The translations under genes were made by a program, and so were the position numbers. The notes under the pieces were generated by a model. It was given only the letters and a program-made list of their open reading frames with translations. It did not search any database and was not told where the DNA came from. From positions 310,001 through 374,000 of the forward strand of contig WIAF01000001.1 in NCBI GenBank assembly GCA_014055465.1: DNA of 64,000 nt, read 5' to 3'. Of this stretch, positions 1 through 64,000 are shown piece by piece. Every line of letters begins with the position of its first letter. The stretch's first letter is position 1. Source of the stretch: Nitrospira sp. CR1.1. Lineage in GTDB: Bacteria > Nitrospirota > Nitrospiria > Nitrospirales > Nitrospiraceae.

Positions 1-622
1 TGGTGTGATGAATGGTCCTGGCGACGAGTTCTTTCCCTGTCCCGCTCTCTCCTTGGATCAAGACCGTCGCCGAGCTATCGGCCACCAGCCGGATCAGATC
101 AAACAATTGATGCATGACCGCACATGCGCCGACAAGGTCGCCCAAACGTGACTCGGTCCGTTCCGGACGCGACCGACCCGATTTTTGTTGAAGCACAGGC
201 GTCGGAAGGGATTGGGGATCAGACGGCTTATGGAACAGGACGAGGACCGAGCCGACTTCGCCTGAGGCCGACATGAGCGGGAAGGCCTGATGCATGCCGC
301 AGGCGGTGCCATCGCCAGAACTGTTACAGGCAACGGTACGAACCTCACGTGTCTCAAACACCGATTCGGCCGGACAGGTTCCGCACGGATCTTTCAGCTG
401 AACAAAGGCTTCATAACATTTGGCCGGTTTGCTGACCGAGGGATCCCTGCCTCCGCTGGCCCAAGCCGCGTCATTGGCGTACACCACATTCAGGTCCCGA
501 TCCATGACGGCAACACGGTCGGTCAATCCATCCGCGAGTTGCCGAAGCGCTTCCAATCGTGCGGCAAGAATGGGATCAGCGAAGGGAGAAGAGGCTACTC
601 TTGGCGCGTGAGATCCGGCCAT
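1..622 (-). CDS. PAS-containing sigma-54-dependent transcriptional activator (partial, C-terminus outside window)
   Basis: Only the first ~207 residues are present; the gene runs off the left edge. The ATG at 622 has an AAGGAG ribosome site 8 bases upstream. Residues ~15-130 look like a PAS sensor (segment VAVMDRDLNVVYANDAAW) with several cysteines, including a CGTCP motif, that could bind a cofactor or metal. Near residue 195 comes GESGTGKE, the Walker A motif of the sigma-54 interaction AAA+ domain. Family knowledge: such proteins remodel sigma-54 RNA polymerase at -24/-12 promoters. It is the last visible gene of a minus-strand signalling block, 141 bp after a lone receiver protein. Its DNA-binding domain cannot be seen. 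Confidence 0.85.
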   Translation of the reverse strand, partial: MAGSHAPRVASSPFADPILAARLEALRQLADGLTDRVAVMDRDLNVVYANDAAWASGGRDPSVSKPAKCYEAFVQLKDPCGTCPAESVFETREVRTVACNSSGDGTACGMHQAFPLMSASGEVGSVLVLFHKPSDPQSLPTPVLQQKSGRSRPERTESRLGDLVGACAVMHQLFDLIRLVADSSATVLIQGESGTGKELVARTIHHT

Positions 623-655
623 CTCATCACTCCTTATCTCAGAAGAAACCAAGCA

Positions 656-680
656 GGGCCTTTCTTCACAATGAAGGCCC
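656..680. other. GC-rich hairpin between two regulator genes
   Basis: GGGCCTT and AAGGCCC arms (7 bp) surround an 11-base loop. It lies in the spacer between the lone receiver gene and the sigma-54 activator. No U-tract follows on either strand, so it may be a weak terminator, an attenuating structure or neither. Confidence 0.35.
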
Positions 681-742
681 TATATGTACTACGCCTGATG
701 GGTCGAAGACAACCCTCCCCGCTGGAGGGCGACCAGGCCTCA

Positions 743-761
743 GGGCCCGTCCAGCGCGGGC
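743..761 (-). terminator. Possible terminator-like hairpin after the receiver gene
   Basis: GGCCCG and CGGGCC arms lie just downstream of the TAA stop of the receiver gene on the minus strand. No poly-U run follows, so termination activity is uncertain. Confidence 0.3.
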
Positions 762-763
762 CT

Positions 764-1195
764 TTAGTGAAGCGAGGGCTCTTCCGGCAAGGAGTCGGAA
801 CGGTGAAGAAGCCGTTTGACGGTGGCTTTTAATTCCGACAGCCGCACCGGCTTGTCGAAATAGGCCGTGGCGCCGCTTTTCATCGCCTCTTCCTTCGTCC
901 GGGCATCACCGAACGCCGTCATCACAATGATGGGGCAGCCAGGCGCACAGTCTCTCAGCCGATGGACATAATCGAAGCCTCCGGATGGCATTTTCAGGTC
1001 CGTGACGATCAGATCCGGCGCGGCCCTCATCACGGCCTCCAACCCCTCGACCCCATTGCGGGCTTCCCGCAGCTGGTACCCTTCCCCCCACAGCTCATCG
1101 CACAGCAAACTGCGCATATCCTTATCATCTTCCACCACCAGTAACACGGCTGGGGTTCTCCCGTTCACGTCGAGGCTCCGGTAGGCAACACTCAT
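764..1195 (-). CDS. Single-domain response regulator (CheY-like receiver)
   Basis: This 143-residue protein is one receiver domain with no output domain. The acidic pocket is at E22-D23-D24, the phosphoacceptor is D66 (IVTDLKMP), the switch Thr is in MTAF, and the conserved Lys is in DKPV. A 15-residue N-terminal extension and a short acidic tail (SLPEEPSLH) flank the domain. It lies 221 bp downstream of a PAS histidine kinase on the same strand and upstream of a sigma-54 activator, so it may accept phosphate from that kinase. The output partner cannot be inferred. The ATG at 1195 has no clear Shine-Dalgarno. Confidence 0.85.
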   Translation of the reverse strand: MSVAYRSLDVNGRTPAVLLVVEDDKDMRSLLCDELWGEGYQLREARNGVEGLEAVMRAAPDLIVTDLKMPSGGFDYVHRLRDCAPGCPIIVMTAFGDARTKEEAMKSGATAYFDKPVRLSELKATVKRLLHRSDSLPEEPSLH

Positions 1196-1416
1196 GACAA
1201 GGCAGCCAACGCAAACTATGTGCCATCATGCCACTCACCTTGCATGCGGTAACACCTTATGTTTATTGGCAATTTTGCAATGCAGGACTTTTCAAACAGG
1301 AGTGGGGACTGCGCGGCGTTGGCGAGAAAGACCCCACTACCCCAGACGGGCTGCCCCGAAGCGCTACAACCGCATCTGGCAAGGTCCTTCAACTTGGAGA
1401 GGAAAAAAGTTGCCCC

Positions 1417-4077
1417 TTACGATCTCGCATTCGGCGCAACGTGAATCGGCAAGCAGATGGTGAACACCGTTCCTACTCCTGGCTTGCTCTCCACCTGAAT
1501 CGTCCCGCCATGCTCCTCGATAATGCCCCTGACCACGGTCAAGCCCAAACCGGTCCCCTTCCCGAACTCCTTGGTCGTAAAGAACGGGTTGAAGATTTTT
1601 CCAATGACCTCCTGCGGCATGCCGTGGCCGGTATCGGCAATCGTGAGGAGGACCATCCCGCGATCCGGCACAGGCGCTAACGTCGCTCGTAGAGTCCCTC
1701 CTTCCGGCATGGCATGGATGGCATTCATGACCAAGTTGATCAACACCTGACTCATCTGGTCGGCGTCGGCATGGACGAATGGGCAGGCTTCGGCAAACGA
1801 GGTTTCCACGGTGATGTGGCCGTGAGACAGGCGTTCCTGAAAAATTTCAAGGTTATCTTCGATGGTCTGACGCAGGTCGAGCGCGCGATGTTCGACCGGA
1901 CGCCGGCGGGCAAATGCCAGCAGCTGATTCATGACTCGCGTGATCCGTTCGACCTGGCTGATGATCGTTTGCAGGCCTTTTTTGACCGACTCCTCTTTGG
2001 TTCGCTCCATCAAATACTCGGCCCGCCCCAGGATGACGTTCATCGGCGTCCCGATCTCATGCGCCATGCCGGAGGCCACGGTCCCGAGTTCAGCCACACG
2101 CTCGGTCCGGCGAAGCTGCGCCTGCAACCGTTTCCGTTCCGTCACATCACTGGCGATCCCATCGATCCTCACAGGTTGACCGGCGTCATCCTTGATGATT
2201 CGCCCGCGGTCGTGCACCCACCGCACATCTCCGTCCTGCCGCACGATGCGATACTCGACATCAAACTCTCCCGCGGTCTGAAGGTCCCGCACGGCCTGTT
2301 CAGCCAGGGCACGATCATCGGCATGCACGAGCGCCAGCCGTAACGACGGCCGGGCGATAAATTCCTCTGCCGGCCGCCCATAGATCACCGCCACGGACGG
2401 ACTCACATAGTGCACGACGGACAAGTCCAACGATGACGACCAGATGACGTCCTCCATCGCCCCCAACAAACTTTGAAGCCGCTCCTCGCTTTCCCGCAAT
2501 CGTTGCTCCCCGACCTTCCGCATCGTCATGTCGCGCAGCACAATCAGGATGCCGGGCCCGTCCTGGTCCCGGAAGTGGGCCGCCCTGACCGCGACATCCA
2601 CCACCGCCCCATCCAGGCGAATGACCTGCTCCTCGACCTCCGGGACAGTACCCCCGCCTTCCAGCAGATGCCGGATGCGCTGGGCGACCGGCTCGTGATA
2701 GTCAGGGTGAATCACGTCATAGATCCATTTTCCCTGGAGTTCTTCTCCGCTTGCGGCGCCGAACAATCGCAGCCCTTGCTCGTTGGCAAACACAACCCGG
2801 TTCTCCCGCACCACCAGAATGGCATCCGGCAAGACGGCGAGGAGGCGTCGATACCGCTCCTCACTTTGACGCAGCAACTGCTCGGCCTTTTTCCATTCGG
2901 TGACATCGCGCGTCACCCCCAACACCGCCGTGACAGTCCCGTCGGCGGCACGCAGGGGGACCACATGCGTATCCAGCCATCGCGGGGTCCCCAGGAGGCC
3001 CACGATCTGGAATTCGAGCCGGCCCGCCTCCCCCTCGCCCGCTTTGCGGACAAGATCGCGAAATACCGATTGCGATTCGGCGGCGACGAGATGGCAGATA
3101 TCTTTGCCGACGACGTCCGCATTACTCGCGGCCTCAATCATGGCCAGTCCTGCGGCATTCATCGTTCGCACCGTTCCATCCGGCGCAAGCACCTTCACAC
3201 ACTCCGGCTCGGTTTCGATGATCGCTCGCAGCAGGGCTTCTCGCTCCGCCAGTTCCTGTTCCAGCCGCTTCCGCGCCGTGATGTCGCGAAGAATGACGGT
3301 GTAGTAGCGCATCCCCGCCTCGCCGATTTGCGAAATGGCCGCCTCGATCGGAAATTCCTCGCCGGTGGAGCGCATGCCCATGATCACCCCCAACGCCCCC
3401 ATTTGACGCGTAGTGATGCCAGACCGGCCGAACTCGCGGATGTGTTCCGCATGCGCGCTGCGGAACCGCTCGGGGATCAGACGGTCCAACCGCCGTCCCA
3501 GCATCTCTTGCGCACTCCACTGAAACATGTCCTCCGCAGCCTGATTGAACAGGACGATTTTTTGTCCTTCATCGACCGTGATGATGGCATCCATGGCCGA
3601 CTGCACAATGCCTTCAAACCGCAGTTTGTCACGATGCAGTTCCGCTTCGGCCCGGCGCTGTCCAGCCACCGCCCCTTCCACGCCAGCTTCGGCAAGGGCG
3701 ATCGCGCCGGCGGTGGCCGATTCCGTCCGGGCGTGCTCAGCGACTGCCGGCCCCGAGCCGTTCCGGCGATCCGCCAACAAGACCGCGACGGCCACCATGA
3801 GTCCGATGCCCAGGAGTCGATTCAACCATGAGGCAAGCGGCACAATTCCCGCCGTCGAGACGACTGCCCCGACCACCACCAGCAACGCGGTCAGTCCCAT
3901 TCCATACAGAGGGGCGCGCGCCCGGGAGGATGTGGCTGTTAGCGCAAGTGGAATCGCATAGAGCAGCCACACGGCATACTCCGCCGATACCGAGAGATCG
4001 AGAAGAAATACTCCAAAGGTCAGCAGCGCAGGGCCGCCGTATTCAAGAAGCAGGGGTTTATGCGACAGAGGCTGCAC
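1417..4077 (-). CDS. Membrane PAS-domain sensor histidine kinase
   Basis: An 886-residue hybrid-free kinase. Residues ~10-110 hold several hydrophobic helices (MASE-like membrane sensor), followed by a short coiled coil and four PAS-type domains to ~640. The HisKA domain has the phosphoacceptor His in AHEIGTPMN (~residue 673). The HATPase domain (~770-875) shows the N box (INLVMNAIHAM), G1 (DTGHGM) and GTGLGL. I chose GTG at 4077 because GGGGAG lies 8 bases upstream; the longer reading from 4191 would overlap the preceding regulator by 77 bases. The NtrC-like gene ends 37 bp upstream, so the two probably form a cognate pair. Its signal is unknown. Confidence 0.88.
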   Translation of the reverse strand: MQPLSHKPLLLEYGGPALLTFGVFLLDLSVSAEYAVWLLYAIPLALTATSSRARAPLYGMGLTALLVVVGAVVSTAGIVPLASWLNRLLGIGLMVAVAVLLADRRNGSGPAVAEHARTESATAGAIALAEAGVEGAVAGQRRAEAELHRDKLRFEGIVQSAMDAIITVDEGQKIVLFNQAAEDMFQWSAQEMLGRRLDRLIPERFRSAHAEHIREFGRSGITTRQMGALGVIMGMRSTGEEFPIEAAISQIGEAGMRYYTVILRDITARKRLEQELAEREALLRAIIETEPECVKVLAPDGTVRTMNAAGLAMIEAASNADVVGKDICHLVAAESQSVFRDLVRKAGEGEAGRLEFQIVGLLGTPRWLDTHVVPLRAADGTVTAVLGVTRDVTEWKKAEQLLRQSEERYRRLLAVLPDAILVVRENRVVFANEQGLRLFGAASGEELQGKWIYDVIHPDYHEPVAQRIRHLLEGGGTVPEVEEQVIRLDGAVVDVAVRAAHFRDQDGPGILIVLRDMTMRKVGEQRLRESEERLQSLLGAMEDVIWSSSLDLSVVHYVSPSVAVIYGRPAEEFIARPSLRLALVHADDRALAEQAVRDLQTAGEFDVEYRIVRQDGDVRWVHDRGRIIKDDAGQPVRIDGIASDVTERKRLQAQLRRTERVAELGTVASGMAHEIGTPMNVILGRAEYLMERTKEESVKKGLQTIISQVERITRVMNQLLAFARRRPVEHRALDLRQTIEDNLEIFQERLSHGHITVETSFAEACPFVHADADQMSQVLINLVMNAIHAMPEGGTLRATLAPVPDRGMVLLTIADTGHGMPQEVIGKIFNPFFTTKEFGKGTGLGLTVVRGIIEEHGGTIQVESKPGVGTVFTICLPIHVAPNARS

Positions 4078-4114
4078 GGCAATGGCTCCCCGCACGACGG
4101 GGAAGACGGTAACG

Positions 4115-5494
4115 TCACGCGTCGGCGTGTGGTTTGCCCTCGATTTCGGCGAGCTTGCGGTAGAGGGTCTTCCGATCGATGCCCAGCACATGCGCGGCCT
4201 GATATTTGTTACCGCCCGTCTTCTCCAGGATTTTCACGATATATTCCTTCTCCACTTCATGGAGCGGCAAGGTGCGTTCGGCCGCTTCGTCGAGAATCCG
4301 GCGGTCTCCGCGAGCGCCCTGGACCTGTATGGGCAAATCTTCCGCGCCGATCAGGTCGCCATGGCTCAACGTCACGGCCCGCTCGATGACATTCTCCAGT
4401 TCCCGGACATTGCCCGGCCAGGCATAGTCGGCCAGCATCGCAAGAGCCGGCTCGCTGAGCCCCTTCATCTGCCTGCCGCGGGCGGCGGCGCACTTTTTCA
4501 GAAAGGCATCCACCAGGATCGGAATATCTTCACGCCGTTCCCGCAACGGCGGCAATCGCAGTTCGATGACATTGAGCCGGTAGTAAAAATCTTCACGGAA
4601 TCGCTTCTGCTTTACTTCATCGACGAGATTCAAGTTCGTTGCGGCAATGATCCGCACATCCACGGGAATCGACTTGGTCGCGCCCACGCGGCGGATTTCC
4701 CGTTCCTGAATCGCCCGCAGAAGTTTGGCCTGGAGCATGAGCGGAAGTTCGCTGATTTCATCCAGAAACAGCGTGCCCTTCTGCGCTTCCTCGAACAACC
4801 CGCGCTTATCCATTTTGGCGTCCGTGAAGGAGCCCCGCATATGGCCGAATAGTTCGCTTTCCAGCAATTGTTCGGGAATCGCCGCACAATTGACGGGCAC
4901 AAACGGCGCATCCCGCCGGTCGCTGTTATAGTGGATCGCCTTGGCCACCAATTCTTTGCCGGTGCCACTTTCGCCGGTGATCAGCACATTGGTCGGACTA
5001 TCGGCTACCCGTCGGATCAAATCGAAGACGGCCTGCATCGGCTTGCTCTTTCCGAGTATCTGATGAAAGCTGTATTCCTTGTGCACTTCCTTGCGCAGAC
5101 GACTCACCTCGCGGCGGAGAGCCGCCTCGCGGATCGCACGTTCGACCACCCGCACCAATTCCTCGGTCTTCACCGGCTTCGTCAGGTAATCGCTCGCCCC
5201 ATGCCGCATGGCGTCCACCGCGGTCTCCACCGTGCCGAAGGCCGTCATCAAGATCACGCCGATGTCAGGATACCGCTGCTTGATTTCCGCGAGCAATTCC
5301 GTGCCTTGCATGCCTTTCATCCGGAGATCGGTGAGGACGACGGCATAATCCTCCTCACTCAGTTCCTTGAGCGCCTCATCCCCGCCGCCGACACCCGTGC
5401 ATTGATGCCCACGCCCTTGCAGGACATCGCAGAGGAGGCTCCGCATGTCGGCATCGTCATCCACCACCAATACCGCGCCCCATTCCTCGGTCAT
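4115..5494 (-). CDS. NtrC-family sigma-54-dependent response regulator
   Basis: A 459-residue three-domain regulator. The receiver has D12-D13-D14, phosphoacceptor D56 (VLTDLRMKG) and the Lys of TKPV. The AAA+ domain has GESGTGKE and Walker B FLDEIS. The sigma-54 contact loop reads GSFTDA instead of the usual GAFTGA. A Fis-type helix-turn-helix closes the protein (GGNKYQAAHVLGIDRKTLYR). The start at 5494 is chosen because it begins the receiver fold and is preceded by GAGG 8 bases upstream. It heads the signalling operon and probably receives phosphate from the PAS kinase that follows 37 bp later. Its target promoters are not evident here. Confidence 0.92.
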   Translation of the reverse strand: MTEEWGAVLVVDDDADMRSLLCDVLQGRGHQCTGVGGGDEALKELSEEDYAVVLTDLRMKGMQGTELLAEIKQRYPDIGVILMTAFGTVETAVDAMRHGASDYLTKPVKTEELVRVVERAIREAALRREVSRLRKEVHKEYSFHQILGKSKPMQAVFDLIRRVADSPTNVLITGESGTGKELVAKAIHYNSDRRDAPFVPVNCAAIPEQLLESELFGHMRGSFTDAKMDKRGLFEEAQKGTLFLDEISELPLMLQAKLLRAIQEREIRRVGATKSIPVDVRIIAATNLNLVDEVKQKRFREDFYYRLNVIELRLPPLRERREDIPILVDAFLKKCAAARGRQMKGLSEPALAMLADYAWPGNVRELENVIERAVTLSHGDLIGAEDLPIQVQGARGDRRILDEAAERTLPLHEVEKEYIVKILEKTGGNKYQAAHVLGIDRKTLYRKLAEIEGKPHADA

Positions 5495-5554
5495 AGTTCT
5501 TTCCTCACTCGCTCCCGCCCGCACCACCAGCCTCCCCGGTCTCCGCACGCACAG

Positions 5555-5582
5555 ACTAAAGGGCACGCTCCAATGCGGTCAA
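5555..5582 (-). promoter_or_regulatory. Putative sigma-70 promoter of the NtrC-like/PAS kinase operon
   Basis: On the minus strand TTGACC is followed after 16 bases by TTTAGT. Transcription would start near 5549, giving a leader of about 55 bases before the ATG at 5494. Confidence 0.4.
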
Positions 5583-5749
5583 GTGGCGTCCTGCCGCAGC
5601 CTGCCTCTGCGCTCTGTTGCATAATGCCCCATCCTGGATGACTTGCGCACTGCTCCGGACACCGGGCTGATCCGGCATCGTCACATTTTCAACCGGAATA
5701 GAAACGGCACTTCTCTTGCGTCCTCCTTGAGAAACATCGAAGGGAATAT

Positions 5750-7069
5750 ATGACCGCAGACCATCCGGGACCCGACCCGCCGCAGACCGCCCACTCCACG
5801 CCTGTCGTGATGACTGCGATTCCGGTAGTGCAAGGTCAAGGCCATGACCAAGTCCCGGCGACCATCGACCAACGGACGTTTCCTCGCAGTCGGCAACGAG
5901 TGCCGATCATCATTGGGACAGCGGGCTTTCTCGCCCTTCTGATCGTCGCCCTCTGGTACTGGTGGTCCAATGACCCGGTTGGCGGTCACTACAAAACGCT
6001 GACCATCGATCGTGGGCCGATCACCTCACTCGTGACCGCGACGGGAGCCGTCAATCCGGTCATCTCCGTGCAGGTCGGCAGCCAGGTCTCCGGAAAGATC
6101 GCGAAAATCTATGCCGACTTTAATTCGGTGGTCCGGGAAGGGCAGGTCCTGGCTTCGATTGATCGCAAACCCTATCAAGCTAAGGTGAGCCAAGCCAAGG
6201 CGGCGCTCAAGAGCGCGCAAGCCGGTCTCGCCAAAGCACGGAACATGCTTGTGCAAAAAACACTGGAACTGAATCGCATGGCCGTGCTGCGGGAACAGCA
6301 GTTCGTTGCGCAATCGGACGTAGATCTCGCACGCACCAACTTTCGCGACGCCGAAGCGCAGGTGGATTTTTCTCAAGCGCAGGTCGACCAGGCCAGGGCC
6401 ACGCTGGCATCCGTCGAATTGGATCTGGGCTACACCACGATTTATTCCCCGGTGAATGGCACTGTCGTCTCGCGCAACGTCGAGGAGGGACAGACCGTCG
6501 TCGCGAGTTTTCAAACGCCCACGCTCTTCGTCCTCGCGCAGGATCTTACCCGCATGCAGGTCATCGCCAACGTCAGTGAATCCGATATCGGCGGCGTCAC
6601 CGAGGGCAAATCCGCGGATTTCCGGGTGGATGCCTATCCGCGGGAATCGTTTCACGGCATCGTGACGCAGGTCAGAAATGCGCCGGTCAGCATCCAGAAT
6701 GTCGTGACCTACGATGTGATCATTTCTGTGGATAACCCTGAACTCAAACTGAAGCCCGGCATGACCGCCAACATCACCATCATCACGGCTCGTAACGAGG
6801 GTGCGCTTCGTGCGCCGAACTCCGCACTACGATTTCGCATGCCGGGCGTGCCAGCGGATCGTAAAACCCCTCAACTCTGGGTGCTGGACGCGGCGGGGCA
6901 CGTGCGGTCAGCGCCGGTCACCCTCGGCATTGCAGATTCCCTGTATACCGACATCACGTCGGGCGAGGTCCGTGAGGGCGACGCCGCTATTGTGGGCATC
7001 GTGACCGCGGAAGACAGCGCCCAGGAAAAACTGCCCCCGGGTTTTGAGTTCGGGCCCAAAATACGGTGA
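5750..7069 (+). CDS. MacA-like periplasmic adaptor (HlyD/RND-type membrane fusion protein)
   Basis: A 439-residue adaptor. A ~45-residue Pro-rich cytoplasmic tail precedes one membrane helix (~48-70, IIIGTAGFLALLIVALWYW). The barrel-sandwich/lipoyl halves are at ~85-130 (VQVGSQVSGKI) and ~225-260 (YSPVNGTVVSRNV), separated by an alpha-helical hairpin rich in Ala, Gln and Lys. Beta-barrel and membrane-proximal domains follow. Such adaptors link an inner-membrane transporter to a TolC-type channel. The ATG has GAAGGGA upstream. A FtsX-type permease starts 10 bp after the stop, but no ATPase gene lies between or after them, unlike usual MacAB or adaptor-ATPase-permease operons. Confidence 0.9.
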   Translation: MTADHPGPDPPQTAHSTPVVMTAIPVVQGQGHDQVPATIDQRTFPRSRQRVPIIIGTAGFLALLIVALWYWWSNDPVGGHYKTLTIDRGPITSLVTATGAVNPVISVQVGSQVSGKIAKIYADFNSVVREGQVLASIDRKPYQAKVSQAKAALKSAQAGLAKARNMLVQKTLELNRMAVLREQQFVAQSDVDLARTNFRDAEAQVDFSQAQVDQARATLASVELDLGYTTIYSPVNGTVVSRNVEEGQTVVASFQTPTLFVLAQDLTRMQVIANVSESDIGGVTEGKSADFRVDAYPRESFHGIVTQVRNAPVSIQNVVTYDVIISVDNPELKLKPGMTANITIITARNEGALRAPNSALRFRMPGVPADRKTPQLWVLDAAGHVRSAPVTLGIADSLYTDITSGEVREGDAAIVGIVTAEDSAQEKLPPGFEFGPKIR

Positions 7070-7079
7070 TGCATCCCTC

Positions 7080-8312
7080 ATGAACTTTCTCTGGTTGACG
7101 ATTCAATCCGCGCTGCGCGTGCTCCGGCGCAATCCCTTGCGCGCAGGCCTGACCATGCTCGGAATTATCATCGGAGTCGGCGCCGTGGTCGGCATGGTCA
7201 GTCTCGGACAGGGCGCTACGGCGTCCGTGCAACGGGAGATTGCCAGCCTCGGCACCAACGTGCTGATCATCATCCCCGGCGCCACCACGACGGGTGGGGT
7301 GCGCGGCGGGCTTGGCAGTGTCTCGACGCTGACCGTCGACGATGCCCGGGACATCGAAAAGCGGGTCGGCGACATCGGCCTCGTCACGTATGCATCGCGT
7401 TCGGTTCTGCAGGTCATTCACGAACACAAGAATTGGAACGCGATTGCGATCGGCACGACCACCGCATTTACCGAACTGCGCAATTGGCCCGTCGCGGAGG
7501 GTGCGTTTTTTACCCAGGCGGATGAAGATGCCGCCGCCAAGGTTGCCGTATTGGGGAAAACTGTCGCAGGCAATTTATTCGAGCGTGGCGAAGAGATCAT
7601 CGGGGCGCAGATCCGGATCAAGAATGTCCCTCTGCGCGTGATCGGCGTCCTCTCGTCGAAGGGACAGTCCCTGTCAGGGCAGGATCAGGACGACATCGTC
7701 CTCCTCCCCTTCACGACCGCGGAACGAAAGGTCCTGGGCACGAAGTTTCTCGGGACGGTCGGCATTATCATGGTCGCCGCTCAACATCGGTACAGCATTC
7801 CCGCCGCCGTGGAGGAAATCAAGGAACTCCTGCGGACGAGACACCGGATTCACCCCGCCGAGGAAAACGACTTCACCATCCGCACGATGGAAGACGTGGC
7901 CAACACCGTGGCCGGGGCCAGCCGCACCATGATGATGATGCTCCTGAGCATTGCCTCCATCTCCCTGGTGGTCGGTGGCATCGGGATCATGAATATTCTT
8001 CTGGTCTCGGTGACGGAGCGTACCAGGGAAATCGGCATTCGCATGGCGGTGGGAGCCACACGCGCCCACATTCTGCTGCAGTTCCTGGTCGAAGCGATGA
8101 TCCTCACGGCCATCGGCGGCGTAGCCGGCGTCTTGTTCGGCATCCTGGGAGCGCGTGTGCTCACACACCTCATCGGCTGGCCCACCATCATTTCATCCCG
8201 GTCCGTCGCCGTCGCCTTTCTGTTCTCGTTGGCCGTGGGCATCTTCTTCGGTCTCTATCCGGCCAACAAGGCCTCGCATATGAACCCCATCGAAGCGCTG
8301 CATTACGAATAA
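7080..8312 (+). CDS. MacB-type FtsX-like ABC transporter permease
   Basis: A 410-residue stand-alone permease. The first helix is at ~20-45 (LGIIIGVGAVVGMVSLG). A large periplasmic MacB_PCD-like domain spans ~50-280, and three C-terminal helices form the FtsX domain (SLVVGGIGIMNILLVSVTER and following). There is no Walker A or other nucleotide-binding motif, so the ATPase must come from another gene. ATG 7080 matches family N-termini; a TTG at 7044 would overlap the adaptor. The role is probably export of a small molecule, peptide or lipid together with the adaptor upstream; the substrate is unknown. Confidence 0.9.
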   Translation: MNFLWLTIQSALRVLRRNPLRAGLTMLGIIIGVGAVVGMVSLGQGATASVQREIASLGTNVLIIIPGATTTGGVRGGLGSVSTLTVDDARDIEKRVGDIGLVTYASRSVLQVIHEHKNWNAIAIGTTTAFTELRNWPVAEGAFFTQADEDAAAKVAVLGKTVAGNLFERGEEIIGAQIRIKNVPLRVIGVLSSKGQSLSGQDQDDIVLLPFTTAERKVLGTKFLGTVGIIMVAAQHRYSIPAAVEEIKELLRTRHRIHPAEENDFTIRTMEDVANTVAGASRTMMMMLLSIASISLVVGGIGIMNILLVSVTERTREIGIRMAVGATRAHILLQFLVEAMILTAIGGVAGVLFGILGARVLTHLIGWPTIISSRSVAVAFLFSLAVGIFFGLYPANKASHMNPIEALHYE

Positions 8313-8432
8313 GCACACCGGCGCGGATGGCTGAGCGCCAACGGCTGAGAGCGGAATTCACAGCGCTGACACACATTCGGGAGAACGACGCCTGCGACAA
8401 GGCACAGCGCGCCGAGTGCGAGCGGGACGATC

Positions 8433-8511
8433 TTCAACATCCTGAGACAGGCTGGTCGGCGTGGCAGGAACGGCGAACCGGGGGACCCGTTCGACGTGAC
8501 GGAAGTCGAAC
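8433..8511 (-). pseudogene. Decayed copy of the lipA 3' end
   Basis: About 79 bases match 13361-13440, the last codons of lipA, at roughly 84 percent by eye with one base deleted. The residues FRHVE are still readable but the frame is broken. Weaker similarity extends upstream: GCGCGGATGG at 8321 matches 13271, and GACGCCT plus GGCAC blocks follow in the same order. The two copies are direct repeats flanking the antiporter, MscS and porin genes. This suggests the intervening segment was inserted or duplicated next to lipA. Confidence 0.6.
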
Positions 8512-8525
8512 ATCCCCGCGTGGCG

Positions 8526-9758
8526 TTATGACTGTTCCGGAGCTCGAATGAGCCGTTCGATGGTGAGTCCTTGCACGAGAATGGAGAAGACCACCACGAT
8601 ATAGGTCATGGTCACGATCGCGTCGCGATACGGCGACGCGGGCAGCGAGAGGGCCATGGCGACAGAGATGCCACCGCGTAAACCTCCCCAGGTCAGGATC
8701 AAGGTCGCGCGGTTCGTCAAGTCCTCGAACAGCCGAAAGAACTGCACGGGAAGACTCACACTGATGAACCGCGCGAACAGCACCAGAGGAATCGCCAGCA
8801 ATCCGGCAAAGAGGTATTCATCTTTAAAACTTAAGACCAGCACTTCCAGTCCGATCAGCACAAAGAGAATGGCGTTCAGCAGCTCGTCGATCAACTCCCA
8901 GAACGTATCCAAATATTCCCGCGTGGTGTCCGACATCGCCAAGAGCCGACCTTGGTTCCCGATCAACAACCCCGCCACGACCACCGCGATGGGACCCGAC
9001 GTGTGCAACACGTCCGCCGCCGCATACCCGCCCATCACGAGCGCCAGCGTAATCAGGATCTCGACACTATGCTGATCAATGGATTTGAGCATCAGATAGG
9101 CGCCGTACCCCAACACGAGCCCGAGGACAATGCCTCCGACCGCTTCCTGCAGCAACAACCAACCCACCGCCTCCGGCGTGACTCGTCCGGAATCCGCCAT
9201 GGCCAGCAGCACCAGAAACACCGCGACCCCGACGCCGTCGTTGAAAAGCGATTCTCCGGTGATCTTGACTTCCAAGCGCTTCGGCGCATTCGCATTCTTC
9301 AGAATTCCCAGCACGGCGATCGGATCGGTCGGTGAGATCAGCGCCCCGAACAGGAAGGCGGCAATCAGCGGAATCGGATGCCCCAGCCAATCCAACCCCA
9401 GATAGGTGAGCGAACCCACGATCGCCGTGGAAACGAGCACCCCTCCGCATGCTAACGTCCCAATGAACCATTTTTGATCGAGCAGATCATGGAGATTGAC
9501 GTGAAGCGCCCCGGCGAACAGCAGAAAACTGAGCATGCCGTGCAGGAGCGCGTCGCCGAAGTCGATGCCCTGAACGAAACTCTTCGCCTGGCTCTCGATG
9601 CCATACCCCAGCTTGCCCAGGAACAGCAGCACGAGCGACATGGCCAAGGCGATGGCCATCAGACCGATCGTGACCGGCAATTTGATGTAGCGGTGATTGA
9701 GGTAGCTGAAGCCAGCCGACAGGCAGACCAGAATTGTGATGGATTGCATCAAGGTCAT
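8526..9758 (-). CDS. Na+(K+)/H+ antiporter, NhaP/CPA1 family
   Basis: A 410-residue polytopic membrane protein with about 12 hydrophobic helices. CPA1 hallmarks are present: a GALISPTDPIAVLGILKNA block, then GESLFNDGVGVAVFLVLL, whose Asn-Asp pair is the cation/proton site, and a late TWGGLRGGISVAMALSLP. Family role: exchange of cytoplasmic Na+ or K+ for protons in pH and salt homeostasis. The start at 9758 is chosen because its ATG overlaps by four bases the TGA of a small exported ORF; a GTG at 9806 is possible. A 7-bp hairpin (9774-9791) lies just upstream. It neighbours a mechanosensitive channel, fitting an osmotic/ionic stress theme. Confidence 0.9.
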   Translation of the reverse strand: MTLMQSITILVCLSAGFSYLNHRYIKLPVTIGLMAIALAMSLVLLFLGKLGYGIESQAKSFVQGIDFGDALLHGMLSFLLFAGALHVNLHDLLDQKWFIGTLACGGVLVSTAIVGSLTYLGLDWLGHPIPLIAAFLFGALISPTDPIAVLGILKNANAPKRLEVKITGESLFNDGVGVAVFLVLLAMADSGRVTPEAVGWLLLQEAVGGIVLGLVLGYGAYLMLKSIDQHSVEILITLALVMGGYAAADVLHTSGPIAVVVAGLLIGNQGRLLAMSDTTREYLDTFWELIDELLNAILFVLIGLEVLVLSFKDEYLFAGLLAIPLVLFARFISVSLPVQFFRLFEDLTNRATLILTWGGLRGGISVAMALSLPASPYRDAIVTMTYIVVVFSILVQGLTIERLIRAPEQS

Positions 9759-10039
9759 CGCGACTCGACAGGCCTTGGAGCGCTCTCCAAGTGTGACGTG
9801 CGACACTCACGCTGTGGAGCACCCTCTCCCTTCATGGTCAACTCCAAGCCTGGTCCGAGATGATGTGATGGGCGGGATTCATCATGCACGGGGATGTCTT
9901 CCCGGTCCTCTGCGGGATCCGACCCGCCGCGCTCCGCACTCGGCTCTGTCGATCGCAAATCTGACGGGCCCGCCAGGGAAGCGGGGGCGAATGCGCACAG
10001 CATACCCAGCCACAAGCGCGCGTGCGCCGGCGCCGGCAT
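9755..10039 (-). CDS. Small putative exported protein coupled to the antiporter
   Basis: This is a 94-residue ORF. Residues 1-23 resemble a signal peptide: a short basic start, a hydrophobic LWLGMLCAFAPASLA, then a possible cleavage after ASLA. The rest is polar, rich in Glu, Ser and Pro, with no recognised domain. Its TGA overlaps the antiporter ATG as ATGA, a typical sign of translational coupling and the best reason to believe it. No strong ribosome site is seen at its own ATG. It may instead be a chance ORF in the antiporter leader. Confidence 0.4.
   Translation of the reverse strand: MPAPAHARLWLGMLCAFAPASLAGPSDLRSTEPSAERGGSDPAEDREDIPVHDESRPSHHLGPGLELTMKGEGAPQRECRTSHLESAPRPVESR
9774..9791. 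promoter_or_regulatory. Hairpin upstream of the antiporter start
   Basis: CTTGGAG-CGCT-CTCCAAG forms a perfect 7-bp stem with a 4-base loop, 16 bases before the antiporter ATG at 9758. It could hide or present the ribosome site in the mRNA, or act as an operator. Confidence 0.35.
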
Positions 10040-10132
10040 ACGACCGGATCGTCCACCCTCGACACCGCACGCCTACGGATAACACACAGCTGCTGTCTTC
10101 ACAAGCCATGCCCGCTCCCTGGAATATACGGA

Positions 10133-10161
10133 TTGATCACGTGTTTGACCTCGGGTACAGT
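10133..10161 (+). promoter_or_regulatory. Putative promoter of the MscS/porin operon
   Basis: TTGATC and TACAGT are separated by 17 bases, about 90 bases upstream of the MscS ATG. Nothing else was recognised between 10040 and 10249. Confidence 0.4.
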
Positions 10162-10249
10162 ATCTTGCCGCAATGCTCCTCACAACGCCAACCGCGGTGA
10201 TAGACACTCCGCGCACGAGTCCGTCGAGATCACTCCATGGAGGCCGATC

Positions 10250-11962
10250 ATGAAGTCCTGTCTGGGACGGTGCCTATATCTGTGTTACGCGCTCTTCCTC
10301 CCGAGCGTGGCCCTTGCTCAAGCGCCAGCCCCCCCTCCGCAACTTTCCACGGACACATCCACGGGGCAGAGCCACGAGGCGCCTGTGGTCTACCTTGGAG
10401 AAACCCTCTTCGTCTTGCATAAAAAGGTTGGCTCCTTCACGCCCCAGCAACGCGCCCGCGCCATTCAGCGCCGACTCGAACAAGCCGCGAGCAACCCGTT
10501 CAGCGACGCCAAGGAGATCACCGCCGTTGAAACCGAACACGGAACCGACATCGCCATCGACGGTCTCGCGTTGTTGACCGTGACCGAAGAAGATGCCAGA
10601 CCCTTGGGTCGGAATCGACAGGAGTTGGCGCAGGAATACACGGGCAAACTACGAAACGCGCTGCGCCGGGCGCAAGACGAGCTGAGCACAGAGATGCTGC
10701 TCACGGATGTCGCGCTGGCAGTGGCAGCCACCGCCGTCTTCGTCGCGATCCTGCTCGTGCTCCATAAGCTCTTTCCGAAGCTCTACCGCCGTATCGAGCA
10801 ATGGCAGGACACGCACATTAAGGCGATCAAGATCCAGCGGGTGGAAGTCTTCTCCGCCCGCACACTTACCCAGCAGGTCATCGCCGCCGCCAGAACCCTG
10901 CGGTTCCTGCTGACGATCATGATCCTCTATGTGTACCTCACCACCGTGCTGGGGCTGTTCCCCTGGACACGGCACCTCGCCACAACCCTCGTACAGGCTG
11001 TGGTGACGACGCTCTCCACCATCGCCGAAACCTTCCTGAGCGCGCTGCCCAACCTTATGGCGATCATCGTCATCGCCCTGGTGACGCGATATATCATCAC
11101 GTTGTTCAGAATCATGTTCAATGGGATCCAGCGCGGCGCGATCACCTTCGCCGGCTTCCATCGCGATTGGGCCAATCCGACATACAAGATTGTCCGTTTC
11201 CTGATCATCGCCTTCGCGGCCATGGCCATCTTTCCCTACATCCCCGGCTCTCAATCGGAAGCGTTCCGAGGCGTCTCGGTGTTTCTCGGAGTCTTGTTCT
11301 CTCTCGGCTCTGCCGGTGCCGTCAGCAACGCAATCGCCGGCATTATCCTGACGTATATGCGGCCCTTTCAAATCAGCGACCGAGTGAAAATCGCCGATAC
11401 TGTCGGAGACGTGACGGAGAAGACCCTGCTCGTGACCCGAATTCGGACCATCAAAAATGTCGACATCACCATTCCCAATTCCCTCGTGCTCGGCGCGCAC
11501 ATCATCAACTACAGCTCCACGTCGTTGACGGCGCCTCCGTTGATCCTTAACACCTCCGTCACCCTCGGCTACGATGCCCCGTGGCGGACCGTCCATGAGC
11601 TGCTCAAGAAATCGGCGCTGGCCACGAGAAATATCCTTTCGGACCCGGAGCCGTTCGTGCTGCAGACGGCGCTCAATGACTTTTATGTCGTCTATGAGTT
11701 GAATGCGTATACGGGCGCCCCAAACAAGATGGCCGGCACCTACTCGGATCTCCACCAGAACATTCAGGATACCTTCAATGAAGCCGGTGTAGAAATTATG
11801 TCTCCGCACTATGCCCAAGTGCGCGACGGCAACAAAACCACGATTCCAGAGTCGTACGTATCGCCTACCTACCAGGCGCCGGCCTTTCGCGTCGCACCGT
11901 TGGATAGCCTCCTGGGCAAGCCCGCACCCGGCGGGGCTTCACCAACATCCCCGACGCCATGA
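10250..11962 (+). CDS. MscS-family mechanosensitive ion channel
   Basis: A 570-residue protein. It has a signal peptide (~1-25, cleavage after ALAQA), a periplasmic domain of ~120 residues with a predicted helical stretch, then several membrane helices from ~160. The pore helix and MscS beta domain are at ~345-410: LGSAGAVSNAIAGIILTYMRPFQISDRVKI, shown here only as its parts GSAGAVSNAIAGII and MRPFQISDRVKI. A cytoplasmic C-terminal domain and a Pro-rich tail follow. Family role: opens under membrane tension to release solutes during hypo-osmotic shock. ATG 10250 has TGGAGG 6 bases upstream. Its TGA overlaps the next gene's ATG by four bases. Confidence 0.92.
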   Translation: MKSCLGRCLYLCYALFLPSVALAQAPAPPPQLSTDTSTGQSHEAPVVYLGETLFVLHKKVGSFTPQQRARAIQRRLEQAASNPFSDAKEITAVETEHGTDIAIDGLALLTVTEEDARPLGRNRQELAQEYTGKLRNALRRAQDELSTEMLLTDVALAVAATAVFVAILLVLHKLFPKLYRRIEQWQDTHIKAIKIQRVEVFSARTLTQQVIAAARTLRFLLTIMILYVYLTTVLGLFPWTRHLATTLVQAVVTTLSTIAETFLSALPNLMAIIVIALVTRYIITLFRIMFNGIQRGAITFAGFHRDWANPTYKIVRFLIIAFAAMAIFPYIPGSQSEAFRGVSVFLGVLFSLGSAGAVSNAIAGIILTYMRPFQISDRVKIADTVGDVTEKTLLVTRIRTIKNVDITIPNSLVLGAHIINYSSTSLTAPPLILNTSVTLGYDAPWRTVHELLKKSALATRNILSDPEPFVLQTALNDFYVVYELNAYTGAPNKMAGTYSDLHQNIQDTFNEAGVEIMSPHYAQVRDGNKTTIPESYVSPTYQAPAFRVAPLDSLLGKPAPGGASPTSPTP

Positions 11963-13206
11963 GCGAACCAGGATACAGGGCAGGAGGGGCTCGACACCTA
12001 TCATCTCCCAGTCAGCCTTCCGAGCGTGCCGCGTGGCGAACACGAGCACGTCGCGTGCTCATCGCCTCGCTGCGGCTGTGGGCATACCTAGCCGTCGGCC
12101 TTCCGTCCGTCGCGGCGACGGCCGACTCCTCGTCTGACGCGGCAGATTGGCACGCTGGCGCGTTTCTAGACGTGAGCTACGCGCTGAACTTCAACTTCCC
12201 GGAAAACCATCTCTGGCGAAGCAAGAGCACCACACCACGAGTCAATGAATTGGCCCCGAACGTGGCGATGGGCTATGTGCGCAAGGATGCGACGAACGCA
12301 TCCCGCTGGGGGCTGGAGTTGGGATTGCAAGCCGGGTATGACACGAACGCCCTGGTGCCGTCTCCGAACCCCGGGCGCGACAAGCCGGTGGACGGGGCGG
12401 ATACACTCCGCCACATTTCACGGGCCAATGTCTCCTATCTGGCGCCGATCGGCAACGGACTCACCATCACGGCCGGCCTGTTCAATAGCTACATCGGATA
12501 CCAGTCGTTTTACGCCATCAACAACCTGAACTATACGCGAAGCTACATGGCCGACAATGCCCCCTATTTCATGTTCGGCCTGGCGGCCCAATACCCTGTG
12601 ACCGATCGTCTGCAAATCAATCTGTATGCCATCAACGGCTACAATTATCTTTCCCATCCGAACAATCAATTCAGCTATGGCACACAAGTCGCCTACCGGT
12701 TGAATGACGAATGGACCGTCACGGAAAACCTCTACTACGGACCAGACCAGTCCGATACGTCCCTCCAATTCTGGCGGTTCTTCTCCGACAGCATCATCGA
12801 GTGGAAACGCGACCGGCTGACCCTGGCATTCGCCTATGACCTCGGTACGGAGAATGCCGCCGACCAGACCGGTCATCCGCGCACCTTTTGGACGGCAGCG
12901 GCCTTCTATGCCCGGTGGAACGTCTCCGGGCCCTGGAGCCTTGCCCTGCGGCCTGAATTCTATTGGGATCGTAATGGACGAATCTCCGGATCAGAACAGC
13001 TCCTGAAAGCACTGACCACCACCCTCGAGTACAGGTGGGCCGGAACACCCCGGAGCGCGGTGATCCGCTTGGAGCATCGATATGATGAGTCCACCGGAAT
13101 CGAGGGAGGATTCTTCAAACGAGGGGATATCACTCCGGGCGTCATCGGACTCGCGCGCGAGCAGCATCTGCTACTGATGTCGCTGATCCTGGCCTTCGAT
13201 TCGTGA
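11959..13206 (+). CDS. Outer-membrane beta-barrel protein (OmpL/BBP2-like porin)
   Basis: A 415-residue protein with a long basic n-region, then a hydrophobic export segment (~33-55, VLIASLRLWAYLAVGLPSVA). Alternating Gly/aromatic beta strands follow, such as TITAGLFNSYIGYQSFYAI and LALRPEFYWDRNG. It ends in LILAFDS, with an aromatic near the C-terminus as in outer-membrane barrels. It resembles the putative beta-barrel porin-2 group, but substrate and pore are unknown. The ATGA overlap with the MscS gene implies co-translation, an unusual pairing of an inner-membrane channel with an outer-membrane barrel. Confidence 0.8.
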   Translation: MSEPGYRAGGARHLSSPSQPSERAAWRTRARRVLIASLRLWAYLAVGLPSVAATADSSSDAADWHAGAFLDVSYALNFNFPENHLWRSKSTTPRVNELAPNVAMGYVRKDATNASRWGLELGLQAGYDTNALVPSPNPGRDKPVDGADTLRHISRANVSYLAPIGNGLTITAGLFNSYIGYQSFYAINNLNYTRSYMADNAPYFMFGLAAQYPVTDRLQINLYAINGYNYLSHPNNQFSYGTQVAYRLNDEWTVTENLYYGPDQSDTSLQFWRFFSDSIIEWKRDRLTLAFAYDLGTENAADQTGHPRTFWTAAAFYARWNVSGPWSLALRPEFYWDRNGRISGSEQLLKALTTTLEYRWAGTPRSAVIRLEHRYDESTGIEGGFFKRGDITPGVIGLAREQHLLLMSLILAFDS

Positions 13207-13361
13207 CGATCGTTGCAGGCGCCGAGTCCGTGATGCACGAACCCTCGTGACGGAAGACGTCGAGGCAACAGCGCGGATGGATGACAGGACGCCTACATGT
13301 GGCACGCGAGAGAGATGCCTCCCGGCTCGCCGGGGCGCGGAACATCAGAACCGAACAGCGT

Positions 13362-14270
13362 TCAACATCCTGACACCTGCTGTTCGGCGTGGTAGGAACT
13401 GCGGACCAGCGGACCTGATTCGACGTGACGGAAGCCGAGCGCGAGGCCTTCGGTTTTTAGGGCAGCAAATTCGTCGGGGTGGTAGAAGCGCGCGACGGGA
13501 AGATGCTCCTTCGTCGGCTGGAGATATTGTCCGATGGTCATGATATCGCAATCGACCAACCGCAAATCCCGCATGACTTCGCGTGTTTCCTCCGTCGATT
13601 CGCCCATGCCGACGATCAGGCCGGACTTCGTCGTCATCCCCATCTGCTTCGCCCGGCGCAGCAATTCAATCGACCGCTGATACTTCCCCTGCGGGCGGAT
13701 CGAAGGGAATAGCCGTTTCACTGTTTCGATATTGTGGTTCAGGATATCCGGGCGCTCGGCCGCAACTGCCGCGAGCGCCGCTTCGTTGCCCTCAAAATCC
13801 GGAATCAGCACTTCAATCGTACAGCTGGGGATCAGGCGACGGATCTGCCGGATGGTGTCCGCAAAGACTGACGCCCCGCCGTCTTCAAGTTCGTCGCGAT
13901 TCACCGACGTAATCACGGCATGGCGCAACCTGAGCGCCTGAATGGCTTCGGCGACGCGCAGCGGCTCCTCATGATCCACCGCGTGCGGCCGGCCGGTGGC
14001 GACCGAGCAGTAGTGGCATCTCCTCGTACAGATGTCGCCGAGAATCAAAAACGTCGCAGTACGCGCATTCCAACATTCCCACACATTCGGGCAACGCGCC
14101 TCCTCGCAGATCGTGTGCAGCTTGAGCCGGTCCATCGTGCGGCGGATGTCGTGATAGTCCGGACCGGTCTGCAGCCGGACCTTAAACCAGGGCGGCAGGC
14201 GGCGTGAGGGAGGCGCTGACGGCTGCTGCGCTTCAGAGGGGTGGCGCGAATCGATGTGAATGAAGTTCAT
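13362..14270 (-). CDS. lipA: Lipoyl synthase
   Basis: A 302-residue radical SAM enzyme that inserts two sulfurs into the octanoyl group on lipoyl domains. The SAM cluster motif CTRRCHYC follows the auxiliary-cluster cysteines CEEARCPNVWEC. The C-terminal region has the family serine context (PLVRSSYHAEQ), whose Ser ligates the auxiliary cluster. Length matches the family. Its ATG overlaps the E2 stop by four bases (ATGA), so lipoate synthesis is translationally coupled to the subunit that carries the cofactor. A decayed copy of its last ~80 bases lies 5 kb downstream at 8433-8511. Confidence 0.97.
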   Translation of the reverse strand: MNFIHIDSRHPSEAQQPSAPPSRRLPPWFKVRLQTGPDYHDIRRTMDRLKLHTICEEARCPNVWECWNARTATFLILGDICTRRCHYCSVATGRPHAVDHEEPLRVAEAIQALRLRHAVITSVNRDELEDGGASVFADTIRQIRRLIPSCTIEVLIPDFEGNEAALAAVAAERPDILNHNIETVKRLFPSIRPQGKYQRSIELLRRAKQMGMTTKSGLIVGMGESTEETREVMRDLRLVDCDIMTIGQYLQPTKEHLPVARFYHPDEFAALKTEGLALGFRHVESGPLVRSSYHAEQQVSGC

Positions 14271-15469
14271 GATGCCCCCACCGGAGCGAGTAATTCCTGC
14301 GGATGCTCCAGGACGCGCTTGAACTCTTTGAGAAACTGGGCGCCCATCAAGCCATCGAGCGCCCGATGGTCACATGACAACGTGACCTTCATCCGCCGCC
14401 CGGCCGTCACCTTGCCTTTCGACACGACCGGCACATCCCGAATCGCACCCACCGCAATCGACGCCGCTTGGGGCGGCATGAGCAGCGCAATGAAGTTGTC
14501 GACGTCGAACATACCCAGGTTGGAGACGGCAAACGTCGCCCCCGTATATTCCTGGGGTGACAATCGTTTCTGCCGCGCCCGCTCAATCAGCGGCTTTGTC
14601 TCCGCAGAGATTTCCGTGAGGGTCTTCGCGCCGCAATTTCGAACGACCGGCGTGATCAAGCCGTCTTCCATGCCGACCGCCACGCCGATATCGATCTGCG
14701 TATACCTTCGAATGGCGTCCCCTGCAAACGACACGTTGACCTCCGGATGCCGTGTGAGCGCCAAGGCCGCAGCCTTAATCAGCACATCGGTGATGGAGGG
14801 ATGGGGCTGGCGGCTCTGCTTGAATTGATCGCGTACCCGCTCCGCCTGCTCCATGTCGATTTCGATGGTCAGATAAAAATGCGGGACCGGCGCCTTGCTC
14901 TGCACCGTCGCTCTGGCGATGGCCTTTCGCATCTGGTTCAACGGCTGATCGGTGCCGGCGGGCAATGCTTGCGCGCCGGTAGACAGGGCGGCGGCCACGT
15001 CGTCTTCGACAATACGCCCGCCCGGACCGGTGCCGGTGAGAGTAGACAGCTCAATGCCCCGTTCAGCCGCCAGGGCTTTGGCTCGCGGAGAGGCGAATGG
15101 ACGAGCGCCCTCCGGGCGCGCCGCTGCAAGTGGAGCAGGGGCCGCTCCCGGCGCGGCACCATTTTTGGCGCCATTGCCGATCGAAGGCGCAGCCGTCACG
15201 CCGTCAGACAAGGCCGACGCAATGTCTTCATCGGCCGCGGCGATGACCGCGATCAACGTACCGGACTGTACGGTTTCACCATCTCGCACGAGAATCTTGC
15301 GCAGCACGCCCGGGGCAAAAGCTTCCAGGTCCATCACCGCCTTGTCGGTTTCGATTTCAGCGATCACTTCGCCCGCATGCACCGGATCACCTTCGCGCTT
15401 CTTCCAGGCCAGCAACACACCCTCTTCCATCGTATCCGTCAATTTTGGCATGACCACGCGACTAGCCAT
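14267..15469 (-). CDS. pdhC: Pyruvate dehydrogenase E2, dihydrolipoamide acetyltransferase
   Basis: A 400-residue three-domain E2. The lipoyl domain (~1-80) has the modified Lys in ETDKAVMDLEA. An Ala/Pro-rich linker leads to the peripheral-subunit-binding domain (~125-165, ASPRAKALAAERGI and GTGPGGRIVEDDV). The catalytic acyltransferase domain has DHRALDG with the active-site His near the C-terminus. ATG 15469 is preceded by GAGGAGG. It transfers acetyl groups to CoA in the PDH complex. It lies 63 bp after pdhB and is coupled to lipA. No E3 gene is present in this cluster. Confidence 0.95.
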   Translation of the reverse strand: MASRVVMPKLTDTMEEGVLLAWKKREGDPVHAGEVIAEIETDKAVMDLEAFAPGVLRKILVRDGETVQSGTLIAVIAAADEDIASALSDGVTAAPSIGNGAKNGAAPGAAPAPLAAARPEGARPFASPRAKALAAERGIELSTLTGTGPGGRIVEDDVAAALSTGAQALPAGTDQPLNQMRKAIARATVQSKAPVPHFYLTIEIDMEQAERVRDQFKQSRQPHPSITDVLIKAAALALTRHPEVNVSFAGDAIRRYTQIDIGVAVGMEDGLITPVVRNCGAKTLTEISAETKPLIERARQKRLSPQEYTGATFAVSNLGMFDVDNFIALLMPPQAASIAVGAIRDVPVVSKGKVTAGRRMKVTLSCDHRALDGLMGAQFLKEFKRVLEHPQELLAPVGAS

Positions 15470-15532
15470 GGATCCTCCTCCAGGATGCGGACCATCTCCG
15501 TACACCGGCTCGAATCAAACGGCGACCGTTTC

Positions 15533-16510
15533 TCACGCGGCACCACAGACTGATTTGACGGCCGCGACCACACGCGGCACATCCGGGATGGCCGCGTCTT
15601 CCAGCGGACGGCTGTAGGGCATGGGCACCTCTTCGCCGGTCACGCGAACGATGGGACCGTCCAAATAATCGAATGCCGCCGAGTAGATGCTGTCGGCAAT
15701 CTGCGCGCCCAGCCCGCAAAATCGCCAGCCTTCTTCGACGATCACCAGATGCCCCGTCTTTTTAACCGAGGTGACGATCGTATCGAGGTCCAAGGGTTTG
15801 AGCGTGCGCGGGTCGATCACCTCGACGTCAAGGCCTTCACGGCTCAGCTGTTCGGCGGCTTCCAGCGCGACGAGGAGCATTTTGGAATAGGCCACGATCG
15901 TCACGTCGGTCCCTTCCCGCTTCACGTCAGCCTGGCCAAGCGGAATCGTATACTCGCCTTCGTCAACCTCACCCTTTGTGCCATAGAGCAGTTGCGCCTC
16001 GATGAAGATCACCGGGTTCTGATCCCGAATCGCGCTCTTTAACAATCCCTTTGCGTCATGAGGCGTGGACGGCGCGACGACTTTCAAGCCGGGGACATGA
16101 CAGAACCAGGCCTCCAAACTTTGTGAGTGCTGCGCCCCCAGCTGATGCGCCGCGCTGCCGGGCCCGCGAATCACCAGCGGCACCGAAAGCTGGCCGCCTG
16201 ACATATACCGGATCTTGGCCGCGTTGTTGACGATCTGATCGAGCGCGACGATGCCGAAGTTCATGGTCATCAGTTCAACGATCGGGTGCAATCCGGCCAT
16301 AGCCGCTCCGATGGCCAGCCCGGTAAATCCGGCCTCCGTAATGGGCGTATCGACCACACGCTGCGGACCGAATTCCTCGACAAATCCTTTGGTGACTTTG
16401 AAGGCGCCCTGGTAATAGCCCACCTCTTCACCGATCAAAAAGATGCGCGGGTCTCGACGCATTTCTTCCCGCATGGCCTGGTTGAGGGCTTCCCGGTAGG
16501 ACATCAACAT
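15533..16510 (-). CDS. pdhB: Pyruvate dehydrogenase E1 component, beta subunit
   Basis: A 325-residue protein aligned over its full length with E1-beta/transketolase-like subunits. It begins MSYREALNQAMREEM and carries GEEVGYYQGAFKVTKG, DTPITEAGFTGLAIGAA and a C-terminal transketolase domain (VEVIDPRTLKPLD). It helps bind thiamine diphosphate and interacts with E2. Three bases separate its ATG from the pdhA stop, with GGAAGA as ribosome site, so subunits are made in step. Confidence 0.96.
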   Translation of the reverse strand: MLMSYREALNQAMREEMRRDPRIFLIGEEVGYYQGAFKVTKGFVEEFGPQRVVDTPITEAGFTGLAIGAAMAGLHPIVELMTMNFGIVALDQIVNNAAKIRYMSGGQLSVPLVIRGPGSAAHQLGAQHSQSLEAWFCHVPGLKVVAPSTPHDAKGLLKSAIRDQNPVIFIEAQLLYGTKGEVDEGEYTIPLGQADVKREGTDVTIVAYSKMLLVALEAAEQLSREGLDVEVIDPRTLKPLDLDTIVTSVKKTGHLVIVEEGWRFCGLGAQIADSIYSAAFDYLDGPIVRVTGEEVPMPYSRPLEDAAIPDVPRVVAAVKSVCGAA

Positions 16511-16513
16511 GGG

Positions 16514-17491
16514 CTAATCTTCCGCCAGTATATCGGCATGCAGGCTTGCAGGATCGGGAAACGGGCTCTCGTCGGCGAACTTGACCGCCGCCGCCACGGC
16601 ATCACCGACCTCCCGCTCGAGTTGCTTCACGTCGGATTCGCTGCACTGAGCCTGGCTCGGCATCGCCTCCTTCAGCAGCGTCAGCGGATCGCGCTTGCGA
16701 TGTTCCTCCACTTCGTCTTTGCTCCGGTAGTGGCCATGGGAGGGATCGGCCATCGAGTGGCCCATGAAGCGATACGTCATCGCTTCGATGAAACAAGGCC
16801 CCTGTCCTGCGCGAACCTGATCCACCACCCGTCGCATCAAGGCCCGCACGGCTAACACATCCATACCATCCACCCGCTCCGCCGTAATGCCATAGGAGCG
16901 CGCGGCCTCCGCCACGTTCTCATACAAGGCCACGGCCCGATGCACAGGCGTACCCATGCCGTATCGATTATTCTCACAGATAAAAATCACCGGCAGTTTC
17001 CACAGAGCCGCCAGATTGAAGGCTTCATGCGCCTGGCCGCTCGGCACGGCGCCTTCGCCGAAAAAACAGACGGTGACCAGATCCTGCTTTTGATATTTCG
17101 ACGCGAAGGCCAATCCTGTCGCCAGGGGGATATGCCCGCCGACGATGGCGTAGCCGCCCATGAAGCGATTCTGGAGATCCACCAGATGCATGGAGCCGCC
17201 CTTGCCCTGACAGAGCCCGGTCGCCTTGCCGAAGAGCTCGGCCATCACCTTGCCGGGATCCGACCCGCGAGCCAGACAGTGTCCATGGTCGCGATAGGCG
17301 CTGATCACATAATCATCCGGACGCAGCGCGGCAATCGCGCCGACCGCAATGGCTTCTTCCCCGATATAGAGATGGAGAAATCCGGCGATCTTGGCGAGCG
17401 CATACATCTCCGCCGATTTTTCTTCAAACCGGCGGATCAGCAACATCCGGCGATAGAGGGAAAGCAGATCGGCCTTGTCCATGTCCGCCAT
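16514..17491 (-). CDS. pdhA: Pyruvate dehydrogenase E1 component, alpha subunit
   Basis: A 325-residue E1-alpha. The thiamine diphosphate-binding segment is FFGEGAVPSGQ to ICENN; it has GEG where many homologues have GDG, a conservative Mg2+-ligand change seen in part of the family. The active-site HGH (RDHGHCLARG) and phosphorylation-loop-like YRFMGHSMADPS are present. It decarboxylates pyruvate. It is the first gene of pdhA-pdhB-pdhC-lipA. ATG 17491 has no good ribosome site; the Met three codons later (17482) is an alternative. Confidence 0.95.
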   Translation of the reverse strand: MADMDKADLLSLYRRMLLIRRFEEKSAEMYALAKIAGFLHLYIGEEAIAVGAIAALRPDDYVISAYRDHGHCLARGSDPGKVMAELFGKATGLCQGKGGSMHLVDLQNRFMGGYAIVGGHIPLATGLAFASKYQKQDLVTVCFFGEGAVPSGQAHEAFNLAALWKLPVIFICENNRYGMGTPVHRAVALYENVAEAARSYGITAERVDGMDVLAVRALMRRVVDQVRAGQGPCFIEAMTYRFMGHSMADPSHGHYRSKDEVEEHRKRDPLTLLKEAMPSQAQCSESDVKQLEREVGDAVAAAVKFADESPFPDPASLHADILAED

Positions 17492-17598
17492 TATGCATGT
17501 CCACGACAGGACGACTCAACCGCGATCATCGGTCGTCAGCACAGCATGGCACGAATGAAAAACCCAATGTCGAAGGAGGAATGGGATCGCACGGCGAT

Positions 17599-17628
17599 GT
17601 TGGTGCGGGCACATATGCCCGCACCAAC
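17599..17628. terminator. Strong 13-bp hairpin between the exported-protein gene and pdhA
   Basis: A perfect 13-bp stem (arm GTTGGTGCGGGCA) with a CATA loop lies 8 bases after the stop of the upstream minus-strand gene. No U-tract follows on either strand. It probably acts as a transcript boundary or 3'-end stabiliser between that gene and the PDH operon. Confidence 0.55.
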
Positions 17629-17636
17629 ACGGGAGG

Positions 17637-18311
17637 CTATTTCACCTGCGAAAAATCAGCATCGAACTGCATGGTCTGACCATCTTGCAGGGTCACAATG
17701 ATCGCGGTTTTGGCATTGGGGTCAAACGACTCGTACCCGAACCGGGCCGTGAAACGCGACCGGTAGGCGGGACCCGTGCCGTCGTTTTTTCTCCCTCGAT
17801 CAGCCGGACTGAGATCGACCGGGCGGATATTCTTGCCCTTTTGCTGAAACACGACGTCCGCCTTTTCCGCGAAGTATTCGTCATCGCCGCAGAGTTGCAC
17901 TTCAACTTCCATATTCGGCATGTCCACGACTTTTTGGATAAACTCGTCGGGCATGCGCACCTCTTTCTTCTGCTTTTTCGATTCGGCCGCTTCCTGCCTG
18001 CCGAACGCCTCCAAGCGGTAGCGCTTGGTGCGCAGAATGGCGCTCGCGCCGCAGGGATCTTTTTCGGGATCTGCGCCGACTCGTGTGACGAGTGAGGCCT
18101 GCTGCAAGATTTTTTTCACGTCTTCCGGCGAACCGGCTTTCTCCATAGGCGCTCGCCCGACTTCCAAGGCCTTCTTGGCTTCTTCTGGCGACAACTTGAC
18201 ATCGATCGCCCACGCCGGCGCGCTGACTGCCAGCGCCATGGCTCCAACCACCAACCCGATTACCGCTTGAGTGTTTCTACGCCGACCTGCCCTGCCATCA
18301 TTCGCGCGCAT
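17637..18311 (-). CDS. Exported protein of unknown function
   Basis: A 224-residue protein with a signal peptide (RR in the n-region, hydrophobic AVIGLVVGAMALAVSAPAWA, cleavage after AWA). The mature part is highly charged: an alpha-helical Lys/Glu-rich first half, two Cys (DPCGAS and QLCGDD), then a probable beta-rich C-terminal half with FTARFGYESFDPNAKTAIIV. I do not recognise a family. It stands alone, bounded by a strong hairpin downstream and Maf upstream. Confidence 0.75.
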   Translation of the reverse strand: MRANDGRAGRRRNTQAVIGLVVGAMALAVSAPAWAIDVKLSPEEAKKALEVGRAPMEKAGSPEDVKKILQQASLVTRVGADPEKDPCGASAILRTKRYRLEAFGRQEAAESKKQKKEVRMPDEFIQKVVDMPNMEVEVQLCGDDEYFAEKADVVFQQKGKNIRPVDLSPADRGRKNDGTGPAYRSRFTARFGYESFDPNAKTAIIVTLQDGQTMQFDADFSQVK

Positions 18312-18416
18312 GTCTACCTCCCTGACCTATCTCCAAGCAACGGCGCATTGTAAAAGGATTGGGAAGGCCATTTCAATCTCGCGCGAATCGGGATATCGAT
18401 AGGCGATTGGGCGCTG

Positions 18417-19049
18417 CTAGGAACTGAAGCGGTTCCAGTTGGGATAGGGTGTGCGGGCGTACAGCTGCTCGATGTCGACCGGACAGGGCATGCCGCGCTG
18501 CTGCAACATCTCAGCGACAAGCCGCAGCGGCAACCCCACGGCCGCGGTGTAATCGCCCTCGATCCGCTCAATCAGCTCGGCACCACCACCCTGAATAGAA
18601 TAGGCGCCGGCCTTCCCCAGACTGTCCCCCGTCAGCAGGTAGGCGGACAAGGCCTCTTCATTCAAGGGTTTCATCGAGACTGACACGATGGCGATCTGCA
18701 CCTCGGAGGGCTCAGGCCAGGGCCCCACCAGCGCAACGGCAGTAAAGATTTTGTGCGTCTGTGCGGCCATACGCCTGAGCATGGATTCAGCATCGGCCAG
18801 ATTGGCCGGCTTTCCCAGCACCTCCGAGCCAAGGCTGATCAGGGTGTCGCTGCCGAGGATAAGCGCATCGGGGCACTGCTCGATGCAGGATTTGGCCTTA
18901 CCTGCCGCAAATTCGACTGCCTGCTGCTCGGCTGACCTATTTGGCACCACCTGTTCGACAAACGGCGGGGCCGCGACGTCGAAGGGCAGCCCCAGGAGGG
19001 TCAATAATTCATGCCGTCTCGGCGAGGTGGAAGCGAGAATCAATCGCAT
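18417..19049 (-). CDS. maf: Maf-like nucleoside triphosphate pyrophosphatase
   Basis: A 210-residue protein of usual family length. It starts with the Maf motif MRLILASTSPRRHELL and has SDTLISL (catalytic Asp) and the DSLGKAGAYSIQGGG block. Family role: hydrolyses non-canonical or modified nucleoside triphosphates, usually dTTP/UTP or m7GTP, to monophosphates. Only 3 bases separate its ATG from the stop of the dihydrouridine synthase, so it is the third gene of an operon. Which Maf subtype it is cannot be fixed by eye. Confidence 0.93.
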   Translation of the reverse strand: MRLILASTSPRRHELLTLLGLPFDVAAPPFVEQVVPNRSAEQQAVEFAAGKAKSCIEQCPDALILGSDTLISLGSEVLGKPANLADAESMLRRMAAQTHKIFTAVALVGPWPEPSEVQIAIVSVSMKPLNEEALSAYLLTGDSLGKAGAYSIQGGGAELIERIEGDYTAAVGLPLRLVAEMLQQRGMPCPVDIEQLYARTPYPNWNRFSS

Positions 19050-19052
19050 GGG

Positions 19053-20237
19053 TTACGCAGCGGAGACGGAAGAGGTCTGTGCCGCAAGCGGAACGGGAAC
19101 AGACGCGTCTCGCTCCGACTGCATGAGGGCCCGGCAAAACTCGGCCACGATCCGCTCGACGTCCTGCACGTTGGACGCTCCGAACATCTTGCCCCGCATC
19201 GCCGCGGCATGAGGAAATCCTTTGCAGTACCAGCCCAGATGTTTCCGGATGGACCGGAACCGTTCCAGCCCGGCGATCGCTTCATACTGCCTGGCGTGGT
19301 CGAGCATGACTTGCATGCGATGGCTCACCGAAACCTGCGGCTCCCACGCGGTGGCGGGCAACGCGGACAGGTCTCCCTGCTCGCTGAACGCTCGCCTGGC
19401 CTGTTCCTTTTCCCGAAAGAACCAGGGCGATCCCAACGTTCCTCGTCCGACCAACACGCCCTGCACGTTACTCTCAGCCGCGCGCCGCACGGCATCGACT
19501 AAGGTACCGACATCGCCATTGCCCAGCATCAATGTCTCCGTACCACGGGCGAGCTTGGCCGCCTCGGCAATGGCCGTCCAATCGGCCGCGCCGCGATACA
19601 TCTGCTGCAAGGTTCGACCATGTACGGTGATGGCTGCGGGACGGACTTCCAACAAATGTTCCACCCATCGCTCAACCACCACGCAATCAAACCCCAACCG
19701 CGTCTTGATGGAGAGCGGAAGCAGCCGGCGTGGAACGACGGGCACGCCACACCGATTGTAGTTCAGCGTATGAATAAATTCGATGCGCGAGGGTTTAAAA
19801 CCCTGGCTGTGAATCGATTGCCCCCCGGCCCAATCCTCCAACCCCTGTCTGGATGCCCGCAGGATGGCATGGGCCAGATCCGGCGTCTTGATCAGCGCCG
19901 CCCCGGAGCCTGAAGCCGCGACGCTCTTCGACGGGCAGCCCATGTTGATATCAAGTCCGTCGAACCCGAGTTCGCAGACCACCTGCGCCGCGCGATAAAA
20001 CTGCTCCGGATCCTTGCCATACAGTTGGGCCACAATCGGCCGCTCGGCCTCACTGTAAATCAATGACGACAGCAGATGGTCCGGGCCACGGCAGATCTCA
20101 TTGACATTGGTGAACTCGGTAAAGGTGATGTCGGGCCGTCCCTGAGAGGCCACCACGCGACGGAAGGCGGCATCCGTCACCCCATCCATGGGAGCCAACC
20201 CTAAGATAGGTTGTGGCAACGCCGCCCAAAAGTTCAT
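19053..20237 (-). CDS. tRNA-dihydrouridine synthase
   Basis: A 394-residue FMN enzyme. The TIM-barrel start APMDGVTDAAFR, the catalytic Cys in NMGCPSKSVAASGSGAAL, the ITVHGRTLQQMYRG block and the GNGDV FMN site are all present. It reduces uridines in tRNA D-loops. Compared with typical Dus proteins there is an extra ~35-residue loop after the catalytic region (from about LEDWAGGQS to VPRRLLP). ATG 20237 overlaps the preceding stop by four bases (ATGA), coupling it to the MNIO-like protein. The exact subfamily is not assigned. Confidence 0.93.
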   Translation of the reverse strand: MNFWAALPQPILGLAPMDGVTDAAFRRVVASQGRPDITFTEFTNVNEICRGPDHLLSSLIYSEAERPIVAQLYGKDPEQFYRAAQVVCELGFDGLDINMGCPSKSVAASGSGAALIKTPDLAHAILRASRQGLEDWAGGQSIHSQGFKPSRIEFIHTLNYNRCGVPVVPRRLLPLSIKTRLGFDCVVVERWVEHLLEVRPAAITVHGRTLQQMYRGAADWTAIAEAAKLARGTETLMLGNGDVGTLVDAVRRAAESNVQGVLVGRGTLGSPWFFREKEQARRAFSEQGDLSALPATAWEPQVSVSHRMQVMLDHARQYEAIAGLERFRSIRKHLGWYCKGFPHAAAMRGKMFGASNVQDVERIVAEFCRALMQSERDASVPVPLAAQTSSVSAA

Positions 20238-21748
20238 GCCCGCGCCTCGGCCGATCCGACCGGCTCGTTCGCCTCGCAATACGCATGGCGTAGCGCTTCG
20301 GCCTCATTCAGGACGGTTATGGCAACGGTCGGGCACGTCTCCGTTGCAAACTCAACGAATCGATCGATCTTCAGCAGGAAAAAATCATAGTCCTCCTGCT
20401 CAGGTCTCGGCCGGCTAAACCAGAAGGGAACAAACCGTTCCAACGGAAGGTCCGCTCCTGCCAGAGCGCGGCAGGTTTCTGGAAACATGTCGTGCACATC
20501 GCCGCCCCAATGCAGTAATTCATGCGGCAGGTAGGTGTCTCGATACCGGTTGAGATCTTCCAGCGATCCGCCCAACAGTGACAGATCTCCCGGAGAGGGC
20601 AGAGAAGCAGGCGTGGTGACGAGTTGCGCGTAGGTCCGATACTGGTGCTGCAGAACCGCTTGTTCCTCCGGAGTCAGGCACGGTATCTCCGCAACCGGAC
20701 GGGCGATCGGCGGCCGTTGCGGGTGCAACGATGCGGGGCGTCCGCGGTGTACCATCTCATCAACCGTTGGTCCAAACCGATCGCAACATTGGCGGAACTC
20801 CTCAACGATCATCGCAATCGGCTTCGTATCAACTTCGAGCGCGACGCCTTTTAAGGCTGTCAGGCCGGGATGGGCCAGGACTTGATCCAGCAGGTCGAAC
20901 AAGACGACTGGAATCGGAGCCCCGTGGGCATCGATCCAGTATGGCAACGCAGGCTCACCCGCGGCGATTCCGGACGCGCGGGGATTCGCAAATTCAGCCA
21001 GTCCTGCAACATGGATCTCGATCACCCGCTCCATGGGAAACGCCTCCAAGAACTCGGCGGCGAAATCCTCCAACCGCTGTTGCCGCCAGCTCCCCGTGTA
21101 ACGATACACGGTCCACAGATGCCCGATATCCAGTACTAAGCCACAGGCCGACCGGTCGGTCACGGCGCGGAAAAACTCAGGAATCGCTAGCGCACCGCAG
21201 CCGAAATACGTGAGCGGCGGCATTTCCAAGAGAACCAGCGCCGGATCGATCACATGTTCTCGTGCATGCTGATCCACTCGGCCTTGGAGATAGGCGACGT
21301 TCTCAGCCGTCATCCTGGCTGACAACTCCGTATATAAAGGCGGCAGATAGGTACCGACCGCATAACCCGCCATCTGTTTCGTCGCGCATTCATGATTCAG
21401 CCAGGCGCTGTGCAAGGCTGCGATCTGCGCACAGGCTTCCGCCACGCCTTGTCGGCCGGAGCCACTGCGGGGGAACTCCGGTTGCGTACTCCACAAGCCC
21501 TCACCATGGTAGGAGAGCTTGATATCCGGCAGTTGCCGCCGCACCCACTGCAGAGCAGATGTCGTCGCTTTGAACACTTCCAGGTATCCCGGCTCCAAGT
21601 CCGTATCACGGAGCGCCTGAACCAGGTGCAGCAGATCCGGAGAATACACGTCCACGGACAGCCCCAGACCATGCGCAGGAAGGTTATTCGCACGTTGTGT
21701 GAATTCGCTTTTCATCAGACCGCAATTGGCATATTTTGGAACAATCAT
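20234..21748 (-). CDS. MNIO (DUF692)-like protein with C-terminal extension
   Basis: A 504-residue protein. Residues ~25-320 look like the DUF692/MNIO TIM barrel: YLEVFKA, a His in LSYHGEGLW, His in LHSAWLNHE, Glu in LLEMPP, LVLDIGHLW, EIHVAGL and WIDAHGAP supply the expected His/Asp/Glu metal ligands. Characterised MNIO enzymes are multinuclear iron oxidases that modify Cys, Asp or Asn residues of peptides. The last ~180 residues form an extra domain that might play the role of the usual separate partner protein; this is inference. No precursor peptide was found nearby. A TATAGT box ends 4 bases before the ATG and no ribosome site is seen, suggesting a leaderless mRNA. It is coupled to dus and maf. 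Confidence 0.75.
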   Translation of the reverse strand: MIVPKYANCGLMKSEFTQRANNLPAHGLGLSVDVYSPDLLHLVQALRDTDLEPGYLEVFKATTSALQWVRRQLPDIKLSYHGEGLWSTQPEFPRSGSGRQGVAEACAQIAALHSAWLNHECATKQMAGYAVGTYLPPLYTELSARMTAENVAYLQGRVDQHAREHVIDPALVLLEMPPLTYFGCGALAIPEFFRAVTDRSACGLVLDIGHLWTVYRYTGSWRQQRLEDFAAEFLEAFPMERVIEIHVAGLAEFANPRASGIAAGEPALPYWIDAHGAPIPVVLFDLLDQVLAHPGLTALKGVALEVDTKPIAMIVEEFRQCCDRFGPTVDEMVHRGRPASLHPQRPPIARPVAEIPCLTPEEQAVLQHQYRTYAQLVTTPASLPSPGDLSLLGGSLEDLNRYRDTYLPHELLHWGGDVHDMFPETCRALAGADLPLERFVPFWFSRPRPEQEDYDFFLLKIDRFVEFATETCPTVAITVLNEAEALRHAYCEANEPVGSAEARA

Positions 21749-21909
21749 AGTGACTATAGTTCATGTGCAGTCTAAGCGCCTAACCTCTTGGTTGACAAGG
21801 GAAGATGGAGAAACGGGTCCGGCACATCCATCTGATATACTTTCTTTCGACGTGGTGGTCGCCGGGCCGCACCGTTAGCCCCTCTCACGGCGAGAAATAG
21901 GCTTACACC

Positions 21910-22686
21910 ATGACAAAAACCGGCTCCATGCTCCGCGACAAACCGACTCGTTCCACAACTCCTATGGTGGCCCATATGATGACACCCGGCGTGGTACAGA
22001 TTCCCGGGGATGTCTCTGTCAGCGAGGCCGCCTCGCTCCTCGATCGGGAACAGATGCCCTGCCTGCTGGTCAAGGACGGCGAGGCCGCGTTCGGCATCAT
22101 GACCTCCGGCGACATCGTGAAAAAAGTCGTCGCCCAGGGGCTTGAACCGCACGATGTGGAAGTGCGGTCCATCATGTCGAAGCCCGTCCATTCTGTCGAA
22201 TCTGACCAGATTCTTGACGACGCCACCAGCGTCATGGCCTCCACTGGCACGTCTCTCCTAATCGTCACCAAACAAGGGCAACCGGTCGGCATCCTGACGG
22301 CACGAGACCTGGCCCTGGCGCCGAAACGCTGCGAGACCTGCCTTCCCGCAACTGTTCGCGTAACCAACGGCGAGGGCGAAGGCGCAAAACACACCGCCAC
22401 GATCCGGCAACTCAGCCATGTCGGCGCGTCGATCGAGAGCCGCACGTTGCTGCTTCCCGGCACGAGCATCGTGCTATCGTTCATTCTACCCGGATCGGAT
22501 TTGAGCTTCTCTCTGCAAGGCACCATTCTCACCAGCAGTTACGAGCCGGAATTCCACGAAGACCGGAGCATGCTCGGAACCTATCCTGGGGTCGACATTC
22601 AATTCACTCCCATGCCGTCTACCGACGAATCGAAAATTCGTGCGTGGGTGTTGCAGAACCTGCCGCGCGCCTCGGACCTCTCCTAA
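21910..22686 (+). CDS. CBS-domain pair with C-terminal PilZ-like domain
   Basis: A 258-residue cytoplasmic protein. Two CBS repeats occupy ~20-140 (MTPGVVQIPGDVSVSEAASL, GIMTSGDIVKKV, then SIMSKPVHSVES and GILTARDLAL). The rest (~150-250) is beta-rich with QLSHVGASIES, resembling the second PilZ motif, but the RxxxR motif that binds c-di-GMP is not evident. CBS pairs bind adenine nucleotides, so it may sense nucleotides. It is divergent from the MNIO operon; a TATACT box lies at 21836-21841. No partner gene is obvious. Confidence 0.8.
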   Translation: MTKTGSMLRDKPTRSTTPMVAHMMTPGVVQIPGDVSVSEAASLLDREQMPCLLVKDGEAAFGIMTSGDIVKKVVAQGLEPHDVEVRSIMSKPVHSVESDQILDDATSVMASTGTSLLIVTKQGQPVGILTARDLALAPKRCETCLPATVRVTNGEGEGAKHTATIRQLSHVGASIESRTLLLPGTSIVLSFILPGSDLSFSLQGTILTSSYEPEFHEDRSMLGTYPGVDIQFTPMPSTDESKIRAWVLQNLPRASDLS

Positions 22687-22705
22687 GCATCCTCCGATGA
22701 ATCTT

Positions 22706-22734
22706 TTGCTTCGAGCTCCCCGGCTTGTTATGAT
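22706..22734 (+). promoter_or_regulatory. Putative promoter of the LOG-family gene
   Basis: TTGCTT and TATGAT are spaced by 17 bases, ending 53 bases before the ATG at 22788. Confidence 0.45.
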
Positions 22735-22787
22735 TTCATTCTCCGGCGATACCCGTCCGGAGTTTACCGTGCTGTAGGTGGTCATTC

Positions 22788-23843
22788 ATGAAAAGTCCTG
22801 CCCCGCGTTCCAAACCGGTTCCGACCAAAGACGAAATTCTCACACAAATTACCGCCCTTCTCGATCGCCCGGACGACGATGTTCAGGCCGCGCTCATGAA
22901 AGAAATCCTCGCGGGCGTCATCCGGCTGTCTGAATCGCAATTGGATGTCCTGGACCTGAAAATCGTCAACCGGGCGCTCAAAGAACTGCGGCATGCCTTC
23001 CGGGTATTTCAAGGCTATCGAGATCGCTTGAAAATCAGCGTATTCGGCTCAGCCCGCACACCCGCCGACGATCCGAACTACCAACTGGCGTTTCAGTTTG
23101 CCCGGCGAATGGTGGAGGAAGGCTACATGACCATCACCGGCGGGGCCGACGGCATTATGCGGGCTTCGCAGGAAGGCGCCGGCCGCGAACATAGTTTTGG
23201 CGTCAACATCATGCTGCCCTTTGAACAGGGCGCCAATGCCGTCATCGCCGATGATCCCAAACTCGTCACCTTTAAGTATTTTTTCACCCGCAAGCTCATG
23301 TTTCAGAAAGAATCACACGCGATCGCTCTATTTCCAGGCGGGTTCGGCACCCATGACGAGGGGTTTGAAATCCTGACCCTCGTGCAAACCGGCAAGAGCG
23401 ATCCGAAGCCGATCGTGTGCCTTCAGGCTCCCGGCTGCGACTATTGGAGCCACTGGAACTCATTTATTGCCGAACAACTGTTGCAGCGCCGCCTGATCAA
23501 TGCTGAAGATCTCGCCCTCTTCACCATCGTCGATAACGTGGAGGATGCGGTCACGGAAATCCGCACGTTCTATCGGCGTTATCACTCCCTGCGATTCGTT
23601 GGACGCCAGCTCGCTATCAGACTCAAAACTCCATTGACGGCGGAGCAAGTCGAAGAGGTGCAGCGTCAATTCAAGGATATGCTGACGGAAGGCACGTTTG
23701 AGCAACGGCCGTCGCTTCCGGAAGAGATCGATGAGCCGGGCTTGAAGGACCTCGCACGATTGACCTTTTCCTTCAATCGCCGCAATGCGGGCCGCCTCCG
23801 GCAATTGATCAATCACCTCAACCACCTACCGGCGACTGCATAA
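22788..23843 (+). CDS. LOG-family (Rossmann) protein, probable nucleotide nucleosidase
   Basis: A 351-residue protein. The central Rossmann domain has SVFGSART, TGGADGIMRA and PGGFGTHDEGFE, the lysine-decarboxylase-like/LOG signature. In characterised members (LOG, PpnN) this fold cleaves nucleoside 5'-monophosphates to base and ribose 5-phosphate. Extra N- (~80) and C-terminal (~90) helical regions are longer than in plant-type LOG. The start has AGGTGG upstream and a good promoter. The substrate is unproven. Confidence 0.85.
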   Translation: MKSPAPRSKPVPTKDEILTQITALLDRPDDDVQAALMKEILAGVIRLSESQLDVLDLKIVNRALKELRHAFRVFQGYRDRLKISVFGSARTPADDPNYQLAFQFARRMVEEGYMTITGGADGIMRASQEGAGREHSFGVNIMLPFEQGANAVIADDPKLVTFKYFFTRKLMFQKESHAIALFPGGFGTHDEGFEILTLVQTGKSDPKPIVCLQAPGCDYWSHWNSFIAEQLLQRRLINAEDLALFTIVDNVEDAVTEIRTFYRRYHSLRFVGRQLAIRLKTPLTAEQVEEVQRQFKDMLTEGTFEQRPSLPEEIDEPGLKDLARLTFSFNRRNAGRLRQLINHLNHLPATA

Positions 23844-23938
23844 GTGAATTCAGGCGATGCCGGTAGCCAATCCGGCTCGCCCGTCTCCTGAGATAGCCCT
23901 TTAGTCTCCATGAACGGACATGCTAAGGTGGGCAGCCT

Positions 23939-24796
23939 ATGAGCGCAGCCACCATGCGAACGCTGTCTTCCTTTCCTCCCACGTTGATCCTCTATCACGC
24001 CGAATGTGCGGATGGTTTCGGCGCCGCCTGGGCCATCTGGCGTCGTTATCCTGAAGCGGAGTACCGCCCGGTGAAGCACGGCGAAGCACCGCCGGCCAAT
24101 CTCACCAACCATCACATTGTCATGGTGGATTTCAGTTACAACCGGTCGACGCTTGAAGCCATGGCCAAGGACGCGGCCAGCCTGGTCGTGCTGGACCACC
24201 ACATCACAGCCGAGCAGGCGCTGGCTGACCTCCCCTATGCCTACTTCGACCTCAACAAGTCGGGCGCAGTACTGGGCTGGGAATGGGCCCACGATGAACC
24301 GGCGCCCTGGTTGCTGCGTTACATCCAAGACAAGGATTTATGGCAGTGGGCGCTTCCACACAGCCGTGAAATCAGCGCCGCCCTGGCGTCCTACCCGTTC
24401 GACTTCAACCTCTGGACCCGTTTCGAACAACAGGAGCTCGAACGGGAAGGCCGGGCCATTCTCCGCTACGAAAACGAACTCGTCACAAAACTGGCCTCGC
24501 ACGCGACGCTGGTTCGGTTCGAAGGCGCCATGGTTCCGTCGGTCCACAGCTCGGTCCTCACCAGTCAAATCGGCGAACGGTTGTCCGCCGACCATCCGTT
24601 CTGCGTGATCTGGCATGATCGCAACGGTCGCCGATACTTCAGTATGCGTTCCCGCGAGGATGGCACCGATGTCGGCGCGATCGCCGCGTCCTTTGGCGGC
24701 GGCGGCCATACCCACGCGGCCGGCTTTTCGGTTCCGCTGCAAGCCGACGGTGTCCCCTCGTCGAATCCCCGGCTTCCACGACCGGCAGCTTCATAG
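23939..24796 (+). CDS. DHH/DHHA1-family phosphoesterase-like protein
   Basis: A 285-residue protein. It shows YHAECADGFGAAW (DHH motif I equivalent), MVDFSY, the LDHH metal motif and the C-terminal DHHA1 motif GGGGHTHAAGF. These fit Mn2+-dependent phosphodiesterases acting on nucleotides or short oligonucleotides. Substrate cannot be told. The rhomboid gene starts 22 bp downstream, so the two are likely co-transcribed. Confidence 0.85.
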   Translation: MSAATMRTLSSFPPTLILYHAECADGFGAAWAIWRRYPEAEYRPVKHGEAPPANLTNHHIVMVDFSYNRSTLEAMAKDAASLVVLDHHITAEQALADLPYAYFDLNKSGAVLGWEWAHDEPAPWLLRYIQDKDLWQWALPHSREISAALASYPFDFNLWTRFEQQELEREGRAILRYENELVTKLASHATLVRFEGAMVPSVHSSVLTSQIGERLSADHPFCVIWHDRNGRRYFSMRSREDGTDVGAIAASFGGGGHTHAAGFSVPLQADGVPSSNPRLPRPAAS

Positions 24797-24818
24797 CCTT
24801 CTTCGACCAGGTGTCACC

Positions 24819-25523
24819 ATGCTACCCCTGAGTGACGACAACCCGACCGAACGCACCCCCGCCGTCACGGTTGCCTTCATCGTCGCCTGTTCACTCGTCT
24901 TCCTGTACCAAAGTTCATTAGGGTCGGCTTCCGGCGAAACCTTCGTCTATCAATATGGGGCCATCCCCTCCATCGTGTTCGGCCAGGCATCCCTCCCCCG
25001 GGAAATTGCGACCATTCCCGCCTATGCGACCATTCTCACCAGCATGTTTCTGCACGGCAGCTGGATGCACCTGATCGGCAACATGCTCTACCTCTGGGTC
25101 TTCGGCAACAACATCGAAGACATCATGGGGCACGGCAGATTTATCGTCTTTTATGTGGGATGTGGAATCCTGGCGGCGTTGAGCCACGCGTTGACCGACC
25201 CGACGTCCACGGTTCCGATGGTCGGCGCAAGCGGAGCGATTTCAGGAGTACTGGGCGCTTATTTGCTGCTCTTTCCCCATGCCCGCGTCTTGCTGATTGC
25301 CCCCGTGGTGGGGACAACCTATGTGCCGGCCGGCATCGTGCTGGGCTTGTGGTTTGTCATGCAGCTGCTGAACGGCGGCGCGAGCCTGGGATCGCAAGGA
25401 GGAGGCGTGGCGTTCTTTGCGCACATCGGCGGGTTCATTGCGGGAATGCTGCTAATCGGCTTCTTCAAGCGGCCGGACGTGCGATTTTTCAAGCCAGGCC
25501 GCACCGAGTCCTGGCGATACTAA
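24819..25523 (+). CDS. Rhomboid-family intramembrane serine protease
   Basis: A 234-residue membrane protein with six hydrophobic segments. The catalytic Ser is in VGASGAISGVLGAY and the His in FFAHIGGFIAGM; HGSWMHLIGNMLYLWVFGNN is the typical L1/helix-2 region. Rhomboids cleave membrane proteins within or near their transmembrane helices. ATG 24819 has CAGGTG upstream; a longer in-frame reading would overlap the DHH gene. Confidence 0.94.
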   Translation: MLPLSDDNPTERTPAVTVAFIVACSLVFLYQSSLGSASGETFVYQYGAIPSIVFGQASLPREIATIPAYATILTSMFLHGSWMHLIGNMLYLWVFGNNIEDIMGHGRFIVFYVGCGILAALSHALTDPTSTVPMVGASGAISGVLGAYLLLFPHARVLLIAPVVGTTYVPAGIVLGLWFVMQLLNGGASLGSQGGGVAFFAHIGGFIAGMLLIGFFKRPDVRFFKPGRTESWRY

Positions 25524-25539
25524 CTCCGCAAGCCATCTC

Positions 25540-27348
25540 TCAGACATCCAACAATTCGCGGACTTTTCCGGCCAGGTCGTGCTGGCGATACGGCTGCTGC
25601 AGGAAATACTTTTTATTCACCCGATGACTGGCGATCGTTTCGTCAGAAAATCCTGACACGAACAATGCCTTCATCTTTGGATGTTGTTGCACCAGCCGCT
25701 TGGCCAGCTCCCGGCCGCTGATTTCCGGGAGCGAGAGATGGCTGACCGTGAGGTGAATCGGCCCCTGGTATTGTTGGGCCACGAGCAAGGCCTCCACCGC
25801 CGACCCCGCTTCGAGCACATGGTAGCGATGGCAGTGCAGCGTCGAGAGCGCCAGTTTTCTGGCGATTTCATTTTCCTCAACGAGCAGTACCGTTTCAGCG
25901 CCTTTCGACAGCGCTTCGGGGAGAACCCTCGTGTCCCGCAGCACCCCGTTACGCTCAACCAGGGGCAGATAGACACGTACCGTGGTGCCTTGTCCGGGCT
26001 GGCTCTGTACTTCAACCGTCCCTCCGGATTGACGCACGATCCCATACACCAGCGTGAGCCCCAGACCGGCATGAGTCTCCTTGGTCGAAAAGAACGGCTC
26101 AAACATCTGGGCCTGGACATCCAGATTCATCCCGCCGCCACTATCGCTCACAGCAATCCGCGCCATACGCTTGCGGGGATTCTTTTCCAGTTGCTCAGCC
26201 GGCAACAACTCTCCGGTCACGACCTCCAGCGAGATCTCGACCCGTCCGCTACTCGGCATAGCATCCCGCGCATTGGCGACCAAGTGTAACAACAGACACT
26301 CCAACCGGTCATGCCCGATCTCCACCAATACGGGCGTGGACTCGTCAGGCACCCGCATATCAATCCGTCCGGGAAGCAGACCTTGAAGCGTCTCACGCAT
26401 CGACACCATCACCGCGCCAAGCGATAACGTGTCGCGAATGGTCGTTTCGTGCGCCCCCAGGGCGAGCAGTTGCGCCGTCAGAGTTGCGGCACGCTCCCCG
26501 CTCCGGAAAATAGCCTCCACCGGCCCATGCAGCGGATCATCGGGTTTCAGCCTGGAGACCATGGCTCCGGTCTGAGCGCCGATCACTTCCAACACCTGGT
26601 TGAATTCATGCGCCAGCCTGGAAGCCAGGCGGCCCATCGCTTCGAACTTTTGCGCCTCCCGCAACTGCCGCTCCAGGCCGGTGCGTTCCACCCTGCCTTG
26701 GCGGATCTCCTGATTCGCGCGGGACAAACCCTGCTTTAACCCTTGCACACGGGTTTCCAGTTGCGTGCGCCGTTCCTCCAGGACCTGCTCGGACTGCTTC
26801 AACCCTTGCACATCCTCCCGCAACAGACGGTTCCGCCGCCGCTCGACTGCGACCGTTTCAAGAGTAAGGCCGTAAAACACCGACATGATCAGCAAGACAG
26901 GAATGCCAAGCAGATGCCCGACCGCAAGGGTGCCGGATTGCATGGCATGTTCATACACCAGGACACCGTACCCGGCACAGATGATGACCGAGAGGCCGAG
27001 CAGGTGTTTGATGGATGGCGAAGATGAGGCAATCAGAAGCAGAAGAAAATAGGTGAGATACAGTTCCGAGCTGGCGTTACCCGAGAGATAAATGGTTCCC
27101 GTCACGAGCAACGTATTGATGCTAATCAAGGCGCCGGGAAACCAGGCGCTCTCTAACGCCGTCTTCGGCAACAACATGATTCCGGCGCTGATCAGCATCA
27201 GTCCAAGTGCCACCATCCGGCTGACGGTCTGCCCATAGACCGTCTCGTTACTGACCAGCAATTCGTACGACAGGATGCCGGCCACGAGACTCTGCAGAAA
27301 CATCACCCGAACCCGCGAATGGGAGAGCCACCGGCCCAATCCTCGCAT
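25540..27348 (-). CDS. Hybrid-type histidine kinase with degenerate receiver
   Basis: A ~602-residue protein. Residues ~10-185 hold about six membrane helices, then a coiled coil (~190-245). HisKA has the phosphoacceptor His in LAHEFNQVLEVIGA. The HATPase domain has HLVANARDAMP, DSGGGM, FEPFFSTKE and AGLGLTLVYGI. The last ~130 residues fold like a receiver but the phosphoacceptor is replaced: VSHLSLPEISGREL has His where Asp belongs, and FLQQPY has Gln where the conserved Lys belongs. This is therefore a pseudoreceiver. GTG 27399 is an alternative start. It overlaps no neighbour; purK lies upstream on the same strand. Confidence 0.85.
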   Translation of the reverse strand: MRGLGRWLSHSRVRVMFLQSLVAGILSYELLVSNETVYGQTVSRMVALGLMLISAGIMLLPKTALESAWFPGALISINTLLVTGTIYLSGNASSELYLTYFLLLLIASSSPSIKHLLGLSVIICAGYGVLVYEHAMQSGTLAVGHLLGIPVLLIMSVFYGLTLETVAVERRRNRLLREDVQGLKQSEQVLEERRTQLETRVQGLKQGLSRANQEIRQGRVERTGLERQLREAQKFEAMGRLASRLAHEFNQVLEVIGAQTGAMVSRLKPDDPLHGPVEAIFRSGERAATLTAQLLALGAHETTIRDTLSLGAVMVSMRETLQGLLPGRIDMRVPDESTPVLVEIGHDRLECLLLHLVANARDAMPSSGRVEISLEVVTGELLPAEQLEKNPRKRMARIAVSDSGGGMNLDVQAQMFEPFFSTKETHAGLGLTLVYGIVRQSGGTVEVQSQPGQGTTVRVYLPLVERNGVLRDTRVLPEALSKGAETVLLVEENEIARKLALSTLHCHRYHVLEAGSAVEALLVAQQYQGPIHLTVSHLSLPEISGRELAKRLVQQHPKMKALFVSGFSDETIASHRVNKKYFLQQPYRQHDLAGKVRELLDV

Positions 27349-27650
27349 GGTGGGATGCCGCCCGGTTTGATCGAGTTCGGAGGAAAGTGGAACGCTCACC
27401 GCTGTGCCTGCCCTCAAGAGAAGACTGTGGAACGAGTCTGGAAGGCAGCAAGTCCCATACCGTCTTTCCATTGTGGCAAGTCATCGCAATTTCAGGGAGA
27501 GGAAAATGAAGGATGGCCATGAACGGCCGGTGAACTCTCCTCGTCTCACAAAAACGGACAGTCTCAGACCGGCCGAACAACTTCAATCGAAAGGAATGGA
27601 CAATATCCAGCCGTGTACCCCGCCGGATCATCGTCGTGGCTGTCGCTTTC

Positions 27651-28817
27651 TTAGGGTCGAGGCGGAACACAGCGCGAGCGGAAGGTCGACGCGGCGGTGA
27701 GGGCCTCCGCGCGCGTAGGAGCGAGGAATGAAATGTGGCCCATTTTCCGCTTTGGTCGAATTGTGCGTTTTCCATACAGGTGGACAATCGCGCCAGGCAC
27801 ACGCAGGAGATCGTGCGCTGAGGGGGAGTGCGTCACCAGTCGAACATCGTCACCGATGAGGTTCAGCATCACGGCAGGACTGAGCAATCGGACTTCTCCC
27901 AGCGGCAGGCCGCAGAGTGTCCGCACCTGTTGTTCGAACTGCGAGACGGTGCAGGCATCCAGGGTGTAGTGTCCGGAATTATGCGGCCTGGGTGCGATTT
28001 CGTTGATCACCAACCGTCCGTCAGCCATGAGGAATACTTCGACGCAAAACACACCCACCCCATCCAAAACTTGCACCGCCTCGCGAGCCATCCTACCGGC
28101 CAGACCGGCGACCCATTCCGGCACGTCTGCCGGTACAATCGTTTGGCGAAGAATCCCGTCCTCATGGACGTTCTCGACCAATGGATAAGTCTGTGAAGCG
28201 CCGTCGGCCCCTCGCACGACCAGAATCGACAGCTCGCGTTCGAACGGAAGCCATTCTTCCAGAATCCATCGTGAATCCGGCCTCGTGTTCCGAGCCAACT
28301 CCTGCTGCACCGCAAGACAATCCTCCGCTCGAAGGATTTTCCACTGCCCCTTGCCGTCATAGCCGGCGGTAGCGGTTTTACAGACCAGCGGATACGAGGG
28401 TATGGACTGACGGCCGAGGTCATCCGGCGATGACAGAGCGGAAAAGGCCGGCACGGCCAGCCCGTGAGTCCGCAAAAACGTCTTCTGTTCGATGCGGTCC
28501 TGAATCACACGCAGCACACGGCTCGAAGGACGCACCGGCAGGTCACGCTCCAATTGTTCGCAAAGGTCAGCCGGCACGTTTTCCCATTCATAGGTCACAG
28601 CACGGACGCGACGGGTAAATTCTGCACGCGCGTCGGCGTCCGTGAAGGGATGAATGAGGGAATGATCGGCAATCCGGTGGGCAGGCGCTTCAGGATCGGG
28701 ATCCCAGACGGTGATCGCGTACCCCATGCGGCGGGCAGCGGTGGCGAACATTGCGCCGAGTTGCCCGCCTCCGAGCACACCCAGGGTCGAGCCGGGATCG
28801 ATCACTGGTACGTTCAC
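27651..28817 (-). CDS. purK: N5-carboxyaminoimidazole ribonucleotide synthase
   Basis: A 388-residue ATP-grasp enzyme of purine synthesis: AIR + bicarbonate + ATP to N5-CAIR. It has [16 protein letters not shown] at the N-terminus, YDGKGQW in the ATP-grasp loop and [14 protein letters not shown] near the metal site. The start is GTG 28817, overlapping the purE TGA by four bases (GTGA), so the two consecutive enzymes are coupled. Confidence 0.96.
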
Positions 28818-29368
28818 GGCTGGCGGCTCGTCCTGGCGCTGCGTGGCGTCGGAAAGGGAGGAGACAATCGGGCGTCGTCCTGGGAATCGAGAACCGCTTG
28901 TGTTTGAGCGGCGCGGAATCGTTCGACGCGTTGCCTGATCAAGACGGATTGTACTCCCAGAATTTGCGCCGCCAGGATGGCCGCGTTTTCAGCGCCCCCG
29001 ATTGCGACTGTCGCGACCGGAATTCCTCTGGGCATCTGGACGATCGACAGCAGGGAATCTAACCCGCGAAGATTTTCGGTGGGAATCGGCACCCCGATGA
29101 CCGGTAACGATGTCTTTGCCGCCACCATTCCGGGAAGGTGAGCCGCCCCTCCGGCGCCGGCAATGATGACTTGAATCCCCCGCGCCACAGCCTGTTCCGC
29201 ATAGGCGAAGAGGCGATCCGGGGTACGATGGGCCGACACCACGAGCAGCTCATTGGAAATCCCCAGCTCCTTCAACATGGCCACGGCCTTTTCAAGAATG
29301 GGGAAGTCCGATGTGCTACCGCCCAATACCCCGACCAACGCCCGACCCGCTTTCTTGTTCTTCGGCAT
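28814..29368 (-). CDS. purE: N5-carboxyaminoimidazole ribonucleotide mutase
   Basis: A 184-residue class I PurE that converts N5-CAIR to CAIR. Motifs: [22 protein letters not shown] (catalytic His), [17 protein letters not shown] 29368 has GAGGTG 8 bases upstream; a TTG far upstream is not needed. The C-terminal ~20 residues form a Pro/Ser/Arg-rich tail not seen in short PurE proteins. It heads the purEK operon, divergent from the export locus. Confidence 0.96.
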
Positions 29369-29468
29369 GGACACCACACCTCTGGCTGAAAGAAAGAATG
29401 ATGCGGCGAACCATAGCCGTTCTCCAGTGGAGGGGTCAAGCCGATCCCCGACGGAACCCCTCATTGAA

Positions 29469-29498
29469 TTGACCAACTCCTTTGTCTTCCACTATGAT
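29469..29498 (+). promoter_or_regulatory. Putative promoter of the HlyD-TolC-ABC export locus
   Basis: TTGACC and TATGAT (each 5 of 6 to consensus) are spaced by 18 bases. Transcription would start near 29505, about 27 bases before the GTG start. Confidence 0.55.
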
Positions 29499-29531
29499 AC
29501 GCCTACGTGTTCTTGCGCCCGGAGGGGTCAC

Positions 29532-30968
29532 GTGCAGCGTATCCGTGAGGGACTCAAAACCCGATTCCGCTCCCTCGTCACCCAGCGGACAGGCCTGGAT
29601 GAAATGGCCGTCGACGACCTGGCGACCTCGACCAGGCTCCAGTCCTGGGAAGCCGTCCAAATCCCAGAACGGCTTCGGTTCTCGTCACGGCTGGCTATTC
29701 TTCTGGTCGGCTTCTTCATGCTAATCGTGGCCTTCGTCCCCTGGACCCAGACCATTACGGTCACCGGCCAACTCTCCGCCTACACCCCCTTTGAACGCCC
29801 GCAAGACATCGAGGCGCAGATTACCGGCCGCATCAGAAAGTGGCACATCTTCGAAGGGGTGCGTGTCAAAGCAGGCGACGTCATCCTCGAACTCGACGAC
29901 TACGACCCGAACTTTATGGCCCCGGATCTCTTGAACCTTCTCGAACAACGGAAGCAGGCGCTGGAGGATACCCGGAAAGCCGCCCTCAGTCGCGCCGATC
30001 AGCTCGATAAACGAATCAAAGAAATGCAGAACCTCGTGAAAGCGGCCGTGCCTTCGGCGGGCGCGCGGGTGTTGGAGGCGGAAAGCAAGGTGCGCGAGGC
30101 GCGGCAAAAAATCGAAGCGTCAAAGATCGCCGTGGCCACAGCCGAACTCAATGTGGAGCGGCATCAGCAACTGGCGCAGCAGGGCCTGGTCTCTCAGCGC
30201 GAACTGGAACTCACAATTCAATCCGCGCTGGCCAGCAAGGCCGACCTGCAGGGCGCGCAGGCCAACTTGAGCGCGGCCGAACAGAGCATGAAGGCCTTGA
30301 GTTTCGGACGGGAACAGGTGAGCGCAGAAGTTCTTCAGCGTCTCCTTGACGCAGAAGCGGCGCGGGATGCCTCGATCGGAGAAGCGGCGCGAGCCGCCGA
30401 TCAGGTTGCGGACGTGTCCCTGCGTCTCTCCAACGCCAATCAACGGCGGGTGGCCAGCCGCATTCTCTCCCCCATCGATGGCACCGTCGTAAAAATGGCG
30501 CAGGCGGGCGCCGGCGAAACCGTGCGGCCCGGAGAAAAACTCGTCAGAATTTCGCCGAACAGCGTAGACAGGGCCCTTGAAATGGTGGCCGACGGCATCG
30601 ATGCCCCGTTGCTCAATGTGGGCCGAAAGGTCAAGATTCTCTTCTACGGCATTCCCGCCATCCCCCTGCCGGCCTGGCCGGAAATGATGGCCGGAACCTA
30701 TAACGGTGTGATCAAGGTCATTGACCAGGTCGACGACGGCAAGGGCAACTTCCGCTTCTGGGTCGTCCCCGATCTGGAAGAACGTCCCTGGCCTCCGCAA
30801 GAACATGTCCGCCAGGGCACCAAAGCCATGGGCTGGGTCATTCTCAACCGCGTCCCGCTCTGGTACGAGCTCTGGCGCCGGTTCAATCTCTTCCCGCCCG
30901 ACTACCAGGAACGGCCTCCAAGCCTGATCGATACCCTCCTGCCGAAAGCCGGTCGCGGGGCCAAATAA
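29532..30968 (+). CDS. HlyD-like membrane fusion protein of the export locus
   Basis: A 478-residue adaptor. The GTG at 29532 is chosen because GGAGG lies 6 bases upstream and the promoter sits just before it. A ~55-residue cytoplasmic part leads to one membrane helix (LAILLVGFFMLIVAFVPW). A lipoyl half-motif follows (AQITGRIRKWHIFEGV), then a long coiled-coil hairpin (~145-320, Ala/Gln/Glu-rich) and the second half SPIDGTVVKMAQAG. Type 1 secretion adaptors have this plan. It is followed 87 bp later by a TolC-like gene and then two ABC proteins, so it likely bridges them. Confidence 0.88.
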   Translation: MQRIREGLKTRFRSLVTQRTGLDEMAVDDLATSTRLQSWEAVQIPERLRFSSRLAILLVGFFMLIVAFVPWTQTITVTGQLSAYTPFERPQDIEAQITGRIRKWHIFEGVRVKAGDVILELDDYDPNFMAPDLLNLLEQRKQALEDTRKAALSRADQLDKRIKEMQNLVKAAVPSAGARVLEAESKVREARQKIEASKIAVATAELNVERHQQLAQQGLVSQRELELTIQSALASKADLQGAQANLSAAEQSMKALSFGREQVSAEVLQRLLDAEAARDASIGEAARAADQVADVSLRLSNANQRRVASRILSPIDGTVVKMAQAGAGETVRPGEKLVRISPNSVDRALEMVADGIDAPLLNVGRKVKILFYGIPAIPLPAWPEMMAGTYNGVIKVIDQVDDGKGNFRFWVVPDLEERPWPPQEHVRQGTKAMGWVILNRVPLWYELWRRFNLFPPDYQERPPSLIDTLLPKAGRGAK

Positions 30969-31055
30969 CCGGTCCCGCCTCACCGGCGCATGCCGGAGCG
31001 CTGACATCCTTCGACCCCTATTTCTGCCTCGTGACCTCAGAAAGGAGTGCGTCTC

Positions 31056-32543
31056 ATGAAGAACTCTGCGTGGATTCTGGTCATTGCCGCCTGTGCGTTC
31101 TGCTGGTTGCCGGAAGGGAGCGCCAGGGCGGAGGATGCGGCCAAGTCAAAAGCCCTTCCCCCCATTCCCCTCTCTCTGAATGAGGTGCTCGCGTGGATCG
31201 ATCGCTCCCATCCCCTCCTGAAGGGGGCCGGCACTGAAAAGGTGTCAGCGCGAGGGAAAATGCTCAAGGCCCTGGGCGCTTTCGAACCGGTCTTGGTGAA
31301 CGACACGGAGATTGAACGCTTTATCGACAAAGGCACGACCAAAACTCAAAGCGTGGGATTTAACGACACTCTGGTCGAAGCGCGGACCCCATGGGGATTC
31401 CGGGGGAGCGCAGGCATTCGGCAGGCCATCGGGGACGCGAAGATCCCGGACCTCGCCTTTGGAAACGGCCAGCAGGTCATTCTCGGCGGCTTTCTACCCC
31501 TCCTGAAAGGTCTCATGATCAACCCGGAGAACGCGGAACTACAGCGTTCGGAACTGGCTGATCCTCGCGCCGAGGTCAAAATTTCGCAAACGAGACAGGA
31601 TCTCTTTCTGGCCGCTGCGAGCCAATTCTGGGATTGGGTCTCGGCCGCCAAGTTTGTGGACGTGCAACGCCGGGCCCTCGGCGTCGCGGAGGAACGGTTG
31701 CGGCAGGTCGAGGGCAGAGCCAAGGCCGGAGCCGTGGCGCCCCTCGACGTCGTCGAGGCAGGGCAGGAGGTTCAGCGCCGTCGTGAAATCGCCATCACCG
31801 CACAGCGAACCGTGGAGCAGGAGCAATATAAAATGTCGATGTTCCTCTGGGAAAACCAGACGCCCACGGCGCCGCAGCTCGAGCGTGTTCCGGATTTCCC
31901 TCCTCCCGCCGCGGCCCCGACGGCAGACATCGTCAAGGCCGATAAGCTGCAAGCGAAAAGCGATCGCCCGGAAATCCGCGAAGTCGATATCGAAGCCAAG
32001 GTCAACAATATCGATCTGGAGCTCGCCAAGAATAATCTCCTGCCGAGCCTCGATCTGGAAGCGGCGCCGGCCAGAGCTCCGGAGAAATTTGTGTTGGGAT
32101 TGGGCTATCGGTTCGGAGCGGAGTTGCGCATCCCGATCCTTCAACGCAGAAGCCGCGGCGAAGTGATGGAAGCCCAGGCGCAGGCCGATCGCCTGGTGCT
32201 GGTGCAGAAATACCGGGAACAGCAAGTGGTCGTGGATGTGGACAATGCCCTGTCAGCCATTGAACGCGCGAAGGAGCGGGTGGCGGCGGCCGCGGAATCG
32301 CTCCGCATGGCCAAGACCCTGGAGGAAGGCGAACGCTTCCGGTTCAGTCTGGGCGCTACGAGCGTGCTGTTTGTGAACCTTCGCGAACGGAATTCCGTCG
32401 ATTCGGAAATGCAACTTGTGCGGGCAAAGGCTGATTACCAGAAGGCCCTCGCCCTCTATCAATGGGCAACCGGCTCCTGGGCCAGGAGCCAGCCGTCCGC
32501 CGTGCCGGTGAATTATCGGGTCGGCGCGAGCTTCTCCAAATAG
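31056..32543 (+). CDS. TolC-family outer-membrane efflux protein
   Basis: A 495-residue protein with a signal peptide (ILVIAACAFCWLPEGSARA) and two long helical repeats typical of TolC channels, e.g. SLNEVLAWIDRSHPLL near the mature start and a matching C-terminal repeat with NALSAIERAKERV. ATG 31056 has AAAGGAG 8 bases upstream. It should form the outer-membrane duct for the HlyD-like adaptor. No substrate gene with RTX or GG-leader features is present nearby. Confidence 0.88.
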   Translation: MKNSAWILVIAACAFCWLPEGSARAEDAAKSKALPPIPLSLNEVLAWIDRSHPLLKGAGTEKVSARGKMLKALGAFEPVLVNDTEIERFIDKGTTKTQSVGFNDTLVEARTPWGFRGSAGIRQAIGDAKIPDLAFGNGQQVILGGFLPLLKGLMINPENAELQRSELADPRAEVKISQTRQDLFLAAASQFWDWVSAAKFVDVQRRALGVAEERLRQVEGRAKAGAVAPLDVVEAGQEVQRRREIAITAQRTVEQEQYKMSMFLWENQTPTAPQLERVPDFPPPAAAPTADIVKADKLQAKSDRPEIREVDIEAKVNNIDLELAKNNLLPSLDLEAAPARAPEKFVLGLGYRFGAELRIPILQRRSRGEVMEAQAQADRLVLVQKYREQQVVVDVDNALSAIERAKERVAAAAESLRMAKTLEEGERFRFSLGATSVLFVNLRERNSVDSEMQLVRAKADYQKALALYQWATGSWARSQPSAVPVNYRVGASFSK

Positions 32544-32674
32544 TAGTATTTTGCGGTACGCTCTGATAGGTTTTAGCTGGTGCAGGCCTGCGCGGACAGG
32601 TCGCCGATACGGCATCAACCGGCGGTCGCCACAGCAAGTCCGGCGGCTTGGTGACAGGTGGCAGGGGTAGTAGG

Positions 32675-34342
32675 ATGGCCCAGGATCATTCCGACAACCA
32701 AAGCAATCTGTTCCAAGCGGTCGTCGGCCATCTGGGTCTCCTGTTTCGTCTCGAGCGGCGCATCCTCGGCCTTATCGGCTCCTATTCGATCGCCATCGGG
32801 CTCTTTTCGCTGATCGTCCCCCTCACCGTCCAAGAACTCGTCAACACCTTCGCCTTCGCGCTGCAGCCCATCACCATTGTCACTCTGGCCGCGGTCATGG
32901 TGGCGGGCCTGCTCTTCGTCGGGGCCTTCCGGGCCCTCCAATACTATGCCGTCGAAGTGTTGGAGCGGCGCATTTTTGCCCGGGTCGCCATTGCCATGGC
33001 GCAGCAGCTCCCGCACCTGCGCTATCAGGGATTCAAGCCGCGATTCGCCAATTACTTCGTCGAAACCATTCTTATGCAGCGGGCCGTTTCGGTTCTGCTG
33101 GTCGACTTGATCAACGTCATCGTGGGCGGGGCGGTCGGCATGACCATCCTTGTGTTCTACCACCCCTACTTCTTGCTGTTTAACGCGATCCTGCTGGTCG
33201 GGTTCAATGTCGTGTTTTTCCTCATGAGTCACGGCGGGCTGAAGGCCGACATGGACATGTCACACGCCAAATACGACACCCTGCACTGGTTCCAGGAAAT
33301 TGCCTACAACCTGCTCCATTTTAAGTCCACCGATAGCCAGACGCTGCTGATCAAAAAGACGGATCAGCTCCTGGATACGTATGTCGGCGTGCGCAGAACC
33401 CGATTCGGAATCCTCATCCGGCAATACCTGGGCTCTCTGGGATGGCAGGCGATCGTCCATAGCGGTCTCATCGCGACGGCGGGCTGGCTCCTGGGAATCG
33501 GCCAGCTCACACTCGGACAATTTGTCGCTGCCGAGGTCGTGGTGAGCGGTATCCTCTCTAGCTTCGACGGCGTCGTGAAGCGCATGGGGCATATTTATTA
33601 TTTCCTGACCGCCCTGACCGAATTAAGCTTTCTCTTCTCGCTGCCTAAAGATCAGGACGCCGCCACACTGTCCATTCCCCTGCCTGATCCGACGGTTCAC
33701 GGTATTCGAGTCACCTGCAAAGAGCTCACCTTTGCGCCCGCCGATGGCCCGCCTGTATTTGAGCACTTCAACCTGGAAGTGACACCGGGTGAAAAAATCG
33801 GCATTTATGCAGATACGACGATGGCCAAAACCGCGCTGGCCCGGGTGCTCGGCGGGCTGGAATCGCCCACCGCCGGCGTCATCCGCTACAACGGCGTTGA
33901 TCTCCGGCACCTCAATCTGGACTCCGTCAATCGCTTCAGAGGATTCATTCTGGATTCACAACTCTCCCTGTTCGAGGGGACGCTGGAAGAAAACATTGTG
34001 CTCGGACGTGACTACATTCCCTACAGCGACGTGCGATGGGCGCTGCGCTTCACGGAACTCGAAGAAGAGGTCGATGCCTTGCCCCACGGCCTGAAAACAC
34101 ATGTGCGTTCCGCCGGAAAAATCTTCGCCCCTACGCACATCGTGCGTATCCTGGTGGCGAGGGCCATCCTGGGGCGCCCGCAGCTCCTCATTTTCGAAGG
34201 CATCCTCCACAATATGCACCCCGCGATGCGCGAGACGATTCTCCGCCGCCTGTGCAGCAAGGAGGAACCCTGGTCGGTGATCTTCGTCTCGAACGATCCC
34301 AATCTGACCACGCATGTCGACCGCCGGATCATGTTGAACTAG
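32675..34342 (+). CDS. ABC exporter-like protein with degenerate ATPase domain (first copy)
   Basis: A 555-residue half-exporter: six membrane helices in ~30-320, then a nucleotide-binding-domain fold at ~340-555. Catalytic motifs are lost. Walker A reads ADTTMAKT (379-386) with all glycines gone though Lys and Thr remain. The Q-loop Gln is replaced by Ser428. LSGGQ is absent (KIFAPTH region). Walker B ends FEG (Glu508, Gly509), so the catalytic Glu is Gly. The switch His is Asn540 (FVSND). It should bind nucleotide poorly and not hydrolyse it. ATG 32675 has AGGGG upstream. It pairs with a similar protein 142 bp downstream. Confidence 0.85.
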   Translation: MAQDHSDNQSNLFQAVVGHLGLLFRLERRILGLIGSYSIAIGLFSLIVPLTVQELVNTFAFALQPITIVTLAAVMVAGLLFVGAFRALQYYAVEVLERRIFARVAIAMAQQLPHLRYQGFKPRFANYFVETILMQRAVSVLLVDLINVIVGGAVGMTILVFYHPYFLLFNAILLVGFNVVFFLMSHGGLKADMDMSHAKYDTLHWFQEIAYNLLHFKSTDSQTLLIKKTDQLLDTYVGVRRTRFGILIRQYLGSLGWQAIVHSGLIATAGWLLGIGQLTLGQFVAAEVVVSGILSSFDGVVKRMGHIYYFLTALTELSFLFSLPKDQDAATLSIPLPDPTVHGIRVTCKELTFAPADGPPVFEHFNLEVTPGEKIGIYADTTMAKTALARVLGGLESPTAGVIRYNGVDLRHLNLDSVNRFRGFILDSQLSLFEGTLEENIVLGRDYIPYSDVRWALRFTELEEEVDALPHGLKTHVRSAGKIFAPTHIVRILVARAILGRPQLLIFEGILHNMHPAMRETILRRLCSKEEPWSVIFVSNDPNLTTHVDRRIMLN

Positions 34343-34484
34343 CGGGTTGCCGCGCAGTCACCGGACCCTTTGCATCAGGCTCTCGCTTCCCCCTCACCCG
34401 TCAAGCCGGACCGGTCCCCATCCTTGACAGGGATGCGGCATTCGCCCACACTGCGCCCCACCATCCGCCGACACGAGCCATCGC

Positions 34485-36161
34485 GTGAACCACGACGCCT
34501 CTGAATCAACGATCGTCACACCTTCAGCATGGACCATTCTTGCGCGTCTCCACCTCCTGATCGGACTCGAGCGCCGCATTCTGGCAATCATCGCCTCCTA
34601 TGCCATCGTGATCGGCTCGTTCGCGCTGATCGTTCCGCTCACCGTACAAGAGCTCGTCAACACTTTTGCCTTCGCCATTCAACCGATCATGATTGTGACG
34701 CTGGTGGCCATCATGTTGGGCGCATTGCTCCTGATGGGTGCGTTCCGCGTTCTGCAGGGACGAGCGGTGGAGATCCTAGTTCAGCGGATCTATACGCGGC
34801 TTGCCGTCGCCTTTACCGAAGCCCTTCCCCGGTTTCGCGAGAACGTGTTTCTTCCCCAACATACCAATACCTTCATCGAAGCGGAGCTGTTGCCGCGCGC
34901 GCTGGTTGCGATGCTGGTCGATCTCATCAATGTGTTCGTGTCGGGCATGATCGGCATGGCGATCCTGATCATGTACCATCCCTACTTCCTCGGCTATAAC
35001 ATCTTCCTGATTACCGGTTTTGCTTTTCTCCTGACCTTTTTCGGTCGCGGGGGACTCCGTATCACTCAACAGGTATCGAAACTTCACTACCAGACCTTTC
35101 ACTGGCTGCAGGACATCGGCATCAACCGGCTCCATTTTAAATCTACCGACAGCCTGCCCCTGTTGCTCAAGAAAACCGATGTGTTCGTTCAAGCCTATGT
35201 CATGGCGCGGAAGACACGATCCGACATTTTGACGGGATCCCAATATAAGAGCGCGGTGATATTTCAGGCCTTCGCCCACAGCGGCATGATCGGCCTCGGC
35301 GGATGGTTATTGTCGTTGGGGGACATTACGCTCGGCCAATTCGTTGCGGCGGAGGTCATTGTCGGCACCCTGCTCCTCAATCTCGACATCGTCGCCCGGC
35401 GTATGTACGCCGCAATTTATGCCGCCACCTCCTTGCAGGAGCTCTCCGACCTGTTCGAGATGCCGAAAGAAGAGATCTCCGGTCCGATCGCCGCCTGGCT
35501 GCCGAATCCCACGCTGCAGGGCGTACGCCTGACGTGCAAAGACGTATCCTTTGCCAGCCCGGACGGACCGATGCTGTTCGATCATTTCAACCTGGAAGTG
35601 TTGCCGGGCGAAAAGATCAGCGTGCTCACAGGAACAAGCAAAAGCAAAACGTCCCTGGCGCTTCTCCTCGCCGGACTCTATCATCCCGCCAGCGGAGTCA
35701 TTCGCTACAACGACATCGACCTGCGCGACGTGTCACTCAATTATGTGAATTGTTGCCGGGGCTTGATGCTCGATTCCCACCCCACCCTGTTCGATGGTAC
35801 CCTGGAGGAGAATGTGACGCTCCAGCGCCCGTCGATTCAATTCGCGGATTTGAGCTGGGCGCTCCGGTTCGTGGAGCTTGAAGAAGAGATCGACGCGTTG
35901 CCCCAAGGCCTGGAAACGGTCGTGCACGGGAACGGCACCAACTTAAGCCGCAGCCAGGTTCTTCGCATTCTTCTGGCCAGGATGATCATCACCCGGCCGG
36001 AATTGCTGATTTTCAACGGCAGTCTTCACAATATCGATCCGGCCCTGCGACTGACTCTGTTGCGAAGGCTCTGCTCAAAAGAGGAGCCCTGGTCCGTCGT
36101 GTTCGTCTCCAATGATCCGGAAGTCGGTCAACTGGTCGAGCGACGTGTCATCCTCGATTGA
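34485..36161 (+). CDS. ABC exporter-like protein with degenerate ATPase domain (second copy)
   Basis: A 558-residue paralogue of the preceding gene, sharing VPLTVQELVNTFAFA in the membrane domain and KEEPWSV-FVSND near the end. Walker A is GTSKSKT (383-389), signature LSRSQ (487-491), Walker B FNG (Asn511, Gly512), Q-loop Ser431, switch Asn543. Catalytic Glu to Gly, Q-loop Gln to Ser and switch His to Asn are identical changes to those in its partner, so inactivation likely preceded the duplication. The reading frames are intact and full length, so these are not pseudogenes. GTG 34485 lacks a strong ribosome site. The two probably form a heterodimer. Confidence 0.85.
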   Translation: MNHDASESTIVTPSAWTILARLHLLIGLERRILAIIASYAIVIGSFALIVPLTVQELVNTFAFAIQPIMIVTLVAIMLGALLLMGAFRVLQGRAVEILVQRIYTRLAVAFTEALPRFRENVFLPQHTNTFIEAELLPRALVAMLVDLINVFVSGMIGMAILIMYHPYFLGYNIFLITGFAFLLTFFGRGGLRITQQVSKLHYQTFHWLQDIGINRLHFKSTDSLPLLLKKTDVFVQAYVMARKTRSDILTGSQYKSAVIFQAFAHSGMIGLGGWLLSLGDITLGQFVAAEVIVGTLLLNLDIVARRMYAAIYAATSLQELSDLFEMPKEEISGPIAAWLPNPTLQGVRLTCKDVSFASPDGPMLFDHFNLEVLPGEKISVLTGTSKSKTSLALLLAGLYHPASGVIRYNDIDLRDVSLNYVNCCRGLMLDSHPTLFDGTLEENVTLQRPSIQFADLSWALRFVELEEEIDALPQGLETVVHGNGTNLSRSQVLRILLARMIITRPELLIFNGSLHNIDPALRLTLLRRLCSKEEPWSVVFVSNDPEVGQLVERRVILD

Positions 36162-36274
36162 CCGGCATTTCTCAAAAACCAACCTCAATTTCTTTCTTTA
36201 GGCGCGATCTGCTAGACTGAGTGGGCTGAACCACGCGGGCCATCCACGCCGCCTCCGGTCGGAAGGGGACATTT

Positions 36275-37051
36275 GTGTCGCTTGCCTCACGCTTTAAACT
36301 GTCCTTTCCCAGCGCCAATCAATTGATCATCAGCATCCTGATCGCAGGACTGGGATGGATCAGTGGGCAGGCCCTCAGTCGTATCGACCAGGACCTGCGC
36401 ATCATGTATACCGAGTACACGCTCGGAGCCGCCGACCTCGCCCATATCTCCGCCGACGTCATCCGCTACCGCAACACCATCATCCGGTCGTTGGAAGCGG
36501 AAAATCAGACCGTCTTTGAACGCATCACCGAGTCGCTCCCGGCGCAACGAGCGCGCATCCAGCACGCGGTGGATCGTTATGCCGCAGCCGGCCTGCGCGT
36601 GTCGCGTAGCGGACGCAGCGAAGAAAAAGACATCCAGGCCGTGCGTGACAGCCTCGACCAATACTTCCATGTCGCCAGCCAGACGATCGATCTGCTGGCG
36701 CAGGAATGGAAAGCGGGATCGCCGAAAGAGGCGTCGCAACTTCGGCGCAAAGCTGAAATCCATGCAGCCGACAACGGCGGGCCCAAAGTGATGCAAGTCA
36801 GCCTGGCCTTGGACCGTCTGTTGGAGACCGTGGCGGAAGTGGCCAAAGACATGCGCGACGAAGGCACCAAAACCATCCGCTCGACCAGCTATTGGATTGT
36901 GGGAGGGAGTTTTTTTATCGCCCTGTTGAATCTGTTCCTCAGTCGAACCGCGAGATCGCCGCAACTGCCCGCATCCAGACCTGAAGAATCCATCGGTTCC
37001 GGCTTGAACCTGCCGGGTGACCATCCCAATTCGGCGCTCCGGGCCGATTAG
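36275..37051 (+). CDS. Membrane four-helix-bundle sensor-like protein without output domain
   Basis: A 258-residue protein with one helix at ~17-35 (LIISILIAGLGWISGQAL) and another at ~203-222 (YWIVGGSFFIALLNLFL) enclosing a ~165-residue all-helical periplasmic domain like the 4HB ligand domain of chemoreceptors. The cytoplasmic tail is only ~35 residues, Pro/Ser-rich, with no HAMP, kinase or MCP signalling domain. GTG 36275 has AAGGGG upstream. It follows the export locus by 113 bp and may report on or regulate it; function is unknown. Confidence 0.7.
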   Translation: MSLASRFKLSFPSANQLIISILIAGLGWISGQALSRIDQDLRIMYTEYTLGAADLAHISADVIRYRNTIIRSLEAENQTVFERITESLPAQRARIQHAVDRYAAAGLRVSRSGRSEEKDIQAVRDSLDQYFHVASQTIDLLAQEWKAGSPKEASQLRRKAEIHAADNGGPKVMQVSLALDRLLETVAEVAKDMRDEGTKTIRSTSYWIVGGSFFIALLNLFLSRTARSPQLPASRPEESIGSGLNLPGDHPNSALRAD

Positions 37052-37068
37052 GCGGCTGCTTGCCCCCC

Positions 37069-37779
37069 TCACATCGATGATTCGGGCGGCCGGCCCAACG
37101 CCTGGAACAGTCGACGACGTTCCTCCTGACTCAAGTCCATCCACTGCCCCGCATGAAGCCCTTCTATGGTGATGTGCATCATCCGCACGCGATGTAGTGA
37201 CACCACCCGGTAGCCGAGCGCCTGGCACATGCGTCGAATCTGACGATTCCGCCCCTCGGTCAGGATGATCCGGAATCGTCGGGGCCCCAATCGCGCCATG
37301 AGACAAGGCCGCGTACGCTCCCCTAATATGACCACGCCCTGTGCCATCTGCGAGAGAAAGGGTTCATCAAACTCGCGATCAACTTCCACGCGATATTCCC
37401 GCTCATGCCCGTGCTCAACCCGCAAGATTTCGTTGACGATATCCCCGTCATTGGTGAGGAGAATGAGACCGGACGAATCCTTGTCGAGACGTCCGATCGG
37501 GAAGATCCTGGCAGCATGGCCGATTTCGGAGATGATGTTCCGCGGCACATGCAGTTCGGTGGTGGTCGTCACCCCGACGGGCTTGTGATATTTGATGTAG
37601 ACGACGCGGTTGCCCCGCTGCAGCACTGTTCCGTCACGCGCCACCAGATCCTGCGGCGAGACCTGATCCCCGAGCTTGGCCACCATGCCGTTGATCGTGA
37701 CTCGACCTTCGGCAATCAGTCGATCAGCTTCCCGTCGTGAACACAGGCCCTGCTCGGTGAAGAATTTATTGATGCGCAT
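37069..37779 (-). CDS. rluF: 23S rRNA pseudouridine synthase, RsuA/RluB/RluF family
   Basis: A 236-residue enzyme. An S4 RNA-binding domain at the start (MRINKFFTEQGLCSRREADR) precedes the catalytic domain with GRLDKDSSGLILLTNDGD, whose Asp is the nucleophile. EGRNRQIRRM and a terminal basic region complete the family pattern. The wording of the catalytic motif is closest to RluF (U2604), but RluB cannot be excluded. ATG 37779 has no clear ribosome site. It converges on the four-helix protein with only 17 bp between them. Confidence 0.9.
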   Translation of the reverse strand: MRINKFFTEQGLCSRREADRLIAEGRVTINGMVAKLGDQVSPQDLVARDGTVLQRGNRVVYIKYHKPVGVTTTTELHVPRNIISEIGHAARIFPIGRLDKDSSGLILLTNDGDIVNEILRVEHGHEREYRVEVDREFDEPFLSQMAQGVVILGERTRPCLMARLGPRRFRIILTEGRNRQIRRMCQALGYRVVSLHRVRMMHITIEGLHAGQWMDLSQEERRRLFQALGRPPESSM

Positions 37780-37955
37780 GGCGGGAAATGAACTCGCGTG
37801 AGCAGTCCCTCGTAAAGCGTAGTTCGTCTCTCGTAAAGAGGATGTGGACAACAGCCTCGACCGAAACAGGCAGGCACAGATCCGTCATGACCTGTGTGCC
37901 AAGTCATGAGCGATACATTCCGCGCTCTAACAAGAACCGCTTCACAATATGAGAG

Positions 37956-38888
37956 TCACTGCACACGCCGGCCGGCTCGAATCCGTCCCAGCATGCGGTA
38001 GATCAAGCGGGCAATGCTGAACTGGGGAGCGACGAAGCCTTCAATCGGGGCGATCTCGCTGATGTCCATGCCGACGATGCCAGGCCCGTTCGCCAGGGCC
38101 GTCACCAGCGCGAGGGTATCGTACCACCCCAGCCCGCCCGGTTCCGGTGTTCCCAATGCCGGAACAAGGGACGCATCCAGCCCATCACAATCGAAGGTGA
38201 GATACACCGGCCCGGTGCACGCAGCCACCACCTCGGGGATCCAGCGAGCGGCCCGCCCCTCGTAGGGCTCGGACGGATCCAGAATCGAGGCGGCAAAAAA
38301 CGTCTTGATCTGGGGAGTCTTGTCGATAAGCTCGATTTCTTCCGGGCTGATCGACCGGATGCCGACCTGCACGAGCGGCAACCCGTCTTGCACCACTCTG
38401 GCCATAACACTGGCGTGACTGTAAGGGTTGCCCTGATAGGCCTGACGGAGATCGCCATGGGCGTCGATTTGTACGACGGTCATTCCCGGGTAGGCCCGCG
38501 CATGCGCGCGAATGGCGCCTAAGGCGCCGGTATGCTCGCCGGTCAGAGTCACCAGAAACTTCCCTCGACCGACATGCGGCGCCACAAACTCCTGAATGGC
38601 CTGCACGGCCTGGCCATCCACCAGCCCGGCAAGGTTTAACGTGGCGGCCGTGGCGACCCCGCCCCACTCGCGATACGGCTCGTACCGCAGCTGCTCATCA
38701 TACAGTTCGACTTGTTGGGAGGCTTCAATGATAGCGGAGGGGCCTCGATCGGAACCGAGGATATAACTTGAGGTGTGCTCGTAAGGAGCCGGCAGTACGT
38801 AGACTCCGGCCTGATCAGGATGACACCAGGGTTCGTCGATCCCGAGGAAATTGTCGGCTTGCCCAAGCCATCCGGTCGGGAGCGTCAT
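37956..38888 (-). CDS. speB: Agmatinase / ureohydrolase-family enzyme
   Basis: A 310-residue arginase-fold protein. Metal ligands appear in TGEHTGALG, QIDAHGDLR and TFDCDGLDASLVP. Agmatinases split agmatine to putrescine and urea. The first motif is TGEHT rather than the common GGDHS. The arginine decarboxylase gene ends 8 bp upstream, which strongly supports agmatine as substrate. ATG 38888 begins MTLPTGWLGQ. Confidence 0.9.
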   Translation of the reverse strand: MTLPTGWLGQADNFLGIDEPWCHPDQAGVYVLPAPYEHTSSYILGSDRGPSAIIEASQQVELYDEQLRYEPYREWGGVATAATLNLAGLVDGQAVQAIQEFVAPHVGRGKFLVTLTGEHTGALGAIRAHARAYPGMTVVQIDAHGDLRQAYQGNPYSHASVMARVVQDGLPLVQVGIRSISPEEIELIDKTPQIKTFFAASILDPSEPYEGRAARWIPEVVAACTGPVYLTFDCDGLDASLVPALGTPEPGGLGWYDTLALVTALANGPGIVGMDISEIAPIEGFVAPQFSIARLIYRMLGRIRAGRRVQ

Positions 38889-38896
38889 ACCTGCCG

Positions 38897-39472
38897 CTAG
38901 GCCTTGTTCAGAAGGCTCTTGGGGATGTTTTCCGTCGGGATAAACACCGCCAACGCGATGACGCAGGTCCAGCGGTTCGGCCGGCCGACGGCAGATTGCG
39001 TGATGTTGAGGGTCCGGACGATTTTTCCGCCCATCTTGAAGACCTGCTCGCGCTCTTTCCAGGCCACATCCGGATCGAACTCGATCCCTTGGGTGGTGGC
39101 GAGCATCTGAGCCGCCAGGTCTTCCGTGTATTCACCGGATTCTTCGTCCGTTTCACCGTAGGCATGGTGCTCGGAAAGATACCCATAGGTATCACGATCC
39201 GTCGGAATCGCCAAGCCGATGGATGCGGAGATCAGCCGGTTGCGTTCGTTGGTCTCGGACCGGGCCATGACACAAAAGGTGATTTCCCCTGGATTCAACA
39301 ATTTCTCGCCGCGTTTGCGCGGAAGGATTTTGCAGTTGGGCGGAAGAATGGACGAGACGCTGACGAGGTTACAATAGGCCACGCCGGCACTGCGCAAGGC
39401 CTGCTCGAACGCAGCCAGCTTTTCCTTGTGCACTCCGACGCCCCTCGTCAAAAACATGTGTGTTGGTACCAT
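38897..39472 (-). CDS. pdaD: Pyruvoyl-dependent arginine decarboxylase
   Basis: A 191-residue proenzyme. Self-cleavage between Ser40 and Ser41 ([12 protein letters not shown]) would give the beta chain and the pyruvoyl-capped alpha chain. The family start [17 protein letters not shown] supports ATG 39472, preceded by GAGGGAG; an upstream ATG at 39490 is less likely. It makes agmatine from arginine and is followed by agmatinase in an operon. PLP-type decarboxylases are replaced by this class in archaea, chlamydiae and some bacteria. Confidence 0.95.
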
Positions 39473-39546
39473 GTAGGTCTCCCTCTTCATCCCGCGTCGA
39501 ACGCACTCCGCGTGAGTGTTCGATGAATTGTCACAAGGCCTTGGCC

Positions 39547-39564
39547 GCGCGTGTGATCACGCGC
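39547..39564. promoter_or_regulatory. Palindrome upstream of the arginine decarboxylase operon
   Basis: GCGCGTG-TGAT-CACGCGC, a perfect 7-bp inverted repeat, lies 75 bases upstream of the pdaD start in the 174-bp spacer. It could be an operator; no -35/-10 pair was convincing beside it. Confidence 0.35.
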
Positions 39565-39633
39565 CGACACGCGCGAAAGTTGTATCAAGTTTGTTCCGCA
39601 TCCGCAATACGGCGAGAGGGTTTTTTTGCCCTG

Positions 39634-39659
39634 CCGGCGCTTTCTTTCACGGGCGCCGG
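39634..39659 (-). terminator. Hairpin at the end of the aldehyde dehydrogenase gene
   Basis: CCGGCGC and GCGCCGG arms enclose a 12-base loop that contains the stop codon. An A/T run (TTTTTTT on plus at 39621-39627) lies beyond, but its orientation would give A residues in the mRNA, so this is not a classical terminator. Confidence 0.3.
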
Positions 39660-41077
39660 AGGTTCACGACCAGCAATTTGGGCTCGGTCATATCCTCGAT
39701 CGCATACCGCAGGCCTTCGCGTCCGATGCCGGAATCTTTGATGCCGCCGTAGGGCATGTGATCCGCACGGAAGGTGGGAATCTCATTCGCCAACACTCCG
39801 CCAACCTCCAACCGTTCGAATGCCTGAAAAATGCGCCCGATATGGTTGGTGAAGATTCCCGCTTGCAACCCATAGTCCGAGTCATTGACGGCGTTCAACG
39901 CCGCCTCAAACTCACGATAGGGCGTAATGGTGACCAACGGCCCGAAGACTTCCCGGCAGGACACGTTCATCGCGGGGGCCACCTGGGATAACACGGTTGG
40001 ACGCACCACCGATCCCTCACGCGGTCCGCCAGACAGCAGGCGCGCGCCTTGCGCAACCGCTTCGCCAATCCAACCCTCGATGCGCTGCGCGGCGCCGGCG
40101 TCGATCAACGGACCCACCACGGTGCGCTCGTCGCCCGGATCCCCGGTCGCCAACCCACGCACCCGGGCCACGAGCTTTTCGGTAAACGACTCGGCGACGG
40201 ACTCGTGCACAAAGATCCGCTGAACGGAAATACAGGTCTGCCCCGCATACGTGAACCCGCCGGTGACGCAGCGCTGGGCCGCGTACTCCAAATCCGCGTC
40301 AGGTTCGATGATCACGGCGGCGTTGCCGCCCAATTCAAGGACGACCTTTTTCTTGCCGCACTTGGCCTTCAGCATCCAGCCGACGGGCGCGCTCCCGGTG
40401 AAACTCAACAATTTGAAGCGGGGATCGACCGCCAATTGTTCCGCGACAATATTGTCGCAGGGCAGCACATTGAGCCCCCCCGGCGGCACACCGGCCTTGA
40501 GCAGCACATCGCCAAGCAGGAGCGCCGTCAGCGGGGTCTGAGGAGCCGGCTTGATCACAATCGAGTTGCCCGCCGCCAGGGCCGGAGCCACCTTGTGCAC
40601 GACGAGATTGAGTGGAAAATTGAACGGGGTAATACCGAGAATCGGACCGATGGGGAACCGCCGCGTCACCCCCCAATAGGATTCCATTCCCGGCGACCAA
40701 TCCAGCGGCACCACCTCGCCGCCGATTCGTTTGGCTTCTTCTCCGGCAATGGACAGGGTCTGAATGGCACGACCGACTTCACGACGGGCATCAGTCAGAG
40801 GTTTGCCGGCTTCCGCCGTCATGGTACGCGCGAATTCTTCCTGGCGCGCCTGCAGCGCCTGGGCCGCGGTGGCAAGCAGCGTCGACCGCGCATAGCCCGA
40901 CAAGCGGCGCATCGCCGCCGCACCCTCGACCGAAGACTGCATCGCCGATTCCGCATCCGCAGGACTCGCCTGGCAGACATGGGCAATCGTCTCGCCTGTG
41001 TAGGGATTGCGTACAGGGGCGACCGTCGTGGACTGAGACCAGCGGCCGCCGACTAGGAATGGACGTCCATCTTCCAA
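39647..41077 (-). CDS. NAD(P)-dependent aldehyde dehydrogenase
   Basis: A 476-residue ALDH. The general base Glu is in VLELGGNAA and the catalytic Cys in GQTCISVQRI; GITPFNFPLNLVVHKVAPAL and the C-terminal YGGIKDSGIGREG match the non-phosphorylating ALDH superfamily (lactaldehyde/glyceraldehyde-type branches). The start is a TTG at 41077 with GGGAG 8 bases upstream; no in-frame ATG is nearby. The preceding small zinc-ribbon gene ends 28 bp upstream. The substrate is not predictable. Confidence 0.9.
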   Translation of the reverse strand: MEDGRPFLVGGRWSQSTTVAPVRNPYTGETIAHVCQASPADAESAMQSSVEGAAAMRRLSGYARSTLLATAAQALQARQEEFARTMTAEAGKPLTDARREVGRAIQTLSIAGEEAKRIGGEVVPLDWSPGMESYWGVTRRFPIGPILGITPFNFPLNLVVHKVAPALAAGNSIVIKPAPQTPLTALLLGDVLLKAGVPPGGLNVLPCDNIVAEQLAVDPRFKLLSFTGSAPVGWMLKAKCGKKKVVLELGGNAAVIIEPDADLEYAAQRCVTGGFTYAGQTCISVQRIFVHESVAESFTEKLVARVRGLATGDPGDERTVVGPLIDAGAAQRIEGWIGEAVAQGARLLSGGPREGSVVRPTVLSQVAPAMNVSCREVFGPLVTITPYREFEAALNAVNDSDYGLQAGIFTNHIGRIFQAFERLEVGGVLANEIPTFRADHMPYGGIKDSGIGREGLRYAIEDMTEPKLLVVNLRRP

Positions 41078-41105
41078 CGGACCAACTCCCGGAGAGGAAT
41101 ATTCG

Positions 41106-41384
41106 CTACTGGACAGACTCCACAGGAGGCGTCACGGAAGCGGCCGCGCTGAGCGCCGCGCCTTCTTGTTGAGCGGCCACCGCTTTGGCGATCAACTCGG
41201 CGGTTCCCCAATCCTGCACCGCCGCCAGGGTAAACGCTTCGTATGTCGAGACCCCGTGACAGGTCGGACAGGCAGGCATGGGTACCTTTCGGCAAAACGC
41301 CTCGCTCAAACAGGACATGCACACATACAGATCCGCCTCTCCATCCTTTGCAGGCACCGTCCAAAAAGCTTGTTTCGACCCCAT
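41106..41384 (-). CDS. Small zinc-ribbon-like protein
   Basis: A 92-residue protein with two CxxC pairs (VCMSCLSEAFC and PACPTC) that should bind one metal, and a helical Ala-rich C-terminal half (LIAKAVAAQQEGAALSAAA). ATG 41384 is preceded by GAGG 10 bases upstream. It lies 28 bp before the aldehyde dehydrogenase and is likely co-transcribed. I know no function for it. Confidence 0.7.
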   Translation of the reverse strand: MGSKQAFWTVPAKDGEADLYVCMSCLSEAFCRKVPMPACPTCHGVSTYEAFTLAAVQDWGTAELIAKAVAAQQEGAALSAAASVTPPVESVQ

Positions 41385-41465
41385 AGTGCAGTTCCCTCTT
41401 TCCTGGCTAAACGATACATCTCGTCACGCTAGTCACCACGCTGGCTCCCTCGCGCATGAGTGGCT

Positions 41466-42119
41466 CTACTTCACCTTCCCTTCCGACGCCGCGAGAAGCT
41501 TCTCAATTTCTTCCTCGAAGGCAGCAAAGGGGAAGGCTCCGGGAATCGCGAGCGCCGGATTTTGGGCCGTGGGCTGCTGCGTCGTCCGCATCAGAATGAA
41601 GCCGGGTGTGCCGTGAAATCCCCAGGAATTGGCTTCGTCGCGATCTTGAAAGATCGCCTTCATGTGCGGAGCGTCGCGCAGACATTGCCGAAACTTCGCT
41701 TGGTCGAGATTGATGGCTTTGGCATGCTGGGAATAACTATCCACATCCAAGCGGCCGTCGGCGGCAAACAGGCGGTCATGCATGGGCCAATAGGTGCCTT
41801 GATCTCCTGCACAACGGGCTGCCAAGGCAGCCGTCACGCCGGGGCCCTGATCGGCACGTGGGTAATCCTTGTAGAGAAACCGCACCTTGCCCGTATCCAC
41901 GTATCGCGCTTGAATCTTGGGCCAGGTTTCCTTGAAAAACTTGAGACAGTAGCCGCAGGTAAAATCCGAATATTCGATCAGGGTGATCGGCGCATCCATC
42001 TTGCCCCGCATACGATTGTCGACTGCCGGCGCGCCCGCCGCCATGACCGACGCCGTCGTCAGCACGAACAGAAGAACCGGCGCCCCGACCCTCATCATCC
42101 AACCAGCCATGGCTGTCAT
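41466..42119 (-). CDS. Exported DsbA/DsbG-like thiol-disulfide protein
   Basis: A 217-residue protein with a signal peptide (VGAPVLLFVLTTASVMAAGA) and a thioredoxin fold: active site CGYC in SDFTCGYCLKFF, cis-Pro in HGTPGFILM. It probably oxidises or isomerises disulfides in the periplasm. ATG 42119 overlaps the stop of the deoxyhypusine-synthase-like gene (ATGA), so translation is coupled although the functions seem unrelated. Confidence 0.85.
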   Translation of the reverse strand: MTAMAGWMMRVGAPVLLFVLTTASVMAAGAPAVDNRMRGKMDAPITLIEYSDFTCGYCLKFFKETWPKIQARYVDTGKVRFLYKDYPRADQGPGVTAALAARCAGDQGTYWPMHDRLFAADGRLDVDSYSQHAKAINLDQAKFRQCLRDAPHMKAIFQDRDEANSWGFHGTPGFILMRTTQQPTAQNPALAIPGAFPFAAFEEEIEKLLAASEGKVK

Positions 42120-43219
42120 GCGGAGACACTTCTCGCAGCGCATCGTTCCAACAATCCCACCATGAGCAGCGGCCACACCAGCGTCGCATCACTGAGGACT
42201 TCGGCGAAACGGCCGCCCTCAGCCGGCGGGACGAACTTGCCCCAGGAGATGCCTTCTTGATAGGTGCAGCCGCTCAATCCGCCCCAATAGTCCGGCTCAG
42301 GGCAGATCCGCACGCCATAGTGGAAGCGTGGCGGTTGGACATTGAGCCCGAGACGCGTATTGCTGATTTCAATATAGGGGGCCACTTGCTGCGCCCAATT
42401 GCGAGGCACGCCGCCGCCGATGGTAAAAATCCCGAGCCGCGTGGAGCCGAGGACTTCCTCTGCATAGTGATTCAGATCGAGGTAGGGGTTAAACACCGGA
42501 CAGGTCTGGTGCAACCTGCGTAGTATCGCGAGATCCCCGCCCTCTTTGATCTGGCTGCGGGTAAAATCGATCTGTTTGCCCATGGCCCAGGTCCCGACGT
42601 CCAGGCCCATTTCAGAATCGGTAAAGGCGGGAATATAGACCGGAACGTTCTTGAGATAGGCGCTCTTGAGAATGCCCGGGCCCTCGAATTCCTCGGCCAG
42701 CGTCTTGCCCAATTCGCGAGTCAAAAAGTTCGACGACAGGGGCTGATCGATATTGATGCGCTTCATAGTCTGCGATACCACATGCTCGACATAGTTGAGA
42801 TTCGATTCCATCTCGAGCGTGTCGTAGACCCGATTGTAGCCCTTTTGAAATAGCTCCTCATCGGTATGGGACGGTTCATGACGGTAGTGCAGCTTGCCCA
42901 CTGATTCGCTCAATCCGTGCGCCACCAGCGCGCCGGTCGAGACAATCGCCTGCACCATGCCGCGGTCGATCATGGTGCTGATGATCTTGCCCATCTTGGC
43001 AATCGTCATGGCACCCGACAGGGTCAACACGACCTTGCACTCAGGATCCTCGATCATCGCGGCGAGCGTTTCGTAGGCCTCACCCAGACGACGGCCCCCG
43101 AACGCCGTCTTGCGCATCGCTTCCAGCAACTCCGTGAAAGAATGAATTTTCTCGGGATCTAGAGGCTCCAATGCCTCCAAGCCATCCTTGGCTCCGTCGT
43201 GAAATTCCCGTCCCGCCAT
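42116..43219 (-). CDS. Deoxyhypusine synthase-family protein
   Basis: A 367-residue protein. The NAD/polyamine-site pattern is present: LTLSGAMTIAKMGK, VSTGALVAHG, PVYIPAFTDSEMGL, FTIGGGVPRNWAQQ and EGISWGKF with the catalytic Lys. In eukaryotes and archaea DHS modifies eIF5A; bacteria lack eIF5A, and bacterial homologues are thought to make homospermidine or related polyamines. Together with nearby arginine decarboxylase and agmatinase this supports a polyamine role. ATG 43219 has GGGAGG 8 bases upstream. Confidence 0.9.
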   Translation of the reverse strand: MAGREFHDGAKDGLEALEPLDPEKIHSFTELLEAMRKTAFGGRRLGEAYETLAAMIEDPECKVVLTLSGAMTIAKMGKIISTMIDRGMVQAIVSTGALVAHGLSESVGKLHYRHEPSHTDEELFQKGYNRVYDTLEMESNLNYVEHVVSQTMKRINIDQPLSSNFLTRELGKTLAEEFEGPGILKSAYLKNVPVYIPAFTDSEMGLDVGTWAMGKQIDFTRSQIKEGGDLAILRRLHQTCPVFNPYLDLNHYAEEVLGSTRLGIFTIGGGVPRNWAQQVAPYIEISNTRLGLNVQPPRFHYGVRICPEPDYWGGLSGCTYQEGISWGKFVPPAEGGRFAEVLSDATLVWPLLMVGLLERCAARSVSA

Positions 43220-43436
43220 GATGAACGCCTCCCGAAAAAAAATCAGCCTTCCGATTAAGCAGACCATTTTATACACAACCGACTGTCGCGGGGTCAATTG
43301 AAGCGCGACCAGCGGCCCATCACCATTCACACATGGCTTCGTGGAAGGGAGTGGGAGGCACGCGTACAACCATCCATGGGCAGGCAGGTCAGCGTGTAAA
43401 ACAGTGTTGGGGGTATCGCCGTCGCGAAAGAACGGG

Positions 43437-44189
43437 TCAGCTTCGGACGCCGCTGACCAGAGTCAGTATCATGGCAGTGAGATACATGACGGTCATGCCG
43501 GCGAACATGCCTGCCGCGACCTGCACCCGACGCATCGCCGTATAGGACATCGCGGTGAGCGAGAGCACCACATAGAGCAATGACCCGGCAGCCAGCGCGT
43601 AGAAACAAATCGAGAAGTAGGAGGACACCCCCTGCCCGCTCAGAAAGGTCCCTATGCAGGTCGGCAACCCGGCAATCAGCCCGAGCAGCGCGACATCGCG
43701 CCACGAGATCGGCGTTTTCCCGGCAGCTCCGACGATACCGAATCCCTCAGTTCCGTTATGCAGGCCGAACCCCGTCACCAGCAAGACGCTCAGCGTATAT
43801 TCCCCACCGGCGTAGCTGGTCCCGATTGCGAGCCCTTCCCCCAGATTGTGCAACCCCATGCCCACCGCAATCATGTAGGGCAACGACAGGATCCGGTTTC
43901 CGGAACGGGCGCCGAACACCTGACTGGATTCCAATGCGACTAAGCCCACAAAACTCACGCCCAGACTACCCAGAAACACCAGCCACGAGATCGGATCACG
44001 CGCGCCTGTCTGCTCGGTGGCCTCGTGCATGAGGTCGAAAAAGAGGTAGACCAGCACCCCGTTCGCCACCCCGATAAACCCACCCTCCCAGGTGCGCGGG
44101 AGCACCTTGCCCAGATAGAGGGCGGCAAGAATCCCGAGGTAGACCGGAATGAGACCAGCGACCGCACCGAGAGCCATAACATCAAGCAT
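43437..44189 (-). CDS. ZIP-family divalent metal transporter
   Basis: A 250-residue protein with about eight membrane helices. Metal-binding helix motifs are HNLGEGLAIGTSYAGG and GFGLHNGTEGFGIVG; FFDLMHEA adds a possible ligand. ZIP proteins import Zn2+, Fe2+ or Mn2+. No metal regulator or partner is adjacent. Confidence 0.9.
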   Translation of the reverse strand: MLDVMALGAVAGLIPVYLGILAALYLGKVLPRTWEGGFIGVANGVLVYLFFDLMHEATEQTGARDPISWLVFLGSLGVSFVGLVALESSQVFGARSGNRILSLPYMIAVGMGLHNLGEGLAIGTSYAGGEYTLSVLLVTGFGLHNGTEGFGIVGAAGKTPISWRDVALLGLIAGLPTCIGTFLSGQGVSSYFSICFYALAAGSLLYVVLSLTAMSYTAMRRVQVAAGMFAGMTVMYLTAMILTLVSGVRS

Positions 44190-44256
44190 GGCACGCTTCT
44201 ATCAGAATCAGGCCCTGGAGGAAAGGCCGAAGACACGCTGAAATCACCCCGGTTCG

Positions 44257-44901
44257 TCAGAGGACCGTGTGTGCGCCCTGCAGCGAATAGACCGGGGGGA
44301 CCGTCTGCGTCCGATTGGACGCCCTCTTCACGATTCCTTCGTAGACCGCCGTATAGGCCGTCGCGGTTTCAACAAGTGAGTCCAGTGTGTCCACATGGAC
44401 TTCGCTCGGCTGACACGTAGCAGGAACGGGGATGAGGGCCAGCCAATTCAGATCAGGGCACTGTCGAATCTGCTCGACCGATGTTGCTACCAGAGCTAAT
44501 TCCCTGAACTCCCGGAATACGCACAGAATTTCTGGCGCATCCAGCGGACCGTAGACCGTGGCCAGGGTGGGAAGCGGACTGCGACGCATCAGCGGAAAGG
44601 CGGCAAACCCCGCATGGACGTGGATCAGATCAAAAGAAGTCCCCATGGAGAAGGCTTGCTCGAGAGCCAGAAACGTCAATCCTTCGGAGAGATGCCGCTT
44701 CGGGGCCGGATAGTGCCGAAGTGCCAGAGGCGACACCGGCACTAATGTTCCTGATACCCGGCTGTCCCCACTGGCGAAGACCGTCACTTCATGGCCGAAT
44801 CGAATCAAGCTCCTCGTCAAGAACTCCACGCCCCTCACGTCCGGGCTTTCACTCTCGTTGCACACCTCTTCAAAAAACTGACTGACCTGGGCAATACGCA
44901 T
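44257..44901 (-). CDS. Truncated GT4-type glycosyltransferase (N-terminal domain only)
   Basis: A 214-residue protein that matches the first half of GT-B glycosyltransferases: MRIAQVSQFFEEV, GVEFLTRSLIRFGHEVTVFASGDSR, FDLIHVHAGFAAFP, LATVYGPLDAPE. Full GT4 enzymes are ~350-400 residues. The C-terminal nucleotide-sugar-binding domain is missing and the 67-bp spacer to the next gene leaves no room for it. It is either a decayed gene or a half-domain protein. ATG 44901 has GAAGAGG upstream. Confidence 0.65.
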   Translation of the reverse strand: MRIAQVSQFFEEVCNESESPDVRGVEFLTRSLIRFGHEVTVFASGDSRVSGTLVPVSPLALRHYPAPKRHLSEGLTFLALEQAFSMGTSFDLIHVHAGFAAFPLMRRSPLPTLATVYGPLDAPEILCVFREFRELALVATSVEQIRQCPDLNWLALIPVPATCQPSEVHVDTLDSLVETATAYTAVYEGIVKRASNRTQTVPPVYSLQGAHTVL

Positions 44902-45383
44902 ACCCTCTTCCCTTTCTTGTTCGTCGATCTCTCCTACCACTCCGTGACTCCAAGGAGAACCTGTTCCCGTCCACCCCATTCGAAGCGTGACTCCAGACAG
45001 CTACGACGGGCAGGTGCCGAGGCGATACGGCGCTACTCGCTGATATGCTCGAGCCATCTGCATACGTATGCAGGGAAACCGACTCGCTTCACGGGAGCGC
45101 AGAGGGTACGACCAACAGATGAAAATGACCTGAGGGCAACATGAAAGTTTGATGAGGAAAACGGCGGGCAGCCGCTCGACGGCCCCCCGTTTCGATTTCC
45201 CCAAGGCAGATAGCGATCACGTGGGAAGGCGCGTTCGCGAGCGTGATCCTGCCGCATGCTGAAGGAAAGAGAGGTAGGACGAGCGGACATCACTGAGGGG
45301 GGACGGCACGAAAAGTGACCGCCCCCGACAGCTGCCCAGAAACTCACTCCCGATCTCGGAGGAGCGGGAACGGGGGGACCGGG
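44902..45383. other. Intergenic stretch with a 16-bp palindrome
   Basis: No convincing gene was found in this ~480-bp stretch. The short minus-strand ORFs there have no ribosome sites or recognisable composition. It contains the perfect palindrome listed at 45058-45073. Confidence 0.6.
45058..45073. promoter_or_regulatory. Perfect 16-bp palindrome, possible operator
   Basis: CTGCATACGTATGCAG equals its own reverse complement. It lies about 155 bp upstream of the truncated glycosyltransferase start and 310 bp after the DUF3015-like gene. It may bind a dimeric regulator. Confidence 0.4.
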
Positions 45384-45896
45384 TTAGCGCGAACCGGCGA
45401 GCCGGGCCAGAGTCGGATGTCCGGCCATTGCTTCCTGCAACGCCTTGACGACTGCTACTGACGACACTTCTCCCGCCTCTGTGAGCGCGAGATACTGCTG
45501 TTGCGCCAAGAGGAAAAACGCTGGCTGCTGTTCGGTCGGCACGTTCATCAGCGTCGCCAAGGCCGCCAGATGTTCCCCGCCGCCCCTCGCCATATCGGCC
45601 GACAGGGTGTCGAACGTACTGGCGACGAAGGTATTCGTCTCCTGTGCCGCCATGACCTTGCCGTCATTGGTGCAACCCGAGGTTCCAAAACTGATCCCGA
45701 ATGTCTGGCTGCCGAAGGTGCCGTTGGTGGTGGCCATCATGACTTGGGGCGCAATATTTTTCGGCGTCTTGTAATCAGACCAGGCCAATTTCCCCAAGCC
45801 GCATCCAGGACCGTTGTCCGGATTAACCGCGAACGCCAGGCCGAACTGAAGAGTGATCAGCATACCTGTAAGCGCTAGGATTCCTTGTTTCTTCAT
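45384..45896 (-). CDS. DUF3015-like exported protein
   Basis: A 170-residue protein with a signal peptide (ILALTGMLITLQFGLAFA) and the DUF3015-type mature start NPDNGPGCGLGKLAW, then TFGISFGTSGCTND with a second Cys. Role unknown in the family. ATG 45896 has GGGAG upstream and a promoter at 45973-46000. A longer reading to 46067 lacks support. Confidence 0.8.
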   Translation of the reverse strand: MKKQGILALTGMLITLQFGLAFAVNPDNGPGCGLGKLAWSDYKTPKNIAPQVMMATTNGTFGSQTFGISFGTSGCTNDGKVMAAQETNTFVASTFDTLSADMARGGGEHLAALATLMNVPTEQQPAFFLLAQQQYLALTEAGEVSSVAVVKALQEAMAGHPTLARLAGSR

Positions 45897-46221
45897 ACGA
45901 TCTCCCTTGTGTTTCCACGTATCACCGCCGCCGCTCAGAGACGGCTCGCGGATTCCTCTCTGCGCGATTCCTACCATAGCTGTCTTTTTCACGCTGTCAA
46001 ACAAAGCACTGTTTTTTTCATCTAACCAGAAAGGACATTGCCAAACCCTCTTATGGGCAATGAACACCTCGCGCAGGATTTCGCTGGTAAGGGCAGATAT
46101 TTGGCCTGAAGCAACGGAACGAGGGGAATCAATTGAACAGAGAATTGAGTGCCTTGAGAAGAGGCGCTCTTGCCGGTCCGTGATCAGACTCTCAAGCGAT
46201 TATTCCCCGACATGGAAAAAT
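45897..46221. other. Promoter region and islet left junction
   Basis: This ~325-bp stretch holds the DUF3015-like promoter (45973-46000) and ends at the tRNA-derived repeat. A plus-strand ORF crossing it ends in translated tRNA sequence and is rejected. Confidence 0.5.
45973..46000 (-). promoter_or_regulatory. Putative promoter of the DUF3015-like gene
   Basis: On the minus strand TTGACA is followed after 16 bases by TATGGT. It gives a leader of about 70 bases. Confidence 0.5.
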
Positions 46222-46266
46222 TTGGTGGTCCCAACGGGATTTGAACCCGTGTCTGAGCCTTGAGAG
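46222..46266 (-). repeat. tRNA-Glu 3'-end copy (att-like direct repeat)
   Basis: The 45 bases are identical to 48913-48957, covering the CCA end, T arm, variable loop and part of the anticodon stem. The rest of the tRNA is absent, so it is not a functional tRNA but a likely recombination scar. Confidence 0.8.
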
Positions 46267-46568
46267 AACGGACCAAACTGAGGAAAATCAACAGGATGAT
46301 TCTTCGGAAACGTCCAATGAGTGATGAGCTTTTACAATGGCTTACAGATAGGCTGTCCGATATAGGACAGGCATAGAGATGGTAGCGATCGGTCAGCGGC
46401 TGACTAAGTATGCAAAGGAATGGAGCCCCCTACAGAGCTGGAGGCGATTTGTTAGCGGCTATCTTCCGCTGGGGGAATTCCGTTTCATGGAATTGTGGAA
46501 GCCGCATCACGACCACATGCGGTTCGGCTCTAGACAATTAGCCAAGGCTACCTCGCTCGCATAGAGAG
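46267..46568. other. Left part of islet with no recognised gene
   Basis: A 61-codon plus-strand ORF at 46379-46564 has no ribosome site or known match. A small hairpin (CTGTCC and GGACAG arms) lies near 46352-46370. Nothing else can be supported. Confidence 0.5.
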
Positions 46569-46907
46569 TCAGCCGACAGGTACCAAGCGGCCTCGCCGTG
46601 ATGAGGCACCTTTCGTCGGTGTCAGCCGGCAAGTCGTCGCGCTGAGTTCCAAGGTACCATCCAGCGCACCGAGCAATCGGATCAGCGTACCGATTCCTGG
46701 CCGTTGGGCTCCACTTTCCAGCCTTGCAAGCTGCGGCTGCTTCATGCCGACGCGTTTCGCCAATTCCGTCTGACTCAGGCCGCGCCGTTCTCGCAGCTTG
46801 GCTAAAGCAACCGCCAAGGCCACATCCTTCTCCGCCTCGGCCAATTCGCCGGCAAACGAGGGTTTCTTACAAATCTGCTCGTCGATATAGTCTCGATGGG
46901 TTTTCAT
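46569..46907 (-). CDS. higA: HigA-like XRE-family antitoxin
   Basis: A 112-residue protein. The helix-turn-helix is at ~38-90 (LRERRGLSQTELAKRVGMKQPQLARLES). The N-terminal ~35 residues (KPSFAGELAEAEKDVALA) are a typical toxin-contact/dimer segment, and the tail is basic. ATG 46907 lies 4 bases after the toxin stop, with AAGAGGTG as ribosome site. Toxin-first order is characteristic of HigBA-type modules. It should bind the palindrome upstream of the toxin. Confidence 0.85.
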   Translation of the reverse strand: MKTHRDYIDEQICKKPSFAGELAEAEKDVALAVALAKLRERRGLSQTELAKRVGMKQPQLARLESGAQRPGIGTLIRLLGALDGTLELSATTCRLTPTKGASSRRGRLVPVG

Positions 46908-46911
46908 CGTT

Positions 46912-47253
46912 TCACCTCTTCAGCGTATCGGCATACCGTTGTTCCGCCAGCACAATGTCTCCCGCCTTCAGCTTCTGAGACTTCTTCTGCACCGCATGGA
47001 GAATGACAAAACGCTGCCCCACGATCGCCCCATAAAAGAACCGGTATTCGCTCCCCGACCATTCCGGACGGAGCTCCCAAATCTTCCCGCGAACATGTTT
47101 GGCAATTGCCGCGGGCAGCCGGGTTCCATCCACTTCTAATCGACTGATGTAGGCCAAACACTTCGCCCGGGCTTTCGGGGAGAGCGCGTCAAGGAAATCC
47201 TCGACCGGCGTCTCTCCGGTCCTGGTTTCGTAGTACACCACCGTCCATGGCAT
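46912..47253 (-). CDS. higB: HigB/RelE-superfamily toxin (Gp49-like)
   Basis: A 113-residue protein with the Gp49/HigB pattern: VVYYETRTGETPVEDFLDALS, a central basic-aromatic KHVRGKIWELRPEW, EYRFFYGAIVGQRFVILHAVQKKSQK. Family members cut mRNA on the ribosome. ATG 47253 is preceded within 12 bases by TATAGT inside a palindrome, so the leader is very short. It is paired with the XRE antitoxin downstream. Confidence 0.85.
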   Translation of the reverse strand: MPWTVVYYETRTGETPVEDFLDALSPKARAKCLAYISRLEVDGTRLPAAIAKHVRGKIWELRPEWSGSEYRFFYGAIVGQRFVILHAVQKKSQKLKAGDIVLAEQRYADTLKR

Positions 47254-47260
47254 ATCAGCA

Positions 47261-47280
47261 CTATAACATTTCTGTTATAG
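47261..47280 (-). promoter_or_regulatory. Autoregulatory operator of the HigBA-like pair
   Basis: CTATAACA-TTTC-TGTTATAG is a perfect inverted repeat with 8-base arms. The minus-strand -10 box TATAGT overlaps its promoter-distal arm, 12 bases before the toxin ATG. Binding of the antitoxin would block transcription, as in other toxin-antitoxin operons. Confidence 0.65.
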
Positions 47281-47347
47281 GCCATCAACAGGTAAGACGG
47301 AAGGCGACATTCAGCAGAAATAAAACGCGAGGGCAGCGAGCCTCACT

Positions 47348-47686
47348 CTATGGCCGCTGCTCTGTGGGGTCATAGGTCTTGGGTTTCGTGGCACCGGGAA
47401 CCACCTCTCCCACAACGGTAATGCACTGTGATCCAAAGAACCAGAACGCAAACGTATCGAGCGTGACACTGCGAATGTGCCGCACAGGAGGGCTGGCGTT
47501 CGCCATGGCCTGCTCTACTGTATTGGTGCCAAAACCGAAGCCGAAAATGATGTATGAGCAATCACTCCCCTCAGTCATCGGTTTTACGGCCTGATTCTCA
47601 GGGGTGATCCGAGAGGAGATATTGACGCACCCGCCAAGGAGCAGCGAGACAGCACAACAGCCAGCAGCGATCACTGTCCTGCGCAT
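47348..47686 (-). CDS. TRL-like small lipoprotein
   Basis: A 112-residue protein. The signal peptide ends in a lipobox LLGGC, so it should be lipid-anchored. The mature part (SDCSYIIFGFGFGTNT, then VRHIRSVTLDTFAFWFFGSQC) resembles the TRL-like family of short membrane-associated proteins, whose function is unknown. A GGAGGGG ribosome site precedes ATG 47686. Confidence 0.75.
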   Translation of the reverse strand: MRRTVIAAGCCAVSLLLGGCVNISSRITPENQAVKPMTEGSDCSYIIFGFGFGTNTVEQAMANASPPVRHIRSVTLDTFAFWFFGSQCITVVGEVVPGATKPKTYDPTEQRP

Positions 47687-47778
47687 TCATCCCCTCCTAG
47701 TTTGGTGCTGATCTAAGCTCATGGTCAATTGTGGCTTACCAGTGGCCCGCTGTCGCTTCACAGGCCACTCGACGAGAC

Positions 47779-47885
47779 TCATTTCCGCTTTTCTGCATAC
47801 TTCTTCAGCAGATCCCGCGCCGCCTCTTCCAGCGGCCCGTTCACATACCTGTCCCAATTCACCGCCGAGCTGACGGATTTCTACC
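47779..47885 (-). pseudogene. Degenerate copy of a ribbon-helix-helix antitoxin-like gene
   Basis: The minus strand encodes DRYVNGPLEEAARDLLKK and a YAEKRK end, close to DRYVNELLEEAARDLLKK in the intact gene at 48226-48394. The upstream part (EIRQLGGELG versus EIQHLALDQ) is in another frame, so one indel breaks it. No start codon in frame was found. Confidence 0.6.
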
Positions 47886-48227
47886 TCACGGCAATTGCAC
47901 GACAGTGACGGTCCAATCTCCACCAGAAATGATGCTCAAATAGTAAGTGCCGGCTTTGGGGTAGTAACTACTACCTGATCCTGGCTTGTGCTGCGAAGCG
48001 AGGTTGTCAACCGGGTCCCCATTCATGGCATAGAGCGAGACCCTAAAACTTTCCCCTTTGGCATCCCACCGAAGTTCCCATCCATCTTTCGCTGTGAAAG
48101 GACGCAGGTTCCGAGATCCATTGGCCGATTCCCGCTGCAGGACTTCTTCCGCAAAAGCCGTTTGCCAAACCAGAAGAATGAGCGTTGCGAGGGCGAGGGT
48201 GATGCGCGGCATGTGACGCCTGTTCAT
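47886..48227 (-). CDS. Small exported protein of unknown function
   Basis: A 113-residue protein with a signal peptide (ITLALATLILLVWQTAFAEE) and a beta-rich mature part with GTYYLSIISGGDWTVTVVQLP at the end. That pattern resembles small pre-peptidase C-terminal-like beta sandwiches, a weak resemblance. Its ATG overlaps the stop of the ribbon-helix-helix gene by four bases (ATGA), so they form an operon. Confidence 0.65.
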   Translation of the reverse strand: MNRRHMPRITLALATLILLVWQTAFAEEVLQRESANGSRNLRPFTAKDGWELRWDAKGESFRVSLYAMNGDPVDNLASQHKPGSGSSYYPKAGTYYLSIISGGDWTVTVVQLP

Positions 48228-48394
48228 TTCTTCTTCTCTCCATACTTCTTCAGCAGATCCCGCGCCGCCTCTTCCAGCAGTTCATTCACGTACCTGTCCT
48301 GATCCAACGCAAGGTGCTGGATCTCCAGCATTACCGCCTGATCCATGCGAATTCCGTAGAGTTTTCGAGTCGATCCTGACTGCTTCTTTGTCAT
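48224..48394 (-). CDS. Ribbon-helix-helix DNA-binding protein
   Basis: A 56-residue protein: a basic N-terminus, a beta strand (RKLYGIRMD), then two helices (MLEIQHLALDQDRYVNELL and EEAARDLLKKYG), the plan of CopG/Arc-type antitoxins. ATG 48394 is chosen over a TTG at 48406. The next gene is a small exported protein rather than a toxin. A broken paralogue lies 340 bp downstream. Confidence 0.65.
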   Translation of the reverse strand: MTKKQSGSTRKLYGIRMDQAVMLEIQHLALDQDRYVNELLEEAARDLLKKYGEKKK

Positions 48395-48440
48395 GGAAGC
48401 GCACAATACGCAACGCTGGTTACCGAGTCAACCATATAAC

Positions 48441-48468
48441 TTGCTATCCAGTTATATGCTGATATATA
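48441..48468 (+). promoter_or_regulatory. Putative promoter of the 48-residue RHH gene
   Basis: TTGCTA and TATATA are spaced by 16 bases in an AT-rich patch; ATAAC and GTTAT arms at 48436-48455 overlap the -35 and could be an operator for the protein itself. Confidence 0.45.
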
Positions 48469-48498
48469 CTTCACTCGTCAGACAAAGAGGTCTACCCC

Positions 48499-48645
48499 AT
48501 GCCGATGATCAGGCTCCTGATTTCACTCCCAAAGACATTAAAGGCCAAGCTCGACGCCATGAGAAAACAAGGCACCACCTCGAGCGGATTTATTCGCAGC
48601 CTGCTCGAACGCGAGTTTCAGAAACAGGACGAGCAGAAGCGCTAA
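48499..48645 (+). CDS. Short ribbon-helix-helix (CopG-like) protein
   Basis: A 48-residue ORF starting MPMIRLLISLPKTLKAKLD and ending in ERE-rich helix (GFIRSLLEREFQKQDEQKR). A beta strand followed by two helices matches the RHH fold of CopG-like repressors and antitoxins. AGAGG lies 8 bases before the ATG and a promoter is just upstream. The next small ORF starts 25 bp downstream. Confidence 0.65.
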   Translation: MPMIRLLISLPKTLKAKLDAMRKQGTTSSGFIRSLLEREFQKQDEQKR

Positions 48646-48669
48646 CCATCAGAAAAAGGAGTCGGTCGA

Positions 48670-48846
48670 ATGGGAACTTTGGGAGCGTTGCAGAACATCA
48701 GCGGCGCGGTCGAGGGCCCTTCTCTTACCAGTCTCAAAACAGTATTCACATGGCGGACATGGCTGGAATCTCAAGCTTCGCGAGGCCGTGACGCAACTAG
48801 AAACTACGTACACGAAGCCCGTTTTGTCCTATGGATTGTCCTATGA
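48670..48846 (+). CDS. Hypothetical 58-residue protein downstream of the RHH gene
   Basis: A 58-residue ORF with a very good ribosome site (AAGGAG, 8 bases before ATG 48670). It contains VFTWRTWLESQASRGRD and ends in a hydrophobic EARFVLWIVL. No family was recognised. Position directly after a CopG-like gene suggests a toxin-like partner or a gene remnant; both are guesses. Confidence 0.4.
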   Translation: MGTLGALQNISGAVEGPSLTSLKTVFTWRTWLESQASRGRDATRNYVHEARFVLWIVL

Positions 48847-48913
48847 GAGGCAAACCACTCCTGAGCCAGAACTCAGGAAGGTCGCCAACTCCTCGGAAGA
48901 TCAGGGAAAAGGT

Positions 48914-48991
48914 TGGTGGTCCCAACGGGATTTGAACCCGTGTCTGAGCCTTGAGAGGGCTCCGTCCTAGGCCAAGCTAGACGATGGGACC
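48914..48991 (-). tRNA. tRNA-Glu (CTC anticodon)
   Basis: A cloverleaf folds on the minus strand: acceptor GGTCCCA/TGGGACC, D arm with the Glu-type ATCGTCTAG start, anticodon stem GAGCC/GGCTC with loop CTCTCAA (anticodon CTC), and T arm with GTTCAAAT. CCA is encoded (48914-48916). Its 3' half is duplicated at 46222-46266, marking an integration site. Confidence 0.92.
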
Positions 48992-49126
48992 GGTGAGGTA
49001 GTCCAACTACAGCGGAAAGAACCGGACTGTACCATAGCGAGTTTTGGCTTTTCAAACGGCAAGTCACAGCGGTCTGCCCGGAGGGGCCGCTCAAGACGCG
49101 GGCATGACTCGATCAACCAGGCCCGC

Positions 49127-49155
49127 TTGCAGAGCCTTTTGAATTAGCCTACAGT
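49127..49155 (+). promoter_or_regulatory. Putative promoter giving a leaderless lipoprotein mRNA
   Basis: TTGCAG and TACAGT are spaced by 17 bases. The -10 ends 6 bases before ATG 49162, so transcription would begin at or next to the start codon. No ribosome site is present. Confidence 0.45.
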
Positions 49156-49161
49156 ACGTGT

Positions 49162-49596
49162 ATGTATCGTCATGGCTTCAAACCCACACGCATTCTTGTT
49201 GCCGGCCTGATTCCCGCTCTTCTCGCATTGGCCGGCTGCGGAGCCAGTTTCCTTGAGGGGACGATCGCGCCGCCCAACTCCAGCGCCTGGACGAAGTGCG
49301 GAAGCACCACCAAAGTGCGCGTGAAGCCGCCTAAATCCACTATCACGGTCGCGTATACGGAGCCGACCACCGGCACTGACGGCAAACCCCTGACCAACCT
49401 TGCCTACACAACCATTTATTATAATGCCGGGGACGGCCCTGTGATCGCGAAAGTTGTGCCGGCATCACAAAAGACCGGCGGGGCAGCCGTCTCTCAAGTC
49501 ATCATGATACCCACGCCGAACCAGGCAGAGCAGGACGTGACCGTCTGCGTGACAGCCACCGACTCCGACGACCGTGAAGGCCCCGCCACGCCCTAG
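49162..49596 (+). CDS. Small lipoprotein with fibronectin-like fold
   Basis: A 144-residue protein with a lipobox LALAGC after a hydrophobic signal (ILVAGLIPALLALAGC). The mature part has alternating strands (STITVAYTEPTT, LAYTTIYYNAGDGP, AEQDVTVCVTATDSDD) that read like a single fibronectin type III-like module with two Cys. Function unknown. The mRNA may be leaderless. Confidence 0.7.
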   Translation: MYRHGFKPTRILVAGLIPALLALAGCGASFLEGTIAPPNSSAWTKCGSTTKVRVKPPKSTITVAYTEPTTGTDGKPLTNLAYTTIYYNAGDGPVIAKVVPASQKTGGAAVSQVIMIPTPNQAEQDVTVCVTATDSDDREGPATP

Positions 49597-49721
49597 CATC
49601 CCGCTAGAACAGACTTGACAGCGCCCCGCTAAGGGCCTACCTTGCATCCACTTGCTCAGGCCGGCACAGAGGGCCGAATGCGTCGCCCAGCCGGTCTTCA
49701 GGTCGCACTAGATTTCTACGC

Positions 49722-50246
49722 ATGGAACTACGCAAACCTGACGCATCACCTCCTTCCCACGAGGCCGAATCAGAGCGGCATAAACACAGCCTGGAGATTC
49801 GGCTCGGCTCCAACATTTTTCGCAATACCAATGGTGTGATCCGGGTTCAGGGCAAGGAACAACTCGTCCTGGAACTGGCGCCGGAACAAGACCGTATCCT
49901 GCTCACCATCGATTTGTATGACGGGAGCGGCAACCATGTGGCGCATCTCCGCCGCAATCGCTGGGCCTTCAACGACGGCAACCGCTTTTTGCTCAACACG
50001 AGCGACTCTCCGCCGACCCTCTTCCCCAATCTTCCCTGGCTCAAGGTGACGGATCAGGAAACCGGCGAAACGGTCTTGGAAGCGGCCGTCACCCCGGGCG
50101 AAAAGATCCATGTGGCGACGGGCAAGTTCTATTCGCATCGCGGCCAACTCATCGAAATCACCTCCCACTTTTGCCGCATCGGATCGACGCACACCCTGTT
50201 CGGTGATGTGTTTGAAGCGCGTGGCGGAACGGCGGTGCTCGGCTGA
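49722..50246 (+). CDS. Conserved hypothetical protein
   Basis: A 174-residue soluble protein, polar at the N-terminus, then beta-rich: LEIRLGSNIFRNTNGVIRV, RILLTIDLYDGSGNHVAHLRRNRW, and a C-terminal ITSHFCRIGSTHTLFGDVFEA. No signal peptide. I do not recognise the family. The next gene starts 15 bp downstream, so they are probably co-transcribed. Confidence 0.7.
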   Translation: MELRKPDASPPSHEAESERHKHSLEIRLGSNIFRNTNGVIRVQGKEQLVLELAPEQDRILLTIDLYDGSGNHVAHLRRNRWAFNDGNRFLLNTSDSPPTLFPNLPWLKVTDQETGETVLEAAVTPGEKIHVATGKFYSHRGQLIEITSHFCRIGSTHTLFGDVFEARGGTAVLG

Positions 50247-50261
50247 AGACGGCCGGATCAC

Positions 50262-50675
50262 ATGACTGACGCGCCAAACCCCAGTATCCATGCCTTCCTG
50301 GTCTGTGACAGTGTCATCGAAGACAGCCTCACCAAGAAAAAATCTCTGATCGGTATTTTCACCCATCTGCAGGCAGTGACGTTCCCGTTTCAGCACCACC
50401 AACTGGGCCTGTACTTCTGCATGACCGATGCTGAAGGAACGTACCACCTGGAGATCGATCTGATGTATGTGAACACCGATCAGTTGGTCTGCCGCGCCTC
50501 CCTTCCCGACATCGTCATCGGCGATCGCCTGCAGATTGCCGATTTCGGCATCAACATCCCCGCCCTTCTGTTTCCCCATCCAGGTCGTTATGAGTTTCGC
50601 TTGCGCATGAACAACCGCGTGATCGCGCAAAAAGATTTCAATGTCATCCAATTGCCTTCACCACCTGCCGCCTAA
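50262..50675 (+). CDS. Conserved hypothetical protein (DUF6941-like)
   Basis: A 137-residue protein starting NPSIHAFLVCDSVIEDSLTKK, followed by SLIGIFTHLQAVTFPF and a beta-rich end (GRYEFRLRMNNRVIAQKDF). This resembles the small uncharacterised group labelled DUF6941; I hold this loosely. A hairpin at 50687-50704 follows the stop. Confidence 0.65.
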   Translation: MTDAPNPSIHAFLVCDSVIEDSLTKKKSLIGIFTHLQAVTFPFQHHQLGLYFCMTDAEGTYHLEIDLMYVNTDQLVCRASLPDIVIGDRLQIADFGINIPALLFPHPGRYEFRLRMNNRVIAQKDFNVIQLPSPPAA

Positions 50676-50686
50676 CCAGCCTCGTT

Positions 50687-50704
50687 CACGCTTGCGAAAG
50701 CGTG
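50687..50704 (+). terminator. Hairpin with GCGA loop after the two hypothetical genes
   Basis: CACGCTT-GCGA-AAGCGTG is a perfect 7-bp stem with a GNRA tetraloop, 12 bases after the stop codon. No U-tract follows, so it may be a 3'-end stabiliser or weak terminator. Confidence 0.4.
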
Positions 50705-50814
50705 CGTGACCGGGATGCATGAGGCATCCGAACGTGACTCCTCGGCGGACATCATATGTACCGAGACGGTTTGCTCAGGCAGGCGAATCGGAAAGCAATG
50801 AATGCGGCAGATGG

Positions 50815-51963
50815 CTAGAAGGCCGTGGCAGTGGCAAGACAAGCGTCGACATATTCGTTTTCGCCGCGATGGCAGGCCTGGACACGCTTCGTGTGATCAT
50901 CAAACAGAGGCACCACCATTTCGCCCACGGTGGCATAGCAGTCTCGTTTGAACGGGCCATCCAGGCTGCGGCATAGCGCCAGGCCGGGATCGGGATTCGC
51001 GTCGGTCAAGATGAAGTCCTTTACCGCGCCAATGAAACACTGCGTGATCTGATCGCCCTGCCCAAGCCGGCACAGCTCATTCACGCGCGGAGCATCACGC
51101 AGCGTGTACCCGCTGATATCGCGTCCCAAACTTCGGTAACAGGTCGTCTGATGCTCCCCCTCCACACGGGCGCATTGCGTGAACGCCTGCGCGAAATCGT
51201 AATTCAGAAAGGTCAGTACCGCAGACGTCTGCATCAGGTAGCAGGCGCGCAGATACTTTTCCGTCAGGACGGAGCAGGGATATAACAGATCGTGAGGATT
51301 CAAAAAGCTGGTTGCCTCATGGTGATGATGCTCGCCGGCCGGTTGCGCACGGCGCGCCTGCTGAAACGTGACGATGTTCTCCATAAACACGCCGCCATAG
51401 CAGGATTCGCGGTCCCAACTTCCGGGCAAGGCATCACAAAAGGCCAGACTCTTCAGCAGATCGTAGCGAAATTGGATGGTCAAGCCGTGGCCTAACCCAT
51501 GAAGACAGTTATATCGCTGAAACGAATAGGCCGAGACCGTTTCGCTGATGGGGCAGAGAGACAGGATATGCTCGGGCTCCACAGCAGGCAGACTGCTCAG
51601 GAAGGCCTGGAGCACACCATGGTAACAACCAGACCAAAACACATCCCGGCAATGCGACATCGCGAGTGCCGCCGTCCCGTAGCGTGTAAACGACCGCTGA
51701 CCGACATGATGCACAAGCGGATGCGCCTCTCGCATGGCCTCGGGATCTTGCACAGTGATCTGCTCCAGGGCCGTCAGCGCCGCCTCGGTGCCCTGGGCCT
51801 GCAACACCATTTCCAGATGCGTTTGATAACACGGCATCTTGGCGTCAAATGGCTGGACCCGACACGACTCTGGCGATGCCGGCTCTTCCGCGTGGAGCCA
51901 GTCAATCCCGCCCATACCAAGCAGCGCCACCAGCGCCAGAACCATCCGTTGACCACGCATCAT
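50815..51963 (-). CDS. Cys/His-rich exported protein of unknown function
   Basis: A 382-residue protein with a signal peptide ([19 protein letters not shown]). The mature part has ~20 cysteines spread as recurring short motifs: [70 protein letters not shown]-x2-3-G unit thus repeats every ~30-40 residues in what looks like an all-helical solenoid. A HHHHE cluster is near the middle. Paired cysteines may form disulfides, and the HG motifs may bind metal. No family known to me. Confidence 0.75.
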
Positions 51964-52156
51964 CCGATCTCCCTCACTGAATCACCACACGTCAGGCAGC
52001 CTGCGATGGAAGATTGATTCTAAAATACTCACCCCAATCGATCCAGAAAAAATCGACACGGCACAGGCCGCCCATCAATCCCTTTCTCCCATCCGCCATT
52101 CTGTGATAGAACCATGCGCGTTTGATTATCGGCAATTCGACGAGATCGCACCCAGC

Positions 52157-53860
52157 ATGTCCACCATGCCAGAACCCCCGACACGCTCAGACTTCATTCG
52201 CGAGATTGTTGCAGCCGATCGTGCCGCCGGTAAACATGACGGCCGGGTGGTCACCCGTTTTCCGCCGGAACCGAACGGCTATCTCCATATCGGGCATGCC
52301 AAGTCGATTTGCCTCAACTTCGGCATTGCCAACGAGCAACCGGGCGGAATCTGCCATCTCCGCATGGATGATACCAACCCGACGACAGAAGATCCCGAAT
52401 ATGTGCAGGCCATTCAGGAAGATGTCCGCTGGCTGGGATTCGACTGGCGCGACAACATGTTTTTCGCGTCCGACTACTTCGAGCGGCTGTACGGATATGC
52501 CGAGACACTCATCCGAAAAGGCCTCGCCTATGTCGACAGCCTGACGGCCGACGACATGCGCCGGTACCGTGGAACGCTCACGGAGCCGGGGCAACCCAGC
52601 CCGCATCGCACCCGCAGCATCGAGGAGAATCTGAACCTGTTCAGCCGCATGCGGGCGGGAGAATTTCCCGACGGCGCCCATGTGCTTCGCGCCAAAATCG
52701 ACATGGCGTCGCCGAATATCAATCTCCGCGATCCAGTGCTCTACCGCATCCGGCATGTCGCCCATTACCGCACCGGCACCACCTGGTGCATCTATCCCTC
52801 GTACGATTTCGCGCATCCGCTGTCTGATGCGATCGAAGGCATCACCCATTCAATCTGCACGTTGGAATTCGAGGACCACCGGCCTCTGTATGACTGGGTC
52901 GTCGAGCAATGCGAGACGCCGAGACGCCCGCAACAAATCGAATTTGCCCGGCTCAATGTGACCTTCACGGTCATGAGCAAGCGCAAATTACTCGATCTCG
53001 TCGAACGCAAGCTGGTCAACGGCTGGGACGATCCTCGCCTGCCGACGCTCAAAGGGTTGCGCCGCCGCGGGTTCACGCCGGAAGCCCTACGCGCATTTTG
53101 CGAAGCCATCGGCGTAGCCAAACGGGATGCCATCGTCGAAATGCAGCTCCTCGAACACTTTGTCCGCGAAGACCTGAACAAGCGCGCTCCCCGCGTGATG
53201 GCCGTGCTGCGCCCCTTGCGCCTCGTGATCGAGAATTATCCTGAGCATCAGGTCGAGCAACTCGATGCCGTCAACAATCCGGAAGATGCGTCCGCCGGCA
53301 CGCGTCAGGTCCCCTTCTCACGCGTGCTCTACATCGATCAGGAAGATTTCAAAGAAGACCCGCCCAAACAATTTTTCCGACTCGCCCCGGGCCGGGAAGT
53401 GCGGTTGCGGTACGCCTACATCATCACCTGTGTTGGCGTCGTGAAGGACCCGGCCACCGGCGAGGTCACCAAGATCCGCTGCACCTATGATCCCGAAACC
53501 AAAAGCGGCGGCGCGCAGGCACAACGAAAAGTGAAAGCCACGATCCACTGGGTGTCGGCCGCTCATGCCCTCGACGCAGAAGTGCGGCTGTATGAGCAGC
53601 TCATGCTCACGGATCCAGCCAAGATTCCTGCCGATCAGGATTGGACCCAACATCTGAATCCCCGTTCACTGGAACGGCTGCCGGCGTGTAAAGTGGAACC
53701 CAGCCTTGCAGAGCTGGCTCCCGGCACCAGCGTGCAGTTCGAACGTGTTGGCTACTTCTGTGTCGATCCTGACTCTTCTCCCGCCAAGTTGGTCTTCAAC
53801 CGAACTGTCACGCTCAAGGACGCCTGGGCGAAGATCGAAAAAGCCCAAGCCCCGCGCTGA
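52157..53860 (+). CDS. glnS: Glutaminyl-tRNA synthetase
   Basis: A 567-residue class I synthetase. The HIGH-type motif is [16 protein letters not shown] near residue 40, the KMSKS-type motif is VMSKRKL near 290, and the two C-terminal anticodon-binding beta barrels follow. It attaches Gln to tRNA-Gln. ATG 52157 is chosen; the reading from 52103 only adds a short unconserved stretch. Two tRNA-Gln genes lie 2.5 kb downstream on the other strand. Confidence 0.97.
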
Positions 53861-54012
53861 TCCACTCCGCTGCCACTCGATTCGGCATTTCGCTGTCCCA
53901 CACAAAGTACTGGTGCGCCGGCCTTCGGCAGCCTTGAACCCTCTCCTGGCTATGAACGAGAATGACCCGACGCACAGTTGGTCACTTCATTGACGCCAAA
54001 GGAGTTACAACG

Positions 54013-54348
54013 ATGGTGACAGGATCGGGAAGCGAAGATCATCAGACAGAACGTGGTTCATTCCGGGAGCGCCTGCTGCAGTTGGAAGCCGCGATTCCCG
54101 GCGCAGCGACCGGCGCGCAACCAGTCCTGGTGAACATTCACCGGTCCGTCCGTCGGCTCCACGAACAGCTTCAGCGCATCGATGTGACGCCTCTCCTGCC
54201 CCGCTCTCTCGTCAGCCACGTTCGCTGCTTTGATTGCGGAACGACAAACATGGAGTCGTTCCATACCTCGACGCAGGGCGGTTATCATCTCTGCCCGGCC
54301 TGTTTTCACCAACGGCGTAGCACAGGACGCGCCAGAACCGCTCACTAA
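54013..54348 (+). CDS. Small zinc-ribbon protein
   Basis: A 111-residue protein. A helical N-terminal part (SFRERLLQLEAAIP, IHRSVRRLHEQLQRID) precedes a zinc ribbon with CFDCGTTNMESF and CPACFHQR. ATG 54013 has AAAGGAG upstream. It lies between glnS and uup. Function unknown. Confidence 0.7.
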   Translation: MVTGSGSEDHQTERGSFRERLLQLEAAIPGAATGAQPVLVNIHRSVRRLHEQLQRIDVTPLLPRSLVSHVRCFDCGTTNMESFHTSTQGGYHLCPACFHQRRSTGRARTAH

Positions 54349-54485
54349 CGTCACGCTCGCTTCCTTGGAATCGACTGATTCACCCGCTCAAACAGCACGG
54401 CTGCTACCCGACGTACCGCTAGCCCCGAGCCTCCCCCACACCGTATACTGCACGCTTTCACTGTCGCGAGAGAGGTGCTCCAGGT

Positions 54486-56333
54486 ATGGCCCCGAATATT
54501 CTGTTGAGTTGCGAATCGATCAGCAAAAGTTATGGGGTGCGAGCCTTGTTTGCCAACCTAACCCTGGCCTTGTGCGAAGGTGACCATGTCGGACTAATCG
54601 GCCCGAACGGGTCCGGCAAGTCGACCTTGCTCAAAATCCTGGCCGGCCTCGAATCGCCCGACCAAGGCACTCGCACTCTACGTGGTCATACCCGTGTCGG
54701 GTACGTGCCGCAAGAGCCGAGCTTCCCTGACGGTTCCAGCATCGAACACGTTTTGCAGCAAACCCTCACCGACGCGGGCCGCGATCCTCACGAAGAAGGA
54801 GGCCGGATTGCCCGAGCACTCAGCATCGGCGCCTTTCCCGATCCGGAACACGGCGTCGCCACCCTCTCGGGAGGGTGGCGCAAGCGATTAGCCATCACAC
54901 AGGCCTTGCTGCTCGAGCCGGACGTGCTGCTCATGGACGAACCGACGAACCATTTGGATGTCGAGGGGATTCTCTGGCTGGAACGGATCCTGAAGAACCG
55001 CGCCAAGGCCTTTCTCGTCATCAGTCACGACCGCCGCTTTTTAGAGTCGATCGCCACACGCATGGTGGAACTCAATCGTTGTTATCCCGAGGGGCGCTTT
55101 GAAGCCAAAGGTCGATACAGCGACTTTCTGGAGCAACGGGATGCCGCCCTTCAAGCACAGGCCGACTATCAATCGTCGCTGGCCAATCGAGTCCGGCGAG
55201 AAGTGGAATGGCTGCGTAGAGGGCCCAAGGCCCGCACAACCAAAGCCAAAGGCCGCATTCAATCGGCTGGCAAACTGATCGAGGAATTGGACCAGGTCGA
55301 GTCCCGCGCCGCCCAGTCGTCGATCGGTATCGACTTTTCCGCCTCGGGGCGAAAGTCGAAACAACTGCTCGTCGCGAAAGAGGTAACGAAGCGCTTCAAC
55401 GAGAAGCCCGTCGTCACCAATTTGGATCTGCTCCTCGGGCCCGGGCAACGCCTCGGTCTCCTTGGCCCGAACGGCAGCGGTAAAACCACTCTGCTTCGAT
55501 TACTCGCCGGCACTCTGGAACCAGATTCAGGCACGATTATGCGAGCGGAGGGGCTGCGTATCGTGTCATTCGAACAACATCGCGAGTCATTGGATCAGGC
55601 CGCCACCTTGCGGCGCGCGCTAGCTCCCTCAGGTGATGCGGTCGTCTATCAAGGCCGTTCTGTCCATCTGGCCTCGTGGGCGAAGCGTTTCCTCTTTCGA
55701 CCTGAACAACTCGACCTTCCGGTCTCGCGACTGTCCGGCGGTGAACAGGCGCGACTGCTGATCGCCCAACTGATGTTGCAGCCTGCGGACCTGCTTATTC
55801 TCGACGAACCGACGAATGATTTAGATATTCCGACGCTGGATGTACTGGAGGATAGTTTGCTCGAATTCCCCGGCGCGCTGGTGCTCGTGACGCATGATCG
55901 GTGGTTGCTGGATCGTGTCTCAACCATCCTGCTGGCACTGGACGGCACCGGCCAGCTCGAATGGTTCGCCGACTATGCCCAGTGGGAAAGCGCACAGGAA
56001 CGGGCCGTTGAATCTGAAACGGCCGCGAACGAGGAGGGCACCGTTTCCGCAGCGGTCGACCAAGAGGCAGGAACTGCGACGATTCGCAAACCTAAGAAAC
56101 TGAGTTATCGAGAACAGAAGGAATGGGGCACCATTGAAGAGACGATTCTGAAGGCCGAAGAGCAGGTTGCCGCCTGTCAGGCTGCGATACAGGATCCGGC
56201 GGTGGTGTCGAATGCCGCGGAATTACAGGCACGGAGCGAAGCCTTGGTGGAGGCCCAGGCTGAAGTGGAGAGACTTTATGCGCGCTGGGCTGAACTGGAT
56301 GAGAAACGCGCACAGACCGTGCAGAGTTCGTGA
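54486..56333 (+). CDS. uup: ABC-F family ATPase, Uup-like
   Basis: A 615-residue soluble protein with two intact ABC domains: Walker A GPNGSGKST and GPNGSGKTT, signatures LSGGWRKR and LSGGEQAR, Walker B LLMDEPTNHLD and LILDEPTNDLD. The ABC-F linker lies between (~225-275) and a C-terminal coiled coil (~530-615) completes the Uup plan. ABC-F proteins act on the ribosome or on DNA; Uup has been linked to ribosome assembly and transposon excision. No membrane helices. Confidence 0.92.
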   Translation: MAPNILLSCESISKSYGVRALFANLTLALCEGDHVGLIGPNGSGKSTLLKILAGLESPDQGTRTLRGHTRVGYVPQEPSFPDGSSIEHVLQQTLTDAGRDPHEEGGRIARALSIGAFPDPEHGVATLSGGWRKRLAITQALLLEPDVLLMDEPTNHLDVEGILWLERILKNRAKAFLVISHDRRFLESIATRMVELNRCYPEGRFEAKGRYSDFLEQRDAALQAQADYQSSLANRVRREVEWLRRGPKARTTKAKGRIQSAGKLIEELDQVESRAAQSSIGIDFSASGRKSKQLLVAKEVTKRFNEKPVVTNLDLLLGPGQRLGLLGPNGSGKTTLLRLLAGTLEPDSGTIMRAEGLRIVSFEQHRESLDQAATLRRALAPSGDAVVYQGRSVHLASWAKRFLFRPEQLDLPVSRLSGGEQARLLIAQLMLQPADLLILDEPTNDLDIPTLDVLEDSLLEFPGALVLVTHDRWLLDRVSTILLALDGTGQLEWFADYAQWESAQERAVESETAANEEGTVSAAVDQEAGTATIRKPKKLSYREQKEWGTIEETILKAEEQVAACQAAIQDPAVVSNAAELQARSEALVEAQAEVERLYARWAELDEKRAQTVQSS

Positions 56334-56342
56334 AGAGAAATT

Positions 56343-56416
56343 TGGCTGGGGGACTAGGAATCGAACCTAGGTAGCCAGCTCCAAAGGCTGGCGTCCTACC
56401 GCTAGACGATCCCCCA
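56343..56416 (-). tRNA. tRNA-Gln (TTG anticodon)
   Basis: On the minus strand the acceptor TGGGGGA pairs with TCCCCCA, G is the discriminator and CCA is encoded. The anticodon stem CCAGC/GCTGG holds loop CTTTGGA (anticodon TTG). It lies 53 bp downstream of the second tRNA-Gln gene and 194 bp after gltX. Confidence 0.93.
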
Positions 56417-56469
56417 GCGCGGTACGGAACCGAGACATCGAGCTGAAGAGCAGGGCGTGGAAAAGATTT

Positions 56470-56543
56470 TGGCTGGGGGACTAGGAATCGAACCTAGGTA
56501 GTCAGATCCAGAGACTGACGTCCTACCGCTAGACGATCCCCCA
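56470..56543 (-). tRNA. tRNA-Gln (CTG anticodon)
   Basis: Same body as its neighbour; the anticodon loop is CTCTGGA (anticodon CTG). The inner pair of the anticodon stem is a T-T mismatch, all other stem pairs hold. CCA is encoded (56470-56472). It follows gltX by 67 bp on the same strand and may be co-transcribed. Confidence 0.92.
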
Positions 56544-56610
56544 ACCGGTCCACACAGTAATATAAGCCTCTCCATTGCGTCAAGATCGAGCGTGATTCTT
56601 GAGCGGCCAG

Positions 56611-58026
56611 TCAGGATCTGGACGCCTGCTCGATCCCCTTGCGCAGTCGAAGTAACGTACGCTCCCGGCCAAGTACGTCCATCACCTCGAACAAACCGGG
56701 ACTCGCCGTCCGGCCGGTCAAGGCCACACGCACCGGCTGAGCCAGTTGCCCCATTTTGATCCCCTCTTCCTCGACCAGTTTTTTGAACGCCTCCTCCCAC
56801 GTCTGCTTGTCATATGAGGGGAAGGCCTCAAATCGTTCCGTCAACTTGGTCAGCATCGGCGCATGGGCAGGCGTGAGAAATTTTTTCGCCGCCTCCTCTT
56901 CGAACGCCACTGCCTCGCCGAAATAGGGCCTCACCCAATGAACCATTTCAACCAAGGTTTTCGTCCGCTCTTTCACCAGGACCACGAGCTGCGCAAGCCA
57001 CTCCATCGATACCGCGCGGACCTCGTCTTTGAGGTCGGTCTGTTCGAGCAACGGCACCAGCGCCTCCGCCACCTGTTCGGGCGGGTTGGTCTTGAGGTAT
57101 TCGGCATTGATCCACAATAACTTTTCGGGGTTGAAGACAGCCGGGGAGGTCTGGACATTCTTCCAGGAGAATTTTTCGATCAGTTCTTCTCGCGAAAACA
57201 GCTCCTGATCTCCATGTGACCATCCGAGCCGGACCAAATAGTTGACCATGGCGTCGGGCAGGTAGCCCATGTCCTTGTAGGCCATGATCGACGTCGCGCC
57301 GTGACGTTTCGACAGCCGCGTCTTGTCCGAGCCCAAGATCATCGGCAAGTGGCCGAAGCGCGGCAGCGGAAACCCGAGGGCCTGAAAAATCGGGATCTGG
57401 CGAGGCGTATTCGTGAGGTGGTCGTCCCCCCGCACCACATGGGTAATGCCCATCAAGGCATCATCCACCACCACGGAGAAGTTATAGGTGGGAAAGCCGT
57501 TCGACCTGAGAATAATGACGTCATCCAGAATCTGATTGTCAAACACCACCCGGCCCTTGATCAAATCATCGACGATCGTCTGACCGTCCTGTGGGGCTTT
57601 GAACCGAAGCGCCGCATCACCGGTTGGTTTGGCCAGCCCCAGATTTCGGCACCGACCGTCATATCTGGGTGATCCGCCTTTGGCTTCAGCGTCTTTCCGG
57701 CGAGCTTCAAGTTCCTCCGGTGTACACACGCACCAATAGGCATGGCCCTGCTCAAACAACCGCATGGCATGACTTCGATAGAGATCCATGCGTTCGGTCT
57801 GCCGAAAGGGACCTTCATCCCAATCCAATTTGACCCAGCGCATGCCCTCAAGAATGGCTTGAATCGATGCGTCGGTGGAACGATCCTGGTCCGTATCTTC
57901 GATCCGGAGAATAAACACGCCATTCTGCTGCCGGGCAAACAGCCAATTGAACAAGGCCGTCCGCACCCCGCCAATATGGAGGAAGCCGGTCGGACTGGGC
58001 GCAAATCGAACCCTGACCTGACTCAT
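56611..58026 (-). CDS. gltX: Glutamyl-tRNA synthetase
   Basis: A 471-residue class I synthetase. HIGH-type motif FAPSPTGFLHIGG at the start, zinc-like YWCVCTPEELE and YDGRCR, KMSKS-type SKRHGATSI, and a helical anticodon-binding C-terminus. With GlnRS also present, it probably charges only tRNA-Glu; whether it can misacylate tRNA-Gln is not visible. It lies directly upstream of two tRNA-Gln genes. Confidence 0.97.
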   Translation of the reverse strand: MSQVRVRFAPSPTGFLHIGGVRTALFNWLFARQQNGVFILRIEDTDQDRSTDASIQAILEGMRWVKLDWDEGPFRQTERMDLYRSHAMRLFEQGHAYWCVCTPEELEARRKDAEAKGGSPRYDGRCRNLGLAKPTGDAALRFKAPQDGQTIVDDLIKGRVVFDNQILDDVIILRSNGFPTYNFSVVVDDALMGITHVVRGDDHLTNTPRQIPIFQALGFPLPRFGHLPMILGSDKTRLSKRHGATSIMAYKDMGYLPDAMVNYLVRLGWSHGDQELFSREELIEKFSWKNVQTSPAVFNPEKLLWINAEYLKTNPPEQVAEALVPLLEQTDLKDEVRAVSMEWLAQLVVLVKERTKTLVEMVHWVRPYFGEAVAFEEEAAKKFLTPAHAPMLTKLTERFEAFPSYDKQTWEEAFKKLVEEEGIKMGQLAQPVRVALTGRTASPGLFEVMDVLGRERTLLRLRKGIEQASRS

Positions 58027-58148
58027 CGCGTCACCGTAGTCTGTGCGGAATAATGTACGTGCAACGGGGGGCTATCTATAACATGGCGCCGAAACGATGT
58101 ACAGAAAAGGCAGTTCCATTCCGAATCCGTTTTTGCTAAGAACAATCC

Positions 58149-58847
58149 ATGGCTGAACCTACACAACTTGCTGAAGTCGTCTCGCTCACGGCCTTGACGC
58201 CGCACACCACAGAACTCGTGCTCCGCCCGGTTGAATTTCCGCTGGCGTTTAAGCCGGGGCAGTGGATCTCCCTTCAATTGCCAGTCGGAGACCATCCACC
58301 GTTGAATCGTGCCTATTCACTGGCGGAGCCCCCGACACCCGAGGGACATCTCACGCTCGTCTTTGATCATGTACCGGGAGGCAAAGGCTCAGGCTATCTC
58401 TCGTCACGTAACCCGGGGGACCACGTTCCTCTGTCGGGCCCCTATGGTCATTTCGTGCTTCCCGAACCAAAAACGCAGCACCTGCTATTGATCGGCCGTT
58501 ATTCAGGCCTTGTTCCGCTCCGCTGTATGGTCCGTGCTCTGGCGGAACAGGACACCCTGCCCTCAACCACTCTGATTGCCCATGCACCGACCACCAGCGA
58601 ACAGCTGTACCACGAAGAGTTCACGGCGCTGGCCGCGAGGCATTCCAACTTTCAGTATCTGCCGTTTGTGAGCGAGGCCCCGGAGGGCCATGCAGGGACG
58701 GTGGAGGCGATCAAACAACTTACCGGAAACGGCCACCGCGTCACACCGATGATCGCAGGGATCAAGGCTTTTGCCCGCCCGCTGCGCAGCCTGTTTATGG
58801 AATTGGGATTTGATCGCCGGGAAGTGAAGCTCGAAACATACGATTGA
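58149..58847 (+). CDS. FAD/NAD(P)-binding oxidoreductase, ferredoxin reductase-like
   Basis: A 232-residue flavoprotein. The FAD-binding barrel has NRAYSLAEPP (RxYS motif); the nucleotide-binding half begins LLLIGRYSGLVPLRCMV. No 2Fe-2S domain. It converges with a 2Fe-2S ferredoxin gene (27 bp between stops), so it may reduce that ferredoxin, but this is inference. The usual GGGxG of the NAD site is altered to GRYSG. Confidence 0.85.
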   Translation: MAEPTQLAEVVSLTALTPHTTELVLRPVEFPLAFKPGQWISLQLPVGDHPPLNRAYSLAEPPTPEGHLTLVFDHVPGGKGSGYLSSRNPGDHVPLSGPYGHFVLPEPKTQHLLLIGRYSGLVPLRCMVRALAEQDTLPSTTLIAHAPTTSEQLYHEEFTALAARHSNFQYLPFVSEAPEGHAGTVEAIKQLTGNGHRVTPMIAGIKAFARPLRSLFMELGFDRREVKLETYD

Positions 58848-58874
58848 AGCCTAACCAGGCTGTGTCTTGCTGGA

Positions 58875-59291
58875 TCAATGACCTTCCTTCGCGAGATTCT
58901 TGTTGACGGCGGGGATTTCCACCGTGATGTCTGTCCTTCCATTCGGCACACACTGGCACCCGAGCCGGGACTGCAACGTCGTGGCGGGAGCCTCGTCTAA
59001 CTGATCGAACTCATCATCAGTCCCCTCATTACACGTCTCCAGGCCCTTCTTCACCATGACGTGACAGGTAGAGCAAGCGCAAACCCCTCCGCAGACATGC
59101 TCCAGATCGATGTCATTCCCCATGGCGATATCCAGAATGCTGCCCGGCAGCCCCGTCGGACCATAGGGAATCTTGTCCGGCTGCACCGCCACCTTCTTTT
59201 CGGTTTTGTCCGGGAAAATGAAAGTCACAGTGTAGGCTTGAGACGGTAACTCAATGTCGGCCTTTTCAATATAGGGATTCGTTCCACCCAT
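58875..59291 (-). CDS. fdx: Isc-type 2Fe-2S ferredoxin
   Basis: A 138-residue adrenodoxin-type ferredoxin. Cluster ligands are in VCGGVCACSTC (C-x5-C-x2-C spacing) and LGCQC. An N-terminal ~25-residue extension precedes the fold. It supplies electrons for Fe-S cluster assembly. It is divergent from the isc operon, unlike the common position at the operon end, and a TATAAT promoter for it overlaps the isc operator. Confidence 0.9.
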   Translation of the reverse strand: MGGTNPYIEKADIELPSQAYTVTFIFPDKTEKKVAVQPDKIPYGPTGLPGSILDIAMGNDIDLEHVCGGVCACSTCHVMVKKGLETCNEGTDDEFDQLDEAPATTLQSRLGCQCVPNGRTDITVEIPAVNKNLAKEGH

Positions 59292-59471
59292 GTTGCTCAG
59301 CCCCTTTTCTTCTCATTCCTCTGACTAAGAGATATGCCGGATTATCCACCTGCCCATCACCCGGCCGTTCCAGCTGGAAGCCATATATTTCCGCTCTCGG
59401 ACTCCCCTCGGAGTTCTCTCGCCCTTGACAGTATAAAAGATCACATGATAGCTTTTGTACGACTCATTTGA

Positions 59472-59494
59472 TCGGAGATCATTATAGTCTCCGA
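59472..59494. promoter_or_regulatory. Operator shared by the divergent fdx and isc promoters
   Basis: TCGGAGA and TCTCCGA form a perfect inverted repeat with a 9-base spacer. The spacer holds TATAAT on the minus strand (59481-59486, with TTGCCG 18 bases upstream) toward fdx and TATAGT on the plus strand (59483-59488) toward iscR. A bound Rrf2-type regulator would control both. Confidence 0.55.
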
Positions 59495-59516
59495 CTTTAA
59501 AGATCGGCAATAGGCC

Positions 59517-59996
59517 ATGCTGAAATTATCAAAAAAGGCAGATTACGGATTAATGGCGCTGCAACATATTGCCTCCAACCAATATGGCGATGTCGCTCAT
59601 GCCCGTGTGGTGAACACCAAAGAAATCGCCGAGGAATATCACATTCCGGTCGAACTACTGGCGAAAGTCCTTCAAACCCTCTCCAAGAGCGGCATCATTG
59701 AAAGCCATAACGGCCCCAAGGGTGGATATCTCCTCGGCAAAAATCCACGTGAAATCACGATTGCCCACGTACTCGAAAGCTTGGAAGGACCGCTCGGCAT
59801 CATGGATTGCTCACACGAGAAAGACGGCGATGCCTGCATGCAGCGCGAGCACTGTAACATCCGGACCCCGCTCCTGAAAATCCAGAACAGCATCTATCAG
59901 CTTCTGAATAATATGACCTTGCAAGATATGCTGGGGGGCACCCCTCTCATCACCATTCAATCCGTCGCGACGGAACAACAAGGAGTCGAGCGATGA
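59517..59996 (+). CDS. iscR: Rrf2-family regulator, IscR-like
   Basis: A 159-residue winged-helix regulator: [16 protein letters not shown] start, recognition region [16 protein letters not shown] and GPKGGYLLG wing. Three Cys in the C-terminal half ([16 protein letters not shown]) match the Fe-S ligand pattern of IscR. It should sense cluster status and act on the palindrome just upstream. Its TGA overlaps the iscS ATG by four bases. Confidence 0.9.
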
Positions 59997-61210
59997 AGTT
60001 CCCCATCTACCTGGATAACCATGCGACCACCCCGATGGACCCTCGGGTGCTGGAATCAATGCTCCCCTATTTCACGGAAAAGTTCGGGAACGCCGCCAGC
60101 CGGAACCACGCGTTCGGATGGGAGGCTGAAGAGGGTGTGGAGACCGCGCGCAAACAAATCGCCAAGTTAATCCACGCGGATGCCAAAGAAATCGTCTTCA
60201 CGAGTGGCGCCACCGAATCCAACAACCTGGCTCTCAAAGGGGTGGTGGAGATGTACCACGAGAAGGGCGACCACATTATCACCTCGTCAACCGAGCATCG
60301 CGCGGTGCTGGACACTGCCAAGACGCTCGAAACCAAGCGCGGCGTGAAGGTCACCTATCTTCCGGTCGACAAGTTCGGCATGGTGAATCCGGAGGACGTC
60401 CGTAAGGCGATCACCGACAAAACCATCCTCATTTCCGTCATGTTCGCGAATAACGAAATCGGGACGATCAACCCCATCAAGGAAATCGGGAAGATCGCCA
60501 AAGAAAAGGGCATCCTCTTTCACTGCGATGCGACCCAAGGCGTGGGAAAGGTCCCGGTCGACGTGCAAGAGATGGGGATCGACCTCATGTCCTTCAGCGC
60601 CCATAAAATTTACGGACCCAAGGGCATTGGCGCCCTGTATGTCAGAAAAAAGAACCCCCGGGTCCGCATCGCGGCTCAAATGGATGGGGGCGGACACGAA
60701 CGTGGCATGCGATCCGGGACGCTGCCCGTGCCATTGATCGTGGGATTCGGCAAGGCCTGCGAGCTCTGCGAGCAGGAAATGGCCGCCGACGCCGCGCGGC
60801 TCTCTGTCATGCGTGATCGTCTGCATGCGACCATTACCAAGGCGCTGGAGGATGTCTATCTGAACGGCCATCCGACAGCACGACTCCCGCACAATCTGAA
60901 TATTTCCTTTGCCTATGTCGAAGGTGAATCGCTGCTGATGGGCTGCAAAGAAATCGCCCTCTCTTCCGGCTCGGCCTGCACCTCCGCGACGCTGGAACCT
61001 TCCTACGTCTTGCGAGCTTTGGGGGTGGGAGCGGAGCTCGCGCATTCCTCCATCAGATTTGGTCTGGGACGCTTCACGCTCGACGAAGAGGTTGACTATG
61101 CCGCGAAGAAGATTATTGAAACCGTTACCAAGCTGCGCGAAATGTCGCCGCTCTATGAAATGGCGAAAGAAGGCATCGACCTGAAAACCGTGCAATGGGC
61201 AGCGCATTAA
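59993..61210 (+). CDS. iscS: Cysteine desulfurase
   Basis: A 405-residue PLP enzyme. It begins [14 protein letters not shown]; the PLP Lys is in [10 protein letters not shown] and the active-site Cys in [17 protein letters not shown]. It takes sulfur from cysteine and passes it to IscU. Length and motifs match group I (IscS/NifS). Confidence 0.96.
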
Positions 61211-61253
61211 TTTGAAACCATCACCATCTGATTGATTCTTTTCGGAGGACACC

Positions 61254-61637
61254 ATGGCCTACAGCGAAAAAGTCGTCGACCATTTCAACAATCCCCGCAA
61301 TATGGGCAGCTTTAAGAAGGAAGAAGACGGGGTGGGTACGGGCATCGTCGGCGCCCCCGAGTGCGGGGATGTCATGAAGCTCCAAATCAAGGTTCAAAAC
61401 GATACGATTGTCGACGCGAAGTTCAAAACCTTCGGATGCGGCTCCGCTATCGCCAGCTCCAGCCTGGCCACCGAATGGCTGAAAGGCAAAACGGTGGAGG
61501 AAGCCGGCAAGATTAAGAACACGGATATCGTCCAGGAGCTCAATCTGCCCCCAGTCAAGATTCACTGCTCGGTCTTGGCCGAGGATGCCATTAAAGCGGC
61601 TCTTGCCGACTATCAAAAGAAGGCCGACCCGAAGTAA
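61254..61637 (+). CDS. iscU: Fe-S cluster scaffold
   Basis: A 127-residue scaffold with the three conserved Cys: PECGDVMK, FGCGSAIAS and IHCSVLAEDA; the Asp after the first Cys is present. The IscU motif LPPVK for HscA binding is present (NLPPVKIHCS). A GGAGG ribosome site precedes ATG 61254. Confidence 0.96.
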   Translation: MAYSEKVVDHFNNPRNMGSFKKEEDGVGTGIVGAPECGDVMKLQIKVQNDTIVDAKFKTFGCGSAIASSSLATEWLKGKTVEEAGKIKNTDIVQELNLPPVKIHCSVLAEDAIKAALADYQKKADPK

Positions 61638-61657
61638 CCGACAGGAAGGAGCGCACT

Positions 61658-62017
61658 ATGGACGTCACCACGAATGCCGATCCCCAAGCCCCGGTCATTA
61701 CTCTGAGCGATGCCGCGCTCAAAGAAGTGAAGCGCCTCATCAATGTCCAAGGCATTGAGGAAGGCGGCCTCCGTCTGGGCGTCAAAGGAGGCGGCTGTTC
61801 CGGACTGAGCTACACCATCAACTTCGATGAAAAAATCGGCCAGTACGATCAGGTGTACGAATTCGACGGTGTGAAGGTCATTGTGGATGCCAAGAGCGCC
61901 ATCTATCTGCAAGGCACTCAATTGGACTTTCAGAAAGACCTGATGGGTGGAAATTTCAAGTTTGTGAATCCGAATGCCAATAAAACGTGCGGCTGTGGCG
62001 AATCGTTTTCAGCCTGA
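61658..62017 (+). CDS. iscA: A-type Fe-S carrier
   Basis: A 119-residue carrier with the A-type Cys pattern GGGCSGLSY and CGCGESFSA. It passes clusters to target proteins. ErpA and IscA cannot be told apart by eye; operon position favours IscA. The ribosome site is AGGAAGGAG. Confidence 0.94.
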   Translation: MDVTTNADPQAPVITLSDAALKEVKRLINVQGIEEGGLRLGVKGGGCSGLSYTINFDEKIGQYDQVYEFDGVKVIVDAKSAIYLQGTQLDFQKDLMGGNFKFVNPNANKTCGCGESFSA

Positions 62018-62025
62018 GCGAGCGA

Positions 62026-62757
62026 ATGCAAATGAGTGGACATTCCCATCATCCCCATAGCACCGACGACCGCCGCGAGCTTCAGATGGCCCGCAGCATG
62101 TGCTGGCATTGCCAGTCAGAAATGGCCGGCGAATACTTTTGCGACCGCTGCGTGAAAGTTCAACCGGTATCGAAAGATCTCGATTACTTCACCTGCTTTG
62201 GGCTCCCTCGGCGCCTCGTCATCGATACGCAAGTCCTGGAAGCCAAGTTTTACGAATTAAGCCGGGCATTTCACCCTGATTTTTATCAGAACAAAAGCGA
62301 TGCGGAGCAATCCATCAGTCTCGATAATTCGGCCATGCTGAACACGGCCTATCGCACTCTGCGAGATCCGATTCAACGCGCCGAGTATCTGCTGGATCTC
62401 GAAGCCGGGTCGGTGAAAGAGATCCGAACGTCGCCGCCCGCTGATCTGTTCGAGGAGATCCTTGAGCTGCAGGAGACGCTTGACGAATTCCGGGAGAGCG
62501 ATCGCGCCTCAGACCATGCCGCCACGCTCCGCGCAAAACTCCATGCCGATCGAACGAATCTCGAGGAACGGCAGCGGGATATGGAAGCCAGGCTCCAACA
62601 ATTGTTCAGCCGGTGGGATGCCTTGCAAGATCGCGGCGAAGCCACTGAGCAAGCGCGAGCGGAACGAAATCGCATTCTCAAAGACATGCGGGACCTTCTT
62701 TCCAACCGCACGTATGTAAAAAATATCGTCAACGATCTCGTCGAAACGATCGCCTAA
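62026..62757 (+). CDS. hscB: Fe-S assembly co-chaperone with N-terminal zinc ribbon
   Basis: A ~243-residue J-protein. Two CxxC pairs (CWHCQSEM, YFCDRC) form a zinc ribbon before the J domain, as in mitochondrial HSC20 rather than short proteobacterial HscB. HPD is in RAFHPDFYQ. The C-terminal helices bind IscU. ATG 62026 is an uncertain choice; 62032 or 62086 are possible. Confidence 0.88.
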   Translation: MQMSGHSHHPHSTDDRRELQMARSMCWHCQSEMAGEYFCDRCVKVQPVSKDLDYFTCFGLPRRLVIDTQVLEAKFYELSRAFHPDFYQNKSDAEQSISLDNSAMLNTAYRTLRDPIQRAEYLLDLEAGSVKEIRTSPPADLFEEILELQETLDEFRESDRASDHAATLRAKLHADRTNLEERQRDMEARLQQLFSRWDALQDRGEATEQARAERNRILKDMRDLLSNRTYVKNIVNDLVETIA

Positions 62758-62762
62758 CTCCT

Positions 62763-64000
62763 ATGGCACGCATTGTCGGTATCGATCTCGGCACCACGAA
62801 CTCTCTTGTCGCCTACATGGACAAGGGAACCCCGCGCGTCATTTCGGCCCGCCACGAACGCGCTATGGTCCCTTCCGTTGTCGCACTCACTGATAACGGA
62901 CTGATCGTCGGCGATCCGGCCAAGGAGCATCTCACAAGAAATCCTGAACGCACGGTCTACTCCGTCAAACGCTTCATGGGCAAAAGCCTCGCGGATGTGC
63001 AGGGCGAACTCACCTACTTTCCCTACACGCTCACCGAAAAGGGCGGAGTCATCCGGATCAAGCTGGGCGAGAAGTCCTACTCGCCGCCGCAAATTTCCGC
63101 GATGATTCTGAAGGAACTCAAACTCCGCGCCGAAGCCTTTCTCGGAGAAAGCATCACGAAGGCCGTCATCACGGTGCCGGCCTATTTCAACGATAGCCAG
63201 CGGCAGGCCACGAAAGATGCGGGCATGATCGCGGGACTGGAAGTCTTGCGCATCATCAATGAGCCGACCGCCGCCTCACTGGCCTATGGCCTCCAGGAGA
63301 AGACACAGGGGACCATCGCCGTCTACGACCTGGGCGGGGGAACATTCGATATCTCGATCCTGAAGTTGAAAAACGGCATCTTCGAGGTCCTCGCCACAAA
63401 CGGCGATACCCATCTCGGTGGCGACGACTTTGACCAGCTAGTTGCCGATCTGCTGCTGAATGAGATCCGCGCGCAACATGGGCTCGATCTGAGCACCCAT
63501 CCCGATCATATGCAGGCCGTGCGCCTGGAAGCTGAGCGCGCAAAGATTCGCCTGTCGGAGGAACTCAAAACCACGGTGAGCCTCGACCTGCCGAACGGAC
63601 AGGGTCGGTTCACGCGCGAGCTCACACGCGACCAACTCGAAGGACTCTGCAGCGCCTTGGTTGAGCGCTCTCTCGGGCCTTGTCGCCTGGCCCTGAAAGA
63701 TTCAGGACTCAATCCGACGGACATTGATGAAGTGGTGCTTGTGGGCGGATCGACCCGTATGCCGCTCGTCCGCCAACGGGTTCAGGCCCTCTTCGGCAAA
63801 AATCCGCATTGCGAACTGAATCCGGACGAAGTCGTCGCGCTCGGCGCTGCGGTGCAAGCCGATATTTTGAGCGGTGGCACGACCGACATGTTGTTGCTCG
63901 ACGTCACCCCGCTGTCCCTGGGGATTGAAACCATGGGCGGCGTCATGAGCAGTTTGATTAGACGAAATACGACTATTCCCGCAAGCGCCAAGGAAATGTT
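62763..64000 (+). CDS. hscA: Hsp70-family Fe-S assembly chaperone (partial, C-terminus outside window)
   Basis: The first 412 residues are present and the gene continues past the right edge. Hsp70 motifs are intact: GIDLGTTNSLVAYMD, TVPAYFNDSQRQATKDAG, NEPTAASLAYGL, YDLGGGTFDISIL, VLVGGSTRMPLVR. It starts 5 bp after hscB, so HscA is more likely than DnaK, but the substrate-binding domain is not visible. Confidence 0.9.
   Translation, partial: MARIVGIDLGTTNSLVAYMDKGTPRVISARHERAMVPSVVALTDNGLIVGDPAKEHLTRNPERTVYSVKRFMGKSLADVQGELTYFPYTLTEKGGVIRIKLGEKSYSPPQISAMILKELKLRAEAFLGESITKAVITVPAYFNDSQRQATKDAGMIAGLEVLRIINEPTAASLAYGLQEKTQGTIAVYDLGGGTFDISILKLKNGIFEVLATNGDTHLGGDDFDQLVADLLLNEIRAQHGLDLSTHPDHMQAVRLEAERAKIRLSEELKTTVSLDLPNGQGRFTRELTRDQLEGLCSALVERSLGPCRLALKDSGLNPTDIDEVVLVGGSTRMPLVRQRVQALFGKNPHCELNPDEVVALGAAVQADILSGGTTDMLLLDVTPLSLGIETMGGVMSSLIRRNTTIPASAKEM

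Follow-up and report, generated by a model that had tools for sequence, protein, structure and literature searches.

A fused MNIO-fold protein of the Nitrospirota with a coupled ligand swap and a probable built-in partner domain

The MNIO family has more than 13,000 members and, to our knowledge, these enzymes are known almost only from the gene clusters of peptide natural products. The locus described here raises the question of what such an enzyme would do, and on which substrate, when its gene is coupled to dus and extends well beyond the usual barrel. The window, that is, the whole 64-kb stretch of DNA analysed, contains four consecutive genes that concern us:

20234 to 21748, minus strand: fused MNIO gene, 504 aa (ORF, PF05114, AlphaFold2 model)
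19053 to 20237, minus strand: dus, tRNA dihydrouridine synthase (PF01207, E 6e-55)
18417 to 19049, minus strand: maf nucleotide pyrophosphatase (PF02545, E 2.8e-49)
17637 to 18311, minus strand: 224-aa protein bearing two invariant Cys-Gly pairs and what looks by eye like a signal peptide

In the ORF reading of the window the MNIO gene begins with ATG and has no internal stops. Its stop codon, TGA at 20236-20234, overlaps the dus ATG at 20237-20235 as ATGA. The maf gene starts at 19049, against a dus end at 19053, and is followed by the gene for the 224-aa exported protein (18311-17637). The coordinates thus bear out the first-pass annotation, which had described ATGA coupling to dus with maf next, and its report of a missing precursor also holds, as no precursor peptide gene adjoining the MNIO gene was seen in the 64-kb window.

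Relatives of the fused MNIO were found in 28 of 41 genomes and in 71 of 198 Nitrospirota genomes, and the ORF is therefore not a chance one. PF05114 matches residues 145-309 with 47.8 bits (Pfam cut-off 25) and is matched by all 19 members of alignment A1, from which the split gene of G032 and L052 (one stop in the tblastn range) were left out, the ORF of L052 being counted among the 62 relatives below. Based on a full-length AlphaFold2 model (pLDDT 84.6, pTM 0.87), the top structural match in VIA-align 2 is TglH (8hi7_B; Z 26.5, rmsd 2.6, 267 aligned, model residues 14-332), and further matches include MbnB (7dz9_A, Z 24.3) and 3bww (Z 20.9). The seven best rows for this predicted model are all MNIOs, with Z from 20.9 to 26.5, and the eighth row has a Z of 17.0. 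Among solved structures, a sequence profile retrieved only 3bww (E 0.0012) and TglH (E 0.14); a single-sequence search was uninformative for this ORF. Structure prediction, suggested in the first-pass annotation, accordingly yields a TglH/MbnB-type barrel. The protein divides into three parts:

20753 to 21679, minus strand: MNIO TIM barrel, approximately residues 24-332 (VIA-align 2 structural matches)
20672 to 20743, minus strand: variable linker, approximately residues 336-359 (pLDDT below 50 at 337-354; gappy in A1)
20264 to 20671, minus strand: all-helical C-terminal domain, approximately residues 360-495, TglI/DUF2063-like

About 170 of the 504 residues lie beyond the barrel, in good agreement with an initial estimate of about 180. 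Within the barrel, alignment against the ligand lists of TglH and MbnB places ligand-capable residues at all nine iron-ligand positions:

21506 to 21508, minus strand: His81, predicted iron ligand, TglH His71 position (invariant, 62/62)
21389 to 21391, minus strand: Glu120, predicted iron ligand, replacing the second His at the TglH His107 position (Glu, 62/62)
21224 to 21226, minus strand: Glu175, predicted bridging iron ligand, TglH Glu151 position (62/62)
21128 to 21130, minus strand: Asp207, predicted iron ligand, TglH Asp184 position (62/62)
21119 to 21121, minus strand: His210, replacing the Asn of D-x-x-N at the TglH Asn187 position (His, 62/62)
21011 to 21013, minus strand: His246, predicted iron ligand, TglH His216 position (62/62)
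20930 to 20932, minus strand: Asp273, predicted iron ligand, TglH Asp229 position (62/62)
20924 to 20926, minus strand: His275, predicted iron ligand, TglH His231 position (62/62)
20834 to 20836, minus strand: Glu305, predicted iron ligand, TglH Glu258 position (62/62)

Across 62 distinct relatives eight of these positions never vary, and Glu120 too is found in all 62. Its neighbour His119 is present in 61 of the 62; from the alignment we infer that Glu120 rather than His119 is the iron ligand. The model and the alignment together support an MNIO-fold enzyme with the full set of conserved ligand positions. The His/Asp/Glu pattern of a DUF692/MNIO barrel had been recognised at the outset, but two substitutions had been missed: the fused MNIO departs from the textbook iron site in that Glu stands in for the second His and His for the Asn of D-x-x-N.

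The second His and the Asn of D-x-x-N, which mark Cys modifiers of the MbnB, TglH, HvfB and BufB type, are replaced by Glu120 and His210 in 62 of 62 relatives. Across 31 aligned MNIOs (with L183 in place of the wrongly framed L176) the two positions are coupled: 18 sequences have His/Asn, 13 have Glu or Asp together with His, and none is mixed. A mis-framed row, L118, was likewise left out before counting. The second-His column is His in all 18 DxxN enzymes and the D-x-x-N column is Asn in the same 18, which include no fused-family protein. In the tree, the 18 fused rows make up one side of a 100/99 branch, L180 being a DxxN enzyme, and the fused proteins share one side of a 100/99 branch with the two other acid/His enzymes. 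Because long branches meet in this tree, enzymes of the acid/His type may fall into more than one clade.

A carboxylate at the second-His position with His in D-x-x-H is the arrangement predicted for PbsC, an MNIO of a biphenomycin-like pathway that hydroxylates Phe at the ortho position (PMC12257519). The PbsC ligands predicted by AlphaFold 3 (H97, D133, E178, D213, H216, H247, D260, H262 and E290; PMC12257519) have the same order and the same D-x-x-H spacing as the acid/His set, although in this comparison with a published ligand list the carboxylate is Asp in PbsC and Glu in the fused MNIO. PbsC also differs in that its partner, PbsD, is a protein of its own that contains an RRE, and in that its precursor is encoded alongside. 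The hydroxylase anchor is a single characterised enzyme whose ligands are an AlphaFold 3 prediction. Since the ligand set is of the PbsC type and not that of MbnB, TglH, HvfB and BufB, O2-dependent hydroxylation would be the most likely chemistry, and by analogy we predict a substrate encoded elsewhere in which the fused MNIO hydroxylates a residue other than Cys. The search for Cys-rich precursors, as first framed, does not fit this site, which is that reported for a Phe-hydroxylating MNIO and not for the Cys-rebuilding ones.

Cys is nevertheless the target of most characterised MNIOs (PMC12452194), and the fused MNIO could be a Cys-modifying enzyme (thiooxazole-, oxazolone- or norcysteine-type) acting in trans on a Cys-containing exported substrate such as a metal-binding peptide. 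The f20 genomes (possibly Leptospirillum) are where this reading finds encouragement. A His-rich exported peptide (A5) with two invariant Cys lies less than 7 kb from the MNIO gene in six of seven f20 genomes searched, and in other f20 genomes the MNIO gene stands directly before a lipoprotein gene (A4) with an invariant Cys-Pro. A4 adjoins the MNIO gene in four genomes and is located elsewhere in two (G058 and G103), so its linkage is not universal even in f20. As general substrates both were rejected: A4 has no convincing match in 28 non-f20 genomes (two marginal matches contain stops), and the one match to A5 among 18 non-f20 genomes, in G098 (E 8.3e-4), looks low-complexity. A4 and A5 are thus candidate substrates for f20 only, and the Nitrospirales genomes tested contain no convincing homologue of either. 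Moreover, the fused MNIO lacks the His/Asn pair that each of the 18 examined enzymes of bufferin, oxazolin and TIGR04222 type carries, and its own genome has no DUF2282. We consider a Cys-modifying role somewhat unlikely, and hydroxylation of a non-Cys residue remains our prediction.

What the additional domain may contribute is suggested by its predicted fold. Modelled alone (pLDDT 84.6, pTM 0.70), the C-terminal domain has TglI (8hi7_A) as its top VIA row, with a Z of 6.1 that falls in the tool's warning range for helical domains (rmsd 4.5, 129 aligned). The match spans the first 156 residues of TglI, that is, its whole N-terminal domain. TglH and TglI are the enzyme and partner of the 3-thiaglutamate pathway. 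By sequence, the resemblance is weak and not significant: Foldseek against TglI gives an E of 1.1, and hhalign against DUF2063 gives a co-linear match with a score of 20.6 and a probability of 3.9%, equalled in none of 200 column shuffles, a lenient control as shuffling also destroys helix periodicity. With a smaller set of sequences the two profiles had matched less well (E 0.048, probability 1.1%). The window protein has no PF09836 (DUF2063) match and, among 19 relatives, one matches at E 0.15; PME-type 2 proteins by definition lack the DUF2063 signature. A profile comparison with MNIO partners, as initially proposed, therefore returns the co-linear DUF2063 match but neither a high hhalign probability nor a PF09836 match.

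Helical domains readily match one another, and with so weak a DUF2063 match the domain could be an unrelated helical module, for example for dimerisation. We think this quite unlikely: TglI is the top row among the chains ranked and aligns over its entire N-terminal domain, the DUF2063 profile match is co-linear, and PF09836/DUF2063 reveals no other partner gene in the organism's own genome. On the structural model, the fused MNIO is probably an enzyme joined to its partner, and a fusion of this kind, one of the options raised by the first-pass annotation, is the best reading of the extra domain. The likeness to TglHI extends to barrel fold and ligand order, and probably to this domain. The differences are that TglHI is two polypeptides, that the fused MNIO lacks the RRE-bearing second half, that TglH His107 and Asn187 are Glu and His, and that no TglA-like precursor was seen nearby. 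A domain of RRE type, with three helices and a sheet of three strands, is absent from the fused MNIO: the full model has no strand after residue 305, and the domain model is all-helical. An HvfB-HvfC fusion, also an MNIO and partner in one chain, is highly active, and the partner is required for the active iron state (PMC13419390); that fusion is engineered and is a Cys enzyme of His/Asn type, as inferred from N175, D242 and H244.

Natural MNIO fusions are also known in MovX and PflD, which both act on non-Cys residues. MovX is fused to a C-terminal winged-helix/RRE-type domain and PflD to a nitroreductase and, unlike the fused MNIO, both are in RiPP clusters. Closer in outline are ChrH and DybH, in which one chain holds an MNIO barrel and a C-terminal helical bundle, DybH needing no separate partner (PMC12636315). 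A ChrH-like enzyme would target a C-terminal CPxCGxG motif. The extra domain of ChrH is about 7.8 kDa, and the enzyme is encoded beside a CPxCGxG precursor, whereas that of the fused MNIO is larger (about 135 residues) and TglI-like, with no such precursor. The window protein has no match to the NCBIfam ChrH model at E <= 0.01. The CPxCGxG-plus-stop pattern, which misses TAG stops, has no match in the own genome and matches in 4 of 24 genomes, as does the reversed-pattern control (4 of 24). A ChrH-like role is hardly credible on these data, and a built-in TglI-like partner is the reading we retain.

The fused gene, which nitrite-oxidising Nitrospira retain throughout, was found in 47 of 47 sampled Nitrospiraceae, and the own genome encodes one MNIO. 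No viral relatives were found in IMG/VR, and 181 plasmid records include none covering 80% of the query, all being below 60% identity. In the Nitrospiraceae, dus, maf and the 224-aa gene are linked to the MNIO gene in 22 of 23 named loci. This linkage and the ATGA coupling could point to a role in tRNA metabolism with Dus, or to the operon-mate 224-aa protein as the target, in which C87-G88 and C141-G142 are invariant in 16 of 16 sequences (alignment A2). However, none of the f2, f3 and f20 loci examined showed the dus-maf linkage; in other lineages the MNIO gene stands beside gltB/gltD, a gene for a pseudouridine synthase or one for a lipoprotein. The proposed link to tRNA modification is therefore only partly supported. 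The 224-aa protein, the best candidate substrate among the neighbours, was rejected as an obligate one because both Cys are retained in five genomes (G026, G029, G040, G202 and G209) without any PF05114 match. In G035 the two Cys are also retained, but a separate MNIO is present, so this genome is not a test. As the MNIOs in the cited literature act on peptides or proteins, a tRNA or operon-mate role has little probability in our view.

The best explanation, which we hold at about even confidence, is a self-contained MNIO with a barrel, a built-in partner and a PbsC-type site that performs hydroxylation in trans. The N-terminal TIM barrel would bind a two- or three-iron cluster through H81, E120, E175, D207, H210, H246, D273, H275 and E305. 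The C-terminal helical domain, apparently related to the TglI/DUF2063 N-terminal domain, would replace the separate subunit of other MNIOs. With the partner in cis and no RRE, the enzyme would be active alone and would not read an RRE-type leader peptide. Its target would be a peptide or protein encoded elsewhere, in which a side chain other than that of Cys would undergo O2-dependent hydroxylation or some other C-H oxidation.

In every sampled Nitrospiraceae genome the fused MNIO is present, without a natural-product cluster and with its apparent activating partner built in. We tentatively suggest, with the balance of probability against it, that it is a core, vertically inherited one-chain MNIO of the Nitrospirota, outside natural-product clusters, that hydroxylates a side chain of a house-keeping protein. 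If true, this would apparently be the first MNIO reported to act, outside RiPP biosynthesis, on a cellular protein, and its exchanged ligands would serve as a sequence signature distinguishing C-H hydroxylating from Cys-rebuilding MNIOs. The fused MNIO offers a one-protein system in which the role of the partner domain can be studied without an RRE, and the coupled ligand swap yields a simple rule, open to testing, for telling MNIOs that attack Cys from those that hydroxylate other residues.

The gene in the window is genuine and deeply conserved. It encodes a fused MNIO whose iron site is a variant one, and both the fold and the conservation of this product are firm. The reading frame is joined to dus by an ATGA overlap, and downstream of the two lie maf and then a gene for a 224-aa exported protein.

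20234-21748, minus strand, fused MNIO ORF, 504 aa
17637-18311, gene for the 224-aa exported protein

Pfam assigns residues 145-309 to MbnB_TglH_ChrH (47.8 bits) and gives no match at the C-terminus. Against NCBIfam only sub-threshold hits were obtained, the best being ApyH (37.6 bits, cut-off 400). The protein is the sole MNIO of its genome, in which neither a DUF2063 gene nor DUF2282 was found. The whole protein was modelled with AlphaFold2 (pLDDT 84.6, pTM 0.87). In a second-look VIA alignment of this model the first seven rows are all MNIOs and the eighth falls to Z 17.0; TglH aligns with model residues 14-332 at Z 26.5 (rmsd 2.6, 267 aligned).

A profile of the fused MNIOs matched 71 of 198 Nitrospirota genomes: 47 of its own family (f1, taken as Nitrospiraceae), three of family f3 and 21 of family f20, a lineage that we presume may be Leptospirillum. 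No f1 genome appears among the non-matches listed, which are ordered by kinship starting at 'same order'. At the genus level the fused protein is present in 24 of 25 genomes, the exception (G010) being 88% complete and in 1030 contigs, and relatives throughout the genus share 62-80% identity. The named loci belong to Nitrospira spp., Candidatus Nitrospira defluvii among them, and 22 of 23 keep the order MNIO, dus, maf, 224-aa protein; the remaining locus ends at a contig end. The distribution in f3 is patchy. In one f3 genome the gene contains a stop and is split into two pieces that overlap and lie in different frames (G032:C31:20487-21558; loci L029, L030 and L127), suggesting recent gene loss in one lineage. 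In addition to the fused protein or in its place, some Nitrospirota genomes encode an ordinary MNIO (L134-L139) and an ordinary DUF2063 partner (L142-L151).

Iron ligands were assigned by alignment to other MNIOs, together with order and motif relative to the ligands listed in the available text for VcMbnB (His55, His91, Glu135, Asp165, Asn168, His194, Asp209 and Glu238, with His211; PMC8888699) and TglH (His71, His107, Glu151, Asp184, Asn187, His216, Asp229, His231 and Glu258; PMC10880893). The predicted ligands are H81, E120, E175, D207, H210, H246, D273, H275 and E305. All of these positions, including E120, are invariant in 62 distinct fused proteins (two shortened by a contig end), while the position of H119, directly preceding E120, is Gln in one. 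Thus, there are two departures from the TglH list: an acidic residue takes the place of His107, and a His that of Asn187. Across 31 aligned MNIOs (11 fused and 20 others, six from Nitrospirota genomes and 14 from plasmids) 18 carry His/Asn at these positions, 11 carry Glu/His and two carry Asp/His, with no mixed pairs, and their co-variation in the alignment is a possible mark separating MNIO chemistries. The two Asp/His enzymes, from Streptomyces (L157) and Piscinibacter (L175) plasmids, group with the fused proteins at 100/99 in a tree to which a long-branch warning applies; given this grouping, the acid/His swap could have had a single origin.

The Streptomyces enzyme (L157:2848-4449, 533 aa) has a different, long C-terminal extension. 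Beside its gene lie a possible precursor ORF of 51 aa and genes for YcaO-like, MBL-fold and acyl-protein synthase proteins. The Piscinibacter gene (L175:3023-4888) adjoins a gene with a carbamoyltransferase domain and an ORF of 57 aa, whose terminal SNKARQKPW recalls the SNKEWQE motif of the Std pathway. On a Tsukamurella plasmid (L181:1393-4369), a TIGR04222 membrane protein, a His/Asn-type MNIO and a 61-aa ORF are encoded in series, and the locus lacks a long partner gene.

The first-pass annotation had raised the possibility that the fusion combines enzyme and partner. The whole-protein model has no strand beyond residue 305, and therefore no RRE. Modelled separately with 24 relatives, the C-terminal part is all helical (pLDDT 84.6, pTM 0.70). 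Its best VIA row is TglI (8hi7 chain A; Z 6.1, rmsd 4.5, 129 aligned), with residues 15-152 of the domain aligned onto TglI 1-156, and a single other row exceeds Z 5. By Foldseek alone TglI ranks second (E 1.1). When profiles were compared, 15 DUF2063 domains matched co-linearly over almost the full length of the domain, with a score of 20.6, an E of 0.011 and a probability of 3.9%; all 200 column-shuffled controls scored lower (maximum 19.7). Each of these lines is weak taken singly. Because the best structural row is a partner of the same enzyme family, we consider it quite probable from the models that the C-terminal domain is a partner domain.

In the available text of an MNIO landscape study, PME partners are separate proteins and MovX has an extra winged-helix domain (PMC12452194). 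MovX and ChrH are the exceptions named in the accessible part of PMC13419390, where the HvfB-HvfC fusion used is engineered. ChrH carries a C-terminal bundle of 7.8 kDa, and in Cyanobacteria the ChrH-type bundle is separate and required (PMC12636315, in part); PflD fuses an MNIO to a nitroreductase (PMC12636437, in part). Further sources were covered in part (PMC10214503, PMC13174530, PMC13060819, PMC10635010, PMC12707348). Among the papers listed by the literature searches (20 of 216 in one of them), which covered few subscription papers, there was no natural MNIO-DUF2063 fusion and no publication on a Nitrospira MNIO.

The 224-aa operon protein has no match in Pfam or NCBIfam, and a paralogue of half its length occurs in most Nitrospirales genomes searched. 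Both of its Cys are retained in five genomes without any MNIO. Elsewhere the neighbours, named by eye from translations, include a pseudouridine synthase gene in family f2 and gltB/gltD in f3. In f20 the MNIO gene neighbours either an overlapping or abutting lipoprotein gene, whose product has C96-P97 and C123-x-P125 invariant in 5/5, or a gene for a small His-rich exported peptide. In six of seven f20 genomes searched, no more than 7 kb separates the peptide gene from the MNIO gene.

f20 His-rich peptide genes
L121:5700-6116
L122:5310-5726
L119:3474-3785
L117:9622-9861
L124:9171-9440

The peptide consists of an Ala/Pro linker followed by a strongly His/Arg-rich part with two invariant Cys (CNHH..YYRRHHRCYP, invariant in 5/5) and resembles a peptide that binds metal or serves as an MNIO precursor. 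Neither it nor the lipoprotein has a convincing match in the Nitrospirales genomes tested. Since this is so, and since the Cys of the 224-aa protein persist without an MNIO, the Nitrospira enzyme probably acts on a substrate whose gene lies elsewhere.

The iron site has a parallel in PbsC, a Phe ortho-hydroxylase with predicted ligands H97, D133, E178, D213, H216, H247, D260, H262 and E290 (PMC12257519, available text). PbsC has Asp at the place of the second His and a His three residues past an Asp, a swap that the window protein shares. By analogy, we infer that the Nitrospira enzyme may hydroxylate or otherwise attack a C-H bond of a non-Cys residue, and hydroxylation of a non-Cys target by the fused MNIO is a testable prediction.
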